From: Gonapodya prolifera JEL478
Taxonomy: Eukaryota; Monoblepharomycota; Monoblepharidomycetes; Monoblepharidales; Gonapodyaceae
NCBI GenBank assembly: GCA_001574975.1
Contig: KQ965823.1
Location: 1,372 to 65,371 of the forward strand
Length of the DNA stretch: 64,000 nt
Reading direction: 5' to 3'
Below, one piece after another: positions 1-64,000 of the stretch. How positions within the stretch are numbered: position 1 is the stretch's first letter; the number at the start of each line of letters is the position of its first letter. The notes below the pieces were generated by a model. It made no database searches and was not told where the DNA came from. It was given only the letters and a program-made list of their open reading frames with translations. The translations under genes and the position numbers were made by a program.

Positions 1-185
1 CATGAGCTGGAACTGCACAATGGCAGCCTTTTTCAGGTCTGGACCAGCCTCATTAAGGACTGCTTCATGGAACATCTTTGACTTGCTCTGTATGCAAATA
101 TGTGCCAGTCTTTTCCCTACAATCTCCAGAGTCTACTTTACTGAGTGTCCCCGAAGCTGACCCACCACATATGGGTTAAAGTCCT

Positions 186-1148
186 TCAAGTATCTCCACC
201 CATGGCTACAATCATTTGAGTGACAACATCCACAGTGCCTTTCAAGCACACCAAGTGCACCACACATTCTGGAGCAATAACAGATATTCCTGAAACCCAT
301 TTCTCAATTTGCAGTCGCCGGAGGACAGCTCGGACATAGTTCACACGAGCTTCACCATATACCTTTCGTAGTGGTGCAGGGTTGGGGAATAGGAAAAAGT
401 GAGAGAAGAACTCCTTTGGTGGTGGGGGAGGTCTCAAGATCATGTCAACCACCATTTGTGCAGGCATTCTTTTCCTAGGCTCCAAATAAGCCTGAATGGG
501 TGTCTTGTACTTCTTCTTTTCCCCATTCCCTTGATTTCCACTCTCCTGTGTTCCTTTTGGCACTGCAGGCACAGCCTTCCCTCGCCCATCCATAACCATC
601 CATCTCCCCCCATCAACATTAACTTCACCAACTTCACTCTGTATCCCCTGCCCTCCAGCAGCTACAGCAGCATAACTATCTTTCCCTGGGACAATTCTAC
701 CATTTACACCAGATCCTTGAGCCACATTGCCACTTATATTTTGGTGGCCATGTTTGTTCTGAACAGAAGTCCCANAAATTCCCCCTCCCCCATTTTTTGC
801 AGGTGCAGCATTTCCCCCTGCATTTTGCACCAATAAAACATTCTCGCGTAGCGTTGATGGCACCGGTGTTGGGCGGGGGCCACTCATTGCCAGGTCCCGC
901 CCCTGGAGGGGCTCTCCTCGGAGCAGCTGCACTTCCTCCTGGAGTGTGGCCGTCACTCTTTGGAGACTGCTCACCTCCTCCNGCAGCTCCCGCACAAGGT
1001 TGTACAGAGCATCTAGGGAAGTGCTTGGAGGTGAGGCGTGCACTCCCAGTTCGAGCCCTCCCCAAGCACCTTCCTGGGAGCCACTAAGGGCCAACTCCCC
1101 TGGGGGTTGCCTAGGGGCATGTATTCCGTCTCGTTGCTCCCTTGCCAA
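186..1148 (-). mobile_element. LINE-like ORF1 fragment (non-LTR retrotransposon, tentative)
   Basis: An open frame of 320 residues. An N-terminal helical, coiled-coil-like stretch is rich in Leu and Glu (around LRGEPLQGRD). A Gly/Asn-rich linker with the motif SYAAVAAGG follows. The C-terminal part reads ARVNYVRAVLRRLQIEKW then a short hydrophobic strand, which resembles the compact C-terminal domain of fungal LINE ORF1 proteins. I see no CCHC zinc knuckle. The element would run on to the left of the window, so no reverse transcriptase is visible. Two Ns (774, 982) lie inside. The family is inferred from architecture only; a gag-like protein of another element is the main alternative. Confidence 0.4.
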
Positions 1149-1195
1149 GGTGTTGCGGAGCGCAGCATCCTCTTGTTTTAGCTCACTGCAAGGCT

Positions 1196-1800
1196 CAGAA
1201 GCTATTCAGAGATGGGAATTTTTGCCGACACATACTCCATTATTATATCTTTTAGGGCCGCTTACTTTCGTTAAATTTCAAACACTGAGTGAACAGATAT
1301 CTTTGCCGGCATAATTTAATTCATGGGGCCGACGATGCAGAACAAAGTGTAGTATCGCGGCTTCAGCAACGTCAGTCTTTGCACATTATCACTGTTGTTG
1401 CATCCTCAAAGTTTCGCTTGAATTGGACTGCTTCTCGTGGAGTTATTTACGCAACTTCAGCAAAATTGGTACTCTCAGTATTCAACTGATTGCAAAACGC
1501 AGACACTATACTGGGATTCTAATTTTGCGCACACATACTTCAATACTTTATCTATTAGGGGCGCACACTGTTGTTGCAATTTAAAAATGTTTGGTGAACC
1601 GCAATCTTGATTGACAAGGTTTCAATCTTGGGAGTGATGACACAGATCAAAGTGCAATAACGCATCGTTCTCAATCCTATTCAACACTAAATTAATTTAA
1701 TATTCCAACTTAAAAGTTTCGTTTGAATTGGACTACTCCTTGTTGAGTTATTCACAACTTTGTGTGCTAATCATATCAGCTCATATATAAGCAGCCTCTG
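1196..1800. repeat. Diverged tandem duplication, ~300 bp unit
   Basis: Two adjacent units offset by about 302-305 bp. Matching landmarks are the cacatact block (about 1230 and 1532) and a block around tttcg(c/t)ttgaattggact (about 1410 and 1716), with further similarity between them. No coding frame is conserved. Similar wording (gattggactcctttgt) recurs near 27365, so this may be part of a dispersed repeat family. Confidence 0.55.
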
Positions 1801-2211
1801 CTGTCACAAGATCTTTCCAAATGGAATCAACCAGCAATTCACATACTCAAGCTATATCTATTACTCACAATCGCTTGACAAATGCAGCTGTAGATGACAT
1901 TTCAGCCCTCTTTGTCTGCACATTCATAAATCTGCACCCCAACCTATCCTTCCTTCTTACTGTTCCAACAGCTACTTTTAATTTTCATAATGCTATTGCT
2001 ATGTTCAAATGGATCTTCAGACTGTATTAGTAACCTTGAGGAGATGGTACCACTTTGCACTCTCAGGTCTAGGAACTTGAGAGCTAGGACCAAAAACTCT
2101 GCCAGGCACTTGCAGCTGTTTCTAGATTGGGACACTGTAATACTTTCTGTGTGGCTGAAGCTGACTGATGGGAGAAAGAAAGGAAGGGGAGGGTAAAGGA
2201 GGGGAGCACAA
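1801..2211. other. No gene seen
   Basis: AT-rich sequence with only short frames on both strands and no recognisable domain. It lies between the ~300-bp tandem duplication and the 240-bp LTR-like repeat. Confidence 0.5.
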
Positions 2212-2451
2212 TGTCATACTGACATCCACTAATGTGGAGTATATAGTGGAGTATGAGTGTTGGGTATTAGCTGCTGTGCCACTACTGTGGCCGCGGGTTT
2301 AGATGTGCACACCTGCAGGACGTGCCCTAAGTTTGGCATCACATTCCTGCAGGTGAGTTCTATGCACATTATGTCTTGCTATGTACATCTGATCATATAT
2401 ACACGTTCCTGCAGTTTACAGGCTTGTGCAGCTCACCTAGGTTGTTTAGCA
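2212..2451 (+). repeat. 240-bp LTR-like repeat, copy 1 (solo LTR fossil)
   Basis: This segment recurs in reverse orientation at 28247-28486 with the same length. It begins TGTCA and ends AGCA, the TG...CA form of LTR ends. No internal region accompanies either copy, so both look like solo LTRs. This copy has no clear target-site duplication. It probably derives from a Copia-type element, since a Copia fossil lies 0.5 kb away, but that link is inference. Confidence 0.55.
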
Positions 2452-2959
2452 GGTGCCACTCCAAATTGTGCACACGTTGCATCCCACTCCTGGATGAAAA
2501 CAGGATTGTCCAATGCTCCAAGACCCAGAGCTACCCTCAGTGTGGGCTTCTTCCCACACTTCTGGCACTCCACCTGTGCCTTCCTCAGTCCATCTCTGTC
2601 CAAGTTTCCACCTCCCCTCTAGTATTTTCATGACCTGGGACCACATACCACGCATTGTAGATGAATTTTAGCCCTCTTAAAAATATCATTTTCAAATTTT
2701 GCCCATTCCTCCTGGTGGATTGACGGCGTTTTTGGTCCACGTCCCTGTGCCATTGTTCCTTGTTTGGGCGACAAAATGGGCCTGGTCCAACAAATGGTCA
2801 GAGTGACCTGCGATTTGGAAGGGGGGTTGATGGGGAACGTGGGGAGGTTTTTGTGGGATCAGTTTGCTGAGATGGCTCTTTGCGCTCAAGTTGCCCAACG
2901 ACTGTGTGCAAGTGTTGACCCCCCCTACCCCTACCCTAACCTCAAAAAAATAAACTAAA
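2452..2959. other. No gene seen
   Basis: Mixed-composition sequence between two transposon fossils. Short frames exist on both strands, but none has a recognisable motif. A T-rich stretch around 2680-2700 may be a decayed tail. Confidence 0.4.
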
Positions 2960-3212
2960 GGGGCCATACATGCTGCAAACTAACCTGGAGTCTTTCATGG
3001 AACAAAGCATGTGCAGATGGAAACTTGCTGGATTTGCAATGGGATCAAGCATGGAGAAATCAGTGGCTAGCATGGATAATATTGCCAACATGTTCACAAA
3101 GCTGCTCAAACGCCCAGCATTCAGAAAAATTAGAAGTGTCATGAATCTCTCAAACGTTGGAGACAAGAAAAGGGACTGAAAATCATGGATGTTGTCAAAT
3201 GGGGGAGAGTTG
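2960..3212 (+). mobile_element. Ty1/Copia-type LTR retrotransposon fossil (RNase H tail)
   Basis: Conceptual translation near 2970-3179 includes SMDNIANMFTKLL followed by FRKIRSVMNL. This is the characteristic C-terminal end of Copia polyproteins (the ADIFTK...L..LG pattern after RNase H). A purine-rich tract follows at about 3199-3212, the expected place for a polypurine primer next to a 3' LTR. Only this tail remains, so the element is broken and old. Confidence 0.6.
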
Positions 3213-3691
3213 AAATTCTGCTGGACATCAAAACATATTTGACCATATAGAAAAAACTAATTTGATAATCTAGCAGTTTGTCTTTTCTTTTGTCTTTGTT
3301 CTTGGACAGAATCATATTGACGGGTCCGGCAACAATTCCACCGTACACAGCTGTGGCCAGGACTTCATAAATATCCGGCCAATATCCTTGTAACCCCCTA
3401 GCATAGACTCACCCACAGATGCAAGAGGTATTCAACATTTGCATTTGTTAAAGGGTGAGAATCACCAAGAGGCCGACGTGGTGTCTGGTTTAGGTGACGG
3501 AACAAGTCGTTGTAGAGCAGTGTTTGCATTATGTTGTGTAGAGCAAATGCAAATGTAATATCGAAAATTTTGTGCAAAATGAGTTGAGTACGTTCTAAAT
3601 CGTATGTAGCTGTACACGCTCTTCACCAGAGCCCGCAGGCGTTCCACACCATCATCCGCGCCCAAAACCTGCCCCTCTCCCAAAAATACAC
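3213..3691. other. Downstream region of the bZIP gene; no gene seen
   Basis: This includes whatever remains of the Copia 3' LTR and the 3' flank of the minus-strand bZIP gene. A 77-residue minus-strand frame (3462-3695) overlaps the bZIP stop codon but has no recognised domain. Confidence 0.4.
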
Positions 3692-6435
3692 TCACACCCC
3701 ACGACCAAACTTCCCTACCACCATAGGAACTTCACCCGCCCGCGTCGCCATCCCCCTGCCACCGTTGCTTCTCCACGCGTTCTCAAAACATCCCCTCCTA
3801 TCCGATGTCATAGCCACTGTCACAGGAGCCAATGCCGCCTGACGACCAGCGTACCAGTCGATACCCATAGACCCCAAACTCCACCTCGCACCGCCCCTAC
3901 TTGCGCCTCCGCTCCTCGACCCCGCTCCCTCGGTGCTAGTCGTTCCAAACTGGCTCCCCCACCTGCCGAACTTGGAAGATCCCAAGTGCTGGGCCTGACG
4001 CGCCACCTGCGACGCCACCAGTGGGCGGCAGAGGTTCCAGAACGATGTGCGCGCCGTTCGGGAGTGGGATACGGACGAGGTTGTTGCTTGGTAGGCCGAC
4101 GCAAGGAGTGCTCGCGGGACGAGCGGAGTGAGGATGATGGCGAACGTGTTGTGCAGGGCCAGGAGGGGAACGAAGCGCGCCGACCTCCGGAGCGGCCTCA
4201 AGAGGGCGCTGTTGGACATCATCCACAACGGAACGGGGGACACCACCGCTCCATGCAGTCTCGCCAGGCCTGCTGTACCAACTCTCGCAGCCGTCGCCGC
4301 TGCTCTGACCGCCGTCCACGACCCCACCGATGGCCCTGCCGTACCCCTCGTTGCCATCGAGGCGCTCCACGATGCCAGTATGGCCAGAAGCGCCGAGACG
4401 ACGAGAGTAGTTGGCGGGGCAGGTGTTGTCGGGTCGAGGACGAGGTCGAGCGAGTGGCGGCTGGAGAGGGCTGAGGGTGAGGATGCTGCGCTGGAGGTGA
4501 GGTGGGAGGATGGGGATGTGCTCGCCGGCGTCCGCTGCTGGGACGGGCTTGCCAAAAGACTGCTCTCTCTCTCTGAAGGCGACGACAGGACGTCCCACAT
4601 GGACGAGCCCAGGGCCACGACGCCCACAATAGCGCCAAAGACCGGGAACCGTGCGTCGAGCCATGCGGTCGCGGCGTTGCGTTTTCGCGAGCGGGACTGG
4701 TGCAGCGCAAACGCGAGCGGGAGAGCTCCTGCCGGGTACGGCAGTGCTGCTCCTGCACGCGGGTTCGTCGTTGCATCGTCCAGGGGAAGCGCCAGGTCGG
4801 TGAGCAGCACGGGAACAGGGCTTGGTGACCGTGGCGACGAGTGCGGGGAGAGAGAGAAAGCGTCTGGCGAGCCTGCGGGGACCTCTGCTGGGTCGCCGAG
4901 GCCGGCGAGCGGGGAAGGTGGTGGGAGGAATGCGTCGTGCGGGAGCGTGATTGAAGGTGTGGATGATGTCGTCGAGAGCGGGGGTGATGCCGGTGTCGAC
5001 AGTATGGACGTGGTAGGTGCGAGTGTGGCGGGAACGATGGCCGTTGCGGCGACACTGGCGGCCCAGGAGATGGCATCAGAGAGACGGGCAGCGAGGGTGT
5101 GGTTGAGTTGTTCGAGGTCGGCGACACGCTGAGCCAGTTGGGCGTTTTCGGAGGCGAGGTGCTCGTTTGTGGATTCGAGGTTGCGGAAGTACATCTTTTT
5201 GCGGTCGCGCGATTCCTGTTAGGGATTGAGTGTCGGCGCACGGTTAGTATGATGCATGAGGGTTTCGATAACGAACACAAATATTTTTCCTTGCACATCC
5301 ACAGGTATCTCAATAAGCACGGAAGGCAGATTCCAATGATTTACTTGCACTTCCTTGTGTTCGCCAACCACACCACGCCTCAAGAGAAACGCACCTGCGC
5401 AGCCATGCGATTCCTCTGCATCCTCTCCTTGATCTTTTCCGCCTTCTGGTCCTCGCTCAGGGCGACTTTACGACGAGAATGGGACGCCGTTGCAGCGTTG
5501 CGTCTCTGCGACGTTGTGACCACCACGGGAGGAGAAGACGAGATTCCCGAGTCCGAGGAAGACGAGACGGACATTGAGCGGGCAGTCGCTCGAGAACGGT
5601 GTGCCGTCGAATGAAAGACGGAGGTGGCGGTAGGTGAAGGGTGCGATGGAGCCGACGTCGACACAGAAGCATCCGATCCCCCCGACGGCACGCGTTGAGC
5701 AACCGACACCTGGAGAAGCGAGTCGTCCATTGTGACGTCGAGGGGGCCCATTCGCGGAGATGTGAGTTGTGCGGCGGAAGATGCGAGAACGGATGCGAGT
5801 GTGGGAGCGGTAGTGTCGATAAGGTGGGGCGAGATTGAAATGGGGACGTTGGCGTCAGAGGAGGAAGGGGAGGTGGAGGAGACGGAGAGGGGAGGCGATT
5901 GTGCGGATGCGAGGATTTGGGCGAAGAGTGCGATTGTGGGCAGAGACGGGAATTGTGCTGCGAGGGTGCGAGAGGGGAGCGCAGATGAAGACACGCAGTT
6001 CAGCCGAGGTCGGGAGAATGGACTCGGGAGAATGCCATGGCGAGGAGAGCGGGCACAGACGCCGGCAGTACTCGTTCCTATAGATATCCCACTGTAATTC
6101 CGAGTGGGTTTGCGGTGTCCCGATGCGAGTTCCGGCGTGGGGGAATCTCCATCTTGCACCACACACCAAACACAGCACCGACACTCACCGTAGGCGTCCT
6201 CCTCCACCTTCACGACTGGCGCATCTACACTCTCCTCCGACTGTCTGTACCCGTTGACTCTCCAATCTCGGTCCATTCCCGACGGTACCGAGGAAAGGTA
6301 CGGTGAGGCATCGGAAGCCGCCGAAGGTGACGACGGCGGCGGCGATGGCAGAGACACGCCCGGGTCCTCAACGATGTCTGCGTCGAAGTTGAAGAAAAGG
6401 GCCTCTAGTTCCGCGTCTGTCGGAGTTGCGTCCAT
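3692..6435 (-). CDS. bZIP transcription factor, XBP1/HAC1-like basic region, with C-terminal hydrophobic segments
   Basis: Two exons, 6435-5395 and 5215-3692, encode 854 residues. The intron (5394-5216, 179 nt, GTGCGT...AACAG, phase 0) splits the DNA-binding region. The spliced basic region has NRMAAQESR, the canonical N-x7-R spacing (N342, R350), followed by DRKK as in animal XBP1. Five leucines spaced exactly seven apart (L360, 367, 374, 381, 388) form the zipper. The N-terminus is acidic and Ser/Pro-rich, as in activation domains. Three hydrophobic stretches follow at about 537-554, 616-634 and 695-721, so membrane association is possible. The family resemblance is to XBP1/HAC1, the unfolded-protein-response regulators; orthology is inferred. 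Without splicing, translation stops four codons after the donor site. Confidence 0.85.
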
Positions 6436-8164
6436 GTGTTACGAGTGTGCTGGTGTTGCGATGAGTTTTCTCCTTTCTCGTTCCTTATGTCTCTGCGTCA
6501 AGTGACGTCCACTCGCATCCAACTCCCGCAAGGGAATCTGCAGAAAATCGGCAAAGGTAAGAAAGAGATGACAAAGCGTCCGTTGCAAGACGAGCCTCGG
6601 TAAGCGCAAGAGTGCCGCGCCACCGGCTGTCACGCAACGTGTCAGGGTTCTGCAGTTTAATTCAATTTAGCCCGCGCTGACTCCGACCGCGACATAGAGC
6701 ACCGAGGGGGATTTAAAATCCACGAACACCGTTGGTTGTTGCGTGGAAGCTATGTCACCTAACATACCCAGTACTCCTCCCGCCATCAGTGGTGCTGGGA
6801 GACACGCCCGCTCAATACTACCGCAGCAGTCGACCCACACTTTTAGTCACCCATATTTCATTCTGCACTTTCGTTGCATCTCCACATGCTCATCTTCGCG
6901 AGCACAGTCCAGTAGGACGCCGGTGGCTGTACAACTTCGCCCGACGGCATCGGAACGCCTTCTGACCCTCGCTCCTCCCTCTCAATGCACCAAACGTCGA
7001 CTCCCAATCTCCCCTCTCTGCTCCGGTGCGTCCGAGTGCTACCACTCATTCGCTCAACGCACTAAAACGCATTGTCGCCTCCATTTCTTTTTTGGTTCGG
7101 ACAAAAGCAAAATATCATTCGCCTCACAGAAAGAAAAAATGCGATCGGTGCAAGAAATTCTGCCGGGCGCCCCCTGATCCATTTCGAGGGAGCGCCATCT
7201 TCTTGGTTCATCTCTTTAGTACAGGCAATGTTACGATGCGTACATGTCGCATTTCAAATAAATGTCAATTTCCCAACGCTTCCACCGCTACATGTTGTGA
7301 AAGGGCTGTCGCTGAAACTGGTGTAACGCAGGCGATACTTGAATCACCAGGCTCTGTCATTGCCCCAATCAAATCACGTTCGTTGACCGTTGCATCAGGT
7401 ACCTTCACCATGATTCACCATGCCAGGCAAGGTCACGATTTGCGTCTTCAAGGCCCGCTCTGCGTTCGAATCCCATCGTGCACCCGCACCCGCACTCGTA
7501 ATTTACGTCGCAGCTACCTCGACCCGCCCACCCCTCACTGCTCTCCTTTTTCGTTACTCAGGCTCCTACGTCACACGCACGTCTGTGACTGCCCACCTGC
7601 ATACATGCCTACCCACTCCGCCGCGAACAGTTCGTCAACCCCTACCCCGCCTCGTGTTCCATTTCTCTGACACGCTTTCACAAAATGAATCCCAGGTAAC
7701 AAAAAAAGGAAAAGCATCAACCTCAATCCATCCGGCCACCCTGTTGACAGAGTGGCGCCGCCCAGCGGCATCAGCTTCGCGGTCTGATTCGGGTCTATAG
7801 AATTACATGTCATCTGCGGTATTCGTGCCAGTGCAAATCCGAGTGTTTTCGGTGCATCATTTTCATTTTCAATGCTCTGCAAATGCGTACCCCGCCGCAT
7901 TCATCGTCCGTCACTCAGATTCCACCGCCGGTATTCAAAATCTTTCGTACTTCATGCTTGACGTTGAAAAATAATGCATGCATCAAGAAATACCATCTGG
8001 GACCGGTGTTGGTCACATGAGGCACGCTGAAAGGTTAGGGTCCGCTCCCTTTCCCCCTCAACAACCTTCGCTCCACCGAAAACGTGCAATCCTCCGTCTC
8101 CCACCCACCCGTCCGCCTTCTCCCCTCTTCCACCTCTCCTCCCCCTTCCCCACCTCTCTCCGCC
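6436..8164. other. Divergent intergenic region between bZIP (-) and LRR-SH3 (+) genes
   Basis: 1.7 kb holding both upstream regions. Short frames (for example 6743-7177) are low-complexity, with no domain. A G-rich purine bias on the minus strand near 8060-8160 reads as a C/T-rich leader (cctctcctcccccttcc) just before the ATG at 8165, typical of fungal promoters. Confidence 0.5.
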
Positions 8165-11100
8165 ATGCGCCTCGTCCTCCCCTCCACGCTCGCCCTCGTC
8201 CTCGGAACCGCACTCGCATCGCTCCCCATCACACGGGGCCAGAGCGCGCAGGACTGCCCCGCCATCTTTGCAGCCCTGAATGCAGCCGGAGCGCCCATCA
8301 CACCCGCCGGAGCATCTACCGTACGTGTCGCATGCCCTGGGGCTTCGACTCGGCTCGCATCACCCGCTTACCGAACCCCGCACCCCACAGGACTGCTGCC
8401 TATACTCCTGGTCCTCGCCCGCGGACTCTAGCGGCCGCTCGGTCTCCAACTACGTGACCTGCGCGGGCGGGAGAGTCACGCAGGTGCAGGTGGCCAACAT
8501 CCCGCTCAGATCCCTGAGGTGCAGTGGTCTCCCCTCGTACCTTTGTCGCCTCAGCACGACTCACCCGCCCCGCTCCGTGCAATTACACTGAATGTAAATG
8601 GGGAACTGCAGATACTTCCAGAACCTCACCGCCCTGACGAGCCTGAGCGCCAACAACTGCTCATTGACGGGACAGTTACCGGCGTGGTTAGCGGGGTGGA
8701 CCGAGATGCAGGTACTCGCGTTCGAGTGGGTTTTCAAACGTTGTTTTGTCGGCGAAGACGTCGCGGATGGAGCATGGACGATTTCACATGCCCCGATTCG
8801 CACGCGAACCCACAGGTTCAACCAACTCGAAGGGACGCTCGATGTCATCGGGAAACTGCAGAAACTCCAGGTCCTGTGAGTTGAATTCTCTGGTTTCATC
8901 ATTTATCTTTGTGTTCATCATCCCTACACCCCTGGATTCGCAACGTCGTGACTCGTCAAGATCCGTCCCTGGAAACATGTTCACGGGTGACCGCGGATGG
9001 CTTGCCCAAATACCCACAATCCAGACAGTGTGGGTTTTCCTTCTTTACTTTGACATGCCCGATGGTGGGAACTGACGCCTCGTTCGCATCTATCCGCGTG
9101 ACGCGTAGATATGTCAACCAAAACCGTCTGGTACGTCCTCACCGCGAACCCTTTTCTCTCGCGCCCACTCACATCGTGCACCCTCTACCCCACGTACTAC
9201 TACAGTCCGGCCGCCTCCCCGACCTCTCTAACCTCGCCGTCCTCTCGGACCTATACTTCCGGTCCAACAACATATCGGGCACCATTCCGCCACTTGACAA
9301 CCTTACGGAGTTGGCGACGTTGTAAGTTATCTCTGGTTCGGTGAGGGGTTTGGCGATTGGGCACGGGTTATTGGAAATGCCTTGCACGTACCAGAGGGGT
9401 GGGCCCACTGGGACGCTGGCTACTTTCGGTGCCGGTGTGGGGAATATACCTGCATCCGGCATGCACTGTCTTTTACGCCATTCCACGCATACACTAACAC
9501 TCTTTCTCGCACGTTACAAGCGTAGCCAATGGAAACCTACTCACCGGCCCCGTCCCCAGCCTCGCGTCGAACACGAAGCTGTACAGCGTGAGTCGTCTCC
9601 TTGCAACATTTTGCCACGTCGCATTCAGGCATGTAACTAAGCGACCTCACCCGATGCTATCCACCAATGGACCCGGCTACATCGGACGTTGCGTGATTCC
9701 AGTTCCAAGTCCAGGATAATGACCTGTCAGGACCGCTGCCCGACGTGTCAAACAACCCACGATTGCGGTTCTTGTAAGTTCACGTTCTTATTGCTCCAAC
9801 CCCCGTCCTGAGTTCACCCCTTCGTATCGACCCATCCTCCCATCTCAGCGACTTCGCCAACAACAAACACATCACGGGTCCCATTCCAGACTCCGTCTTT
9901 TATCTGAAGGGCCTTCAAGAACTGTGCGTGCGGTCCACGGGCGTGTACGGGCCATTGGGAGACGGATTGATGACGATGACGAGCCTAATAACCCTAGATT
10001 TGGCGAATACGGGTATTAATGGGACACTGTGAGTGCGCGAGTGTGGCGATCGTATACCCAGGGTTTTTTTTTACTGACAGGACTTTGTATGCGGGGATGT
10101 TTGAACAGACCAAATTTGAAGGGTCTGCTCAATTTGACAGAATTGTGAGTGTTGGACACGTCTTTTGTCTCTTGCGCGCGTGGATGTGTTGACTTCGGCA
10201 AACCCCATTAAGCGATGTTTCCAACACGTCATTGAGCGGACCTGTTCGACTGCCCAAGTAAGTCTTCCCTTCCACCGCCCCCCTCGTCACTATTACATTC
10301 AACCCTTCGAAATTCTTGGCCTCCTCCATCACTGCTACCCAGACTTGACACGATGTCCTCGTGCTATGTCACAAACTCAAAACTGTGCATCCCCGGCACG
10401 CTCCTGGACGCGCTTCCCGATATATGTCTCATCACCGGTGGGGCGACGCTTCCCACCTGTACGGGTGACACCAACACAGACCAGTCGACTGACCGCGTTG
10501 CAGTGGCGACGGGGTCTAACCTGAGCTCGCCGATGGCGATTGGGTTGTTCTCCGCGGGTGGTGGGTGACCTCAGTCTTGTGTCGGAGATCACTAATTTAT
10601 TGAGACGTTCCTGTGACTCTAGGTCTCATCCTCGGAATATTTTTAATCAGCGGGTTCCTAATTTTCCGCCGTCGCAAACAACGTTGCTCCCAGTCTTTGG
10701 ACCGCCTGGGCGACCTCCACGCGCTCGAAAGCCGCGCATCCAGCTCCACCAACCGTGACCTAGAAGTCATCTGGAATCCATCAACGTTCATTGCCACACT
10801 TCAAAGCCAACTTCCACCGTCGGCCGCCTCACCCCTTGCAGGGGAAAAGGGCGGGCCTGGAAGTAGTTCGTCGGGGTCCAGATCGTTGTCAGGGGGAGTG
10901 GTGTCCTCTGCAGTGTCGACGCGAGTGAACGACATGTACCTCGTCATGGAGGACTTTGTTGGCGCGCAGCCCGACGAGCTCTCGTGCACCATGGGGCAGC
11001 GAATATTTGTCGGGGACTTGTTTGCGGACGAATGGTGCTATGGGTTCAACTTGGATACAAAGGAAAAGGGTGAGTTGTGCATAAGGGCTCAATAGCGGAA

Positions 11101-11666
11101 TGTCAGGTAACGCTCATTACTCGATTCGCCCGCCTGAACAGGAATGATCCCGTTCGTCATTCTCGTTCCTGCCAAGAACGGTTCTCTGCCAAACTCCATG
11201 TCGTCTTCGCACCGCATGCGACCGATAAGCCGTCGCACGTCAACTGCTACTGCTGCTGTGCCGGCAGAAGATGGCAGTGTTGCACCCAAACCTATACTCA
11301 ATCGCGAAGGTACGTTTTCTCCCTTTATTTTCCACGCAGTACCCAGTCTAATCAAATCTTCTCCGACCAACACCAGTCTTTGACAGTCTCAAAGTCCTTT
11401 ACGCCAACGGCCGCATCACCGAAGAACAATTCATGGCCGCCAATGCCGCACTCGGGATCACGTTGCCACCGTCGGCGGTCATTCGGTACGAGGTGGACTC
11501 GACATCAAGTGGCGACCGGTCCCAAAGTGGATCCAGCAGAGTTGCGGACACGGTGCCGGCCACCGTGGAACAGTCTCGCAAATTACAGCCACAAGCTCAG
11601 TCACCGGTGACATTTAACCAATCGTGGCGCAAGTTTTTCGGGAACCATTCGAAAGAGATTACGTAG
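8165..11666 (+). CDS. Secreted/membrane LRR protein with cytoplasmic SH3 domain (LRR-TM-SH3)
   Basis: Sixteen exons: 8165-8320, 8391-8518, 8612-8725, 8816-8875, 8961-9029, 9109-9130, 9206-9321, 9521-9587, 9703-9773, 9849-10028, 10109-10144, 10213-10257, 10343-10560, 10623-11069, 11142-11309, 11377-11666. They encode 728 residues and every junction keeps phase. The order is: signal peptide (1-23); a Cys-containing N-cap (DCCLYSW...VTC) like plant LRRNT; about ten LRRs of the NxLSGxLP type up to about 340; a Thr/Cys-rich stalk; a membrane helix with LILGIFLISGFLIF and the basic stop RRRK at about 428-446; and an SH3 domain at about 533-590 (YLVMEDF, DELSCTMGQ, DEWCYGF, GMIPFVIL). The C-terminal helix contains ITEEQFMAANAALG. 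It is probably a surface sensor coupled to SH3 partners; the ligand is unknown. Most LRR introns are phase 2, after a conserved Leu codon. Confidence 0.88.
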
Positions 11667-12196
11667 CGTGGTCGGTGCAAGAGCGGTGGAGTCATTTCGA
11701 CCCGGGACAGGAACTATCGGATGGAGGGGCGATACCACAAGGCTACCTAGACTTAGCAGCTGGAACGATGAGCAGTTTTCTGTGTTTTGGCGTTTTCTGG
11801 TACTCATTCTGAAAGGACAATCATGTGTAGATAACTTTAACTTATGGACCGTGGCAATATCCGAGGTACTTGTGTGATCCAAAACATGAGTCGCTTTATA
11901 TACGTCTGGGAAGCGCCGGAAATTGGAGGAATCGACTTTGTTGGTTGCAAAGAAATACTTCATACTTGTCTATTCAAGACCTACGTTCTGGGCCCAATTA
12001 CATCTGCCTTATATAACCTGCCCATTGTTTTTTCTCCGGATTTGACGTGGGACCTCGTCGTTGGTCGGTCCAAGCTTCAATAACCGACAAGTGTCTCTTA
12101 TATTGGAACTTTAGCATCCCTTTACTATGTTTTCTAGATAATAACACGTGCGGATGTGGTCCGAGGATATCAGAAAACGGGATTCACTGACTGATA
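11667..12196. other. Intergenic, LRR-SH3 to NUS1
   Basis: 530 bp with no supported gene. It contains the 3' flank of the LRR-SH3 gene and the promoter of the downstream NUS1 gene. Confidence 0.5.
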
Positions 12197-13630
12197 GTGT
12201 CAGCAGCTGCGGTTCCTTGCCGGCAAAAACACCGAACATTCTTCACACAAGTGGCAAACAGCCTTGCAACAACAATGGCGTCAGATATTTCTCCGCCGAG
12301 TGCCCTTCGCCGACGGATGGACCGCGAGGCGTGTTCACCTCTCGCATCGGGTTCGGGCATCGTTGGAACATTGGATCGCGCGGACGTCAATGACGGCTGC
12401 CACGAGTCAGGGCCATCGAGCAAACGCGTGTCTTTTGAAACGCGAGTTCCACGCCGGACGAAGATGGAGCGTGAGCTGGCGGATCCGGACCAGGCTTGGA
12501 TTGCGACCAAGACAAGTCGGCGGGAACTGGAGACCAATTCCATGGTGTCCAAGCCATCAACTTCCCAACGAACTCACGACATCCTCAAGCGGAAATCCAA
12601 ATTCGACTACGTGCTATCCTTCCCCCTCTTGCAGCCGGTGTGGCTGCTCCTCCTCCTCGCTTTACATTGGGGCTTCGCGGTGTGGCGATTCGCATTCTTC
12701 TGTGCTGCAGTGGTTTCAAGGATCATTTCATGGTCGTTTGCGAGAAGAATTGTCGTGAAGAATGCCGACGGAGCCCCGCCGTTGATCTCGATTCCGACGG
12801 GACTACCGAAGTACCCCACACACCTCTCAGCGATACTCGGACCACCTTCCGAATCGAACTACCTCTCGCTGTCAGTTCTCTTGCTGACAGAGTGCGCCCT
12901 AGAATGCCGCTCCTCACATCTCTCCTTATACACCACCGACATGCGTTGGTTTGGCGAAACACTTGAAGAGATCGTGGGGAAAACCTCTCACCTTCTCGCC
13001 GCGCACGAATCCCGCATCGCGAACGATCTGGGGTACATTTGGATCGAAATATGTGTCGGTCTCGGTGGGCTCCGAGTTGCAACCTTGGGCACCTCAGTCA
13101 CACCGAGGTCTCATCCAGCAGATGCTTCCAGTCGAACTCTCCGAATCCACCTCCTCTCCTACGAAAATGACTCCCTCCCTCATATCGCCAGCACCGCCAC
13201 AGAGCTCTTCTGTCAGAATGGCATATCCGGTCAAGCCCAACCGCTCCCCTCGAAGAAAGTCACACTGTCCAAACTCGCCGTGAACCTCAATCCTTCCTCC
13301 ATTCCGGACCCATGCGCAGTTCTCATCTATCCCGAAACCTCCTCCTCCTCGGCCAACTCAACATCCTCCACACATTCTTCGTTTGCACTTCAGCTCGCTC
13401 CATACTTCCTTCGACCTCCTGCACCTCCACCGCCATCGTCCCTGATCCTCACCGGCTATCCGCCGTATCTCCTTCGCACCACACAGACGTACTCCATCGC
13501 ACCGGCCGCCTGCGTCGCTGCACGTTTGTTTGGAAGTAGCGAAGAAGTGTCGGAGGAGGGGGTGTCTGCTTGGACTGTTTCGGAAGCTCTCGAGCTTTTT
13601 GGTGGAAGCGAGCAACGGTTCGGGAAGTAG
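12197..13630 (+). CDS. NUS1: Nus1/NgBR homolog, dehydrodolichyl diphosphate synthase subunit
   Basis: A single-exon gene of 477 residues. Hydrophobic helices at about 140-180 (VWLLLLLALHWGF onward) would anchor it in the ER membrane. The C-terminal half has the degenerate cis-prenyltransferase fold of NgBR: GLPKYPTHLSAIL, a GYPPYLLR segment equivalent to the GFPPWQIR of the family, and the C-terminal end EQRFGK. That end contains the RxG motif which in NgBR/Nus1 contributes to the active site of the catalytic partner. The partner (Rer2/DHDDS type) is not in the window. The role is synthesis of the polyprenyl precursor of dolichol for protein glycosylation. The N-terminal 130 residues are polar and unconserved-looking; an in-frame ATG at 12275 is an alternative start. 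Confidence 0.9.
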   Translation: MSAAAVPCRQKHRTFFTQVANSLATTMASDISPPSALRRRMDREACSPLASGSGIVGTLDRADVNDGCHESGPSSKRVSFETRVPRRTKMERELADPDQAWIATKTSRRELETNSMVSKPSTSQRTHDILKRKSKFDYVLSFPLLQPVWLLLLLALHWGFAVWRFAFFCAAVVSRIISWSFARRIVVKNADGAPPLISIPTGLPKYPTHLSAILGPPSESNYLSLSVLLLTECALECRSSHLSLYTTDMRWFGETLEEIVGKTSHLLAAHESRIANDLGYIWIEICVGLGGLRVATLGTSVTPRSHPADASSRTLRIHLLSYENDSLPHIASTATELFCQNGISGQAQPLPSKKVTLSKLAVNLNPSSIPDPCAVLIYPETSSSSANSTSSTHSSFALQLAPYFLRPPAPPPPSSLILTGYPPYLLRTTQTYSIAPAACVAARLFGSSEEVSEEGVSAWTVSEALELFGGSEQRFGK

Positions 13631-14107
13631 TATACCCTCAGGGAGGGCGGCAGTGGCGGCGACAATCAGAGTCGTGGGAATCGTGTTGGATATTTGGTTT
13701 CGGGCGTTAATTCAGAGTCAAGGAGGAATTGCTTTTATCTGCAGGCGTTTGCGCTACAGAGTGGCTGTTGCATGATTTGAGCAGATGTATTTTTGGTGTC
13801 TACAGCGTTGCTCGGAGAAATCCATGGCATCCGGACCATGATTCGTACACAACGTCGACCCCGGCAATTGTTTATCTTGCTTTTTACTCACGGGTCGAGT
13901 CTTTAAAAGACGTGTTTCCCGTCAGTGAGGCGCTTTCCCCGAGGGTATACTCGGATCCCGCATGTCAAAATCTGCCGGGTTTCGTGGCAGTGATTATTAT
14001 GAGCTCATGAAATTACGAAACCAGTAAGGGTACATTGTTTTAAAGGTATTGATATGAAATAAAATACAGTGTGTACCACTCTTGAAGTTCGTTCTTGACA
14101 GGCACTC
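13631..14107. other. Intergenic, NUS1 to esterase
   Basis: About 480 bp with no supported gene. An A-rich run with aataaaat near 14059 could serve as a 3' processing signal. Confidence 0.4.
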
Positions 14108-15843
14108 ATGGCGGACCCCCTTCCCGATCCGCCCGTCGACACATGGACAGGACGTCTTGTCACCACCTCCTCTCGCGCTGTGCTACAATCTCTTCATGCC
14201 TCGATCATGTTCCTCCAATCCCGAGCACCGTGGTTGCTCAAAACGTATCACCCGAAAATGGAACAGGATCACGCGAATCTCTCTCCCGAAGCAAGAGCTC
14301 TGATGTATATGTTGCGAATTTTACGTTCGGAACCCTCGAAGTCGACCGAAGAGATGCGTGCCAAAACTGGTGAGTTCGGTCGGCAATGATTCCTTTTACA
14401 CAGACCGCATGGACCCATCCGACTCTGCCGTCGCGGTAAATCAATGCTCGAAGATGGTATCGCTGCGCTTGTATGGTCTGATTTGCCGTTCGATTTGAAA
14501 AGAGTACGTTGTTCACATACGATTTTCGACGGGGTACTTCAACAACCGCATCCAATTCATGACCGCTGTTGTTTAGGAAACTATCGACGGCGTCCCAACC
14601 GACATTGTCCGGGCGAACGTTCCTCGTCATTTTCGATCCAATGGCGCCGTTATTCACCTTCACGGGGGTGGATATCAAGTTCGTAGAAGCCGGAGCGTGT
14701 GTTGCATCTCGATGACAATCAAACGAGGTGTACTTGCATCTCTCTAGGCTGGAAGAAGCTACAATTATCACCCCTACGCGGCGGAGCTCTCCCATCGAAT
14801 GGCCGGTGTCGATGTGATTATTCCAGACTGTGAGTACTTAATCATACCACCATGTTCTGAAGCATATAATATTATCCTAACACGTACATGCGAACTGCAG
14901 ATCGACTCGTTCCTGAAGCCGACCTCATCACCGAATCGTTTGACGATTGCTTCCGAGTTTACAAGTCGGCAGTTGAAAAGTGAGTAGCTACAGTCTCGCA
15001 CCGACGTCCGGTCTGTGAGCTTATCGGGTATCTTTGTTGTGAATTCAAAGATACGGCGCAAAGAACGTGGTCCTCGTTGGGGACAGCGCTGGAGGTGTGT
15101 TCGACATGGTTGTGTGTCGTGTGTGTGACTCGAGATGCCAACTTCCGCCGATTCACTCCCGATACAGGTGGCTGCTGTGCAAACGTCCTCGCTATGGCTT
15201 TAAAAAGAGGCGTACCCACTCCGGCAGCTCTGGTTCTCCTGTCGCCCATGATCGACCTTTCTCTGTCCTATCATTCGTACCAAGACCCTATTATTGAAGC
15301 AATCGACTGCATGATCACGCCGACCGACATTCATCATGCTGCAACGGCGTCGCTTGCGGGGAAGTCCGCGAACTCGTTGCCAGCCGCGGACGACCGTGTT
15401 CTCACTCAAAATGCCGAACTTTACCCACCGACACTGATTGTGGTCGGAAGCCACGAGGTGAGTCAAAACCGGTCCATGTTTCAAGCATGGAGTGCTTAAG
15501 CGGACCGTTCTGCCAGCTTCTCCTTGGTGATTCGACCACCTTTGCCGAGCGACTGAGAAGAGCAGGTTGCCCTGAGGTTGATGTTCTAATTACCAAGGGC
15601 ATGTGTCACGTTTTCCCCCTCTTTTTCCGATGGGCTCAGGAAATCGTAAGTGTTGCTTGATTTAGGCGAACTTAAGGTTTGCAATTTGATCGACTTCACG
15701 TCGACCTCAACGTTTTTTTGCACTCCACCATTCAACGTAAAACACCCTTGCAATACTAGGATGCATCTCTTACCATGATCGCCAACTATGCGAGGAGTAA
15801 AATCCCGGGTCTTCCTGTCAACATGTTGGAGGCAAAGTTGTAG
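14108..15843 (+). CDS. Alpha/beta-hydrolase, HGGG-type carboxylesterase (hormone-sensitive-lipase family)
   Basis: Nine exons: 14108-14369, 14404-14456, 14577-14678, 14748-14829, 14901-14979, 15051-15094, 15168-15457, 15517-15645, 15760-15843. They encode 374 residues and phases agree throughout. The oxyanion-hole motif HGGGY lies at about 134-138. The nucleophile elbow GDSAGG has its Ser at about 205. The acid is probably Asp309 in ELLLGDS and the base His335 in GMCHVFP. Spacing and order match the HSL/arylacetamide-deacetylase family, which hydrolyses short acyl or aryl esters. The substrate cannot be told. I see no signal peptide. The end of exon 2 is the least certain junction, chosen because it joins in phase to METIDGVP. 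Confidence 0.85.
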
Positions 15844-16189
15844 GGTTGTACTCCTTTTTTTATTGGCCTTTTCGGGGTCGGTCTCCAAAGGAGAGAATCT
15901 GCCGAATGGGTGCGACTTCAACTTCTGAAAATATATTTGACTCCATCAGACTAAGATTGTAGAACAAGTCTCAACTCTCCATACACATTGCAGAGCTCGC
16001 CGCTGTTGACCCCGCACTCGTTCCGTAAGCGCTAAATCTCACCCCGCACATGCGTACTGAATCAGGTACGGTGATCTGAAACCTTTGTGCACCGCCACAG
16101 GTAGCGGTAACGAATCCCTCCTCCTGTACTATAAATAGACCCACACCTGCGCGCACTCTCGTTTCTAGTCTCTGTGCGATGCGCTTCAA
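15844..16189. other. Intergenic
   Basis: Between the esterase and the first cysteine-rich gene. A TATA-like ctataaatag sits at about 16129, some 60 bp upstream of the first secreted-protein frame. Confidence 0.4.
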
Positions 16190-16823
16190 CTGAAACCGAA
16201 CCACGTTGTTAAGTTACTTCTCGTGGGTCTATTGGCAGGACAGACATTCGCCGCCGAGCAACCTCGCGGTACGTTTCCGGTCATTGCATCCGCCTTTTCC
16301 TTCTTCGCCTATCGCTTGATTCGGTTGCACTGACCCTTTGACCACGTCTTCACAACCCGTTCGACGTCGTCACCTCTAATTTGTGGGCACCATTATTCCA
16401 CTTGGCTGCTCACAACAGCGGTTGAACTTGCAAAGCCCCCGGAGCATGCCACCACGTCTCCTCGACGTGCTGCTGCTACAACCTTAACAGCCTCGTATTC
16501 GATGAGCAAGCTCGAGTCATTAATGCACTGTGCCCCCGTTGTAAAGTTGTCACTGCTGACTGTGAGCCTGAATTGCGTGGCTCCGTTTTTTGGGCAAATG
16601 GCTATGGATGTCTCATGGCGTTTCACGTTTCCTTCATCACGACTTTGCCGACACCGGCCACCGCGACACGATTGCAGTAAGCCTTACTATATGCGGTTCC
16701 TTTTGTCAGCAGGGATCAAGCTGCCCTGCAGAGAAAGCGGGTGCGCAACTTTGCAGTGGCAGATATTGTGAGAGGACTGTCTACCGGACCAACCAAGGGG
16801 CTTCCCAGTGCCTAAGGGTGTGA
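16190..16823 (+). CDS. Small secreted cysteine-rich protein, copy 1
   Basis: Three exons are proposed: 16190-16268, 16436-16561 and 16678-16823. Exon 1 encodes a signal-peptide-like stretch (KLLLVGLLAGQTFAA). Exon 2 carries a CCCYNL block and ALCPRC. Exon 3 carries CGSFC, SSCPAE and QLCSGRYC. The same motifs in the same order occur in the copy at 19674-20266, with introns at matching places. The start is not resolved: the position matching the other copy's ATG reads CTG here. An alternative exon 2 acceptor at 16418 would put the Cys codons out of frame. It could be functional with an unusual start or decaying. I recognise no database family; it would be an extracellular disulfide-rich protein of unknown role. 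Confidence 0.45.
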
Positions 16824-17089
16824 CCGTTATGCGCTGGAGTATTTACTCGCACTACTTCAGTGTAAAAGAGTCGTGTTTATAAAAATCTCAATCGTTTGCT
16901 GCACACTCAAATTTCCAAAGAGTCTATGGTCAAAAGCAAGGGACGAATTCCAGCCACGACAGCAACAACAGTTCCCGTGACGCTGATTCGGTTAGTCGTC
17001 TCGTTCACGCGCATCAAAGGATGGCCACATGACGTACTGGTAATTTATGCGATGTCAGCGAGTAGTTGAATGAACTACCATTGGACATG

Positions 17090-17290
17090 TCGGTGACAAA
17101 ACAAAGTCAGGTGGTTACAATCCTTCGCACGGTCGTAACAAAAACCAAAAATTAAAAAAAAAATTAAAACATAAGGGGGGGGGGGNGGGGGGGCGGGGGA
17201 CCACGTCAAAATGAGCTGCGTCGCCACCAAATCACACAGAGCATGCTTTCGAGTTCCGTCGGAGGACCTCAAATCGATACCCCCAGGTCT
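17090..17290. repeat. Array-associated repeat, first copy (also at 18385-18520 and ~20276)
   Basis: The sequence around gtggttacaatccttcgcac, and further on tcgccaccaaatcacacaga and gttccgtcggagg, recurs in diverged form at 18395-18520 (ctacaaatctttcgcacc, tcgccactgaatcacagaga, attccgttggaga). A short match appears just after copy 2 near 20280. Each lies downstream of a cysteine-rich gene or relic, so it marks a tandemly duplicated unit. A poly-A then poly-G tract with an N lies inside at about 17150-17205. Confidence 0.55.
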
Positions 17291-17860
17291 TACTGTTGAG
17301 CTCCAGTCCATGCATGCGTCCCGATCGGTGATTGGGGAGTACACCATGGCAAGGAGGCGGGAGCAAAGCGGGCCTTGAAGTTTCTACGTCCGACGACGTT
17401 GAAGCTGAAATTGCTGACGTCACAGGTCCATTCGTCTTGCGCGATTCTCCGGCGGGGTGTTTGTTCGCTGGGTCGAGCAAAAGGGAGCTGAGCAGGATTG
17501 GCAGTAAATGCGCTAGCTGCATGCAAGGGAGCGACGTAGCACCGCCTCGCTATTATTTTGGGGATTGGGGGTCGACACAACGGGGAATAGAGATACCCCG
17601 GCCGAAGCATATCCACCTCTGTATTGTCGACTTCATCCCCTTCTGGTCACGATTGCCTCCATCTCCACCTCTCCCACCTTATGTACTTTGCTCGCCACAA
17701 CCCGGAGTAGACTCATCGTTACCGGGCCCTCTTCAAAAGTGATTTTGCGAACCGTGAGACCATTGCAAAGTCCTCGATCAGCTATAACGAACTACAATTA
17801 ATGTAAGGAAAACCGAGTGCCCCCTGCCGAAGCCCAACTAATGTTGCCACTGGTGACAAC

Positions 17861-17929
17861 GTCTGCGCGACCGGACGTCAGCAAGGAAATTGCCCTGCAG
17901 CGGGCATCGGTACGCAGTTATGCAGTGGG
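17861..17929 (+). pseudogene. Relic of a third cysteine-rich paralog (exon 3 only)
   Basis: Translation gives VCATGRQQGNCPAA then GTQLCSG. It lines up with exon 3 of copy 1 (CGSFCQQGSSCPAE...AQLCSG) and of copy 2 (CGTDCHRENCPAE...TQLCS). The coding sequence stops soon after, and matching exons 1 and 2 are not convincingly seen upstream. It lies between the two copies of the array-associated repeat, as expected for the middle unit of a tandem array. Confidence 0.5.
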
Positions 17930-18520
17930 TAGCAGTACTCAGGTATTGTCGCCATCGTTACCAATCCAGGACTTAATTTGTGTTCGAGGGGGCATTAAAC
18001 TGCTCGGTTGTGGTGCGAATGGGACAGATTATACATGCATGAAGAGCTAGTCGATTCACATTCAATGACGATTTCAATTGACCTCGCTTTCTACATGAGC
18101 AGAAAATCTATTGGACAAACCACGGTCTCGTGATTCAACGAGATGACGGTTAGCTCGATGCTGATGGAGCACTTGATTCCGAATATGACAAGATTCTGCG
18201 ATGATAGAACCAGTCACAACTCTCATCGTCCATGCTGCTTCAGCAGTTCCTATGGTGCTCATTCCGTGAGGCGTCTCAGTCACGCACATCGCAGAAGGGG
18301 CACGGATAGAGATGGCGACTACCGCTATCGAGGGCAAACCCTAGCGGAAATTGCCGACCGAGGAGGTGGCAGTGATGGAACAATGTAGGGTGCTACAAAT
18401 CTTTCGCACCGCAGCAACAGTCAGAAGACGGATTTGGACAACATCAAAGTGAACTGGATCGCCACTGAATCACAGAGAGTATGTCTTCTAATTCCGTTGG
18501 AGAATCTCTATCAATACCGC

Positions 18521-19673
18521 AGCTACTGCTGTGCGGTTCCGATTCTGTCGAGTGGCTCGGTGGATACTTGACCGGCTCTGCTTGCGGCGTGTGATATATT
18601 ATCAGACCATCTGTGCGTCAGTGAGAACGGCCGGGGCGAGGCGGCGAGAGCGAAGAGCACCTTGAAGTGATTTTAGACGGACATTGAGGTCCCGCCGCCC
18701 TGTGTACGCTGGCCAATGCGGGCTGACGTCGCTGAGGATAATTCTTGCGTGAGACTCCCCAAGACCAACCGTCAGCCCCTTCATGATTTATTACCTCTGC
18801 GAGTCGAAATCAAAGCTATTTTAAGCCTTGCGCCGAAGACAGTCCTTTACTGAAATTGTAGTTATAAAATAAAGCTTCTAGGAGAAAACACCTCTGAACC
18901 CATCGATGGACACTTGTGTACCACAAATCAAGGTTTCCTATGCCCGGTGTCTTTTGCTTGGGACTGCAGAGCTCGGCCTTGTCACGTAAATAAAGAGCGG
19001 CCTGACTTGAAACGTTCCACCTAACCCGAAAAAAAGCCGGGCAGCTTTCCGGTTGGCTCCGGCGATGTAAATCACAGGAGGGCTATTGAATGTTACGTTG
19101 ACGGATGGAGCGGGCTCGAAACTGTACTCGGTTTACCTTTCCGCGGAAACCCTGATGTCCCCGCAATTACCGTACCTGCAATGCAAGGCCTGCCCCCCGT
19201 GATTTGTAGAGATGTATGTATTTGGGTTATTTCTATATAGTCGAAGGCCTAAAGCATCCGCACAAACAAACTAACTCATTTCCCGTGCGGTCAATGGCGT
19301 TTTGCGACTCAGTGGCGGAAGAGCGGACAATCGAGTTTAAGCTCGCAGGAAATTGGGGCTAAACTTGAGGGCCCTATTTGACAAGGCCGTTTCTTTGCGA
19401 TTTGCTCATGCCACAATCGCTCGACGTGTCTCACTACTGCCAGGCGCCGCAGTACTAATTAAAACTTTGACAGCTTCCTGTTGGTTGGAGTCAGCCCCGG
19501 GGCGGGCTATAACTTATCACCGTTGGTGCCTCCCATGCCCAAACAGTGCCGGCATCCTATACAGGTAACATGATTTGGATTTTGATTGTACCTTTTTGCA
19601 CCGCCAGGGAGGGGCAAAAACAGGGAAACCCTTTTGCATTTAAGCCACACGCATCGCGCATCCATGTTTCGCC
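18521..19673. other. Intergenic, no gene seen
   Basis: About 1.15 kb without a supportable frame. It separates the relic unit from the last cysteine-rich copy and may include decayed upstream sequence of the duplicated unit. Confidence 0.45.
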
Positions 19674-20266
19674 ATGCGCTCAGCCATGAAAATGAAACAC
19701 TTTGTTGCACTGCTTCTCGTCGGTCTCGTGGTCTGACAGGTTTTCGCCATTCCTCATGGTAGGTCTTTTCCTTCTCCGTCCACGTACCGCACCATGATGG
19801 CTTCGTCTTACGTCTCAATTTCCGCATCCTCCCGATCCTCAAAACTCCTCTATGTCCACTTCATGTCTCTTTCAATAACGCCACGTTGCCACCCATGGAT
19901 GTGAAACACCTAGCACCTCCCGCTTCACGTCACGACATTCGTTCAGAGCTTGCACAGCGGGATGACACGTGTCAGGACGGACGGTGCTGCTGCTACAATC
20001 TTCAAGCCCGTAGACTCGACCAGAAAGCACTGTTGGGTGCACTTTGCGCCCGGTGCTCTTGCGCCATAGGTGGTACTTCCCCATTTCCCCCCCACCTCTT
20101 ATCGAGCCCCGCGGTTTACTTCACCACGTGTCTTGATTGCCACGTACGTATAGGTAGCTTGAAAATCTGCGGCACCGACTGTCATCGAGAAAATTGCCCG
20201 GCAGAGGCATGCGGTACACAGCTTTGCAGTGACTTGAAGTGCTCGGGGGAAAGTGAAAGAGAGTGA
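19674..20266 (+). pseudogene. Small secreted cysteine-rich protein, copy 2 (probably decayed)
   Basis: Three exons fit by phase: 19674-19758, 19914-20069 and 20154-20266. Exon 1 encodes a Met-rich start and a hydrophobic signal-like run (FVALLLVGLVV) but its frame is interrupted near the end of that run. Exons 2 and 3 are open: CQDGRCCCYNL, ALCARCSC, CGTDC, ENCPAEACGTQLCS and a final KC, 13 cysteines in all. The intron between exons 2 and 3 is 84 nt, so retention would not shift the frame. The shared cysteine framework with copy 1 shows the family was once under constraint. It may still be expressed if the interruption is an assembly error. Confidence 0.5.
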
Positions 20267-21082
20267 TGTACGGACGTAATGGTTTCAACCTGTCGCACGT
20301 CGACACCATGTTCAATAAACCATAAATTTTCGTATCTCGACGTACAAGCCAGAGTGTCATACCCAAAGCGTCTAATGAAGGACGCGGCGACAAAAGCATT
20401 ATTTAAAGTACCCCAAACTGACAATCCCGAACTACAGAAAATGCAGTACAATAAGAGTAATGCCCGAGGGTTTCCTGATACGCGCTTCAAAGGGTGACGC
20501 ATATCTCAACGCTGAAGGGTATACATGCGTTACAAGTTCGCCGCAGCTTGATTCGATCGAACAAAGTCCAAGGAGGAGGATTGACGGAATCTGCATCGAA
20601 CTGCTTCTGCGCGCAGGCAGCACGGCGGGCGTCCAGAAAGGCGGACAAGGAGAATGTCGTGGTGAATCGACAAGCGTGAAGAGCAATTGAGATTGTATGG
20701 AATGGAGCTCAAAGTTCACGTCGAGGCTGAGCTAAAACACACGCGAAGCTAGTTCTTGCAATCCCACGCGGACCGTCTTCACAAGCCGATTTCTTTCCAC
20801 AGCATGAATCCGATTTGCACGAGTGGTTCGCAAAGGAAATTTCTGTGGCAGATACAGTATGCACCGTCCTTATCAACCCACTTCCGCATTCCGCCGCCAA
20901 GCTCCGGACGCTGGTTGTGTTTGGTTTCTCTTCGAAGCGGCAACTGGGGCTTGTGTAGACTCGCGTATGTATTCCTCCTTTCCCCTTGTATCAAGATAAG
21001 TACCGTACTCCCCCGTTTTATGTCAAACCTGTCATTTATATCGACACCTTCACTGGTCCAGTGCGGCAGGACATGGAGACGT
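20267..21082. other. Intergenic, no gene seen
   Basis: About 0.8 kb between the last cysteine-rich copy and the 3' end of LUD gene A (minus strand). Its first 50 bp match the array-associated repeat. Remaining frames are short and overlap on both strands. Confidence 0.45.
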
Positions 21083-22987
21083 TTAGAATCCGTAGACTTC
21101 CTTGGACAGGACGACGTGGATGCGTTTGGGACCCCATGGGTTGGAGCCGGAGAGGACGACTGTGTTCGGCGGTGCAACGCGTGATTGAGGAGGATGAAAC
21201 GAGATATGTGTCAACACACCACACCGCACTTGTCTCTCCCCATTGGCGGGTTCGCACCCCCCCACCCTAATAGCACCGAACTCACCAGTGTTGTTCGCAA
21301 ACGACCTCTCAACGCCATACACCAAATGCGCTCTCAAGCTCTCCACTTTCACCGCGTACTCATCCACCCTCTTATGCGCCTCCTCAAGTCCACCAGCGAC
21401 GATCTTGTTGGACCCGGCGAAGAAGACGACGTTGGACGAGGCGATGAGGCCGGCGGTCTTTGTGCCCGTGAGGTCGGCGGTGATGAGGGAGCCTGAGGAG
21501 GAGATGGCGTTGGGGGAGGCGAAGAAGTAGTCGGCGGACTGGGTGGGCGCGGGGCGGGGGGGCGGGGGCAGGGTTGAGGGCCGGGGTGGTAGGGTGTGAA
21601 GTACGAGTATGAGTGGGGAACGCAGCACGACGAAAGAAGCTCGGGAAGAGAGACTCACGTAACCCTCCTGGCGGAGCTTTGCGGCCTTGGCCTGGTCCTG
21701 CTCGGCGAGGAGAAGGGCGTGGAAGTTCTTGTACTTGTCNGTGGACTGCAGTTATGCGAGAACGGGGTAGATGGGATATGAGTCGATGTGGACGTTGAAC
21801 ACCAAAGACAAGGATACATCGCTCCCGCTCCGCATTCCTTTCGCCTCCGGTAGTTGATACACTCCGTGCGCGATAATTCGCTAGTCCGCCCATCACTCGC
21901 GCTTCGCCTTCGGCACACTACTCGGTCGTGCGTGCTTGGCACTCGCACTCCAGACTTCGCCAGAAAGACGACGACGTACCTTGAGGAAGTCAATGAACCC
22001 GACCTCGGTAAGACCCGTGCTGGATCCGTTAGCTGTCGAGAATCCGCAGAACGCCGAAGGAGTCAGCCACTTGATCCTCCTCCCTAACCCTTCCCCCACC
22101 ACCGCCCACAACCAAAAATGTCCACTCACACACACTAGCCCCCTCTGGCGCGAGTCCCTTGAGCACCTCGAGAGCCTCCTCCTTGGTAGACACCTGGTGG
22201 ACGACGAATCCGGCCTCGGTGAGGTTCTCGACGGTCTTGGCGTAGAGTTCGGCAGGGGCGGGGGCGTTGTACTTGGCGAAGTCGGCTGGATTGTGGTTGG
22301 AGGAGAGGTGGACAGAGGTGAAGAGAGGTGACGAGAAGTGAAGCGGGGTGAAGAGATGTGAATGTTAATAAGGTACATCATGTGACAGCACCAAGATGAG
22401 ATGAAGACATACCGTCGGAGATGAGAGGGTGATCCTTGTACTCCTTCTGGAACTCGGCGGCAGAGACAGGGATCTTCTTCTCGGGCGCTGGAGCGGCCTC
22501 CTCCTTCTTCTCTTCCTTGGCCTCCTCCTTCACCTCCTCTTTGACTTCTTCCTTTACTTCCTCTTTCGAGGCCTCAGTCACTGGAGCGGTCTCTGCCGCT
22601 AGAGTCTCGACAGCCTTCTCGGGCTCCGTTGCAGCAGGCGCCTCTGCCTCCTTGGCTGGTTCAGCGGCAGGCGTGGCGGGGCCTTCCACTACGGTTGCGG
22701 CGGCGACCTCGACCTCCTTGATTGCATCAGCAGGAGCAGCAGCTGATGATTCGCCCGCGGGTTCCGCAGCGGCGGGCTTGTCCTCCTTCACTGCGGCGAG
22801 AGGGGACGAGGCAGCGGGAGTGGATTTTTTCTCACTGGGGCGAAGACAGATGACACACAATAAGGAGAGGGGCGGGGAAATGGAATGGTCAGCGGTGGAA
22901 GGCAGAGACGGAGAGAGAGGGTACGCACATGGAGAACTTCTGGGAGAGACGCCTGAAGAAGTTCTTGATTGGAGTCTGCTCGGACAT
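21083..22987 (-). CDS. LUD-domain protein A (LutC/YkgG-like, DUF162) with long Ala/Glu-rich N-terminal extension
   Basis: Seven exons: 22987-22929, 22834-22413, 22285-22130, 22032-21980, 21745-21659, 21538-21286 and 21159-21083. They encode 368 residues, all in phase. The first ~160 residues are low-complexity (Ala, Glu, Pro, Lys; EEVKEEVKEE). The LUD core follows: DFAKYNAP, the NGSST...EVGFIDFLK strand, ADLTGTKTAG, FFAGSNKIV and NPWGPKRIHVVL near the C-terminus. LUD proteins are known from bacterial lactate utilisation; the role of the stand-alone eukaryotic form is not known to me. A paralog lies at 37968-39613 in inverted orientation and lacks the extension. Exon 5 contains an N (21740). 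Confidence 0.88.
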
Positions 22988-23268
22988 GGCGGCGAGAGAG
23001 AAGAGAGAGAGGGAGAGAAGAGAGGAGAGAGAGATGTGACGATTACAGGTGCGTGGATGCAGTGAGTGGAGTGCAGTCAAGACTGCGTATGGTGTGCGTG
23101 TCGATGCGGATGCAGATAGAAAAAGGTGGCGTCGTTTGGTAAGATCCCTTGCAGGGAACCCTACCGCTTATTGCACTTCTGCCGCACACTAAGTCGGTGG
23201 TTGTTGGTACCAGGTACGAGAGGTTTCATCATCACGCAATATTATTTTTGTAGTCAACTTTTCGTTTG
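22988..23268. promoter_or_regulatory. Upstream region of LUD gene A
   Basis: About 280 bp upstream of the ATG. The minus-strand leader is pyrimidine-rich (TCTCTCTCTTCTCTC-like, plus-strand gagagagaag runs at 22990-23035), a common fungal promoter feature. I see no other specific element. Confidence 0.35.
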
Positions 23269-23345
23269 TGATGGCGAGAACTGAACCCAGGTCTCGCTCA
23301 AGACATATAAACACACCATAGCGGTCGGCGATGGTCTCACTGGGC
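23269..23345 (-). other. tRNA-like or SINE-like segment (weak)
   Basis: On the minus strand a degenerate A-box-like tgcccagtgaga is followed about 45 bp later by a B-box-like gggttcagttctc. A full cloverleaf cannot be drawn: acceptor and T stems do not pair well. It may be a decayed tRNA or tRNA-derived SINE head. It lies 40 bp from the hAT element's left end. Confidence 0.22.
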
Positions 23346-23383
23346 ATAATTGAGCTTGTGTAACTATTTCAACTACCGTCTTT

Positions 23384-26135
23384 TAAAGATATGAATGAGC
23401 GGGTTGAAACTCGCCAACTCGGCGAGTAAATACTCGCAAGGTTTGAGCGAGTTTGAATTAAACATATTGAGCGAGTTGCGAGTTTGAATTTTTGCAACTC
23501 GCGTAAAGCTATGAGTGAGAGAGTTAAAACTCGCCAACTCGCGAGTTGTGAGCGAATTTGGTTTAAATAGATTGAGCGAGTTGCGAGTTTGAATGTGTGC
23601 AACTCGCGAGTTGCTTGTTCAAACTCGCCCAATTGCAACAACCCCTGCCCACATGGCTTCCAACACCAATGGCAGCACTGCACAGCCATCTGCAACTCCT
23701 CCAACCCCTGCGGAGGGTTGGGTACCCGCCCAGCGCGCTGTGTCAATCAGGAGGAAAGAATCGTGGGTTTTCAGCCACGGACACTTTGGAAAACAGGAGT
23801 GGGGATCACGGAAACGGGCAGTCTGCCTTCAAGTGGGAGAGAACAGATGCAAGGGGGCAATGTGGGTTTGTCAGAGCCTTTTTGCGGCATGAATCGCACT
23901 AATTTTTGTAGATACGACATGACAAACAACAACTCAACCTCAACACTAATAGCCCACACCATTGCCTTTCACGTGGACACTATCGAGGACCCGGACACCC
24001 TCAAGCGACTTGAACAGCGGTGGAATCCGGGGGCAGGACAGTTGACGCTCACGGACATGAAGCGGAAACGGGAATCACCAGTGAGTCCTTTGTTTTCTTC
24101 CGTTTTCACACATGGCACCCTCAAGGGGTTTGTTTTCTTTCCACAGAGCTTTGATGAAGCTCTTTTTCGGGACTCCATCTTGGATTGGGTCGCCGTTTCG
24201 GACCGGCCGCTCACAGAACCCTCGCACGAGTGGTTTCTGCGGCTGCTCCACGCGGTCAACCCGGACCTGCCACAACTTTCACTGGACATGCTACGCCTGG
24301 ATGCCCAGAGGGAGCTCCAACGGCTGGAAGCCGTCATCAACGATTTTCTCTCGGTGAGTTGTCCCTTTGATTAGAACTTGCTAATGAACTCTTTGAAATC
24401 TTCATAATACAGGACAATTGCTCATGCCTGGGCATTACAACGGACATGTGGACATCACGGGATGGACAGTACGCCTTTGCAGTGATCACAGGACACTGGA
24501 TTGGACGGGACTGGACTTTGTTCATGTGAAAGGAGAGCACACTGGAGCAAACATTGCAGAGCATGTTTTGGGAGCTTTGAGGAACAGGGGAGTCACGGGC
24601 AAGGTGAGTTCTCATGCTCGCCAGCTGGCCAACTTGCAAATGAAATATTCTCAATCATTTCGCCCCTTTTCAGGCAATCTCCTTTACAATGGACAATGCG
24701 TCAAACAATGACACCATGATGCGCGCCATTGCCGCGGACACTGGAGCCCATGAGGATTTCAACCTGGTAGAGTTGAGGTTGCGCTGTTTTGCGCACATTC
24801 TCCACCTGGCGCCGCAGGCAGGCATGTACACACTGAAGATGCCTGACATGGACGAGGACATGGAAGTGGAAGAGAGGGATGGGAATGTTTTGAAGAAGGT
24901 GAGCAAATTTTTGGTTGCAAGGGCCTTTGTTTCTCAACCCTCTTGCATTCTTGCCTAATACAGGTCTACACCCTCATTTTCCAGGTGCAGCACTCCCCCC
25001 AGCTGCGTGCCCTCTACACGGATCAGTTTCTGGATGCAGGAGCAGCACAGTAGCTGGTTGCTCCAGTTGGAACCTGTTGGCGGTCGGACTTCGACACTAT
25101 CAACAGGTTTCTGCAGGACAGGACAGTGGTAGAGAAGCTGCTAGCTTCTGACCGCTCTCTGGGGAAATACAGGCACACAGACGTGGAATGGGGATACCTG
25201 GAGCAGCTCTGCCGCCTCTTGCAGGTGGGTGATTTGAACTTGCCGTGCATTTGTTTCTCACCCAAAAAAACCCTTGATCCCAGCCGCTTGCCCTTGCTCT
25301 CACGAGGATGGAGAGCGCGGGGTTCAGCGTTCAGGATGCCACCATGGACGTCTTACGGAGGTACTATGGGAGGTCAGATGATTCCCGTATGTACATGCTA
25401 AGCCTCAGTGAGTGCATGCCTTATAGCATCATGTTTGTTCTGACAGTTTTTTTGTTCCTTTCTCACTCTCACCATCCCCATGCCTTGCAGTTCTCCACCC
25501 TGCGTACAAGTTGGCCTGGATGCAGGAGAAGGGCTGGGAGGCCAATTACATTCAGGACGCAGAACAAATTCTCAAGGACACATATGATAAGTATTATTCA
25601 AATCTTGTACCCTCTCCCAACCCTGGCAAAGGTTCCATGGCAGACAACTTTTGGGGGGATGAGGAGGACTAGGAGATGAAGGGAGAGGTGGAGAGATACC
25701 TGGAAGAGGCAAGAAGACCCAGGAAGGTGGATGTGCTTGGGTACTGGAAGGGGAGGGACGATCTCCCAGGACTGCAATGGATGGCGCAGGACTACCTGGG
25801 GATTCCAGGTACCAGTGTGGAATCAGAGTGGGTATTTTCAGACGGGCAGCATTGGGACCAGACATGATTCATACTTTAATGTTGTTGAAGCAGTGGAAAC
25901 AGGAGTTGATGCAGAAAACATGTAAAACTGTATAATTGATATTTTTCCTACCCAATAATTTTATTTCAAATTTTGTGTTTAACTTGTTACAAATCGAGTG
26001 ACACGAGTCAACTCACAAGTTAAAATAAATATATGAGTGAGTTAGCTACAAGTTAATATCAAGTTTTATTGAACAAGCAAGTTATGAGTTCGTAAAAAAT
26101 GAGCAAGTAACTTGCTTGCTCACAGCTTTGCTGGC
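23384..26135 (+). mobile_element. hAT-superfamily DNA transposon, inactive copy
   Basis: Exons spread over 23653-25870 encode a hAT transposase. They give a BED-finger-like N-terminus (KESWVFSHGHF), GITTDMWTSRDGQYAFAVI, the DNAS motif in FTMDNASNND, the RCFAHILHLA block, VAPVGTCWRSDFDTINRF, and a C-terminal dimerisation motif (MAQDYLGIPGTSVESEWVFS). Introns with GT-AG ends interrupt it, for example after MKRKRESP and NDFLS. An in-frame TAG at 25051-25053, just before the LVAPVG block, and further frame changes show it is inactive. The left end carries many copies of caactcgc/gcgagttg (23390-23635). The right end has related gagcaagtaacttgcttgctc. The ends share a taaag(c/a)tatga-like inverted repeat. 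No clear 8-bp target duplication was found, so the ends are approximate. Confidence 0.75.
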
Positions 26136-28246
26136 TTTGAACAATTTTGAGACTGGTAGCTGTTTGATTATGTTTACTGGACACATTGTCACAATTTCTG
26201 GTGTTCCAAAATTTTCTTTTTGCCAACACTCGACCACTACAGCAACCCTGAGGATAGCTCTCCCTCTGATCACTTCCAATGGTTGACTGACGCCATCACT
26301 TGATGTTTGTGATGGTGTACTTAGTGAACAATCCCTTTTTTGTGACGTGCAAATTATGATGCTCTGCTGACAAAGCACTTGGCATCAGAGAGTACCACCT
26401 AAGAACATTTGAGTCTTACTTTGCACTTCAAAACGTTGATTGACCTGATATTGACCTGCTGGATGCTGTCTGACAGGAATGAACAGTTGATGCAACTGCT
26501 GATCTACTTGGTGATGCAATTCTACAGCACTTTGTTTTTACATCATCCCCTCTCACATATGTTTGTGTGACAAATCCAAAGAGTAGATCCAGGAAAGTTG
26601 ACTGATGGTGGTTGTGGTTCAGCATCACATGACACATAGTGTGGGTTCTGCAAGATGCTTGTGAACTGCAGGAGGCATGACAATCTGACTCTTTTTTTAT
26701 TTATTTGGTAATGCATGCAGTGAATTTTGATAGTGTCACCTTATTGGCTAATTAAAGTTTAAATCAACTGGCCCTTCAATATTTATATAAATATTCTTAT
26801 TGCCTCACTTGAAAGTTCTGCCTCCCCTCTCTATCTCATGAATCCTTGAGCATTTTGAAGAGTCTTTACTCAATTGGTGTGATCCTTCCAATGCAAAAAC
26901 TGCTGCTCAATAGAAACTTTCCACCTACTGACGTCATGACCTCACACAACTTTTGCAAATCAAGCCCACTCTCACAAGCAAAATACTTTCTACACTTGAG
27001 GAACTTCTGATTTGAACTTTTTTTGGTGGAGCTTGAAGGTAGTAAATGGTTAATAAAGTCTCTGGTGACTTAGTGTTGAGAGCAGCTGCATGCCATGGGA
27101 TTTGACAATGATTTCCTTTTACAACAGTCTGTGTTCATTTTTTGGGCTGATAACCACCAGAGTACATTGTGGACTGTTGAACTGCAATATTTCATTTTTT
27201 CTGGGCAGTATTTATTTCTTCTTGCAGACTGTGCAAACTGCACCTGAATGCAACCACCAGTGGGCATGACAATTGACAATCCACCTCACTTTTTGCATTT
27301 AGCAAAGTGTATTCAGTAGCGTCACCTCATTTGGGTTATCAACTCTTGAAATCACCTAGCTGTTTGATTGGACTCCTTTGTCTTATTGTGCATAACTTGA
27401 ATCTTCAAAGTTTGGCCACTGCCCTCATTACTCCAATTGATATTCTCAATGGTTTGGCATCTAGAGTATTTTGGAGAACTGCAACCATTTTGTTGGATCC
27501 TTCTTATGCAAACTATGCTATCCATGGGAAGTTTGCCTCTTTCTGATGTCATGATACAACAAAACTCATTTCTGAATCATGTTCACCCTCATGGGTAAAT
27601 TGAAAAATGGTGAGCTTCTAATTTGGCACACAGTTGGTGGGTGCCTTCTTCCAGCAGATGACTCTTATAGTTGGGAACACAGAGCCATCCCTGCAATGCA
27701 TGATTTTGAAAGCTGCCTTTTGGTTGACGTCAATGTCCGCATGTTGCTGCATAGAACTCATGTGCTTTGCTGTCAAAGAACAGTGCCTGCGTCTGCATGT
27801 GCATTGAGATCATGATGGGGTACACTGTTTTTGGGATTATAAGTTGTGTGATTCTGCACTGGGGTAGTGTTGTTCATAAGCTTTGCTTGATACTGAAGCC
27901 ATCTAATCAGCTTTGGTTTCCTGAATTTGTAACCTTTCTTTTTCAACTAATACAAGACGCTGCTACATGCCTTTTTTGGTTGATTAACAGGGGGGTGATC
28001 AAAATAAAACCTTGTTGGTGTGTGTTAGTGAGGGGCAAATGTGCTGCAGTGAATGCTGATTTCTTGCAGACTTCTGTCAACTGAATTCTATCTTTTTGTG
28101 GCTTGCTTCCATCTAGAAAAGGGAAGGGATCATGTCTCATGTTATGCCAATCAATTGACATTAGGAGGATCTTGCAGGGGAGTCTAACTGTTCTTCATTG
28201 CATGTGTTTTGTCCAAAAGGCTGGAATGTTTGTTGACTGTCAGAGA
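26136..28246. repeat. Diverged tandem duplication, unit 1 (AT-rich, noncoding)
   Basis: Sequence from about 26930 to 28110 recurs, diverged, at about 28575-29600. Matching landmarks include acttttgcaaatca, agtacattgtggactgttgaa, atgatggggtacact, ccatctaatcagctttgg and aaaaccttgttggtgtg. Offsets fall from about 1.64 kb at the left to about 1.5 kb at the right, consistent with indels. No frame is conserved, so it is probably a duplicated noncoding segment or a decayed element. 26136-26930 has no supported gene. Confidence 0.5.
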
Positions 28247-28486
28247 TGCTACACAACCTAGGTGAGCTGCACAAGCCTGTAAACTACAGGAATGTGTATA
28301 TATGATCAGATGTACATAGCAAGACATAATGTGCATAGAACTCACCTGCAGGAACGTGATGCCAAACTTAGGGCACGTCCTGCAGGTGTGCACATCTAAA
28401 CCCGCGGCCACAGTAGTGGCACAGCAGCTAATACCCAACACTCATACTACACTATATACTCCACGTTAGTGGATGTCAGTGTGACA
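28247..28486 (-). repeat. 240-bp LTR-like repeat, copy 2 (solo LTR fossil)
   Basis: An inverted copy of 2212-2451, also 240 bp and beginning TGT and ending GCA on the minus strand. Flanking 5-mers on the minus strand (TCTCC and TCTCT) are nearly identical, suggesting a worn target-site duplication. It sits exactly between the two units of the local tandem duplication. It is a fossil with no internal region. Confidence 0.6.
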
Positions 28487-29860
28487 GGAGAACTCTCTTT
28501 GATTTGTGTGATAAACCAGCTTGCCACAAGCGGCAAGCCTCAAAAAAACATGTGTACAAACCATCCCAAATTAATGTGATCTGATGACTTTTGCAAATCA
28601 CATCCAAACTCACTGGCAAAACACTGCCTCTGCTTGCAGAATTTCTAATTTCAATTGTCTTTCAAGTGGTTGATGGTGGTATATGGTTAATGAAGTCTGT
28701 GTTGAGAGTAAATTTGTGCCATGCAATTTGCCAGGGTTTCCTTTTACATTTCATGTCTCACTTTTGCACTGACCAACAACAGAGTGCATTGTGGACTGTT
28801 GAGTTCCTTCATTTCTCTTTTTTATGATTGGCATTTGTCATCTCACCCTTTGACTGGGCTGCTGCATCTTTGCCTTTCTTATCCCTAATGCTTGAAGTCT
28901 TGAGCATTTTATAAAACATTGCTCCCTTTGGTTGATTCTTCCAATGCAAACAATTTTATTTATTGGGAGATTACAACCAGCTGACATCACAATCCCTACC
29001 AGCTTTCTGTGGTTTGTGTTCAATCTCACTGCTGTGGCTAATACCAAAATTGTGAAAATCGCACTGCCTGCAACCAAAACTTGGAGAGCTGGTGGATTTC
29101 AACAGCATGATAAGTCAGTTACTTGATAGACACATCATAAACATGTAAAACTGGTGTTGCTTGCTGGACTATAAAACAGCATTGAAAGTGGAGCTGTCCT
29201 AGTGACACCTGAAAGTTGCATTTTTTTTGATGTTGACGTCTGCATGTTGCAGTAGAAGACTCCTGTGATGCATGAACTGTCAATTAATGACCTCCACTTT
29301 TGCGTGTGCATAGAGATTGTGATGGGGTACACTCTATGGTGGATGATACTGTCCTGCAATTCTTCACAGGGATGGAGGCACTTACAACTTTCACTGGCTA
29401 CCAGAGCCATCTGATCAGCTTTGGTGTGGAGAAGTTGTGATGTACCTTTTACAACTGGTTGGTTGAAGCAGGTGACAATGACAATCAAAATGAAAACCTT
29501 GTTGGTGTGGGCTGCTGAGTGGCAAGGGCACTTTGGAGAATCCAGAGTTCTTGCAGAGTGCTGTTTAAGTAGTTTACCTTTTTGCAGCTTGTGCGTGTTC
29601 CAAATGAGAAGAGATTGCTTGATGCATTGCCTGTGAAGCCAAAAGGTTGCAGCCAGGCAAAATTTCCTTTTTTCAGAGACTACACTGAGTACTGTGCTTT
29701 GGGCAAACAAATGTCTGATTCTCCATGGCGTATGTGCATTCATGGACTCACAATCAGTTGGTTGAGTGCGACTGGCGTGGATCAAGGGACCTACTGTGAA
29801 ACTCCGCTTATTTTATGCGACCGTCTCAAAGTACTCGGTGTGTTACCCAGATTGTGGCTA
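28487..29860. repeat. Diverged tandem duplication, unit 2
   Basis: The second copy of the segment described for 26930-28110. Short frames such as 29135-29785 (minus) are not conserved in the other copy, so I do not call them genes. Confidence 0.5.
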
Positions 29861-31106
29861 CGAGTACTTGAGGGGACAGTCGAACACACTTGGTCCCTTT
29901 GTAATACCGAGTGGTATTGGGACCGCTTCGAAAAATCGCGAAGCGGAGCGAAGTCGGTTATCCGAGGGGTCACGAAGCGGCTAGCAAGATGACTTCGGAT
30001 AGACGGATTTTGCTCGGAGCTGGTAGGGCAATGTTCGTCTGTTCGTCGAACGTCTCCTTTCCTTGCAGCAGCAGCACGTTTGAGGTTAGCATGACACTCC
30101 ATGACTTTCAAGGGAATGAACTGTACAGGCATCGGCACGACGGAGGCTCGGCGGATGTTGCCTGGGGCGGCGGACCAACATATGAACGGTGTTCGAACCA
30201 GCAAGGTGTTTCGTTACTGTTCTGGGGAGACTGATACACAAATTGACGGAGTTATGTTCGTTTTGTTTGATGTGGTGTCGGTCGTCTCGTCGTCCCACCC
30301 TTCCCGTGACCAACCAACCAATCTAGATCGATTCTCGGACGTGTTGCACCCTCAGCTCAAAGGCAAAGTGTGGTGAAGTGCTTTTGTGGCACAGATTGCG
30401 CGCTACAGCGAGGAAAACGGTCCTCGGAAGCAGTTTTGATTCCGCCAACACGAAGCGGATATTTTCGCGAAGCGGACATGAATAGACGTACTATCCGATC
30501 GAATAACAAGGCAAAATATCCGACTATGCGCGAAGCGGCTTGGAAAGTGCTATCCGCTCATGGCGAAGCGAATAAGAATACCCCCATTATTCGCGCCTTA
30601 TCCGCTTTGTCCCAACACTATTACCGAGCAAGTTTTGAACCAGATAAACTCCATGGTGTTGGAAGATTCCTGACTTTTGACAAACTTCTGTCGATCCGCC
30701 TTGAGCACTAATCCAAAATGGACCACGACATAGCTGCTGACTGGCAATCGGACTTGCCTGTACTGCCAGGTGTGATAATGCACGGGACACGAATCACGAT
30801 TTGGGAGTCGTGTCACACAAATTTGGTACGTTGGAGGAGATTTTCTTAGAATATATCCAGCCGTTTCATCATAATTGCACTTGGAGCTCTTGAGGGTGCA
30901 GAAAGTCGACATTCGGAAACTGACCTTAGTAGATTACCTCGCTGCAATAAGAAGTAAGAAGTAGCCTGAACACTGTATTTATTGAAAATACGTCGCACTC
31001 CCGACTGGTGCTTGACTCAAAAGTATGAAAATCCCTTGCACGTGCCACATTCCTTGTACATAAGCCTCACCTCACCCTTGTCTCCCGCACCAACACGCAC
31101 GTGACC
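29861..31106. repeat. Repeat-rich intergenic DNA with gaagcgg-type motifs
   Basis: Clusters of gcgaagcgg / atccg motifs occur at 29930-29990 and 30440-30610, many as short inverted pairs. At about 30670-30750 lies a copy of the ~80-bp repeat (cttgagcactaat...gaccacgacatagctgctgactgg) that recurs at 32800, 35135, 35820 and 37070. No gene is supported. The last ~100 bp form the promoter of the RNase-kappa-like gene. Confidence 0.45.
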
Positions 31107-33187
31107 ATGGCTCGTAAGTCTCATCCCCATCCATACTCCGCATTATCTCCCCTCCCCTCCCTCTCCCTCTCCGACCTCTGCTTAGTCGTGTTGCGTGGTG
31201 CCCCTCGCTACCCAATTGGGTGCTAACCCGGCCTCACTGCTCCCCTCTGCAGCATACAATCGCCGCCTGTCGCTCATTGGGCCGAACTGCTCCATGTGCT
31301 GGTGGGTGGATGGACGTCTCGTGTGTGGCGCGACGTATGCTGACCTGCTTTGTGTCACACTTTGCGGAACGGCAGCACCATCACGAGCTTCTTCGGAATA
31401 TGGTTCTTGGTAAGTTCACGCGAAAGTTGTAGGCGAAGCAGCAATCTTGGTGCGATGGATGGGCGCGGACTGTCGTGGATGGTGCTCGAAGGAGCAACAG
31501 TTGACTCTCCAAGCTCGCAGTTAAGACTTCATTTCGACCTTTGGGACTCCCACGCACTTGCTCTCGTTCTCCACACTCTCCACCTTCACTCACCGCCCCG
31601 TTTCGCTTCTCTCTCTCTTCCCCCCTCGTCGCACCGACCAGCTCATACTCGGCGCTCTCTGGTCCGCCGGCTCCGAGATGCTCCTCCTGACCACGGGCAC
31701 CGACGTCAACTACAAGAACATCGGCATGTCGTGCTACATCGGCGCTGGGATTTACGTGTTCTTCTTGCTCTGCTGCTCTTGCCAGGTGGGTTTAATGGCG
31801 GGGGTGGAGGCCGGGGAGGGGGGGGGGGGGCGGGTAGGCGGTGGGCGGTGGACCCCCAGGAATTTCAAGCGCGAGAATTGGAAAGGTGTGGCAAAGTGGT
31901 GAATGGGATGCAAAGGGTTGGCGGACCTTTGGAGCACACGTCCAGGTCATGGAAACGAACACCATTTTGTGACCGAACTCGGGTGCTATGGACATGGCTG
32001 TCCAGCGCGACGACGGCTATCAAGCGTCTTCATCCTCCATCGTTCGCCTTGCGGGGTCTCTCTTGCATTGTACATCGGACCGAGCAGACACGGAAATGGG
32101 AGCCAAATATCCAGGTCAGGTACTTCCGGTTGGAGGTGAATCGACATATTTCGAGACTGCTGGCGCTCCCTCTGGTGCGATCTTATACGTGGAGCACCAC
32201 ATGAATGGTCGAGTCGGGAGTTCCTCTTCACGACTGCTTGCCTTAGATCTTCTGTTCACCGAGGTATCTTTATCTTCTTGGTACATGAAGGTTCCCCACG
32301 TTTCTGTCATCAATCGCTGGGGAATGTTGTGCCTCTGCTTCATTGCCCGGATTTCGCAAAAATTTTCCAACACGGACGTAGTCCTCTTGGCAGATCATCG
32401 CACCCCGTAAACTGTCGAAGAGTGAGACTGTTGGACTGTGTACGCACGGAGATCGTGACTTGGTGAACTGGTGGATGGCGCTATTGTCAATCTGTCGGGG
32501 ATTTACCTGTTCACTGGGAGACCTCTGAGCTCTGGTGTCGTGGATTTACATGATCATTGTTTGCGACCGATGCAAAAGTGCTGCATGCCCGCTCCATTTT
32601 GTAGTCGCAACGCTGCTCGCAGTCTTTCTGAGGTGCTTCGAAGGACATGTGTTCGCCGCCTAGAATACGGAGCTCTCGCGGAAAGAAGCGGCGGAAAGTG
32701 GATTATTGAGCACTGTTGAACTGAATCATTGAATTGGAACTATAAAGCGCTGGGACTCTCTTTGGCCATCAGGCCCCTTCTTGTTTACTGGAACATATAT
32801 TTTGTCGATCCTTCCCTTGAGCGCTAATAGTGGATTCACTATGACGTAGCCGCTTTACGGACTGTCGAAAGCATATTTCTTTTGCCAAGCATCAAGGGTG
32901 TCAAGAGGCAATGCTTAGGATGTTACTGGAGCATGCTTCCCTCTTGGACGAGAGAAAGATGGAATCTTAATGCGTATCGCCACTATCTAACCCGTGTCTT
33001 TCTCCTCCACTCTCCCCCATTCCCAACCTTGACACGATTCCTTTGGACCGCGAACCTCACCAACTCCTGGCATTCATCGAACGCCTACTTCCTTCGCTAC
33101 TTCACTAAACACCAGTACTGGTACCGCTCCAAGATTGTCGCTCAAGAGGAGGAACTGGCCAAGGCTGCTGAGGCGTCGAGCTTGTGA
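31107..33187 (+). CDS. RNase-kappa-like small membrane protein (V-ATPase-associated family)
   Basis: Five exons are proposed: 31107-31113, 31253-31301, 31376-31409, 31642-31785 and 33116-33187, giving 101 residues, close to the ~98 of animal RNASEK. Two membrane helices are seen (FFGIWFL...LILGALW and YIGAGIYVFFLLC). The family signature is CGPK-like GPNCSMC at the start and MSCYIGAGIYVFF...CSCQ, matching YNCFIAAGLYLL...FSFCQ of RNASEK. RNASEK associates with the V-ATPase and supports endosomal acidification. The first exon is only 7 nt. The last intron (31786-33115, 1.33 kb) is far longer than any other here and contains dispersed repeats. The last exon, chosen by phase (YWYRSKIVAQEEE), is the least certain. 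Confidence 0.68.
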
Positions 33188-34300
33188 TTGGAAAGGAGGC
33201 CGAGGTGGTGGCTGGTCTCAGTTGGGAAGTTTGGAGTAGTATTTTTTGCAACACATGAAGGCACTAAGGCTCAAAATCTATCAGTTGACTCCTGAGACCA
33301 GAGCGACCTTCAAATTTACCTCCAAAAACTTGGTTTGGGCCATTACTAGAGTGCTGACTCACTTGGGTTTTTGATAGATACAACTTGCTCTTCCATTTGG
33401 TTGGAAGAGCAAGCAGAAAAGAAGAAATTGAGTATTTTTGATTATTGCATGGCAGATTGTTGAAAGGTGAGAAAAAGAGAAACAAAAATTGGGGGAAGAA
33501 GATATTTCGATCGTCCTGCCTCAATTCTTCGAAGTGGGTGAGAGCAAATGTAAACAAGCTACAAATCAAGTCACGCCCTCTTAAACTTACCAGAATTCAT
33601 AGAATAACCACAGATTTCAAAAATTCCATTTGAAAAATGCTGCGCTACTTCGTTTGAGTCGATCTTTGCCGATGGCACCACCACTTTAACCAATCACACA
33701 CATCCGAGATAGTATTTACAATATCAAGATTAAGTGAGGAAAGCCCCGAAGAAAACGTCGGGGAAGGCTAACGTGTCTTCTCGGCACGTCAGTTGATCGC
33801 TTCCTTATTCAACCAAACTAATCCCGGCTTCCAGCTACAGAAATGTCTCGCGAATTTCATTGATTGCGACGATTTTGTCTAAACATGCGTAGCGCAAAGC
33901 CAATCGTCGATCCAGCGCTACAAAATTGCGGAGCTTCATGCAGAACGTCAACCAGTGGCAAGGACGGCGGGGAAACGCAAGGAATTCACATGATGTCCGA
34001 TTGCGATGATAGAGACTGGGTTTCAAGTCGTTGACGCTTGAGATTGAATTTTGGTCGACGGTTTTCCCTCATAAAAGTGCACGCCTGGGCCCCCCCGTGG
34101 CACCGCCTAAACGCCCCAAACAGTGCAACGCTGCCTTAGACAGGATTCACAAGATGGACCAAGTAGAAGTACTGGGGAGATGTAACGTCACGGGTGGTAT
34201 AGGGGACCTCGCTGTACAATTGTTCCACAGACTAACAACGCCGAGACAATTTCTCGTTTTCACGTGAAGCACTGTACTTCTTCTTATAACAGGGCCGTGA
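33188..34300. other. Intergenic, no gene seen
   Basis: About 1.1 kb of mixed composition with only short unconserved frames on both strands. Confidence 0.45.
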
Positions 34301-37300
34301 TGCGAATAAGTTCAAAGCATTAAACCTCTTGTGGGGCTGCAAGACGTTACTTATTTTTTTGCGACTGATGTGTCCAGGTGCTGCTTCGTGCCCTGTTCAC
34401 TCGTATCTAACACTGGTTCATTGAAATGCACACAAGGGGTGCCGACTGAAAAAATCTTTCTGAAGACGGTGGTCAATGGGTTTTACTTTTGAGGCTTGCA
34501 CGCTTTTCTCCACAGGAGGAGTGATGGGGTCATGCCATAATATTGCTAAACAAGATGGTTGACGCAACTTGCGAGAAGGTGTCGCCGGGTTTCTTAACTT
34601 TCGTAATCACATTGTATCAATTATTCGGCCTTTTCATGTATTCCTGCGAGGTCCTGCGTGGAGGCTGGGGTGGTACTTTAGATTGCCGATACTTTTAATT
34701 TCGCTTTTTGTGACCAAACTGTGTGGTGCTCCTCAATTCACGGAGCATTGAACAGGCGAGCAAACGTGATGTTTGCGTTATGGCATTGTGTTGTGTTGTT
34801 ATCCTATGATGAGCTCATCACTAGGATATATCGGAGTAATGCACCGTTTTGGACCAAGTGAGCTGTGAAACAGTTACCCAAGAAGATTCACCTTTTTGTG
34901 CCACCATCGCAAGTTGCTTGGCTGGTGGTCACTGTGATTGTGGCAAAGAATGGATTGGTGGACAGTCAACTTTTGTGGAATGGGCTGGCGTGATACATCA
35001 GATTATTACATTACCTCATTATTGAGCTGACTTGTAGAAACTGATGGTCTTCGAAGTGGTGAAGCAGTGGGACTCAGCTCGCTCGGCAATTCGGTCACAA
35101 ATGGTGTTTCCTCCAGGAGCAAACTTTTATTGATAACATCCTTGAGCGCTCATCTTGCGTTGACCGGAACGCAGCTACTCACTGGTCTGTCGAATCCTGG
35201 GTTCTGTGATAACAGAGGATTAATGGTGACCGATGTGTAATTTGTGTGTCTGGCACGGGTCGCGACGTTATTTTGGCGAGGAGCAGTGTTGCTGGTCGAG
35301 CACTTTGAATTAATTTTATTTTTATGTTTTTCCTCGTTTGCGGCTTGCCTGCAGCAGCGTACTGCAAATTGGAAGGTTCGCGCTTTGCTCAGGTCTCCTT
35401 GCCAGACACCACACACGCTTCGTTTTTGCGACTGCTGTGACGTACTCGGTAATCCAGAGACTTGATGCCGAGCACTGCACGGGCGGTCGATAGTGGATGC
35501 GCGAAGGATTTTCTGACGACAAAATGATCATGGTGTTTGGACGAGACGCGCCTGAACCAGTGGAATTATAAAGCAACACCCGGCAATGATGACCTCACGG
35601 ACACGGTTTATGTTTTTTGTTTCAACCGTCATAAGGAGGTCGGGTGGTCGCCTGGACTGTGACAAGGATCATCCGTACTGAGGTTTAAGGAATGTTGTGC
35701 GGGAACTTGTTGTCTCGGCTGTTAATACGTGAGCTGAAGAATTGAAATGAGGTGCTGAAGCGTTGGGACTGTTTCGACCATCTGCTACCTTGTCACATTT
35801 CCAGGACTAGCTTTTTTGTTGATGCTCTTTTTGAGCACTGAACGTGGAATGACCACGACGTAGCTACCCACTGGCCCATCGAATGTAAATTCTCTCGCTA
35901 CTGAGGGTTGCTGGTGATCAATATTACGGGATTGCGGCATTCAACACGTTGATGGCGGGGGGTGATGCTGGTCTGCTGGTGTGCTGGAGGCTGTTTCTTT
36001 CGTCGAGGAGACGAGGACTGATTCCAGTCCATTTCCAACCTCAACAATAATTCCTATGCTCTCACTTCCTCGGCTCCTACTGTTGCCACTTCAAGATTTC
36101 GCAGGAGGAAATGGTAAAGGTTGTCGAGGCATGGAGTTGTGAAATGAAAAGGAGACGGAGGTTGCGACTGGTCAAAGACAGAATCATTATCGTAGTGTTT
36201 TCGTGTATTACAAGTATCAGATTTGCAGAGTAACATAATGGCGTTTTGGGATTCTGCCGCAGACGACGTCTTCTTTCGCTGGAAGGGAGTGACGGTGAAT
36301 CTCTCGCCATTGCATCACTCTCCAGTGAATCGCGTCCTAGTAGTGGGATGTTGCGGAATTTCTACACCGTCGCGTCCGTTAGTACGCCATAACTTACCGG
36401 GACATTATGTCCGACGCGTTGGCTGGATAGATTATCCGACGCGGGGCGGCTGGCAAGCGGGATGCGAAGCCACGGGCGCGAGCGACAAGTGCTCATCGAT
36501 TGTCCTTTGTGCGTTACGTGGAGTTGACGTCACCGATCAAATGTTTTGCGCCTAACTGGCGCGACATGATACGTTGAGCGCTACGTTAATGCTAAGGGAC
36601 GACTCTTGATGGGGTATTTCTCGTTCTCTATCACGAGTGCTGCGAGCTCCCAAGTATCAACTGGATGCGACGATTATGTGAAAGTGCGACCTTGGGCTGA
36701 GACATGATTTTTGAGAAGTGCACAATGCTTTCTACTACATACTTGAAAACAAGAAAACACGGTGGACCGTTCAGGAAATTTGTAACTGGAGGTCTGCGCG
36801 GCTGCCCGATTTGTGTTTCATGACCGTCCTTGCGAAATATTTCGGCTTTACGTGGAAGCAAGGGACATTTCAACCCGCAAGCATTCTCATCTTTGCAGTA
36901 GTAGTTGTACGGTATCAAACATTGTGGAGTGGACTGTAACACCCTCGTTTTACTGAGTACTTTCCAAACTTCGACTGAAGCATTGTATCCAGGTGATGAA
37001 GCGTTGGTCGTGGTTGGTACTCTCACTGGGGCATCTGACACCTTATGTTTGCTGGATGAATCTTTTGTCGAACCTCCTTGAGCGCTACTCCTCGATTGAC
37101 CTCGAGGTCGCTGCTCAGTGGCCGCTTGTCGAAGCCTGTCGAATTAATTAATTAATTCGTGGATCGGGGGTGACCGATAAAAGGTGAATCTGGCGCCATC
37201 CATGCCGCCATATCGATGCCGACGCCATGTTATGGTGAGGGGTGAATGTTTCTGGCGCATGTTTCTTTTGGTCGAGGGGAGGAGGGTGCGAGTGCGTCAC

Positions 37301-37440
37301 CGCTATCTAAGCCTTGTCACCATTCTTCCACCCACGTTCCACTTACCCCGATCGACCCCGATATCATTCTTTCGACCCAAGTCTAGTTACCCTTACCCCA
37401 TCAACTACCGGCACGGTGCGCAACTTTATACACTCCGACC
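34300..37440. repeat. Degenerate long-period repeats
   Basis: A compound block recurs: a segment with gaagcgttgggact, then 40-70 bp later cttgagcgctaat-like, gaccacgacgtagctgctcactgg-like and tgtcgaatgc-like sequence, then ggtgaccgat-like. Clear copies are at about 35040-35240, 35740-35930 and 36985-37185. Outliers lie at 32730-32880 (in the RNase-kappa intron) and 30650-30750. A second repeated block (about 36190-36430 and 37575-37810) shares the cgtccattagtgcgccataa-like sequence. No coding potential is conserved. Confidence 0.5.
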
Positions 37441-37514
37441 CGACCACGAATACCGTACCGCTCCAAGATCGTCGCTGAGGAGGCCAAGGATGCCGAGGTG
37501 ACCAACGAGTGATG
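37441..37514 (+). pseudogene. Partial copy of the RNase-kappa-like last exon
   Basis: Translation gives YRSKIVAEEAKDAE then a stop, closely matching YRSKIVAQEEELAKAAE at 33122-33187. Upstream sequence (about 37240-37440) also resembles 32945-33110, for example the cgccactatctaa / cgctatctaa block. A segment of about 250 bp including the exon was therefore duplicated 4.3 kb downstream. No other RNase-kappa exon is found near it. Confidence 0.5.
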
Positions 37515-37967
37515 AAAAGGAAGGAAGGTCGTTGGCGGAAGCGGGATTTGTGGATGGGTCCCACTAGCCAGGAAATTTTTCATAGTATTCCGTGTACTAC
37601 AAGAGTTAAATTTACGGAGTGCTGTAATGGCCTTTCTGAAATTTTGCGGCATGCGTGCCTGCTTCTCTCGTGGAAGGGACTCGCCGGCGGAATGTGTCGC
37701 CATCTTAGCAGTCAAGTGACGAGCAAAATGCGCCCACGACAGAATAATGCGGAGTTTTATGCCATGGCGTCCATTAGTGCGCCATAATCTTGGAGAATAA
37801 GTGCGATGGTGTGTGTACGGCGGGTCAACCAATCACCCGCCCCCCGCGCTGTCTCGGCACCATCTCATAATCTTATGAGATGCCGTGTCCTATAAAGGCG
37901 ACATCCGCCCCCAATCTCTCCACTCTCTCACTCCATCACTCCACCCACTCACTCCAACACTCTCACC
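37515..37967. promoter_or_regulatory. Upstream region of LUD gene B
   Basis: The left part (to ~37810) is the second copy of a repeat also at 36190-36430. The last 100 bp contain a TATA-like cctataaagg (about 37889) and a run of ccactctctcact repeats directly before the ATG, typical of a fungal promoter and leader. Confidence 0.45.
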
Positions 37968-39613
37968 ATGTCGATTCCCTTCACCGGCGCCGAACTCGCA
38001 AAGGCGCACGCCGGCAACGCCCTCATCAAAGACAGTGCGTGTTCCCTTGCTTCCGCGCCTTTCCATCGCACTCCTCACACTCCCCTCGCACCCGATTCCA
38101 TCCAATCCAATCCCACTCCCACTCCCCTTCCCATCTCGGATCGCACCCCATCCAGTCGACCTCGCAAAGTACTCCCCCGCGGCCTCCGACGCGCTCTTCC
38201 AAAAGGCAGTCGACGGGCTCACAAAGGCTGGATTCGTCGTCTACCCAGTCGCCACAAAGGCGGAGGCCCTCGAGAAGCTCAAGTCCATCGCTCCTGCCGG
38301 TGCCAGTGTCTGTGAGTTGGCGCAAGACGCGTGTTTGTGCCAGCGTGTCAAACAAACCTCTAACAACACCCCATCACGACCCGATTCTAAGCCAACGGAT
38401 ACTCCAGCTCCGCGGTTGATGTCGGATTCATTGACTTCCTCAAGGTGAGTCGAGCCGGCCGAGCGTGGCGAGGACTCCGAGGCCTAACGCGACAGCGCTG
38501 ACCGAGGCGTCCGCCGGAGGCGAATTGTCCCACGCGGAGGGTATCAACTGCCGGAGGCGGATGAATCGTGAAGCGATGTGTCCTTGTCTCCTGGTTGTCC
38601 ATGTCCATATCGACTCACTATCCATCCACCCACTCTCGCATTCCAGTCCACCGACAAGTACAAGAACTACCATGCCCTCCTCCTAGCCGAACAGGACCAG
38701 GCCAAGCAGGCCAAGCTCCGCCAAGAGGGATACGTGAGTTTTCTTCACGTCTTGTTCACCTTGTCTACCTTCTTCACCTTCATCCTCTTCACTTTCTTCA
38801 CCTTCTTCACTCTCTGCACCTTCATCACCTTCTTCACCACTTTTGCCCTCTCCAACCCTCGACCCCCAACCCCTTCACCCCAATCCCAACTCTCCCACCC
38901 AACCACAGGCCGCCGACTACTTCTTCTCCTCCCCCAACGCCATCGGCTCCGACGGCGTGTTCGTAGTCGCCGACCTGACGGGGACCAAGACGGCCGGAAC
39001 GGGTCCCTCGGGCAACCTGGTCCTGCTGGCCGGATCCAACAAGATTGTCGAGGGCGGGAAAGACGCCGCGCTCAGGCGGTTGTACGACTATGTAGTGCCG
39101 TTGGAGAGCTTGAGATCCCACCTTGTGTGAGTAGTCGATGTCCAAGGGGAAAGAGGTAAACCCGAGGTCTAATGCCGAGTATACGAGCGGAGCGAGGTGT
39201 TGGCCGGAGGCGAGTGAATCGCTGAGCGGAATATACTCATGGCGGAGCGAGGCGTGTGCTGGAGGCGAATTCTCCTGGTTACGTGCCTCGTTATCGAGGA
39301 GCGCGTATCGACCAGTAGGGATTTTTGCCACACGTGACCATACGCATACTGACCCCGTTCCACCTTCCTTCCACCGAAACCACACCACAGCTACGGCGTC
39401 GAGAAATCCGCCGCTAACAACGTCGGTGCGTACACTTCCCTCGTCTCCCTTCTCTTCCTTCCATTCCCAACTAACCCACCGTTCCCTCCTTTCTTCCTCA
39501 CCTTTCTCACCTCCCCCCACCCTCCCAATCCCCCAGTCGTTGTCTCGGGCGCCAACCCATGGGGCCCCAAACGCATCCACATCGTGCTCGTGAAGGAGTC
39601 GCTTGGGTTCTAG
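37968..39613 (+). CDS. LUD-domain protein B (LutC/YkgG-like, DUF162)
   Basis: Seven exons: 37968-38034, 38156-38311, 38392-38444, 38647-38733, 38909-39126, 39391-39425 and 39537-39613, encoding 230 residues. Motifs match paralog A step by step: DLAKYSPAASD, VDVGFIDFLK, YKNYHALLLAEQDQ, ADLTGTKTAG, LLAGSNKIVEGG and NPWGPKRIHIVL. Four corresponding exons have identical lengths (156, 53, 87 and 77 nt). B lacks A's low-complexity N-terminal extension. It has one extra intron (39127-39390) that splits A's 253-nt exon into 218 + 35 nt. Intron 38734-38908 is pyrimidine-rich with ttcacc-type repeats. Function beyond the LUD fold is unknown. Confidence 0.9.
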
Positions 39614-41640
39614 ACTGTTTATTTTGATTATTTGGTCATATGATATGTGACGTGTATTGGGACAGGTGTGGAATAGGAGTGCCGTTATTTGAAAAATCCA
39701 CATGGCCAAAATGCCACGTCTGCACGAAACACCAACCTCCATTGGCGGGTTCATCCTCAAGCTGACCCCCTGGCGCTGGCGTGGCCCGCATACGAAGGAA
39801 ATTGTGGACCTCTGGTCCTTGAAAGAAAGGGGCTTGTCGAGGCATACAGATTGGGAAGAGAACGGTCGCTTTGGAGAATGTTGTGGCCACGATGGAAAGC
39901 ACTTCCGTACAAGTCAGTTTCTCACTCGCGCGTTTTGTCCTTGGTCGGGTTCCGATAGCATCGTATCATGTTTTACTTCATTTGGAATGTTTCTTGGGAG
40001 TAAATATCGACGACAACGCTTTTGGAGAATTTTCTTGTCACTTATCGTGCCCCCTTGCGTGTCACTTTATCGTAGAATGGAATGAATGTCTGGGGCTCCC
40101 TTATCGTGTTGTGTCATCGTGTTGCTTTACTTGGAAATAGGCCAAATTGATTCATGGTATCGCTTTTGGAGAATGTTCTTGCTACGAAGGCGCACAAAGG
40201 CGGCCCCTTCCACGTCACTCTCGCTGGCCTTCTACTTCCGGTTTGGGGTTGCCCGCGGTGTAGCGTCATGTTGTTCTATTCCCTTTGATGACACCACGTC
40301 ACGGCCACTTCCTCTACGATGGAGTTTCAACTTCGGTCTACACTCTCCTGTTCTCGGGACGCACACGAATGAGAGAATAGTATTTTTGTGTTTCGTAATG
40401 TCGACGACCTCACGAGGTGTCTTTGCGCCACTCAAAACAACTTCTGACCTGTCCAGGTGTCTGACCAATCATTCCTCCAATTTAGGATTCCGTCATCTTG
40501 CTAACAAAAGAGTCGCTTGGATTCGAGTCTGTCGTATCATTGTTTTTGGTCATGTGTTGAGTCGTCATGGAACAAGAGTGCCGATACGCCCAAACACGAG
40601 GAAACTATAGATGCCTCCTTGGGGAGAGGCTTTTCGAGAGGGCTCGAGCTTGGGAACTGGTCATGATGTCAGTTTTTGAAGAACATTCCGGACGCGAAGC
40701 CCTTTCTTGTGGCTCCTTGCGCACCGGTTCTCATCATAAGGCTTTGCGCATCTTGCTTATCTAATCTCGTCGTGCTATTTTCGACTACTTTTGAATTCGC
40801 CTTTTGGAGAAGCTGGCCGTGAAGAAGCTTCAGAGAGCTCCTTGCTCGCCACGTTCTGACCAACTTATTGCTTTTTGTGTCGGGTTTCCCATGGCGTCGT
40901 GGCATGTTTTTCTACCTGGGAACAGTCCGGGCGGATTGAAGACGTCATTTTTTTTATAGAACGTTACGGCTGCAGAGTGGCTTGACGTGTCCTCCTGCAC
41001 GCTACTTTCTAACTTCATTTTGAGTCCTGGTTTCGTGTTCCCGTTGCGTCGTGTCGTGCTACTTTGGAATGCAACTGATTGGTGACATCGCTTTTGTAGA
41101 ATGCTCTGGCTGCAAAGACGCTAAGTGTATCTCCTTGAGCGCCACCTTTTCAATTGTAAATCGTACTTTGTCGGGTTCCCATTGCGTCCGGTCCTGTTCT
41201 TCAACCTGGACGTCGTCGGTATGATGTCGTCGCTTTTGGAGAATGCTCTGGCCACGAAGGCGTCAAACGCCACCTCTCTCACAAAAGACCGTGATGTCGT
41301 TTCCTGTTAAAGCAATGTGAGGAGTGAGTCTGAAATAATAATCGTAGGTACAGTGTTTTCGAATAAGCCGTGAGACGGATTGGTGACATTGCTTCTGGAG
41401 AATGTTCTGGCTGCGAAGTCATTCTGCACACGCCGTTCTCACATTTCCAATATCTTTTCATGTGCAGGTGCCCCTGTAGGCGTCGTGTCATATTGTTGCG
41501 CTCCCTTTAAAAATTCTGACGACACCCATTGAAGGTGCCACCTTGGAGGGATAAGAAATATTGGACCATGCCCTACGGAAACCGGTCGGAGGAGCGGGAC
41601 TAATATATGTCATTTTGGGGAGTGCGAAGACGCGTATTGT
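39614..41640. repeat. Degenerate ~145-bp tandem repeat array
   Basis: A motif close to gcttttggagaatgttctgg, usually followed by ctacgaaggcgc, recurs at about 39867, 40020, 40162, 40672, 40800, 40953, 41092, 41233, 41392 and 41614. Most spacings are 129-159 bp. Other parts of the unit (gttcccgttgcgtcgtgtca, ttggtgacatcg) also recur. Copies are well diverged. Frames inside it are short and not conserved between units. Confidence 0.6.
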
Positions 41641-42953
41641 GCAGTCTGCAGCTTTACTGGTGCACTTGGCTGCTTGTTTGGTTAACTCTCATGAGGGGTA
41701 ATCTGGCTCGTGTTCCCCAAAGGATGTCTACTCTTCTTATTGCCTAAATAGGCCGCTGGTGGTGTAATATCGTAGGGCGAAGTTGTATCTCCACTGCATC
41801 GTGCATACTGTAGATGCCAGACAGTGCATACTGCAGACATGTTATTTTGACAGTCATCGAGCATCTTTGCGACTTATTATTGCGAAGCCCGTAGCGAGCT
41901 TAAACCTTGTGCACAGGAACTGAGGGGGACCTTTTGTCCCTCTGTGAGAAAAAATCATTTCCGCTAGAGCTTTGCAGGGCATCGGCCACCGTACAACAAT
42001 GAAATGAAGCGACGCTATGGCACCCGGACTGCGATTCCCCCATTTGGTTCTGTGACCTGGGAGCAAAGCCTCGGAACCACCGAATTTCTCTGTGAACGCA
42101 TTCCAGAAGCGCCGATTCACATCTTATTCGATTCCTCATCACGATAAAAGCTGTTGTTTCAGCAATCAATGGGAGAACTTCCCTCAATCGATGTTGGGGC
42201 GATTCTGTCGATGTATTTCTCATCGAACCCGCTTTCCGTTGGCGCAAACGGAATGTCCAATTAAATGAAAAATGGCAGTGTTTTCAGTGTCATGCAAGGA
42301 CTGGGGGATTTGAGCTTCTCTGATGTTCGATGGAGTTTTGTACATATCGGAACTGTTCTGTCCATTGCAGCATTGCAGGAACACCAAACTTCAACTGTAC
42401 CACAATGGTGTGACTTTGACGGGGGAAACTTGAATTCGCTATCTTGGCCTAGTTGTGCAGGTGACGCAGACAGCTTTATGAGAACGAGAACTCCAAGTAA
42501 CAAAGCACCAAATTATTCCAATGTCGCACAGAATAGTACAATTGAAATTCTTGCAGCTGACAGTGACGTATAAGAGTGTTATTTTCCTCAGCACACAAAA
42601 GGGGCGAAAACTTCTATCCGTTGAGAAAGATTAACCTTTGCAAATTCGTCACCTAATTCACGTTCAAACGTGAATTACCATATCAGCTCGCTACGGGCGA
42701 GCTCAAGGGCACAATCACCACTATCTTGACTCCAAATGTTTCATCGGAGAAGAGCAATTTGGGATTGTAGTGGCCTTTTACGTTTCCGGAGCACTCCGGA
42801 GGCTTGCCGGCCTGCGACTGAAGACATGCAACTGACCTTCAATCTATTGTAATAGGTCATTTTGAGAGGACAGAAATGTTGGAAGCTCCAATCGATGGCA
42901 AAACATTTTAGTTGGCTACATATTATTTTGTTTTGAAGATTAGACAACTCCAT
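41641..42953. other. Intergenic, no gene recognised
   Basis: Open frames at 42265-42573 (+, 102 residues) and 41900-42247 (-, 115 residues) have no motif I recognise and no upstream context. I leave them uncalled. Confidence 0.4.
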
Positions 42954-43025
42954 TCCGATATGGTCTAGGGGCTAGGATTCATCGCTCTCACCGATGAGGC
43001 CCGGGTTCGATTCCCGGTGTCGGAA
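42954..43025 (+). tRNA. tRNA-Glu (anticodon CTC)
   Basis: A 72-nt cloverleaf. The acceptor stem TCCGATA pairs with TGTCGGA, leaving an A discriminator. The A box (TGGTCTAGGGG) and B box (GGTTCGATTCC) match the eukaryotic consensus. The anticodon arm ATCGCTCTCACCGAT carries CTC at positions 34-36. The sequence closely follows eukaryotic tRNA-Glu(CTC). No intron is present and CCA is not encoded, as expected for a nuclear gene. Confidence 0.95.
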
Positions 43026-43211
43026 CTACTTTTTGGTTGATCGTTCATCTCTGTTGAGGATGCTGGGAAATGTTTTGGTCACCACACTCGAATTGTGCAC
43101 TGCATAACCACCCGAGAGTATGAAACTGGAATATCTGGCATAAACCTTGATCAGTGGATCGCAAAATGATTACTGTTCCGGCAGGTTTGGGCCAAATAGT
43201 TCGACCTCCTC

Positions 43212-44903
43212 ATGTCCCCATCCAGTCTTTCTCTGTTAAGGAAGCTCTACGCTGCCACGCTGAAGCACTGTGACGGACGGGATGAGTCGGATGACCTCTC
43301 GGCGACCCTGGAACCGTGCCGACAGCATTTGCGAGCGATCGAGACATCGACAGCGAGTCGGGCGCCCCCAGAGGTGCTCGATCAGTTGGGATCGAAGGAT
43401 TTGATGACCGTCACACGTGTTTCGTGAGTGGCTGTTGATGCTTCGGAGAGATTGATTTTGATCGAAGGACCGTCGTCGTTTGTCGCCCTCAGTTCGTCTT
43501 GGAGCAACAGCGCCCGGCTAGAACTTTGGGCGACCATCGATCTCGATAAGATGAGCATCCAAAAAAGGCGCTGGCTCAATCGGAGCTCTGTCGAGGCCTT
43601 GACGGATCGTGGTCGGCTTTGCCAATGTCAGAGTTTCCCATCACGTCGATTCTGAGAGATACAACCGACAATTCATGGAAGTACGATATAAGTGAGATCT
43701 CGGCTGTACCACATCAGTCACCAAAGTGACCTATCGTGTGTCAACGGATAGTTCAAGCGATCACTACATTGGCGACGCATACTTTGTTTTCTTGGGGGGT
43801 TTCTCCAGACGAACGGAGCTGGAGATGATCTGGCCACTTTTTGATACACGTGACGCACCTCACTCTATAGCCTGTCGGGACTCCTTGGCCGCGACGGCCG
43901 ACAAAGTCCAATTCCTGAAACGACTCACAATTGTCATGTATTGTGGGCTTTCTGGAGGACCTTACTGGGACGACAATGGCAACGAGGTGGACTCCATTGC
44001 CTTCAAAGACATTCGCAGATCCCCTCTCTGTCGTAGCGTGGACCACCTCACAACCAAAGAACGGGAGGTTGACTACAACATACTTCGCTCACAGAGTTAG
44101 ATGCGCCTGTGGACGGATTATGATTGCGAGATTCTTTTTTCTGGAAAATTAAGTCAGTTTGGACACCTCGAGAGTCTTGAGATTGGGTCGGTTCGAGGAA
44201 TGTCGCAGATGCGAGTTCCCTGGAGGATCAGCACATGAGCACACATCAAACGTTTTTGAATAGCATGGATTGGCGTAAAATGGGGGCTCTGACGCTGGAG
44301 GTGGATTATAGAAACAACAGCATGGACCTTGCGAAACGACTGTACCAGCAAATTTCGGAGCAATGTCGACAACTACGTTCGTTCAGCATATATACCTTTG
44401 CGCACGATTTTGGGGACGCTAATGACGTCCCGGGTGTGTCACTTTTTTCCTTGCTGACAATACTTCCTCCATTGGAAGAACTTCATCTTTACCCAACGGT
44501 GAGCCGCTGGCAACCCGAGAGGGAGTTCTCACATATACAAGACTCGCTGTATCAGATTTTCTCGCACCATTCGGCAATGGAAGCATTCTCTGTCAGGATT
44601 TGCTCCCTTTTCGATTCCACTTCCCTTGAAATTCTCATCTCGACTTTTCCTCGTCTCACAAGTCTAAGCCTTGATCACGCGGGCAAAGTATTGGCGGCGG
44701 ACCTGGCCGACGCCGTGGAAAGACTATTATTCCCGGAAGATTTAAGTTTTGAAGGGATGTCGGTCGCTTTACGACCAGTTGAAGTGGCGCACGCCAAAGT
44801 TCTTGTGGAACATCCGAGACTGAAGTCTTTTCGTTACAGTAAGTGTGACCTTGGCGGAGAAGATGTTCGTGATATGCTCTTTTGGAGGTTTGGAGCGACG
44901 TGA
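43212..44903 (+). pseudogene. F-box/LRR-like gene, copy 1 (pseudogene)
   Basis: Begins MSPSSLSLLRKLY. A shortened F-box follows (APPEVLD...KDLMTVTRVS), then an intron (from 43424 to the cctcag before 43493), then SWSNSARLELWATIDLDK and leucine-rich helical repeats ending near FRYSKCDLGGEDV. An inverted paralog lies at 53438-55065. Compared with it, this copy has lost part of the F-box, has a TAG at 44098-44100 where the paralog has GAG, and changes frame near 44220. It keeps about 130 nt (44225-44360) that the paralog has lost. F-box proteins are SCF ubiquitin-ligase adaptors; this one is unlikely to be functional. Confidence 0.7.
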
Positions 44904-45364
44904 TGTTGTTTTGCTGAAGTCGTCGGGACTTGGACATGTCTATGCCCTGACGGGGTATCCAATAATATTTATTCATGGAGATGAATACTGTATAGTTGAT
45001 GGTAAGGTTCCGAAGTTCGCCGAAGATCGACAGTGTCAAACTCTTGCCTGGACCGCGAACCAGTTGTGCTCTGTCGAATGGGAACGTTATCTACCCTTTT
45101 AGTCGACCACGTTGGTGGACAACAGGTCCAGCAATGTATTTATGTATTTGCGCTCATGTTCCGAATGGCTTCCCCAAATCATTCGACTTCTGTCATTCCC
45201 AAGGCTTCCCGAAGTCGACCCATTCATTACAGAGCTAATGCTTGATTAAAGGTACAATATATTTGAATTTTTCAAGTAGGTCTATTGGCGGAATGGCCGT
45301 GGTGACTTTGGTCCCGAAAGTTGCCAGCCATTTGGCCACACCGTCCACCCACCACGGACTTTCG
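44904..45364. other. Intergenic / golgin promoter
   Basis: No gene supported. The golgin frame is open upstream to 45242, but the ATG at 45365 gives a more typical start (MLRDLQSRLQ). Confidence 0.4.
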
Positions 45365-48300
45365 ATGTTGCGAGACCTGCAGTCTCGACTGCAAAGTGCT
45401 GTCCAAGGAGCGGGAGCACCTTCACCTTCCTCGCCCTCGTCAGTCGCGTCTGGGGGACAGCAAACGGCTCCAGCCTCCTCCGCGCCTGCAGCAGGAGAAT
45501 CTTCACCCGGAGCACAGACGAACGGGACAAATGAACCCCCATCGTCATCACAGGTGACGCCGACAGTAGCGTCGTCGGTGGTGCCTTCGCTTTTTTCAGC
45601 TCTGGGACTGACTGTGTCGACGACACAGTCACCTTCGACAATTACTGCTGTGGAGTCATCTGGGCCACAGTCTCCGGCTCGAAATACGCACGTTCGGTCG
45701 CCCTCCATCGTTGTCGACTCGCATCCTCTCGGTGGCGGAGACTCCGCCCCATCTTCACGTCCGGCAACACCGTCGACACCTTCGCAGCCTCAGGACTCGG
45801 GCGTTCAGAATGGTCGGTTATCGACATCGTCAGATGATTCGTATGCGGCGGTGGCAGCAAAGGTGAAGAAGTACGAGGCGAAACTCACAGGTGAGTACGA
45901 ATATCTTTTGCTGTTAATCATGTTCGTCTTCACCGAGCTTGCTCCCATTCGTTGACAGAACTCCTTCGCACACACAAAGCACTTGTCACGAAGTCACAAA
46001 TGGTTGATCGAGTTCTCAGAGACGCCACGCCGCTTCAGGGGATCCAGACGAGAGACGATGTCGAATTATTGGAGTCCTACCTGAAGGGCATGCGGGACAA
46101 GGCATCGGTTCGTCTCTTTTTGCTCATACGTTACCAAATCGACTCCTAAACGTTCCTTGTCTGTTCCTTTCGGCACCACCAGCTCACGCTTTCTGAAGTT
46201 TCTCGCCTCACAATGGAACTATCTGCGACGCAAAGTGCAGCCAAGGAGCGACAGGATGAGCTCGAAAAAGTCAAAGAAGAGCTCAAGACCAAGGACGAGG
46301 TGAGTCTCATTGTTCCGTGCTCAGAGCTCGACCACAATTCCCACATTTTCCACCTGATAATCCAACTCAGGAACTTTCTTCAATCCGTTCAACCCCTGCT
46401 CCTTCCACCGCCGAATCCTCACTCACCTCTCTCCCACATCCTAGTGCTCCTCAACCTTCCGAATTGCAAGCGTCCGACGATATTCTGGCGTCGCCATCAC
46501 CAGACCACAACTCTCTCCAAACCGAACTTGACAACAACCGCGCGGTTCTACTCGCGTCAGAGTCCCACGTGACCGAACTCGAGTCAAAAATCGCAGAGTT
46601 GGAGTCTCGCGCTGAGGCGGCACGGATCCAACGTGAAGAGGCGGTTGCACTCGTGGAAGGGTTGGAGCAGCGAGTTATGGAAGAGCGCGTGGCACGGGCG
46701 GAGACAGAGCGCCGAGCTGAAGAAGCGGAAGAGAGAATTCACAATGCGGAGAGGCTGTTGGAGGAAGCGAACGCTAGGGCGAGAGAAGACAACGTCAGAG
46801 TGGAGGAGGCATTGCGAAAGACGGTGGAAGCTGAGGCAAGGGTGACGGAAATTGAATCTCGAGTGGAGGAGACTGAGATGAGAGTTCGCGAGGCGGAACT
46901 GAAGACAGCTGAGACTTTGAAGAGGGCCTCAGAAGCCGAGGCAAGGATTTCGGACGCAGACGCTCGGACAGCCGAAGCTGAGCGCCGTGCACAAGATGCC
47001 GAAACCAAGGTGGATGCTGCGAACGCCCAAATCCGAGATGCAGAGAATGCGCTTGTTGAGACCAGAGTTGTCCTGGAGAAAGCGGAAAGACGTGCTGCAG
47101 ATGCTGAACGACAAGCCGAGGAGACCGCGACTCGTGCCAAGGAGTGCGAAGCTCGTCTTGCTGAGCAAAAATCCAGTTCTCTCTCGGAGGAATCGCCGGA
47201 AAGCCTCGAAACTGTGGAAGCTTCATCTCTCATCGAGCTCGGCTCCACCCTTTCCTACTCTTTGGCTGGTTTGGCGGATTTGGAGACAAATGTTAGAAGT
47301 CGGCTTGGCGACGTGAGAGACATGAAGATGAGGGTTGATGAACTCGAAGCGCTTCTGGATGTGAAAACAAAAGATCTCGACAAGCTGAAAGTGGACTTAG
47401 CGGGACGGGAGGCCCTAATGTTCGACATGTCTGGCCAGCTCGTCGACGCATCCGACAAGGTGGAGGAGCTTCAGGCCAAGATCTCCAAATTGGATGAGGT
47501 GGAGGCACAGATTGTTGTCCTGGAGGACCAGGTGGTCCAGCGAGAGAAAGAGCTCAAGCAGGCGCTGGAGAAAGCTGCTACGTTAGAATCTCAACTGTCG
47601 GAACGTGAGGAGGACTTGCGACGCACAGAAGTGGACGCCGGAATACTAAGCACCCGGTTTGCTGATCTTGAGTTTGAGCTTGGGGTGGCGTTAGGGAGGT
47701 TGGAGGGGCTGAAGAAACCTGGGCAAGGCGATGAAACGAAGAAATCGACTGTCAGCGGTTTTACATCTCACGAAGATGATTCAGATTTAGCTGGACAAAA
47801 GGGCGTCGACCTTGAAGCTCAAGTCGAGCGACTCCGCGGGGAAGGGTCATCGAAAGAGGCAGAGGTTCTTGAATTGACTGCGAGGTTGCAAGTCGCAAAG
47901 GATAAAGCAGAAGATTTGGGGAGCAAGGTGGCGACCTTGGCGGACACTCAGACCCAACTGCGTGAGAAGGTGGAGGAGGTGGAACGTCTCCGAGCAGAAA
48001 TTCAGTTGAGGGAGTACAACTTGACTGAAACTTCATCAGAACTCGCGACCACGGTGGTCACGGTGGATGAGCTTAAGTTCCGCATTTCCGCCTTAAGCGA
48101 AATGGAAAGGCGGTTCATTGAGAAGGAGGCAGAGGTCATCAAGCTCACGGAGGACATCAAGGGGCGAGAGACTCTCATGTTTGACATGTCAGTGCAGTTG
48201 CTTGAGGCCACGGATCGAGTCGAGGATTTGGAGTCTCTGATGGCAGAGAAGGCCACGACCACCGCCGCGACGGAGAAAGAGCTGGAAACTATGACACAAA

Positions 48301-51300
48301 GAGTCGGCGAACTGGAGCGCGAAATGGAAGTTGCGAGTGGACGTGTTGTTTACACGGAATCGCAGCTTGTCAATCTCAGGGAGCATCTTGATAAGGCTAA
48401 GTTGGATCTGGGCGACGCTGAAGCAGATGCAGCCCAGTTGAGGACCGAGATCGCATCTGTTCGACAACACGAGAACGAGCTGGAGTCCAACCTGGGTGAT
48501 CGCACTGCCGAAGTGGAAGCTCTACGTGCTGATTTGGAAGTGGAAAAGACTGCCTTGTCCGATGTGGAGCGATTGGCAAGATCCGCCGAAGACCGTACGA
48601 ATGAAATGGAGGGACGTTTGGCGGTTGTGAAGGGAGACCTCGCAACCGCGAAAGAGACGATTGCCTCGCTGAGAGCCGCGGCGGTGGAGCAAGGGGCCCT
48701 AGAAGATTCGAGAAGGAGGATTGAGTCGTTGGAGGAGGAGTTGGACACGTTGAAGAGTGAGTTGGACCGGACACGGGCGGACAGGGATGGCACTGTGCAA
48801 GACATCGAGGAACAGAGGCGCATCCTGGAGACACGTACAGTTGAAGAAGTGCGAGCGAAGGTGGACGAAGTACGGGCTGAGATGAATGCGGCGCACGCTT
48901 TGGAGGTCGCCGATTGGCAAGCTACGGTCAAGGATACCAAAAGTGAGAAAGATGTCACAGTTGAAGCTTTGCGAAAGGAGCTGAGCGAGGCAACTATCGA
49001 GTTGGAGAGTTTGAGGATGGATGTTAAGACGCTGGTGGAGGAAGTCGCGGTTCACAAAGCAGCAACGAAGGATGTCAACGGAAAACTTGACGCTGTTAAG
49101 GCACGATCAGCAGAACTGGAAGTTGAGCTGGCTCAGCAGAAGCAAACAGTCACTGACCTCGAAGAGAAACTCCTTGTCGCTACTTATCGACCTGCTGAGC
49201 TGGAAAGACTGCTCACTCGTGTACGATCGGACCTATCAGCACGGGAAACTGAAGTATCATCACTAAGATCCGGTGTTTATACTTCAGGGGACGCCTTAGA
49301 CCAGCTCGCAATCAAGGAGAAGGAAGTGGAAGAGTTGCGGGAAGAGCTCGACGAAATGAAAGAGCAGCTCGTGGTTGTGGAAGGCGAATGGAGGGCTATG
49401 GAGAGAAGGATGGTCGAAGCGGACTCAAAGGCGGCGAGAATGGAACTGGAGAGGGAAGCGTCAGCATCAGAGGCAACAGCCGCAGAAAAGGCGATTTCTG
49501 CTTTGAAGGACGAGTTGCGGACATTATCACGAGAGACAGAGGATGTGAAGCAAAAACTGGCAGAGGTTGAGGAGTGGGAGGGTGTACGTGCGGAGAGTGC
49601 AAAGGTGTTGGAGATGGAGCGAGCAGGAGCGGCGGCCTTGGCAAGAGCCGAGGAGAGACTCTCAAACGTAAGGCAAGACAGGGACACCAAAGAGATCAAA
49701 GTGAGAGAGTTAGAAGCGCGGTTGCGTGAGGTGGATGAGAAAGCAGGTGCGGCAGAGAAACGCGTCGCCGATATGGACGCTAACATTTCGAGATTGCAAT
49801 CCACGAATGAGGACCTACGTAGAGCACAATCTGAGGCAAAATCTTCCCAGGAATCACTTGAGGCTCAAGTTGAACGTTTGAGTGCAGAGATCGGATTGCG
49901 GGACGGTCGAATTGAGGACTTGGAGAGAGAGTTGAAAGCAGGATTCGCACGTGCAGAGGAGCTCGAGCGTCATCTGGGACTTTTAAAGCAAGAAGTGTCC
50001 ACACGAGATGGGGAGCTCCATCAACTTCGGGCGGGCGCCAGCAGCTCTTCGGACCTTGCCGAAGCTTTGGATGCCCGGGAAGCGGAATTGAAGTCAGTGG
50101 CTGAGAGGCTCGAGGCGGTGGAGAAGGCCTGGAAGGATGCAGAAGAGAAAGTCCAAGACGCACACAGGAAGATTGAAGAGGAAGCGCAAGAGATTCAAAA
50201 GCTGCAAGAAGAGGTCAGAAGAGTCCAAGCAGAGTACGAAAACGCAATGCGAGATCACGCAGGAGGCGAGGCGGCTTTGGCTGCAACAACCGATGAGTTG
50301 ATGGCTACGAAAGCGTCATTTTCGGCGGCGGAGGAAAGGAATGCTCAAGCCGAGGCAGCCGTGCGGGAGAAGGATACAGAGATAGAGCGCCTGCTGGATC
50401 AGGTGCAGACATTGGAGTTGGCGAGAGAGGCAACGTCGGGTGGAATGAAAGAGCTGGGCGACAAGCTCAAGGTGTTTGAAGAGAAGTGCGACACGCTCGA
50501 AGACGAGTTGGAGAGATTACGGGAGGATCTTGCGACGGTAACGACTGAGAGGGACGAACTTGCAGAGGCTGTTCCTGTATTAGAGCAATCGAAGGCAGAT
50601 AAGGAGAAGCGAATTGCTGGTCTGGAGGAATCTCTGAAATTGTGCAAGTCGGAACTCAACGAACGGGACCAAGAGTTACAGCAGATGAAGGAGCTTCAAC
50701 AGGAGGCAGAAGAGACCAAGAACAAGTCGATTCAGCTCCTTCGCAATTCCAAGTCCAGGATTCTCAAGATCGAAGCCGAGCTCAAGGACAAAGATGAGCA
50801 GATCGAACGACTTAAAGCCGACATGGAAGCGCTCCGTACGCAAGTTAGAGAGCGGGAGGTGGCGGCAGCGGCAGCGGAGAAGGAGCGGGAGCAGGCACTG
50901 CTGGATATGCAGACGGCCATCGCGAAGGCGGAAGGTGCCACTGCGTCGATCCAGGAAGCGAACAATACAGCCAAGGAGGCCGATTTCAGACTCCAGACTG
51001 TGCAGGCGCAGCTTGATGGACAGGTGGCGCAGAACGCCGCTCTTCGGACAGAAATATCCGCTCACGCCACCACGATATCGTCACTGTCAGGTCAACTGAA
51101 GGAGAAGGCGAATGAGCTCGTTGTGTCGCAGTCGTCTCTCCGCGAGTCTCAGTCCAAGATAACCCTGTTGGAGAGCAGAATACCCACACTTGAGACCGAG
51201 CTGGAAACATCGCGGCGGCTGTTCCAGACCAAATCGGTCGAGAACGATTCGCTTCGTGTTCGTGTGTCAGAGCTGGAAGGACGGATATACGAGATGACAG

Positions 51301-52637
51301 AAGACAGGGATCGATTGCAGAGGGAGTTGGAGGGTGTCGTGAAGGACTTGAGGGACTTGAAGGGGGAAGTGGTGAGCAAAGGGAGAGAGCTCAAGCGAAA
51401 GGACACTGAAATCAGAGAGGCCGAGAAGAAGGTGGTGGAGGGGGATCGGGCTTTGGAGGAAGAGCGGGTGAAACTGGACATGGCGAATGTCGAGCTGGAG
51501 AAACTTCGACTTCGGATTGCGGACTGTGCGGCGAGAGAGAAAAATCTTGTAGCTGATGTGGAGTCTAAGGAGGTGAGTGAAATCAACCGAATAACTTGGA
51601 GCCAGCACTAAACAAAGCGGTTTGGGATCAGGTGTCCGTTGCCAACCTGGCAGAGCGTCTCGAGGCAGCCGAACAATCTTCTCGTCAGCTTCAGGAGAGG
51701 AGCGAGCGGCTTGCGGAAGATTACAAAGTTCGGGAAGGTCATTACAAGGCGGTGAACAAGGTACGTTATTGAAAGTGTCCGTCTTTCAGCGTTATACGAC
51801 TCAGTCTGCTTTCGGAATGACACGTAGACGCTGAAAGACGAAATCCGAAAACTCCATCGCAAGCTTGGAGGCCTTGACAATACCCCTTCTCCATCACCAT
51901 CACCCAACATGAGCCAGTTGACACGTTCGATGACATCGCCCATTACCCCACTCAGCCGCCGCGCCTCGGCCGATCAGCCACGTTCGTTCGAGCGGTCCAG
52001 CGCCGCAACATCCACCCGTGAGCGACCTCGGTCTGCCTCGGAGGAGGGTCTGGCCGCGATCGCTGCAAGCATAGTCGCATCCGCATCCACACGACCCAGT
52101 GCACTACCGTACCGCGCACCCTCACCCGCCGGTGCCTCGGCACCTTTGCAGATCTACACCACACGCGCGGCAACGACGACCCCCTTCGCCACCGAATCCG
52201 CGCCGCAATCGCCGACGTCACGACAACCGCGCATGTCGTTCGGAAACTCGCCGGGTATAACGAGTCCAAGCAGAGGTGGACCAGCGTCGAGCGCTATGGG
52301 GCCCGATGAGGTGAATGTGGATTACTTGAAGCAGGTGTTGATTCAGTTCGTGGAGAAGAAAGAGTTTAGGGTGAGTTTCGTGAGGGCACTAGTTCTTTAT
52401 AACACTTTTACTCGACACTCACGCACCCAACCGTTTCAATCCATCGTCACGTCACTTGCGTCACTGCGTGATCGCATTCGCTTCAATAGAAGAGTCTCAT
52501 ACCAGTTTTGGGAATGATACTGCGATACTCGCCTGAAGAAGGTGAGCCGAATTCTACTCGACTGATCAAACTGGTAAGATAGTAACCACTTCTGTCTTTT
52601 AAAAACAGTCTACCGCATGCAGAAGCTCGTCCGATGA
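45365..52637 (+). CDS. GRIP-domain golgin (giant coiled-coil trans-Golgi tether)
   Basis: Eight exons: 45365-45890, 45959-46107, 46183-46299, 46371-51572, 51632-51760, 51828-52370, 52490-52541 and 52609-52637. They encode 2248 residues, all in phase. A Ser/Pro/Thr-rich head is followed by roughly 1700 residues of almost unbroken coiled coil (Glu, Leu, Lys, Ala heptads). A Ser/Pro-rich region and a C-terminal GRIP domain at about 2203-2248 follow (VNVDYLKQVLIQF then SLIPVLGMILRYSPEE), with the conserved Tyr at about 2207. GRIP domains bind Arl1-GTP at the trans-Golgi; yeast Imh1 and animal golgin-97/245 are the model members. It is about 2.5 times the length of yeast Imh1. The gene lies between two inverted F-box pseudogenes. 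An ATG at 45242 is a less likely start. Confidence 0.9.
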
Positions 52638-53437
52638 GACATGCACGTTCGATACCGCGTCGAGGGGATGGCTATGATATGTATTGACAGTTTTGAATTC
52701 ATTGCACGATTCGTTGGAGATTTGAAGAGCAATAATACACTAGAGTGACAGACATTCGGTGATTCCCTCCAAAGAAGCATTGAGTTTGAACTGTCATGGA
52801 ACGTTCACAAGCCCAAGCCCAAGGAGAAAGCGCGTCGGTAATACAGAAAATTTAATCTGGATCAGTACACAGCTCTCTCCTAATATTGATACGTTGAGGT
52901 CTACAAGCCCTTCCACTCCTCCCGCTCTCCTCCTGAACTTCGATGGGAATGGTGGCTTTAGCCGTCCGACCCCAAGCACACCGACGAAGTCGCTGCATCG
53001 AGGCCGGTCGTTGCTTCCAAATGTCATAACAGCCAGACGTGGATCTTCTACAATTGGCTTTACTTCTGAGTTGACCTTCGAAGAGCCGACAAGAGCGAAT
53101 TCGGCAAGCGAACTGCGAAAGAGTACGCTCTGGAAGTCGAGTGGGCTCAGCACACGGCGAAAAAGTTGGGGTTCCACATCAACATGTTTAATGCAGAATT
53201 TGCAACCCTTCGCAAGTTGGTCAGCGCAGATGGTTGCGGATATCCTACGGCTGAGATGCCTTTGGTTATTGCCCACGACAAATGTCTTATGAGGAAGCGG
53301 TTTTTGAGAAGCTTCTTGCAGATCGTGGATACGGAGTTATGGAGCCTCAACAGCTTGCAGATGTACCTGATCACTTGAGCCACCCCGCGAAGTCACAGAC
53401 CTGTCCTTATGGTATTCGAACTGCAGCGCGAAGCAAC
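52638..53437 (+). pseudogene. Unidentified gene remnant
   Basis: Frame 52759-53292 is Ser/Pro/Arg-rich (about 177 residues). From about 53085 another frame reads like a real folded protein (AKEYALEVEWAQHTAKKLGF, FNAEFATLRKLVSADG). It continues, after a one-base change of frame near 53281, into SYEEAVFEKLLADRGYGVME and PQQLADVPDHL. Amphipathic helices of that quality are unlikely by chance. I do not recognise the family. It is either a pseudogene or a gene with unresolved introns. It ends against the 3' end of the minus-strand F-box copy. Confidence 0.4.
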
Positions 53438-55065
53438 TCATTTCCCACCAAACATTCGAAAGAGCACATCTCGCACATCCTCCCCGCCAAGATCATACTC
53501 GCTGTACCGAAGCGACTTCAATCTCGGATGCTCCACGAGAACTTTGGCATTGCGCCATTTCAACAGGTCGTAGCCCGATCATCAACTCAATACGTAAGTC
53601 CTCCAGGAATAAGAGCCGTCCAACGGCGCCTGTCAGGTCCACCGCTGGGATTCTACCAACGCGATCGAGGGTTAGGCTCGTGAGGCGAGGACAAGTTGAG
53701 GTGAGGATTTCGACGGAAGCAGAAATCGAAAAGAGAGCATACCCCGAAAGAGAATGCTCTCATTGACGAATCTTGCAGCCAAATCTGGCGAAGTGACTCC
53801 TGCTTTTGTGGGAACTCCCTTTCGTGGTTCCAGCGGCTCACGGTTGGGTAAAGATGCACTTCTTCCAATGGCGGAAGTGTCGTCAGCAAGGAAAAAAGTG
53901 ACATGCCTGGGGCGTTAATATCATCTCCAAAATCGTGCGTGAATGTGTACAAGCTGAGAGAACGTAAACGTCGACATTGTTCTTCCAAGGCACTTGTATT
54001 TTCGATCTTTCTCGAAATGCCCCCAGCGTGAGACTCTTCAGGTGTCCAAACTGACTCAAAATTCCCGAAAAAAGAATCTCGTGATCATAGTCTGACCATA
54101 GGCGCAGCTCGCTCTGTGGGCCAAGGGTGTTGTAATCAACTTCTCGTTCTTTGATGGTCAGGTGCTCCACGCTACGACAGAGAGGAGATTTTCGAATGTC
54201 TTTGAAGCCAACGGAATCCAACTCGTTACCATTGTCGTCCCAGTACGGTCCTCCAGAAAGCCCACAATACATGACAATTGTGAGTCGTTTCAGGAATGGG
54301 ACTTTGTCGGCCATCGCGGCCAAGGGGTGCCGACAGGCTATAGAGCGAGGTGCGTCGCGTGTATCAAACAGCGGCCAGATCATTTCCAATTCCGTCAGTC
54401 TGGAGAAACTCTCCAAGAAAACAAAGTATGCGTCGCCAATGTAGTGATCACATGAACTATCCGTTGACACACGATAGGTCACTTTGGTGACTGATGTGGT
54501 ACAGCCGAGCTCTCACTTATATCGTACTTCCATGAATTGTCGGTTGTATCTCTCAGAATCGACGTGATGGGAAACTCTGACATTGGCAAAAGCCGACCAC
54601 GATCTCCCAAGGCCTGGGCAGAGCTTCGATTGATCAAGCGCCTTTCCTGAATGCTCATCTTGTCAATATCGATGGTTGCCCAAAGCTTTTGTCGGGCGCT
54701 GTTGCTCCAAGTCACACTGAAATCGACGGCATACTGAACATCAATCTTGCTGATGTATCCGGGACGTCAGTCACTCACGAAACAAGTGTGACAGTCATCA
54801 CATCCCTCGATCTCAAGTGTTTTACGATGGCATCAAGCACCTCTGGTGGTGCCCGACTCGCTGGCGATGTCTCGATCGCTCGTAAATGTTGTCTGCACAA
54901 TTCCGGGGTCGCGGAGAGGTTTTCCGAAACATTCTGTCCCTCGCAGCACTTCGCCGTGGCGGCGTTGAGTTTTCTCAGCAGAGAAAGATGTGAAGGCGAC
55001 ATGAGGAGGACGAACTGTTCGAGGAGAGGGTTGCAACACTTCATGTGGCCAACATATGCCCCCAA
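53438..55065 (-). pseudogene. F-box/LRR-like gene, copy 2 (probably pseudogene)
   Basis: Exon 1 (55065 to about 54791) encodes MSPSHLSLLRKLN and an intact F-box core, APPEVLDAIVKHL then VMTVTLVS. An intron (GTGAGTGACT...TTTCAG) leads to TWSNSARQKLWATIDIDK. A 26-nt frame step (54491-54516) leads to VTYRVSTDSS, followed by LRR-like helices (LTELEMIWPLF, LKRLTIVMYC, LPPLEEVHLYP). It lacks about 130 nt present in copy 1 and shows frame changes in the C-terminal part (about 53700 and 53550). Homology to copy 1 nevertheless continues to the stop near 53438 (DLGGEDVRDVLF in the restored alignment). It is better preserved than copy 1 in the N-terminal half. Confidence 0.65.
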
Positions 55066-55093
55066 CAGCAGATTCTGACCTAAAATACTCCAT

Positions 55094-56497
55094 TTACTGG
55101 CGATATGAGGAAGCGGCTAACGTAATCCAAATCAAACATGCCTGAAGTGTGACAATTAGAATGATGGTCGAAGATATGAATCCCATGGGTAAGAAGTCTT
55201 TCCTATTGCAGTCGATGTCGCATCACTCGACGGATTTCATCTCGAAGGAATCTTATCACGTGAATGTGGTCTTTGTTCGATGGGTGTCACGTCGGAAAAT
55301 CCGGTTTTACCTCTCATGACTCGTTCACAAGAGACACACGCAACGGTTCGAATTCCCCCGCAAAGGCGACTCTTCGCATTCTCAGCACGTCTCTGCCACG
55401 GACTAGCAGTCGCTTCGTCGGACAATCGACCATGGTCCATGTCATCACTTGGTATGTTTACTTCTTGCTTGACGTTCTTGTCGCTAACTTTGCGCCACTA
55501 TTGATCGTCGCAGCCTCGCCAGCCCGGAGCAAACATAGCACCTGCCCATATACCCAGGTGGCGTGCCCTAACTCTACGTATTCGACACCTAGTCGTGGTA
55601 CACCTCGACTGCTCCCAAACGCGGCGGCACGCTAGAATTGCACGTCTACTTTGTCACAGGCCTCAGGCTCTTCCCCACCCCGCCCTCCTCGCTTCCGTCC
55701 TCCACATCCCTTGACGGCGTCTTAGCACTGACAGACACCCAGCATTCGCACACCTCATCGCCTGAACGCCCGGAGCGGTCACGTCCATGCCATCAGGCGT
55801 TATCGCGGGCACCACAGAATGCAGCAGGGCTGGTACCACTACCAGATATCTCCGTGGCCGTACCCGCCGGGGGGTGAGGGGTTTACCGCCGCGGCTTCGG
55901 CACTCATTACTTGCACCACTCAACAACATGTACCGACAATCACAATCGCGGACCCACGGCCGACCACCTGCCTGTCCATCATCACACGCGGCGGGATCAA
56001 CAGCAGCTCGCACATGTGCAGCGGCGGCTGCGGCCCAGCCGCTGATAAACGTCTCCATGCAGCGCGGTCCCACGCCAAACCATTCTCTGCGCACCCATGG
56101 CGACATCCCCTTTTGGCAACGCGGCGGCTCTGGTCGTACCCGTCAGGCTCCTTGGGCATGGGCGGCACTGAACCTCGTCGCCTACACCGTGGCGTCCATG
56201 GGTGGGCCACCTTCAACGCCCATTTTTGTCGTCACCCGGGCAGCATGGCCGGCGAGTTTCCTATCGACCCAGTTAATGATAGGCAGTATATACAAGCCGG
56301 GTACGCAACAGCGCAGCAGGGCGACGTCCAGGGCATGACGCCGGGTCCGTCTTGGAACTTTATATTCTTTTTTCCTGTTGCATGTTGCTTGTCTTGTAGG
56401 AGGGCGACGGGTTGAAAGGGCAACGGCAGCCCGGCGCCACAACCAATACAATGCAATTTAACAATGTACATCTGCTGGGGGAATAATATCAACGATA
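55094..56497. other. GC-rich intergenic block, gene content unclear
   Basis: 55640-56420 is distinctly GC-rich and open in several frames on both strands (plus 55787-56338, 55819-56415; minus 55663-56106). None carries a recognisable domain or a typical start and splice context. It could be a Pro/Gly-rich gene, a decayed one, or noncoding DNA open by composition. 55094-55640 has no supported gene. Confidence 0.35.
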
Positions 56498-59400
56498 TCA
56501 CATATCAAGCGATCGTCCAGACTTTGTGAGAGACCGCAACAACTTCTTCACGTCATCCGATATGTCATTATCTTCACATGAAGTGTAAAAGCTATGTCAA
56601 CACAGCGTTGCATTCCGCTTCGTCCCTACAAATCAACTCACTTGCCATCCAAACGGATGTGAGCGTCGTGTTCCTCCTCAGCGCCTCCGCGAGAGCGCGC
56701 GCGCCTTCGTTCCCAATATTGTTACCTGAGAGGCAAGGATCACAAAGAACGTTGCGAAACAAGAGGACAAAAGAGTGGTAATGATACTCCGAGGAAAGAG
56801 GTTTGGTGTGCACCTATGCACTCACTGTTCAATCCCAAACTTTGAAGTGTGCGATTCACTTTAAGCGCGTCGGCTATTGCCCGCGCTCCAGCTTCGCCAA
56901 TGCCGTTGTCTTCGGTCATAAGGTGCGGAAAGTCGGTAAAAGAGTGTAAGTCGGAGCGAAAGCCGAGATTTTCCAGTATGGAAATCGGTATGGGCACAAT
57001 ACGTCGTCGAACAGGGTTAAAATTACATCAGAGACATGGCCAGAACATCGAGGCGTCGTGCTCACGGTCTAATTCCAGTTTTGTAAGCATAGCGTTTACT
57101 TTCAGAGCACGCCCGATTTCCACAGCACCTTCCGGGCCAATATTGTTTGCTGTGGTAGTTCACAATACCAGCGCATTAGGTGGCAGGAGTACGAGATAAA
57201 CAGCAAGGGTCACGGATGACGTGAGTTGGAGGAAAAGTGATCATTGAAGGGGGTTACTCACTATCCAAGTTGAGTTTCGTAAGAGCGGTGTTCACTTTCA
57301 AAGCATCCGCAATGGCCAAGGCGCCATCAGTACCAATATCGTTCCCTTGAATGTATCGGGACGGGTGGTAATGGAGGAGAACAGGTCAGATCGATGATCA
57401 GTGAGTAGTTTCAGGAGCAGCTGTACCCACTGTCCATGTCGAGATATCGGAGCACGTTATTCACTTTGAGGGCATCCCCGATTGCACGTGCGCCGTCAGC
57501 TCCGATGCTGTTCTCTGTGAATTCAAGTTTTGCGACCGCCGACGAAAGTAGAGAATATTTGAGGGCAGAAGTTGATAAGAAGAAGGAAAAGAATGGGGTC
57601 AGGAGGGGTCAATCGATCGGTGAGACGGTGCGTGCGCAGTACGGCGATAGAACAGATCATAAAAGTAGCGTTTTTATACCCACTTTGCACCCCGAGAGTT
57701 GTGAGCACAGAGTTCACTTTGAGCGCTGCCCCAAGCGCCCGAGCACCGTCAGCTCCAATATTGTTGTCTAGAGAGAGACAGAGAGTTCATCAAATACGGT
57801 AAGGGAAGAAGGACATAACACAATATTGGTCTCACTGTTCAAATGAAGCGTTGTGAGTGCAGTGTTTACTTTGAGGGCTTCTCCTATCGCCCGTGCACCA
57901 TCAGAGGTGATTCCATTATCTTCGATATGATAGTAGGCAGCGCGAATATGAAGGTTGCAAGAGTGTAAGGAATGGTAGTTTGCGTCAGTATTGTCTCAAA
58001 AGGACTCTTCCCCACCGGTGATCTCATGTCGCACCCACTTCTAATCGCCAGTGTTGTAAGTTTTGTGTCATCTTTGATTGCATCTGAAATCACGCCGGCT
58101 CCACTATCACCAATGCCGTTTTCTTTTTGATGAAGAAGAATCAAAATTGTAGAGAATGTGTGGTAGAAGAAGTCAAAAGAATCTCGGCATGACATCTTGA
58201 GGTGTAAAGGAAAAGCGGGGCACTTACGAGTCAGGTTCAATTTGTTTACTTGTCTGATCTCGAACAGACCCCATGTTGCCTCTAAGGGGAGAAAGTGACC
58301 CACGATTTCCACATCTTCCGTCCCTGGAACATTCCAAAGACGCTCGAAAATTGATCTAAGATAGGCAGAAACGTGCGCCAAATTTGATAGTTCCTTGACT
58401 CCAAGGCCTTCAATGTTTCGGATCCTGTTTGGAACTACCCAAGGATCTTTCCCCACACTACGAGATAGGTCCCACCCCTGTTGCTCATCTTGATCAACAC
58501 CAATGCCGTAGAAATAGCAATGACCGAGATTTTCACGTGCAGCCGGATAACCCTGGTCGCTTGCTCTGTGGTACCACTCCATCGCTTGTTTGACTGAGTA
58601 TGGAGCAGGTTTCGCTCCGGGGGGACGGCTGGTACTCTTCTTGAATTCGTATGAAGTATACTCCATCACTTCACTTGAGGTTTCCGCGGTGAACGAGCCC
58701 AATAGTCCATGAAAGTATAGATCACCAAGGTTGCACATTGCCCCGGCATGACCTTGCTCCAGTGCCTTCTCATAACATTGCTTTGCACCAGCAAAGTCTT
58801 TGAGCGACTCACGCACCAATCCCAAGTTGAACTGTGCGTCGGCATTGCCTCCTTGCGCTACGTTTGAGAGATATGCCATCGCCCGCTCCGTGTTCACCTC
58901 TACTCCAAGACCGAGCAAATAGCATTCCGCCAAAAGAACCTCGGCCGTAAGGTTGCCTTGGGCTGCAGCTGCCTCAAACAGCTTCACAGCCTCTTCGTAG
59001 TTCCATTTCACACCATAGCCATGCATCAACATGGTGCCAAGGCGTATCTGAGAGACGGCATGCCCCAAGACTGCTCCACGATTGTAGAATTCCTTGGCAC
59101 GATCATAGCTCCTCCTACAATAGCCGATGCCATAAAGGAAGAAATCTCCCAAACTGCACAACGCGTCCGGGTGGTTCTGCTTCGCCGCTTCTTGATACCA
59201 CGTGAAAGCAAGGCTCACATCTTGGTGGTGAAGGCCGATACCGACCCTGCACCACTCGGCAAACTCGTACTGAGCCTCGATGTGACCCAGCTCTGCCGCG
59301 TATTTGTATAGCGAGAAGGCGGTTTCGACCTCTCCCTTCAGTTGCGCAGTGCGTGCTTGCTCGTACGCAGTCTCTGCATCAGTGATACTGCAAAGGGCGT

Positions 59401-60843
59401 CGACGTGAGAGTTCAACATGTTCGAGTTCGATGGTATAGGTCGGAGTTCTGGGAGTTCTGGCCTACGCGTCAATTAAAGAAAAATAAATTTTCGTGAGCG
59501 TAAATCCATATCTCATTCTTGAACTGCTGACAAATACCATAGGTGCTCGAACTCGGAAATAATGTCTCGGAATGTCGGCCGCTTTAGAGGTTCTGATGCC
59601 CAGCATCTCACCATCAAGTCCGCGAGTGCATGAGGCATTGTTTCAGGAATATTGGGCCTGCGACCTGAAAAGACCTCTTCCATCGTCTCAAGTAATGTAT
59701 CGTTATCCACGTCCCCGAACGGGCAACTATCCCGCGACCAGCACTTTGGGAAGACAGGGACATGTCAGACCAAATTGAAAAGATATTAGGCTACCATGCC
59801 CAATTTACCACCCATAGCATGATCCCAAAGGCATACACATCCCCAGCTTTAGTCACGGAGCTCGTTGCACCATCAATCGCAAGTACATGACCGAGTCTCT
59901 CCGGGGGAAGATAAAACAATGTCCCCGGCAGAACAGCATTAATTTCGCTGGAAGTAAGTGCCGCGAAACCAAAATCTGCCACCACTCCACGTCCTGAAGA
60001 CGTGACGAGAGCGTTGTCCGGTTTTAGATCAGTGTGGATCAGACCGACTACTTCGTGGAGGTAGAGCATTCCTCTAGCCACGTCGTAGAGCTACGTGAAA
60101 TGCACGCGGAGTAGTGTGAGACTGCACGTTAAACACGAGATGATTGCTCAACGCAAAATATGGTTAAAACCCACCAGCCCGACACACTCCTTGTGGTATT
60201 CGTCCATTCTATCACCGTATTCAATCTCTCTACGCTGGAGATATTTGACCACGCTGCCATTCTCCATGATGGGACAAACAAAGAAGGGTTGTCTGTTCAC
60301 GTCGAAACCAACACCGTAGAGGGGCAACACGAATGGGGAGGTAATCGTCGACCACACAAGCGCCTCTCGATCAAAATCCTGTCACGATTGTGATTGAACT
60401 TGGAAATTGACCTCCATCAAGCAAAAATTGCCCGTACATACCTTCTTGCTATAGTTTGGTCCCTGTCCGTCCGAATATAGAACGGTGAGCACTGTACGAG
60501 AAGTGCGTTGAACCCCTTTCCCCGCCTTTTGCTTTCCAAGCGCCCTATAATCTAGATTGCGAGTTGTGTTTCCGATTCCTGGGAGACCTGTCACTTCGCG
60601 CGACTCTGCAGATGGGGCAGCACTGCTTCCCGCATAATCATCAGCGGCCGAGAACTGGCGATCGTCATGGAGAAGGCGATATTCATCCAGGGCGACTCTC
60701 TTCAGGGCAACCTTGATTCCTCGCCACCACCCAACGTTGACTGCACCCGAGCCACCGCTCCCGAGTTTTTCATTCGTCCAACGCACTTCGCTGTTGGTCA
60801 CCTCCCAGAACTCCGGGAGGCGCGCGGTGTGCATTCCCGCCAT
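56498..60843 (-). CDS. Protein kinase - Sel1 repeat - LRR fusion protein
   Basis: Fourteen exons: 60843-60442, 60378-60175, 60090-59812, 59743-59538, 59462-58228, 58122-58039, 57919-57836, 57767-57684, 57514-57431, 57345-57262, 57149-57066, 56909-56826, 56725-56642 and 56571-56498. They encode 1023 residues, and all phases agree. The kinase (about 20-360) has GSGGSG (28-33), VALK (Lys48), HTDLKPDN (catalytic Asp223, Thr in place of the usual Arg), ADFG (Asp241) and a low-complexity insert before helix C. About seven Sel1 repeats follow (410-695; for example AAELGHIEAQYEFA). RNase-inhibitor-type LRRs make up 776-1023 (NNIGADGARALGAALKVN). Each of exons 6-13 is 84 nt, phase 1, and encodes one LRR. 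It is probably an intracellular signalling or scaffold protein; the substrate is unknown. It ends in NNDISDDVKKLL, a partial repeat. Confidence 0.87.
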
Positions 60844-60895
60844 CAAAAGAATCGAAACACGTTACCGTGGCCACCTCAACACTCAACTCCCACCA
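60844..60895. promoter_or_regulatory. 52-bp divergent gap between kinase (-) and F-box-like (+) start codons
   Basis: Only 52 bp separate the two proposed ATGs. No TATA is obvious. If both starts are right, the 5' UTRs must overlap or core promoters lie inside the opposite gene. Confidence 0.4.
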
Positions 60896-61640
60896 ATGAT
60901 CACCCTCACGTCGCTCCCCATCGACATCCTCCTGCACGTCCTTGTCCACCTCGCCACGCGCATGGTTTTCTTCACGTACGTCCCGCTCGTGTGTCCATCA
61001 TTCAGAGACCTGCAGCGGGGAATCGTCCAAGGTTTGACACTTGGTACTTCATCCCCCACCACGGCGATACTGAAACAAGGCCCACTCAATAGTCACGACG
61101 GCAACTGCTGCGATCCAAGTCGACCGCTAAAAGATGTCGCGCCTCGTCACGATCAGCGAACTTATCGAACTTGGGCAAACCATGCAGTCCACCGCCTTGG
61201 AAGATGCTGCAAATCGCGACCGCATGATTGATTCACTGCGCAGCAAAGTCTTGCGCTGGTTTTTGGCTGACAGACGAGACCAGTGGAGTCTCTACACCTT
61301 CAGATGCCAGATGCATTTCGACTGGGAAGATATCGAGTCCGCCGCGGCCCATGCCGTTACGACCGCTCTCAACATCGCAGAAGGAAACCGTCAAATTTCT
61401 CCGCATACCCCACATTTGGATCATCAATGTACCGTTGTCTGCACTATATCGCTCTCCCGCACGTGCGGAAGTTCTCGACATCCCAGACGGTTGTCGACAC
61501 GTCCATGTTCCGAGATTTTGATGGCACCGTGGCAATACATGAGTCTTTGGAGGGCTCACGCTTTCGCTCACAGTCCTGCACCCCCGGGACAACGCCGACA
61601 AAGGCCGATACGTGGCGACTCTCTCAACCCTCGGTGATGC
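60896..61640 (+). pseudogene. F-box-like protein, fragmentary
   Basis: The first frame starts MITLTSLPIDILLHVLVHL and continues FTYVPLVCPSF, matching the F-box pattern LPxEILxxILxxL...VC. Other frames then carry plausible protein: MSRLVTISELIELGQTMQ...LRSKVLRWFLADRRDQWSLY (61134-61380), FLRIPHIWIINVPLSALY (about 61400-61460) and EVLDIPDGCRHVHV. No set of standard introns joins them cleanly by eye. It is either a decayed gene or one whose introns I could not resolve. It is not obviously the same subfamily as the F-box pair at 43-55 kb. Confidence 0.4.
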
Positions 61641-61714
61641 CAGGGGCCCGTTCGACGTGATGCCTGCAGTCCAATCGATAATTGCCCGACTTCGTCTCCC
61701 GCTCTTTCGTCGCC

Positions 61715-62110
61715 TCCGCGTGGAACGGAGTTTTGGTTTTGGTCGCACAACCGCGACCTTGAATACGCAGTGTTCTGGTTTCCACTGCTGGTCGGAACGC
61801 GGCGGGTCTCTTGGGACGCAACTTTTGCCGAAGAGACTCCGCATTCGTGGACTTTGTGTCAAAGCAAGGAACGCCGATGTACAGTGCTGCCAGGGGGACT
61901 CTCACAGTGTTCTCGCCCCTTGGTTGATTAGCAAGTGAAGGTTTGACCGCACAACCATGGTCTTAAACACGCAGTGTTCTGGATTCCACTGCGGGCCAAA
62001 ACGCGGTGTGCGCTCTTGGGACGTCCGTAGACCGAGGAAGAGCGCCCTCGGTTTCTAAAACTCCTTTAGAATTCGCGACTCGGGAAAGATCCCAGTTCCA
62101 CCGTCTGGCG
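61715..62110. repeat. Direct repeat, ~200 bp offset
   Basis: A 78-bp block with cgcacaaccgcgacctt, acgcagtgttctgg(t/a)ttccactgc and gggacg occurs at about 61742-61820 and again at 61943-62020. A flanking gcgtggaacgga motif occurs at 61717 and 62107. The repeat is diverged and noncoding. Confidence 0.5.
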
Positions 62111-62310
62111 TGGAACGGAATCCTTGCTTTGTTGTGGATTCTAAAATCGTATTTAATTTCACAACACTTGGGTTCTCGGTTGGACTTTTTCACAACGGCT
62201 CACTGTTTTATGTCACCCGTTGGGAATTGGGGCTTCTGAACCGTTCTGACTCCAATCACCTTTGGAGTTTCGGTGTCCCATCAAGTGAAGTCAGTAGTCA
62301 GCTCTGAAGG

Positions 62311-63155
62311 CAATGCACTGGATAAGCATGCGATCACCACCGCTGATCATTCTCACACACGTGCAGAGTTGCCGTGAGACCGCGGAATATCCATTGGCTT
62401 TCATTCTATGATTTGAGCTTCACCCATCAACGCGTCAGAATCTTCCCAGTCACTGGCAAGTATGTAACCGCATTTACCACGATTTGCTGATTGAGAAACC
62501 ACACATTCACGGCAATGGGACAGAAGAATATTATTGCTAGTGCCAACTCAAAATTCAGACTTAAGTCAGCCGCGCCATCCGCCTTATGCGAGTTTCCAGG
62601 TTGATACTCCACGCCGTGCATCAGTTATTTTATGGCGAAGATCCATTTTTGTATTGGTGAGGAAGTTCTATCTTAAGACACCCATGTCATAATCAGAACG
62701 ACATTTGCCCAGCGGTATGGACAGCATTATAAGCCAACAAAAGCAAAACTACAGCACCCAAATTCCCCAGCTGATCTCTCACGCTAGTACTGACTGGGCT
62801 GTCGCGGGCTTCGCTGCGCTGATCAGAGGGGGAACAGTGGACCGTCGCCAAAAAGAATGGTAGACCAAGGAACGTGGGCAAGGCCAGGTGGGATTCTCAT
62901 GACAATGGTTTCCTGATCGTGGCCTCGTCCCTTGGGCATCACCCTCAACTAAACTCTGTTGAACCTCATTATTTTTGTCACATTTTTATGCCATCTCTTT
63001 ATTTTGCTTGGTGTTCTGCCGCACAACGGGTTTTCCCTTTTACCCGGCCCCGATGATGCACGCAACTGCCCCTTTTCGCCGGTTCACGACGGAGCCATCC
63101 AGACTCTCACCGGCATTTCAAACGTGACGATTGCACCACAGGAATCGCGGAGCAA
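62311..63155. other. Intergenic, no gene seen
   Basis: About 0.85 kb with only short frames; it ends in the promoter of the FAXC/GST-like gene. Confidence 0.45.
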
Positions 63156-64000
63156 ATGAAAATGGAGAGCCGATCTGATGCGGACAAGGGTAGGTTCTCG
63201 CATTCGGTGCCGCGCATCCGTTGATGAGCTATCCATCGAGCCTCAACGGACACCATTTCTAACTTCGGCCATCCGCACTTCCTAAAGTTATCTTGTACCA
63301 GTTTCCTCGCGACCCCGACAAGGTCTCCCTCTCATCCTTCTGTATCAAGGCCGAGACCCTCCTTCGAGTTGCCGGCATTCCCTACCGCAATGTGTTCCTG
63401 CAGTCCCCGAAACACACCAAGGGCAAGCTACCCGTTTACGAGTGGCATGACGAGCTGTTTGAGGATTCACAGCTTGGGTACGAGGAGCTGGTGCGGCGTG
63501 GGGCGTTTGGGGCGAGTGTGGACGAGGGACTGTCGAATACGCAGAGGGCGGTTGGGCACTGTGTCAGGCAGACGATTGAGAGCCACGCGTATCCGATCTT
63601 GGTGGTGAGTTGGGAACGTCATGACAAACGATCGGGTTCTCTTCAGTCGCAAGGGCTGATCCTTGCACCCCCGCCCCTCCCCACTTTGTGTGAGCAGTTT
63701 GAGCGCTTTCAGTATGAGTGGGAGGCAGTGCGGGCGGAGATGCTGAAGGGCGTGCCTGGCATTATTGCAATCATCGTTGGATACTTCATTCGCTCGAAGT
63801 GAGCTGAGAGTGGCTTTCAAAATCATATCCGCGACTGGAGTGGCGAGAAAGAGCAAAGGTTTACGACTAACACATCCCTCCTCTGAAATCGCCACGAAGA
63901 ATCACATCCGCATTGGTATCACATGGAATCGGTGCGTATCTGGAGTTATTCAGCGTCTACCAACGACCCCTAAGACTCAACAACAATTTCCTCTCTTCCC
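63156..64000 (+). CDS. FAXC/metaxin-like glutathione S-transferase-fold protein (5' part; runs off the window)
   Basis: Exons 63156-63189, 63288-63604, 63698-63798 and 63900-63931 are in phase. The gene continues beyond the window. After an 11-residue start the sequence is VILYQFPRDPDK...SLSSFCIKAETLLRVAGIPY, then KGKLPVYEWHDELFEDSQLGYEELV. This is the thioredoxin-like N-terminal domain of the 'failed axon connections' (FAXC) / metaxin-like GST group. The helical part follows, ending with SHGIG before the next donor, which matches the GxGR(H/F)S motif of FAXC proteins. No catalytic Tyr or Ser of classical GSTs can be assigned. The molecular role of fungal members is unclear. Confidence 0.75.

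What the first reader, a model, noticed from the sequence alone, without database searches (positions are those of the whole stretch)
56498..60843. Kinase, Sel1 repeats and RNase-inhibitor-type LRRs fused in one predicted protein
Seen: every exon joins in phase from GSGGSG...DFG through seven Sel1 repeats to eight-plus LRRs. Known: kinase-Sel1 proteins are expanded in some early-diverging fungi. NLR-like systems pair a signalling module with repeat arrays. Inference: this three-part order suggests a cytoplasmic sensor in which LRRs and Sel1 repeats scaffold or gate a kinase, without a NACHT/NB-ARC switch. The HTD instead of HRD motif suggests a TKL-like or divergent regulation mode.
Basis: partly seen in the sequence, partly recalled or inferred. 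Interest (0 to 1): 0.75.

Follow-up and report, generated by a model that had tools for sequence, protein, structure and literature searches.

The report
Kinase joined to Sel1 and LRR repeats
One gene in this unidentified eukaryote predicts a protein kinase carrying two binding scaffolds, the second cut into one exon per repeat as in animal NOD-like receptors, which would make it a receptor-like kinase of an unusual build if its transcript is confirmed.

Summary
On the minus strand, 60843..56498, 14 exons with GT-AG introns join in frame into 1024 residues. Pfam finds a kinase (2.3e-32), Sel1 (2e-34) and LRR_6 repeats (5.7e-35), and no NACHT or NB-ARC. Exons 6-13 are each 84 nt, phase 1-1, one 28-residue LRR each; they differ 64.5% at third codon positions against 30-33% at the others. 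Most human NOD/NLRC genes are cut this way (PMC6642158, section 6). HTD makes this a non-RD kinase, a class associated with innate immunity (PMC8463890, passages). Kinase-like proteins with Sel1 repeats are reported in Glomeromycotina; the LRR array is the unusual addition. The weakest joint is intron 4, kinase to Sel1: lowest summed splice score of 13, and retention gives a kinase-only protein. No relative of this order was found, but no eukaryote genomes were searchable. Whether it is an immune sensor is open: the two best solved LRR matches are not immune receptors, and several others are axonemal.

The parts
60442..60843 (-). exon 1: start codon, glycine loop GSGGSGAV, VALK lysine, about 80-residue insert
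   Evidence: motifs; insert not explained by a missed intron
60175..60378 (-). exon 2: helix C (DFDREA), hinge, start of C lobe
59809..60090 (-). exon 3: HTDLKPDN catalytic loop, DFG, PPE, DVYAFG
59538..59743 (-). exon 4: kinase C lobe to KRPT and last helix
59463..59537 (-). intron 4, the kinase-Sel1 joint; 75 nt, donor GTATTT, acceptor GCGTAG; retention gives TGA at 59515-59513
   Evidence: lowest donor+acceptor sum (11.7) of 13 introns; intron 3 has a slightly lower donor score
58228..59462 (-). exon 5: uninterrupted Sel1 array, linker, first half LRR (VNKLNLT)
   Evidence: fold of this exon matches solved Sel1 proteins
58039..58122 (-). exon 6: LRR, 84 nt, phase 1-1
57836..57919 (-). exon 7: LRR, 84 nt, phase 1-1
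57684..57767 (-). exon 8: LRR, 84 nt, phase 1-1
57431..57514 (-). exon 9: LRR, 84 nt, phase 1-1
57262..57345 (-). exon 10: LRR, 84 nt, phase 1-1
57066..57149 (-). exon 11: LRR, 84 nt, phase 1-1
56826..56909 (-). exon 12: LRR, 84 nt, phase 1-1
56642..56725 (-). exon 13: LRR, 84 nt, phase 1-1
56498..56571 (-). exon 14: capping unit and stop codon TGA

Best explanation
A single intracellular kinase (probably Ser/Thr, TKL-like, non-RD) whose C-terminal Sel1 solenoid and RNase-inhibitor-type LRR solenoid bind partners. Proposed working: the LRR concave face and the Sel1 array capture a ligand, a substrate or a second copy of the protein; this brings kinase domains or substrate together and raises phosphorylation, as in proximity-activated RIPK/IRAK-type kinases (recalled). 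Because each LRR is one 84-nt symmetric exon, skipping any of exons 6-13 would shorten the solenoid by one repeat without breaking the frame, so the binding surface could be varied by splicing. Shown: gene model in frame, domain identities, catalytic residues present, exon-per-repeat layout, protein-level constraint on the repeats. Inferred: one transcript, activity, binding, activation mode, splice variants.
For: In-frame 14-exon model; Pfam domains; catalytic Lys, Glu, Asp, Asn and DFG kept, the HRD Arg replaced by Thr; LRR exons constrained at codon positions 1 and 2 (divergence 0.325, 0.304) and much less at 3 (0.645); concave-face columns more variable (mean entropy 2.06 bits) than core (0.38) or other columns (1.54), 8 repeats; LRRs match RNase inhibitor, NLRP chains and 5irm/5irl (listed as 'uncharacterized protein'; rabbit NOD2 by recall); exon 5 matches solved Sel1 folds; non-RD kinases associated with innate immune functions in plants and animals (PMC8463890, passages); expanded kinase and Sel1 genes of Rhizophagus have been proposed to act in perception of the environment (PMC8647823, passage).
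Against: No transcript; intron 4 has the lowest summed splice score. No relative of the same order in what could be searched. The immune link of non-RD kinases is a correlation, and for EFR the kinase activity itself was dispensable for immunity. The two best LRR matches in the PDB (2e-48, 2.6e-39) are not immune receptors. The face-variability signal rests on 8 repeats.
Confidence: 0.5

Rival explanations
1. Two neighbouring genes or two isoforms: a kinase-only product that ends at 59513 by retention of intron 4, and a separate Sel1-LRR product starting at a Met in exon 5.
For: Intron 4 has the lowest donor+acceptor sum of 13 (11.7; others 12.1-19.1), and a stop codon lies at intron positions 23-25. 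The kinase profile match reaches position 257 of 258 within exon 4.
Against: 93 nt separate that stop from the first Met codon in exon 5, little room for a terminator and a promoter; phases match across the intron; 59538/59462 is the only well-scoring donor/acceptor pair that keeps the frame (scores, frames worked out by hand); kinase-like proteins with Sel1 repeats are reported in Glomeromycotina (PMC8778642, passage).
Confidence: 0.15
2. A structural scaffold kinase of the flagellar axoneme or another large assembly, not a sensor.
For: The two best LRR matches in the PDB are an RNase-inhibitor-like chain of 9y6s (2e-48) and MOP84A of 9e5c (2.6e-39); LRRC34 of 9fqr (axonemal doublet by its title), DRC5 and radial spoke protein 15 also match, and so does 8th8_G, a 345-residue chain named 'Kinase domain protein' in an entry that also holds a flagellar associated protein (1.2e-16). 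That 9y6s and 9e5c are axonemal is recalled. A chain of 9fqr also appears in the fold search with the Sel1 exon.
Against: RNase inhibitor (2.1e-31), 5irm (1e-28) and NLRP chains (from 9.2e-22) also match strongly, the first two close to LRRC34 (4.3e-31) though well below the top two; RNI-type similarity does not resolve function; it is not known whether the source organism has flagella.
Confidence: 0.2
3. A general signalling kinase from an expanded kinase-Sel1 family that picked up an LRR array by exon shuffling, without a recognition role (substrate docking).
For: Kinase and Sel1 families are each expanded in Rhizophagus (PMC8647823, PMC6123716, passages); kinase-like proteins with Sel1 in Glomeromycotina; eEF2K is among the fold matches of exon 5 (substrate docking by its repeats is recalled); symmetric phase-1 exons are easy to shuffle.
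Against: The LRRs are long diverged yet constrained, so the array has a kept function, which may still be docking.
Confidence: 0.3

Closest known systems
MLKL-family-like proteins with Sel1 repeats in Glomeromycotina
   Same: kinase-like domain with repetitive Sel1 domain in an early-diverging fungal lineage (PMC8778642, passage)
   Different: the passage gives neither the domain order nor any LRR (the word LRR does not occur in that text); here an LRR array follows
Vertebrate NOD/NLRC receptors
   Same: 28-residue RNase-inhibitor-type LRRs, one per exon, border at a fixed place of the repeat (PMC6642158 section 6)
   Different: no NACHT here; kinase on the same chain; Sel1 array present
Klebsormidium NB-Sel1-LRR proteins (KfNLR clade II)
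   Same: Sel1-like repeats and LRR motifs in one predicted receptor-like protein (PMC7145615, passage)
   Different: an NB domain in place of the kinase; LRR motifs in an outer-dynein-arm light chain domain
ROCO/LRRK proteins
   Same: LRRs combined with a signalling module; an LRR-Roc-COR protein also came up in a bacterial contig (L005)
   Different: no Roc-COR GTPase here
Plant non-RD LRR receptor kinases (EFR)
   Same: LRR plus non-RD kinase on one chain (PMC8463890, passages)
   Different: those are membrane receptors with extracellular LRRs first (recalled); here the kinase comes first, the LRRs are RNI-type, and no membrane span is evident by eye

Membership tests
Eukaryotic protein kinase | kinase profile and catalytic residues K, E, D, N, DFG | tested here: met
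   HRD Arg is Thr (non-RD)
TKL group | placement inside the TKL group by phylogeny | not tested
   only profile preference, motif reading and PDB ranking, where tyrosine kinases outrank RIPK4
Sel1-like repeat proteins | 36-residue Sel1 helix pairs | tested here: met
   fold of exon 5 (mean pLDDT 56.4, 170 of 411 residues under 50; residues about 41-240 better) matches solved Sel1 proteins at E down to 6.3e-12 with low TM-scores (0.35-0.46 by query length for the top five)
RNase-inhibitor-type LRR proteins | 28-29 residue LRRs of the LRR_6/RNI class | tested here: met
NLR (NOD-like receptor) | NACHT or NB-ARC switch | tested here: not met
   no such family among the 24 listed at E up to 1
NLR (NOD-like receptor) | one 28-residue LRR per frame-preserving exon (NOD/NLRC class; not defining by itself) | tested here: met
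   against PMC6642158
ROCO/LRRK | Roc-COR tandem | tested here: not met
Plant LRR receptor kinase | extracellular LRRs, transmembrane helix, then kinase | tested here: not met
   order is kinase first; no membrane predictor was run

The most novel reading that the evidence does not exclude
A cytosolic recognition receptor that does without an NTPase switch: a non-RD kinase on the same chain as an exon-cassette LRR array that arrived independently at the NOD/NLRC exon design, its repertoire varied by in-frame skipping or shuffling of 84-nt LRR exons, in a lineage (if fungal) whose NLRs are reported to use ANK, TPR or WD repeats instead of LRRs.
Probability: 0.2. Interest if true: 0.8.

Novelty: new variant of a known kind. 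Interest (0 to 1): 0.5.

Why it matters
Fungal NLRs are described as carrying ANK, TPR or WD40 repeats in place of LRRs (PMC9815663, passage), and a survey that counted LRRs as valid repeats reports NLR numbers from one upward in Chytridiomycota and Mucoromycota and none in some other early-branching fungi (PMC12258605, passages). If the source is such a fungus, an LRR array cut like that of animal NOD receptors and attached to a non-RD kinase would be a different route to an intracellular recognition protein. The exon design makes a direct prediction: splice variants that differ by whole repeats.

Tried and rejected
Scan of viral contigs with six short peptide patterns from the whole protein: no match. 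LRR alignments against viral contigs: 43 and 156 pattern stretches, none confirmed by tblastn. LRR alignment against bacterial and archaeal genomes: 162 stretches, 5 confirmed loci, all 5 read; 4 of 5 were scanned by Pfam and show no kinase or Sel1, L005 having Roc-COR; L004 was read by eye only (LRRs after an F-box-like start). Plasmids: no match to the spliced LRR array. Other kinase, Sel1 or LRR copies in the window: three weak hits only, E 0.15-0.75. Recent tandem duplication of exon+intron units: not supported, as none of 36 intron pairs exceeded its shuffled mean by 4 s.d.; exons 8 and 9 do still align at DNA level, 72% over 93 nt. Missed intron in the kinase insert: rejected on scores. 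NCBIfam: 13 families listed for the kinase part, all far below their cut-offs. RNA families and tRNAs: one tRNA-Glu, nothing near the gene. Papers: ten searches, seven of them on Sel1 with kinases or LRRs; no kinase-Sel1-LRR protein is named in the listings or in the passages opened from nine papers, but one search listed 15 of 45 papers and only an open-access library is held.

Full report
Gene model. On the minus strand from 60843 to 56498, 14 exons joined by GT-AG introns of 63-169 nt give 3075 nt and 1024 residues with no internal stop. In a first attempt 5 of 13 acceptors were 1-4 bases off and the LRR part lost its frame. The final acceptors all end in AG and, in the LRR region, lie at the same point of each repeat, as the donors do; I chose them with the repeat in mind, so the equal exon length is not independent of that choice, but the AG and GT at that exact place in each repeat are in the sequence. 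Pfam reports PF07714 at 2.3e-32, PF00069 at 5.4e-26, PF08238 at 2e-34 and PF13516 at 5.7e-35, and no nucleotide-binding switch.

Kinase. The glycine loop, VALK lysine, helix C glutamate, catalytic aspartate, KPDN asparagine, DFG and PPE are present, so the domain could be active. HTD lacks the arginine of HRD, which defines a non-RD kinase. [quoted passage not shown] the last point warns against assuming that activity is what matters here. Tyrosine kinases (EGFR, Src-Abl ancestor, Eph) outrank RIPK4 among the 60 of 867 PDB matches shown, so the TKL label rests on Pfam preference and Ser/Thr-type motifs, not on a tree. An insert of about 80 residues lies between the lysine strand and helix C; no well-scoring in-frame intron explains it.

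Sel1 part. Exon 5 (1235 nt) holds the whole Sel1 array without an intron. Folded alone from its single sequence it gives a helical solenoid of modest quality (mean pLDDT 56.4, pTM 0.54, 170 of 411 residues under 50). Its best solved matches are Sel1 proteins (E down to 6.3e-12, TM-scores 0.35-0.46 by query length for the top five). DELE1 and eEF2K, two kinase-pathway proteins, also appear in that list; the roles of their repeats in oligomerisation and substrate docking are recalled.

LRR part. Exons 6-13 are each 84 nt, phase 1-1, one 28-residue repeat each, with the border in the codon just before the conserved Asn. Between the eight exons, mean divergence is 0.325, 0.304 and 0.645 at codon positions 1, 2 and 3 (28 pairs): old duplicates under constraint on the protein. 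None of 36 pairs of the nine introns stands out from shuffles, though exons 8 and 9 still align at DNA level (72% over 93 nt). Concave-face columns vary more than the rest, as expected of a binding surface, but with eight repeats this is weak. [quoted passage not shown] The same layout is found here. The contrast with the rest of the gene is only partial: exons 2 and 3 also preserve frame, exons 4 and 5 do not.

The contrast within one gene is notable: a Sel1 array with no intron beside an LRR array with an intron in every repeat. This suggests different histories for the two arrays; in Batrachochytrium a Sel1 protein is listed among candidate transfers from bacteria (PMC5005798, passage). This is a suggestion only.

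The joint. Intron 4 is where the three-part claim is most exposed. Its donor GTATTT scores 5.7 (intron 3 is slightly lower, 5.5) and its donor+acceptor sum 11.7 is the lowest of 13. A stronger donor (8.3) lies at 59612 inside the kinase, but from the coordinates it would shift the frame with either good acceptor (59462, 59448). Reading through the intron gives a stop ending at 59513. I put about 0.85 on the joined protein being made.

Relatives. No eukaryote collection was available. The full protein's six peptide patterns matched nothing in viral contigs. An LRR alignment gave five confirmed loci in bacterial genomes out of 162 pattern stretches: Rickettsiaceae, a Rickettsia endosymbiont, Saganbacteria, Amoebophilus and Neomegalonema, each an uninterrupted LRR frame; 4 of 5 were scanned by Pfam and none has a kinase or Sel1. 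Whether this architecture exists elsewhere is therefore untested.

Function. The best reading is a scaffolded kinase whose LRR and Sel1 arrays bind partners. The immune-sensor reading is attractive because the non-RD kinase, the RNI-type LRR and the exon-per-repeat layout each recall innate immune receptors, and expanded kinase and Sel1 genes of Rhizophagus have been proposed to act in perception. None is exclusive to such receptors. The two best solved LRR matches (9y6s, 9e5c) are not immune receptors, several further ones are axonemal, and one is a chain named 'Kinase domain protein' in an entry with a flagellar protein (8th8), so an axonemal or docking role remains open.

Noticed in passing
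43195-44914 and 53428-55019: Two inverted copies of one gene-sized segment, 83% identical over 1055 nt and 76% over 560 nt; the frames at 44181-44900 and 53886-54512 have no Pfam match.
   Followed up: partly
21108-22291 and 38150-39588: Two inverted copies of a LUD-domain gene (PF02589, 4.2e-8 in the first copy; pieces of 69-87% DNA identity); the one frame of the second copy that was scanned, 38572-39156, gave no Pfam match.
   Followed up: partly
60896-61231 (+): A divergent open frame whose ATG lies 52 nt from the kinase start codon; it looks like an F-box start by eye (LTSLPIDILLHVLVHL), but Pfam finds nothing.
   Followed up: partly
46260-52517 (+): Long coiled-coil frame (1783 residues) followed by a frame with a weak GRIP match (0.0035, below cut-off), golgin-like.
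   Followed up: no
2212-2451 and 28247-28486: 240-nt inverted repeat, 97% identical, perhaps a mobile element fragment.
   Followed up: no
L005:7518-10712: LRR-Roc-COR protein in a Neomegalonema MAG contig.
   Followed up: no
L001:7326-8351 and L002:1705-2664: RNI-type LRR arrays with a similar ALKxN signature in Rickettsia-related MAG contigs.
   Followed up: no
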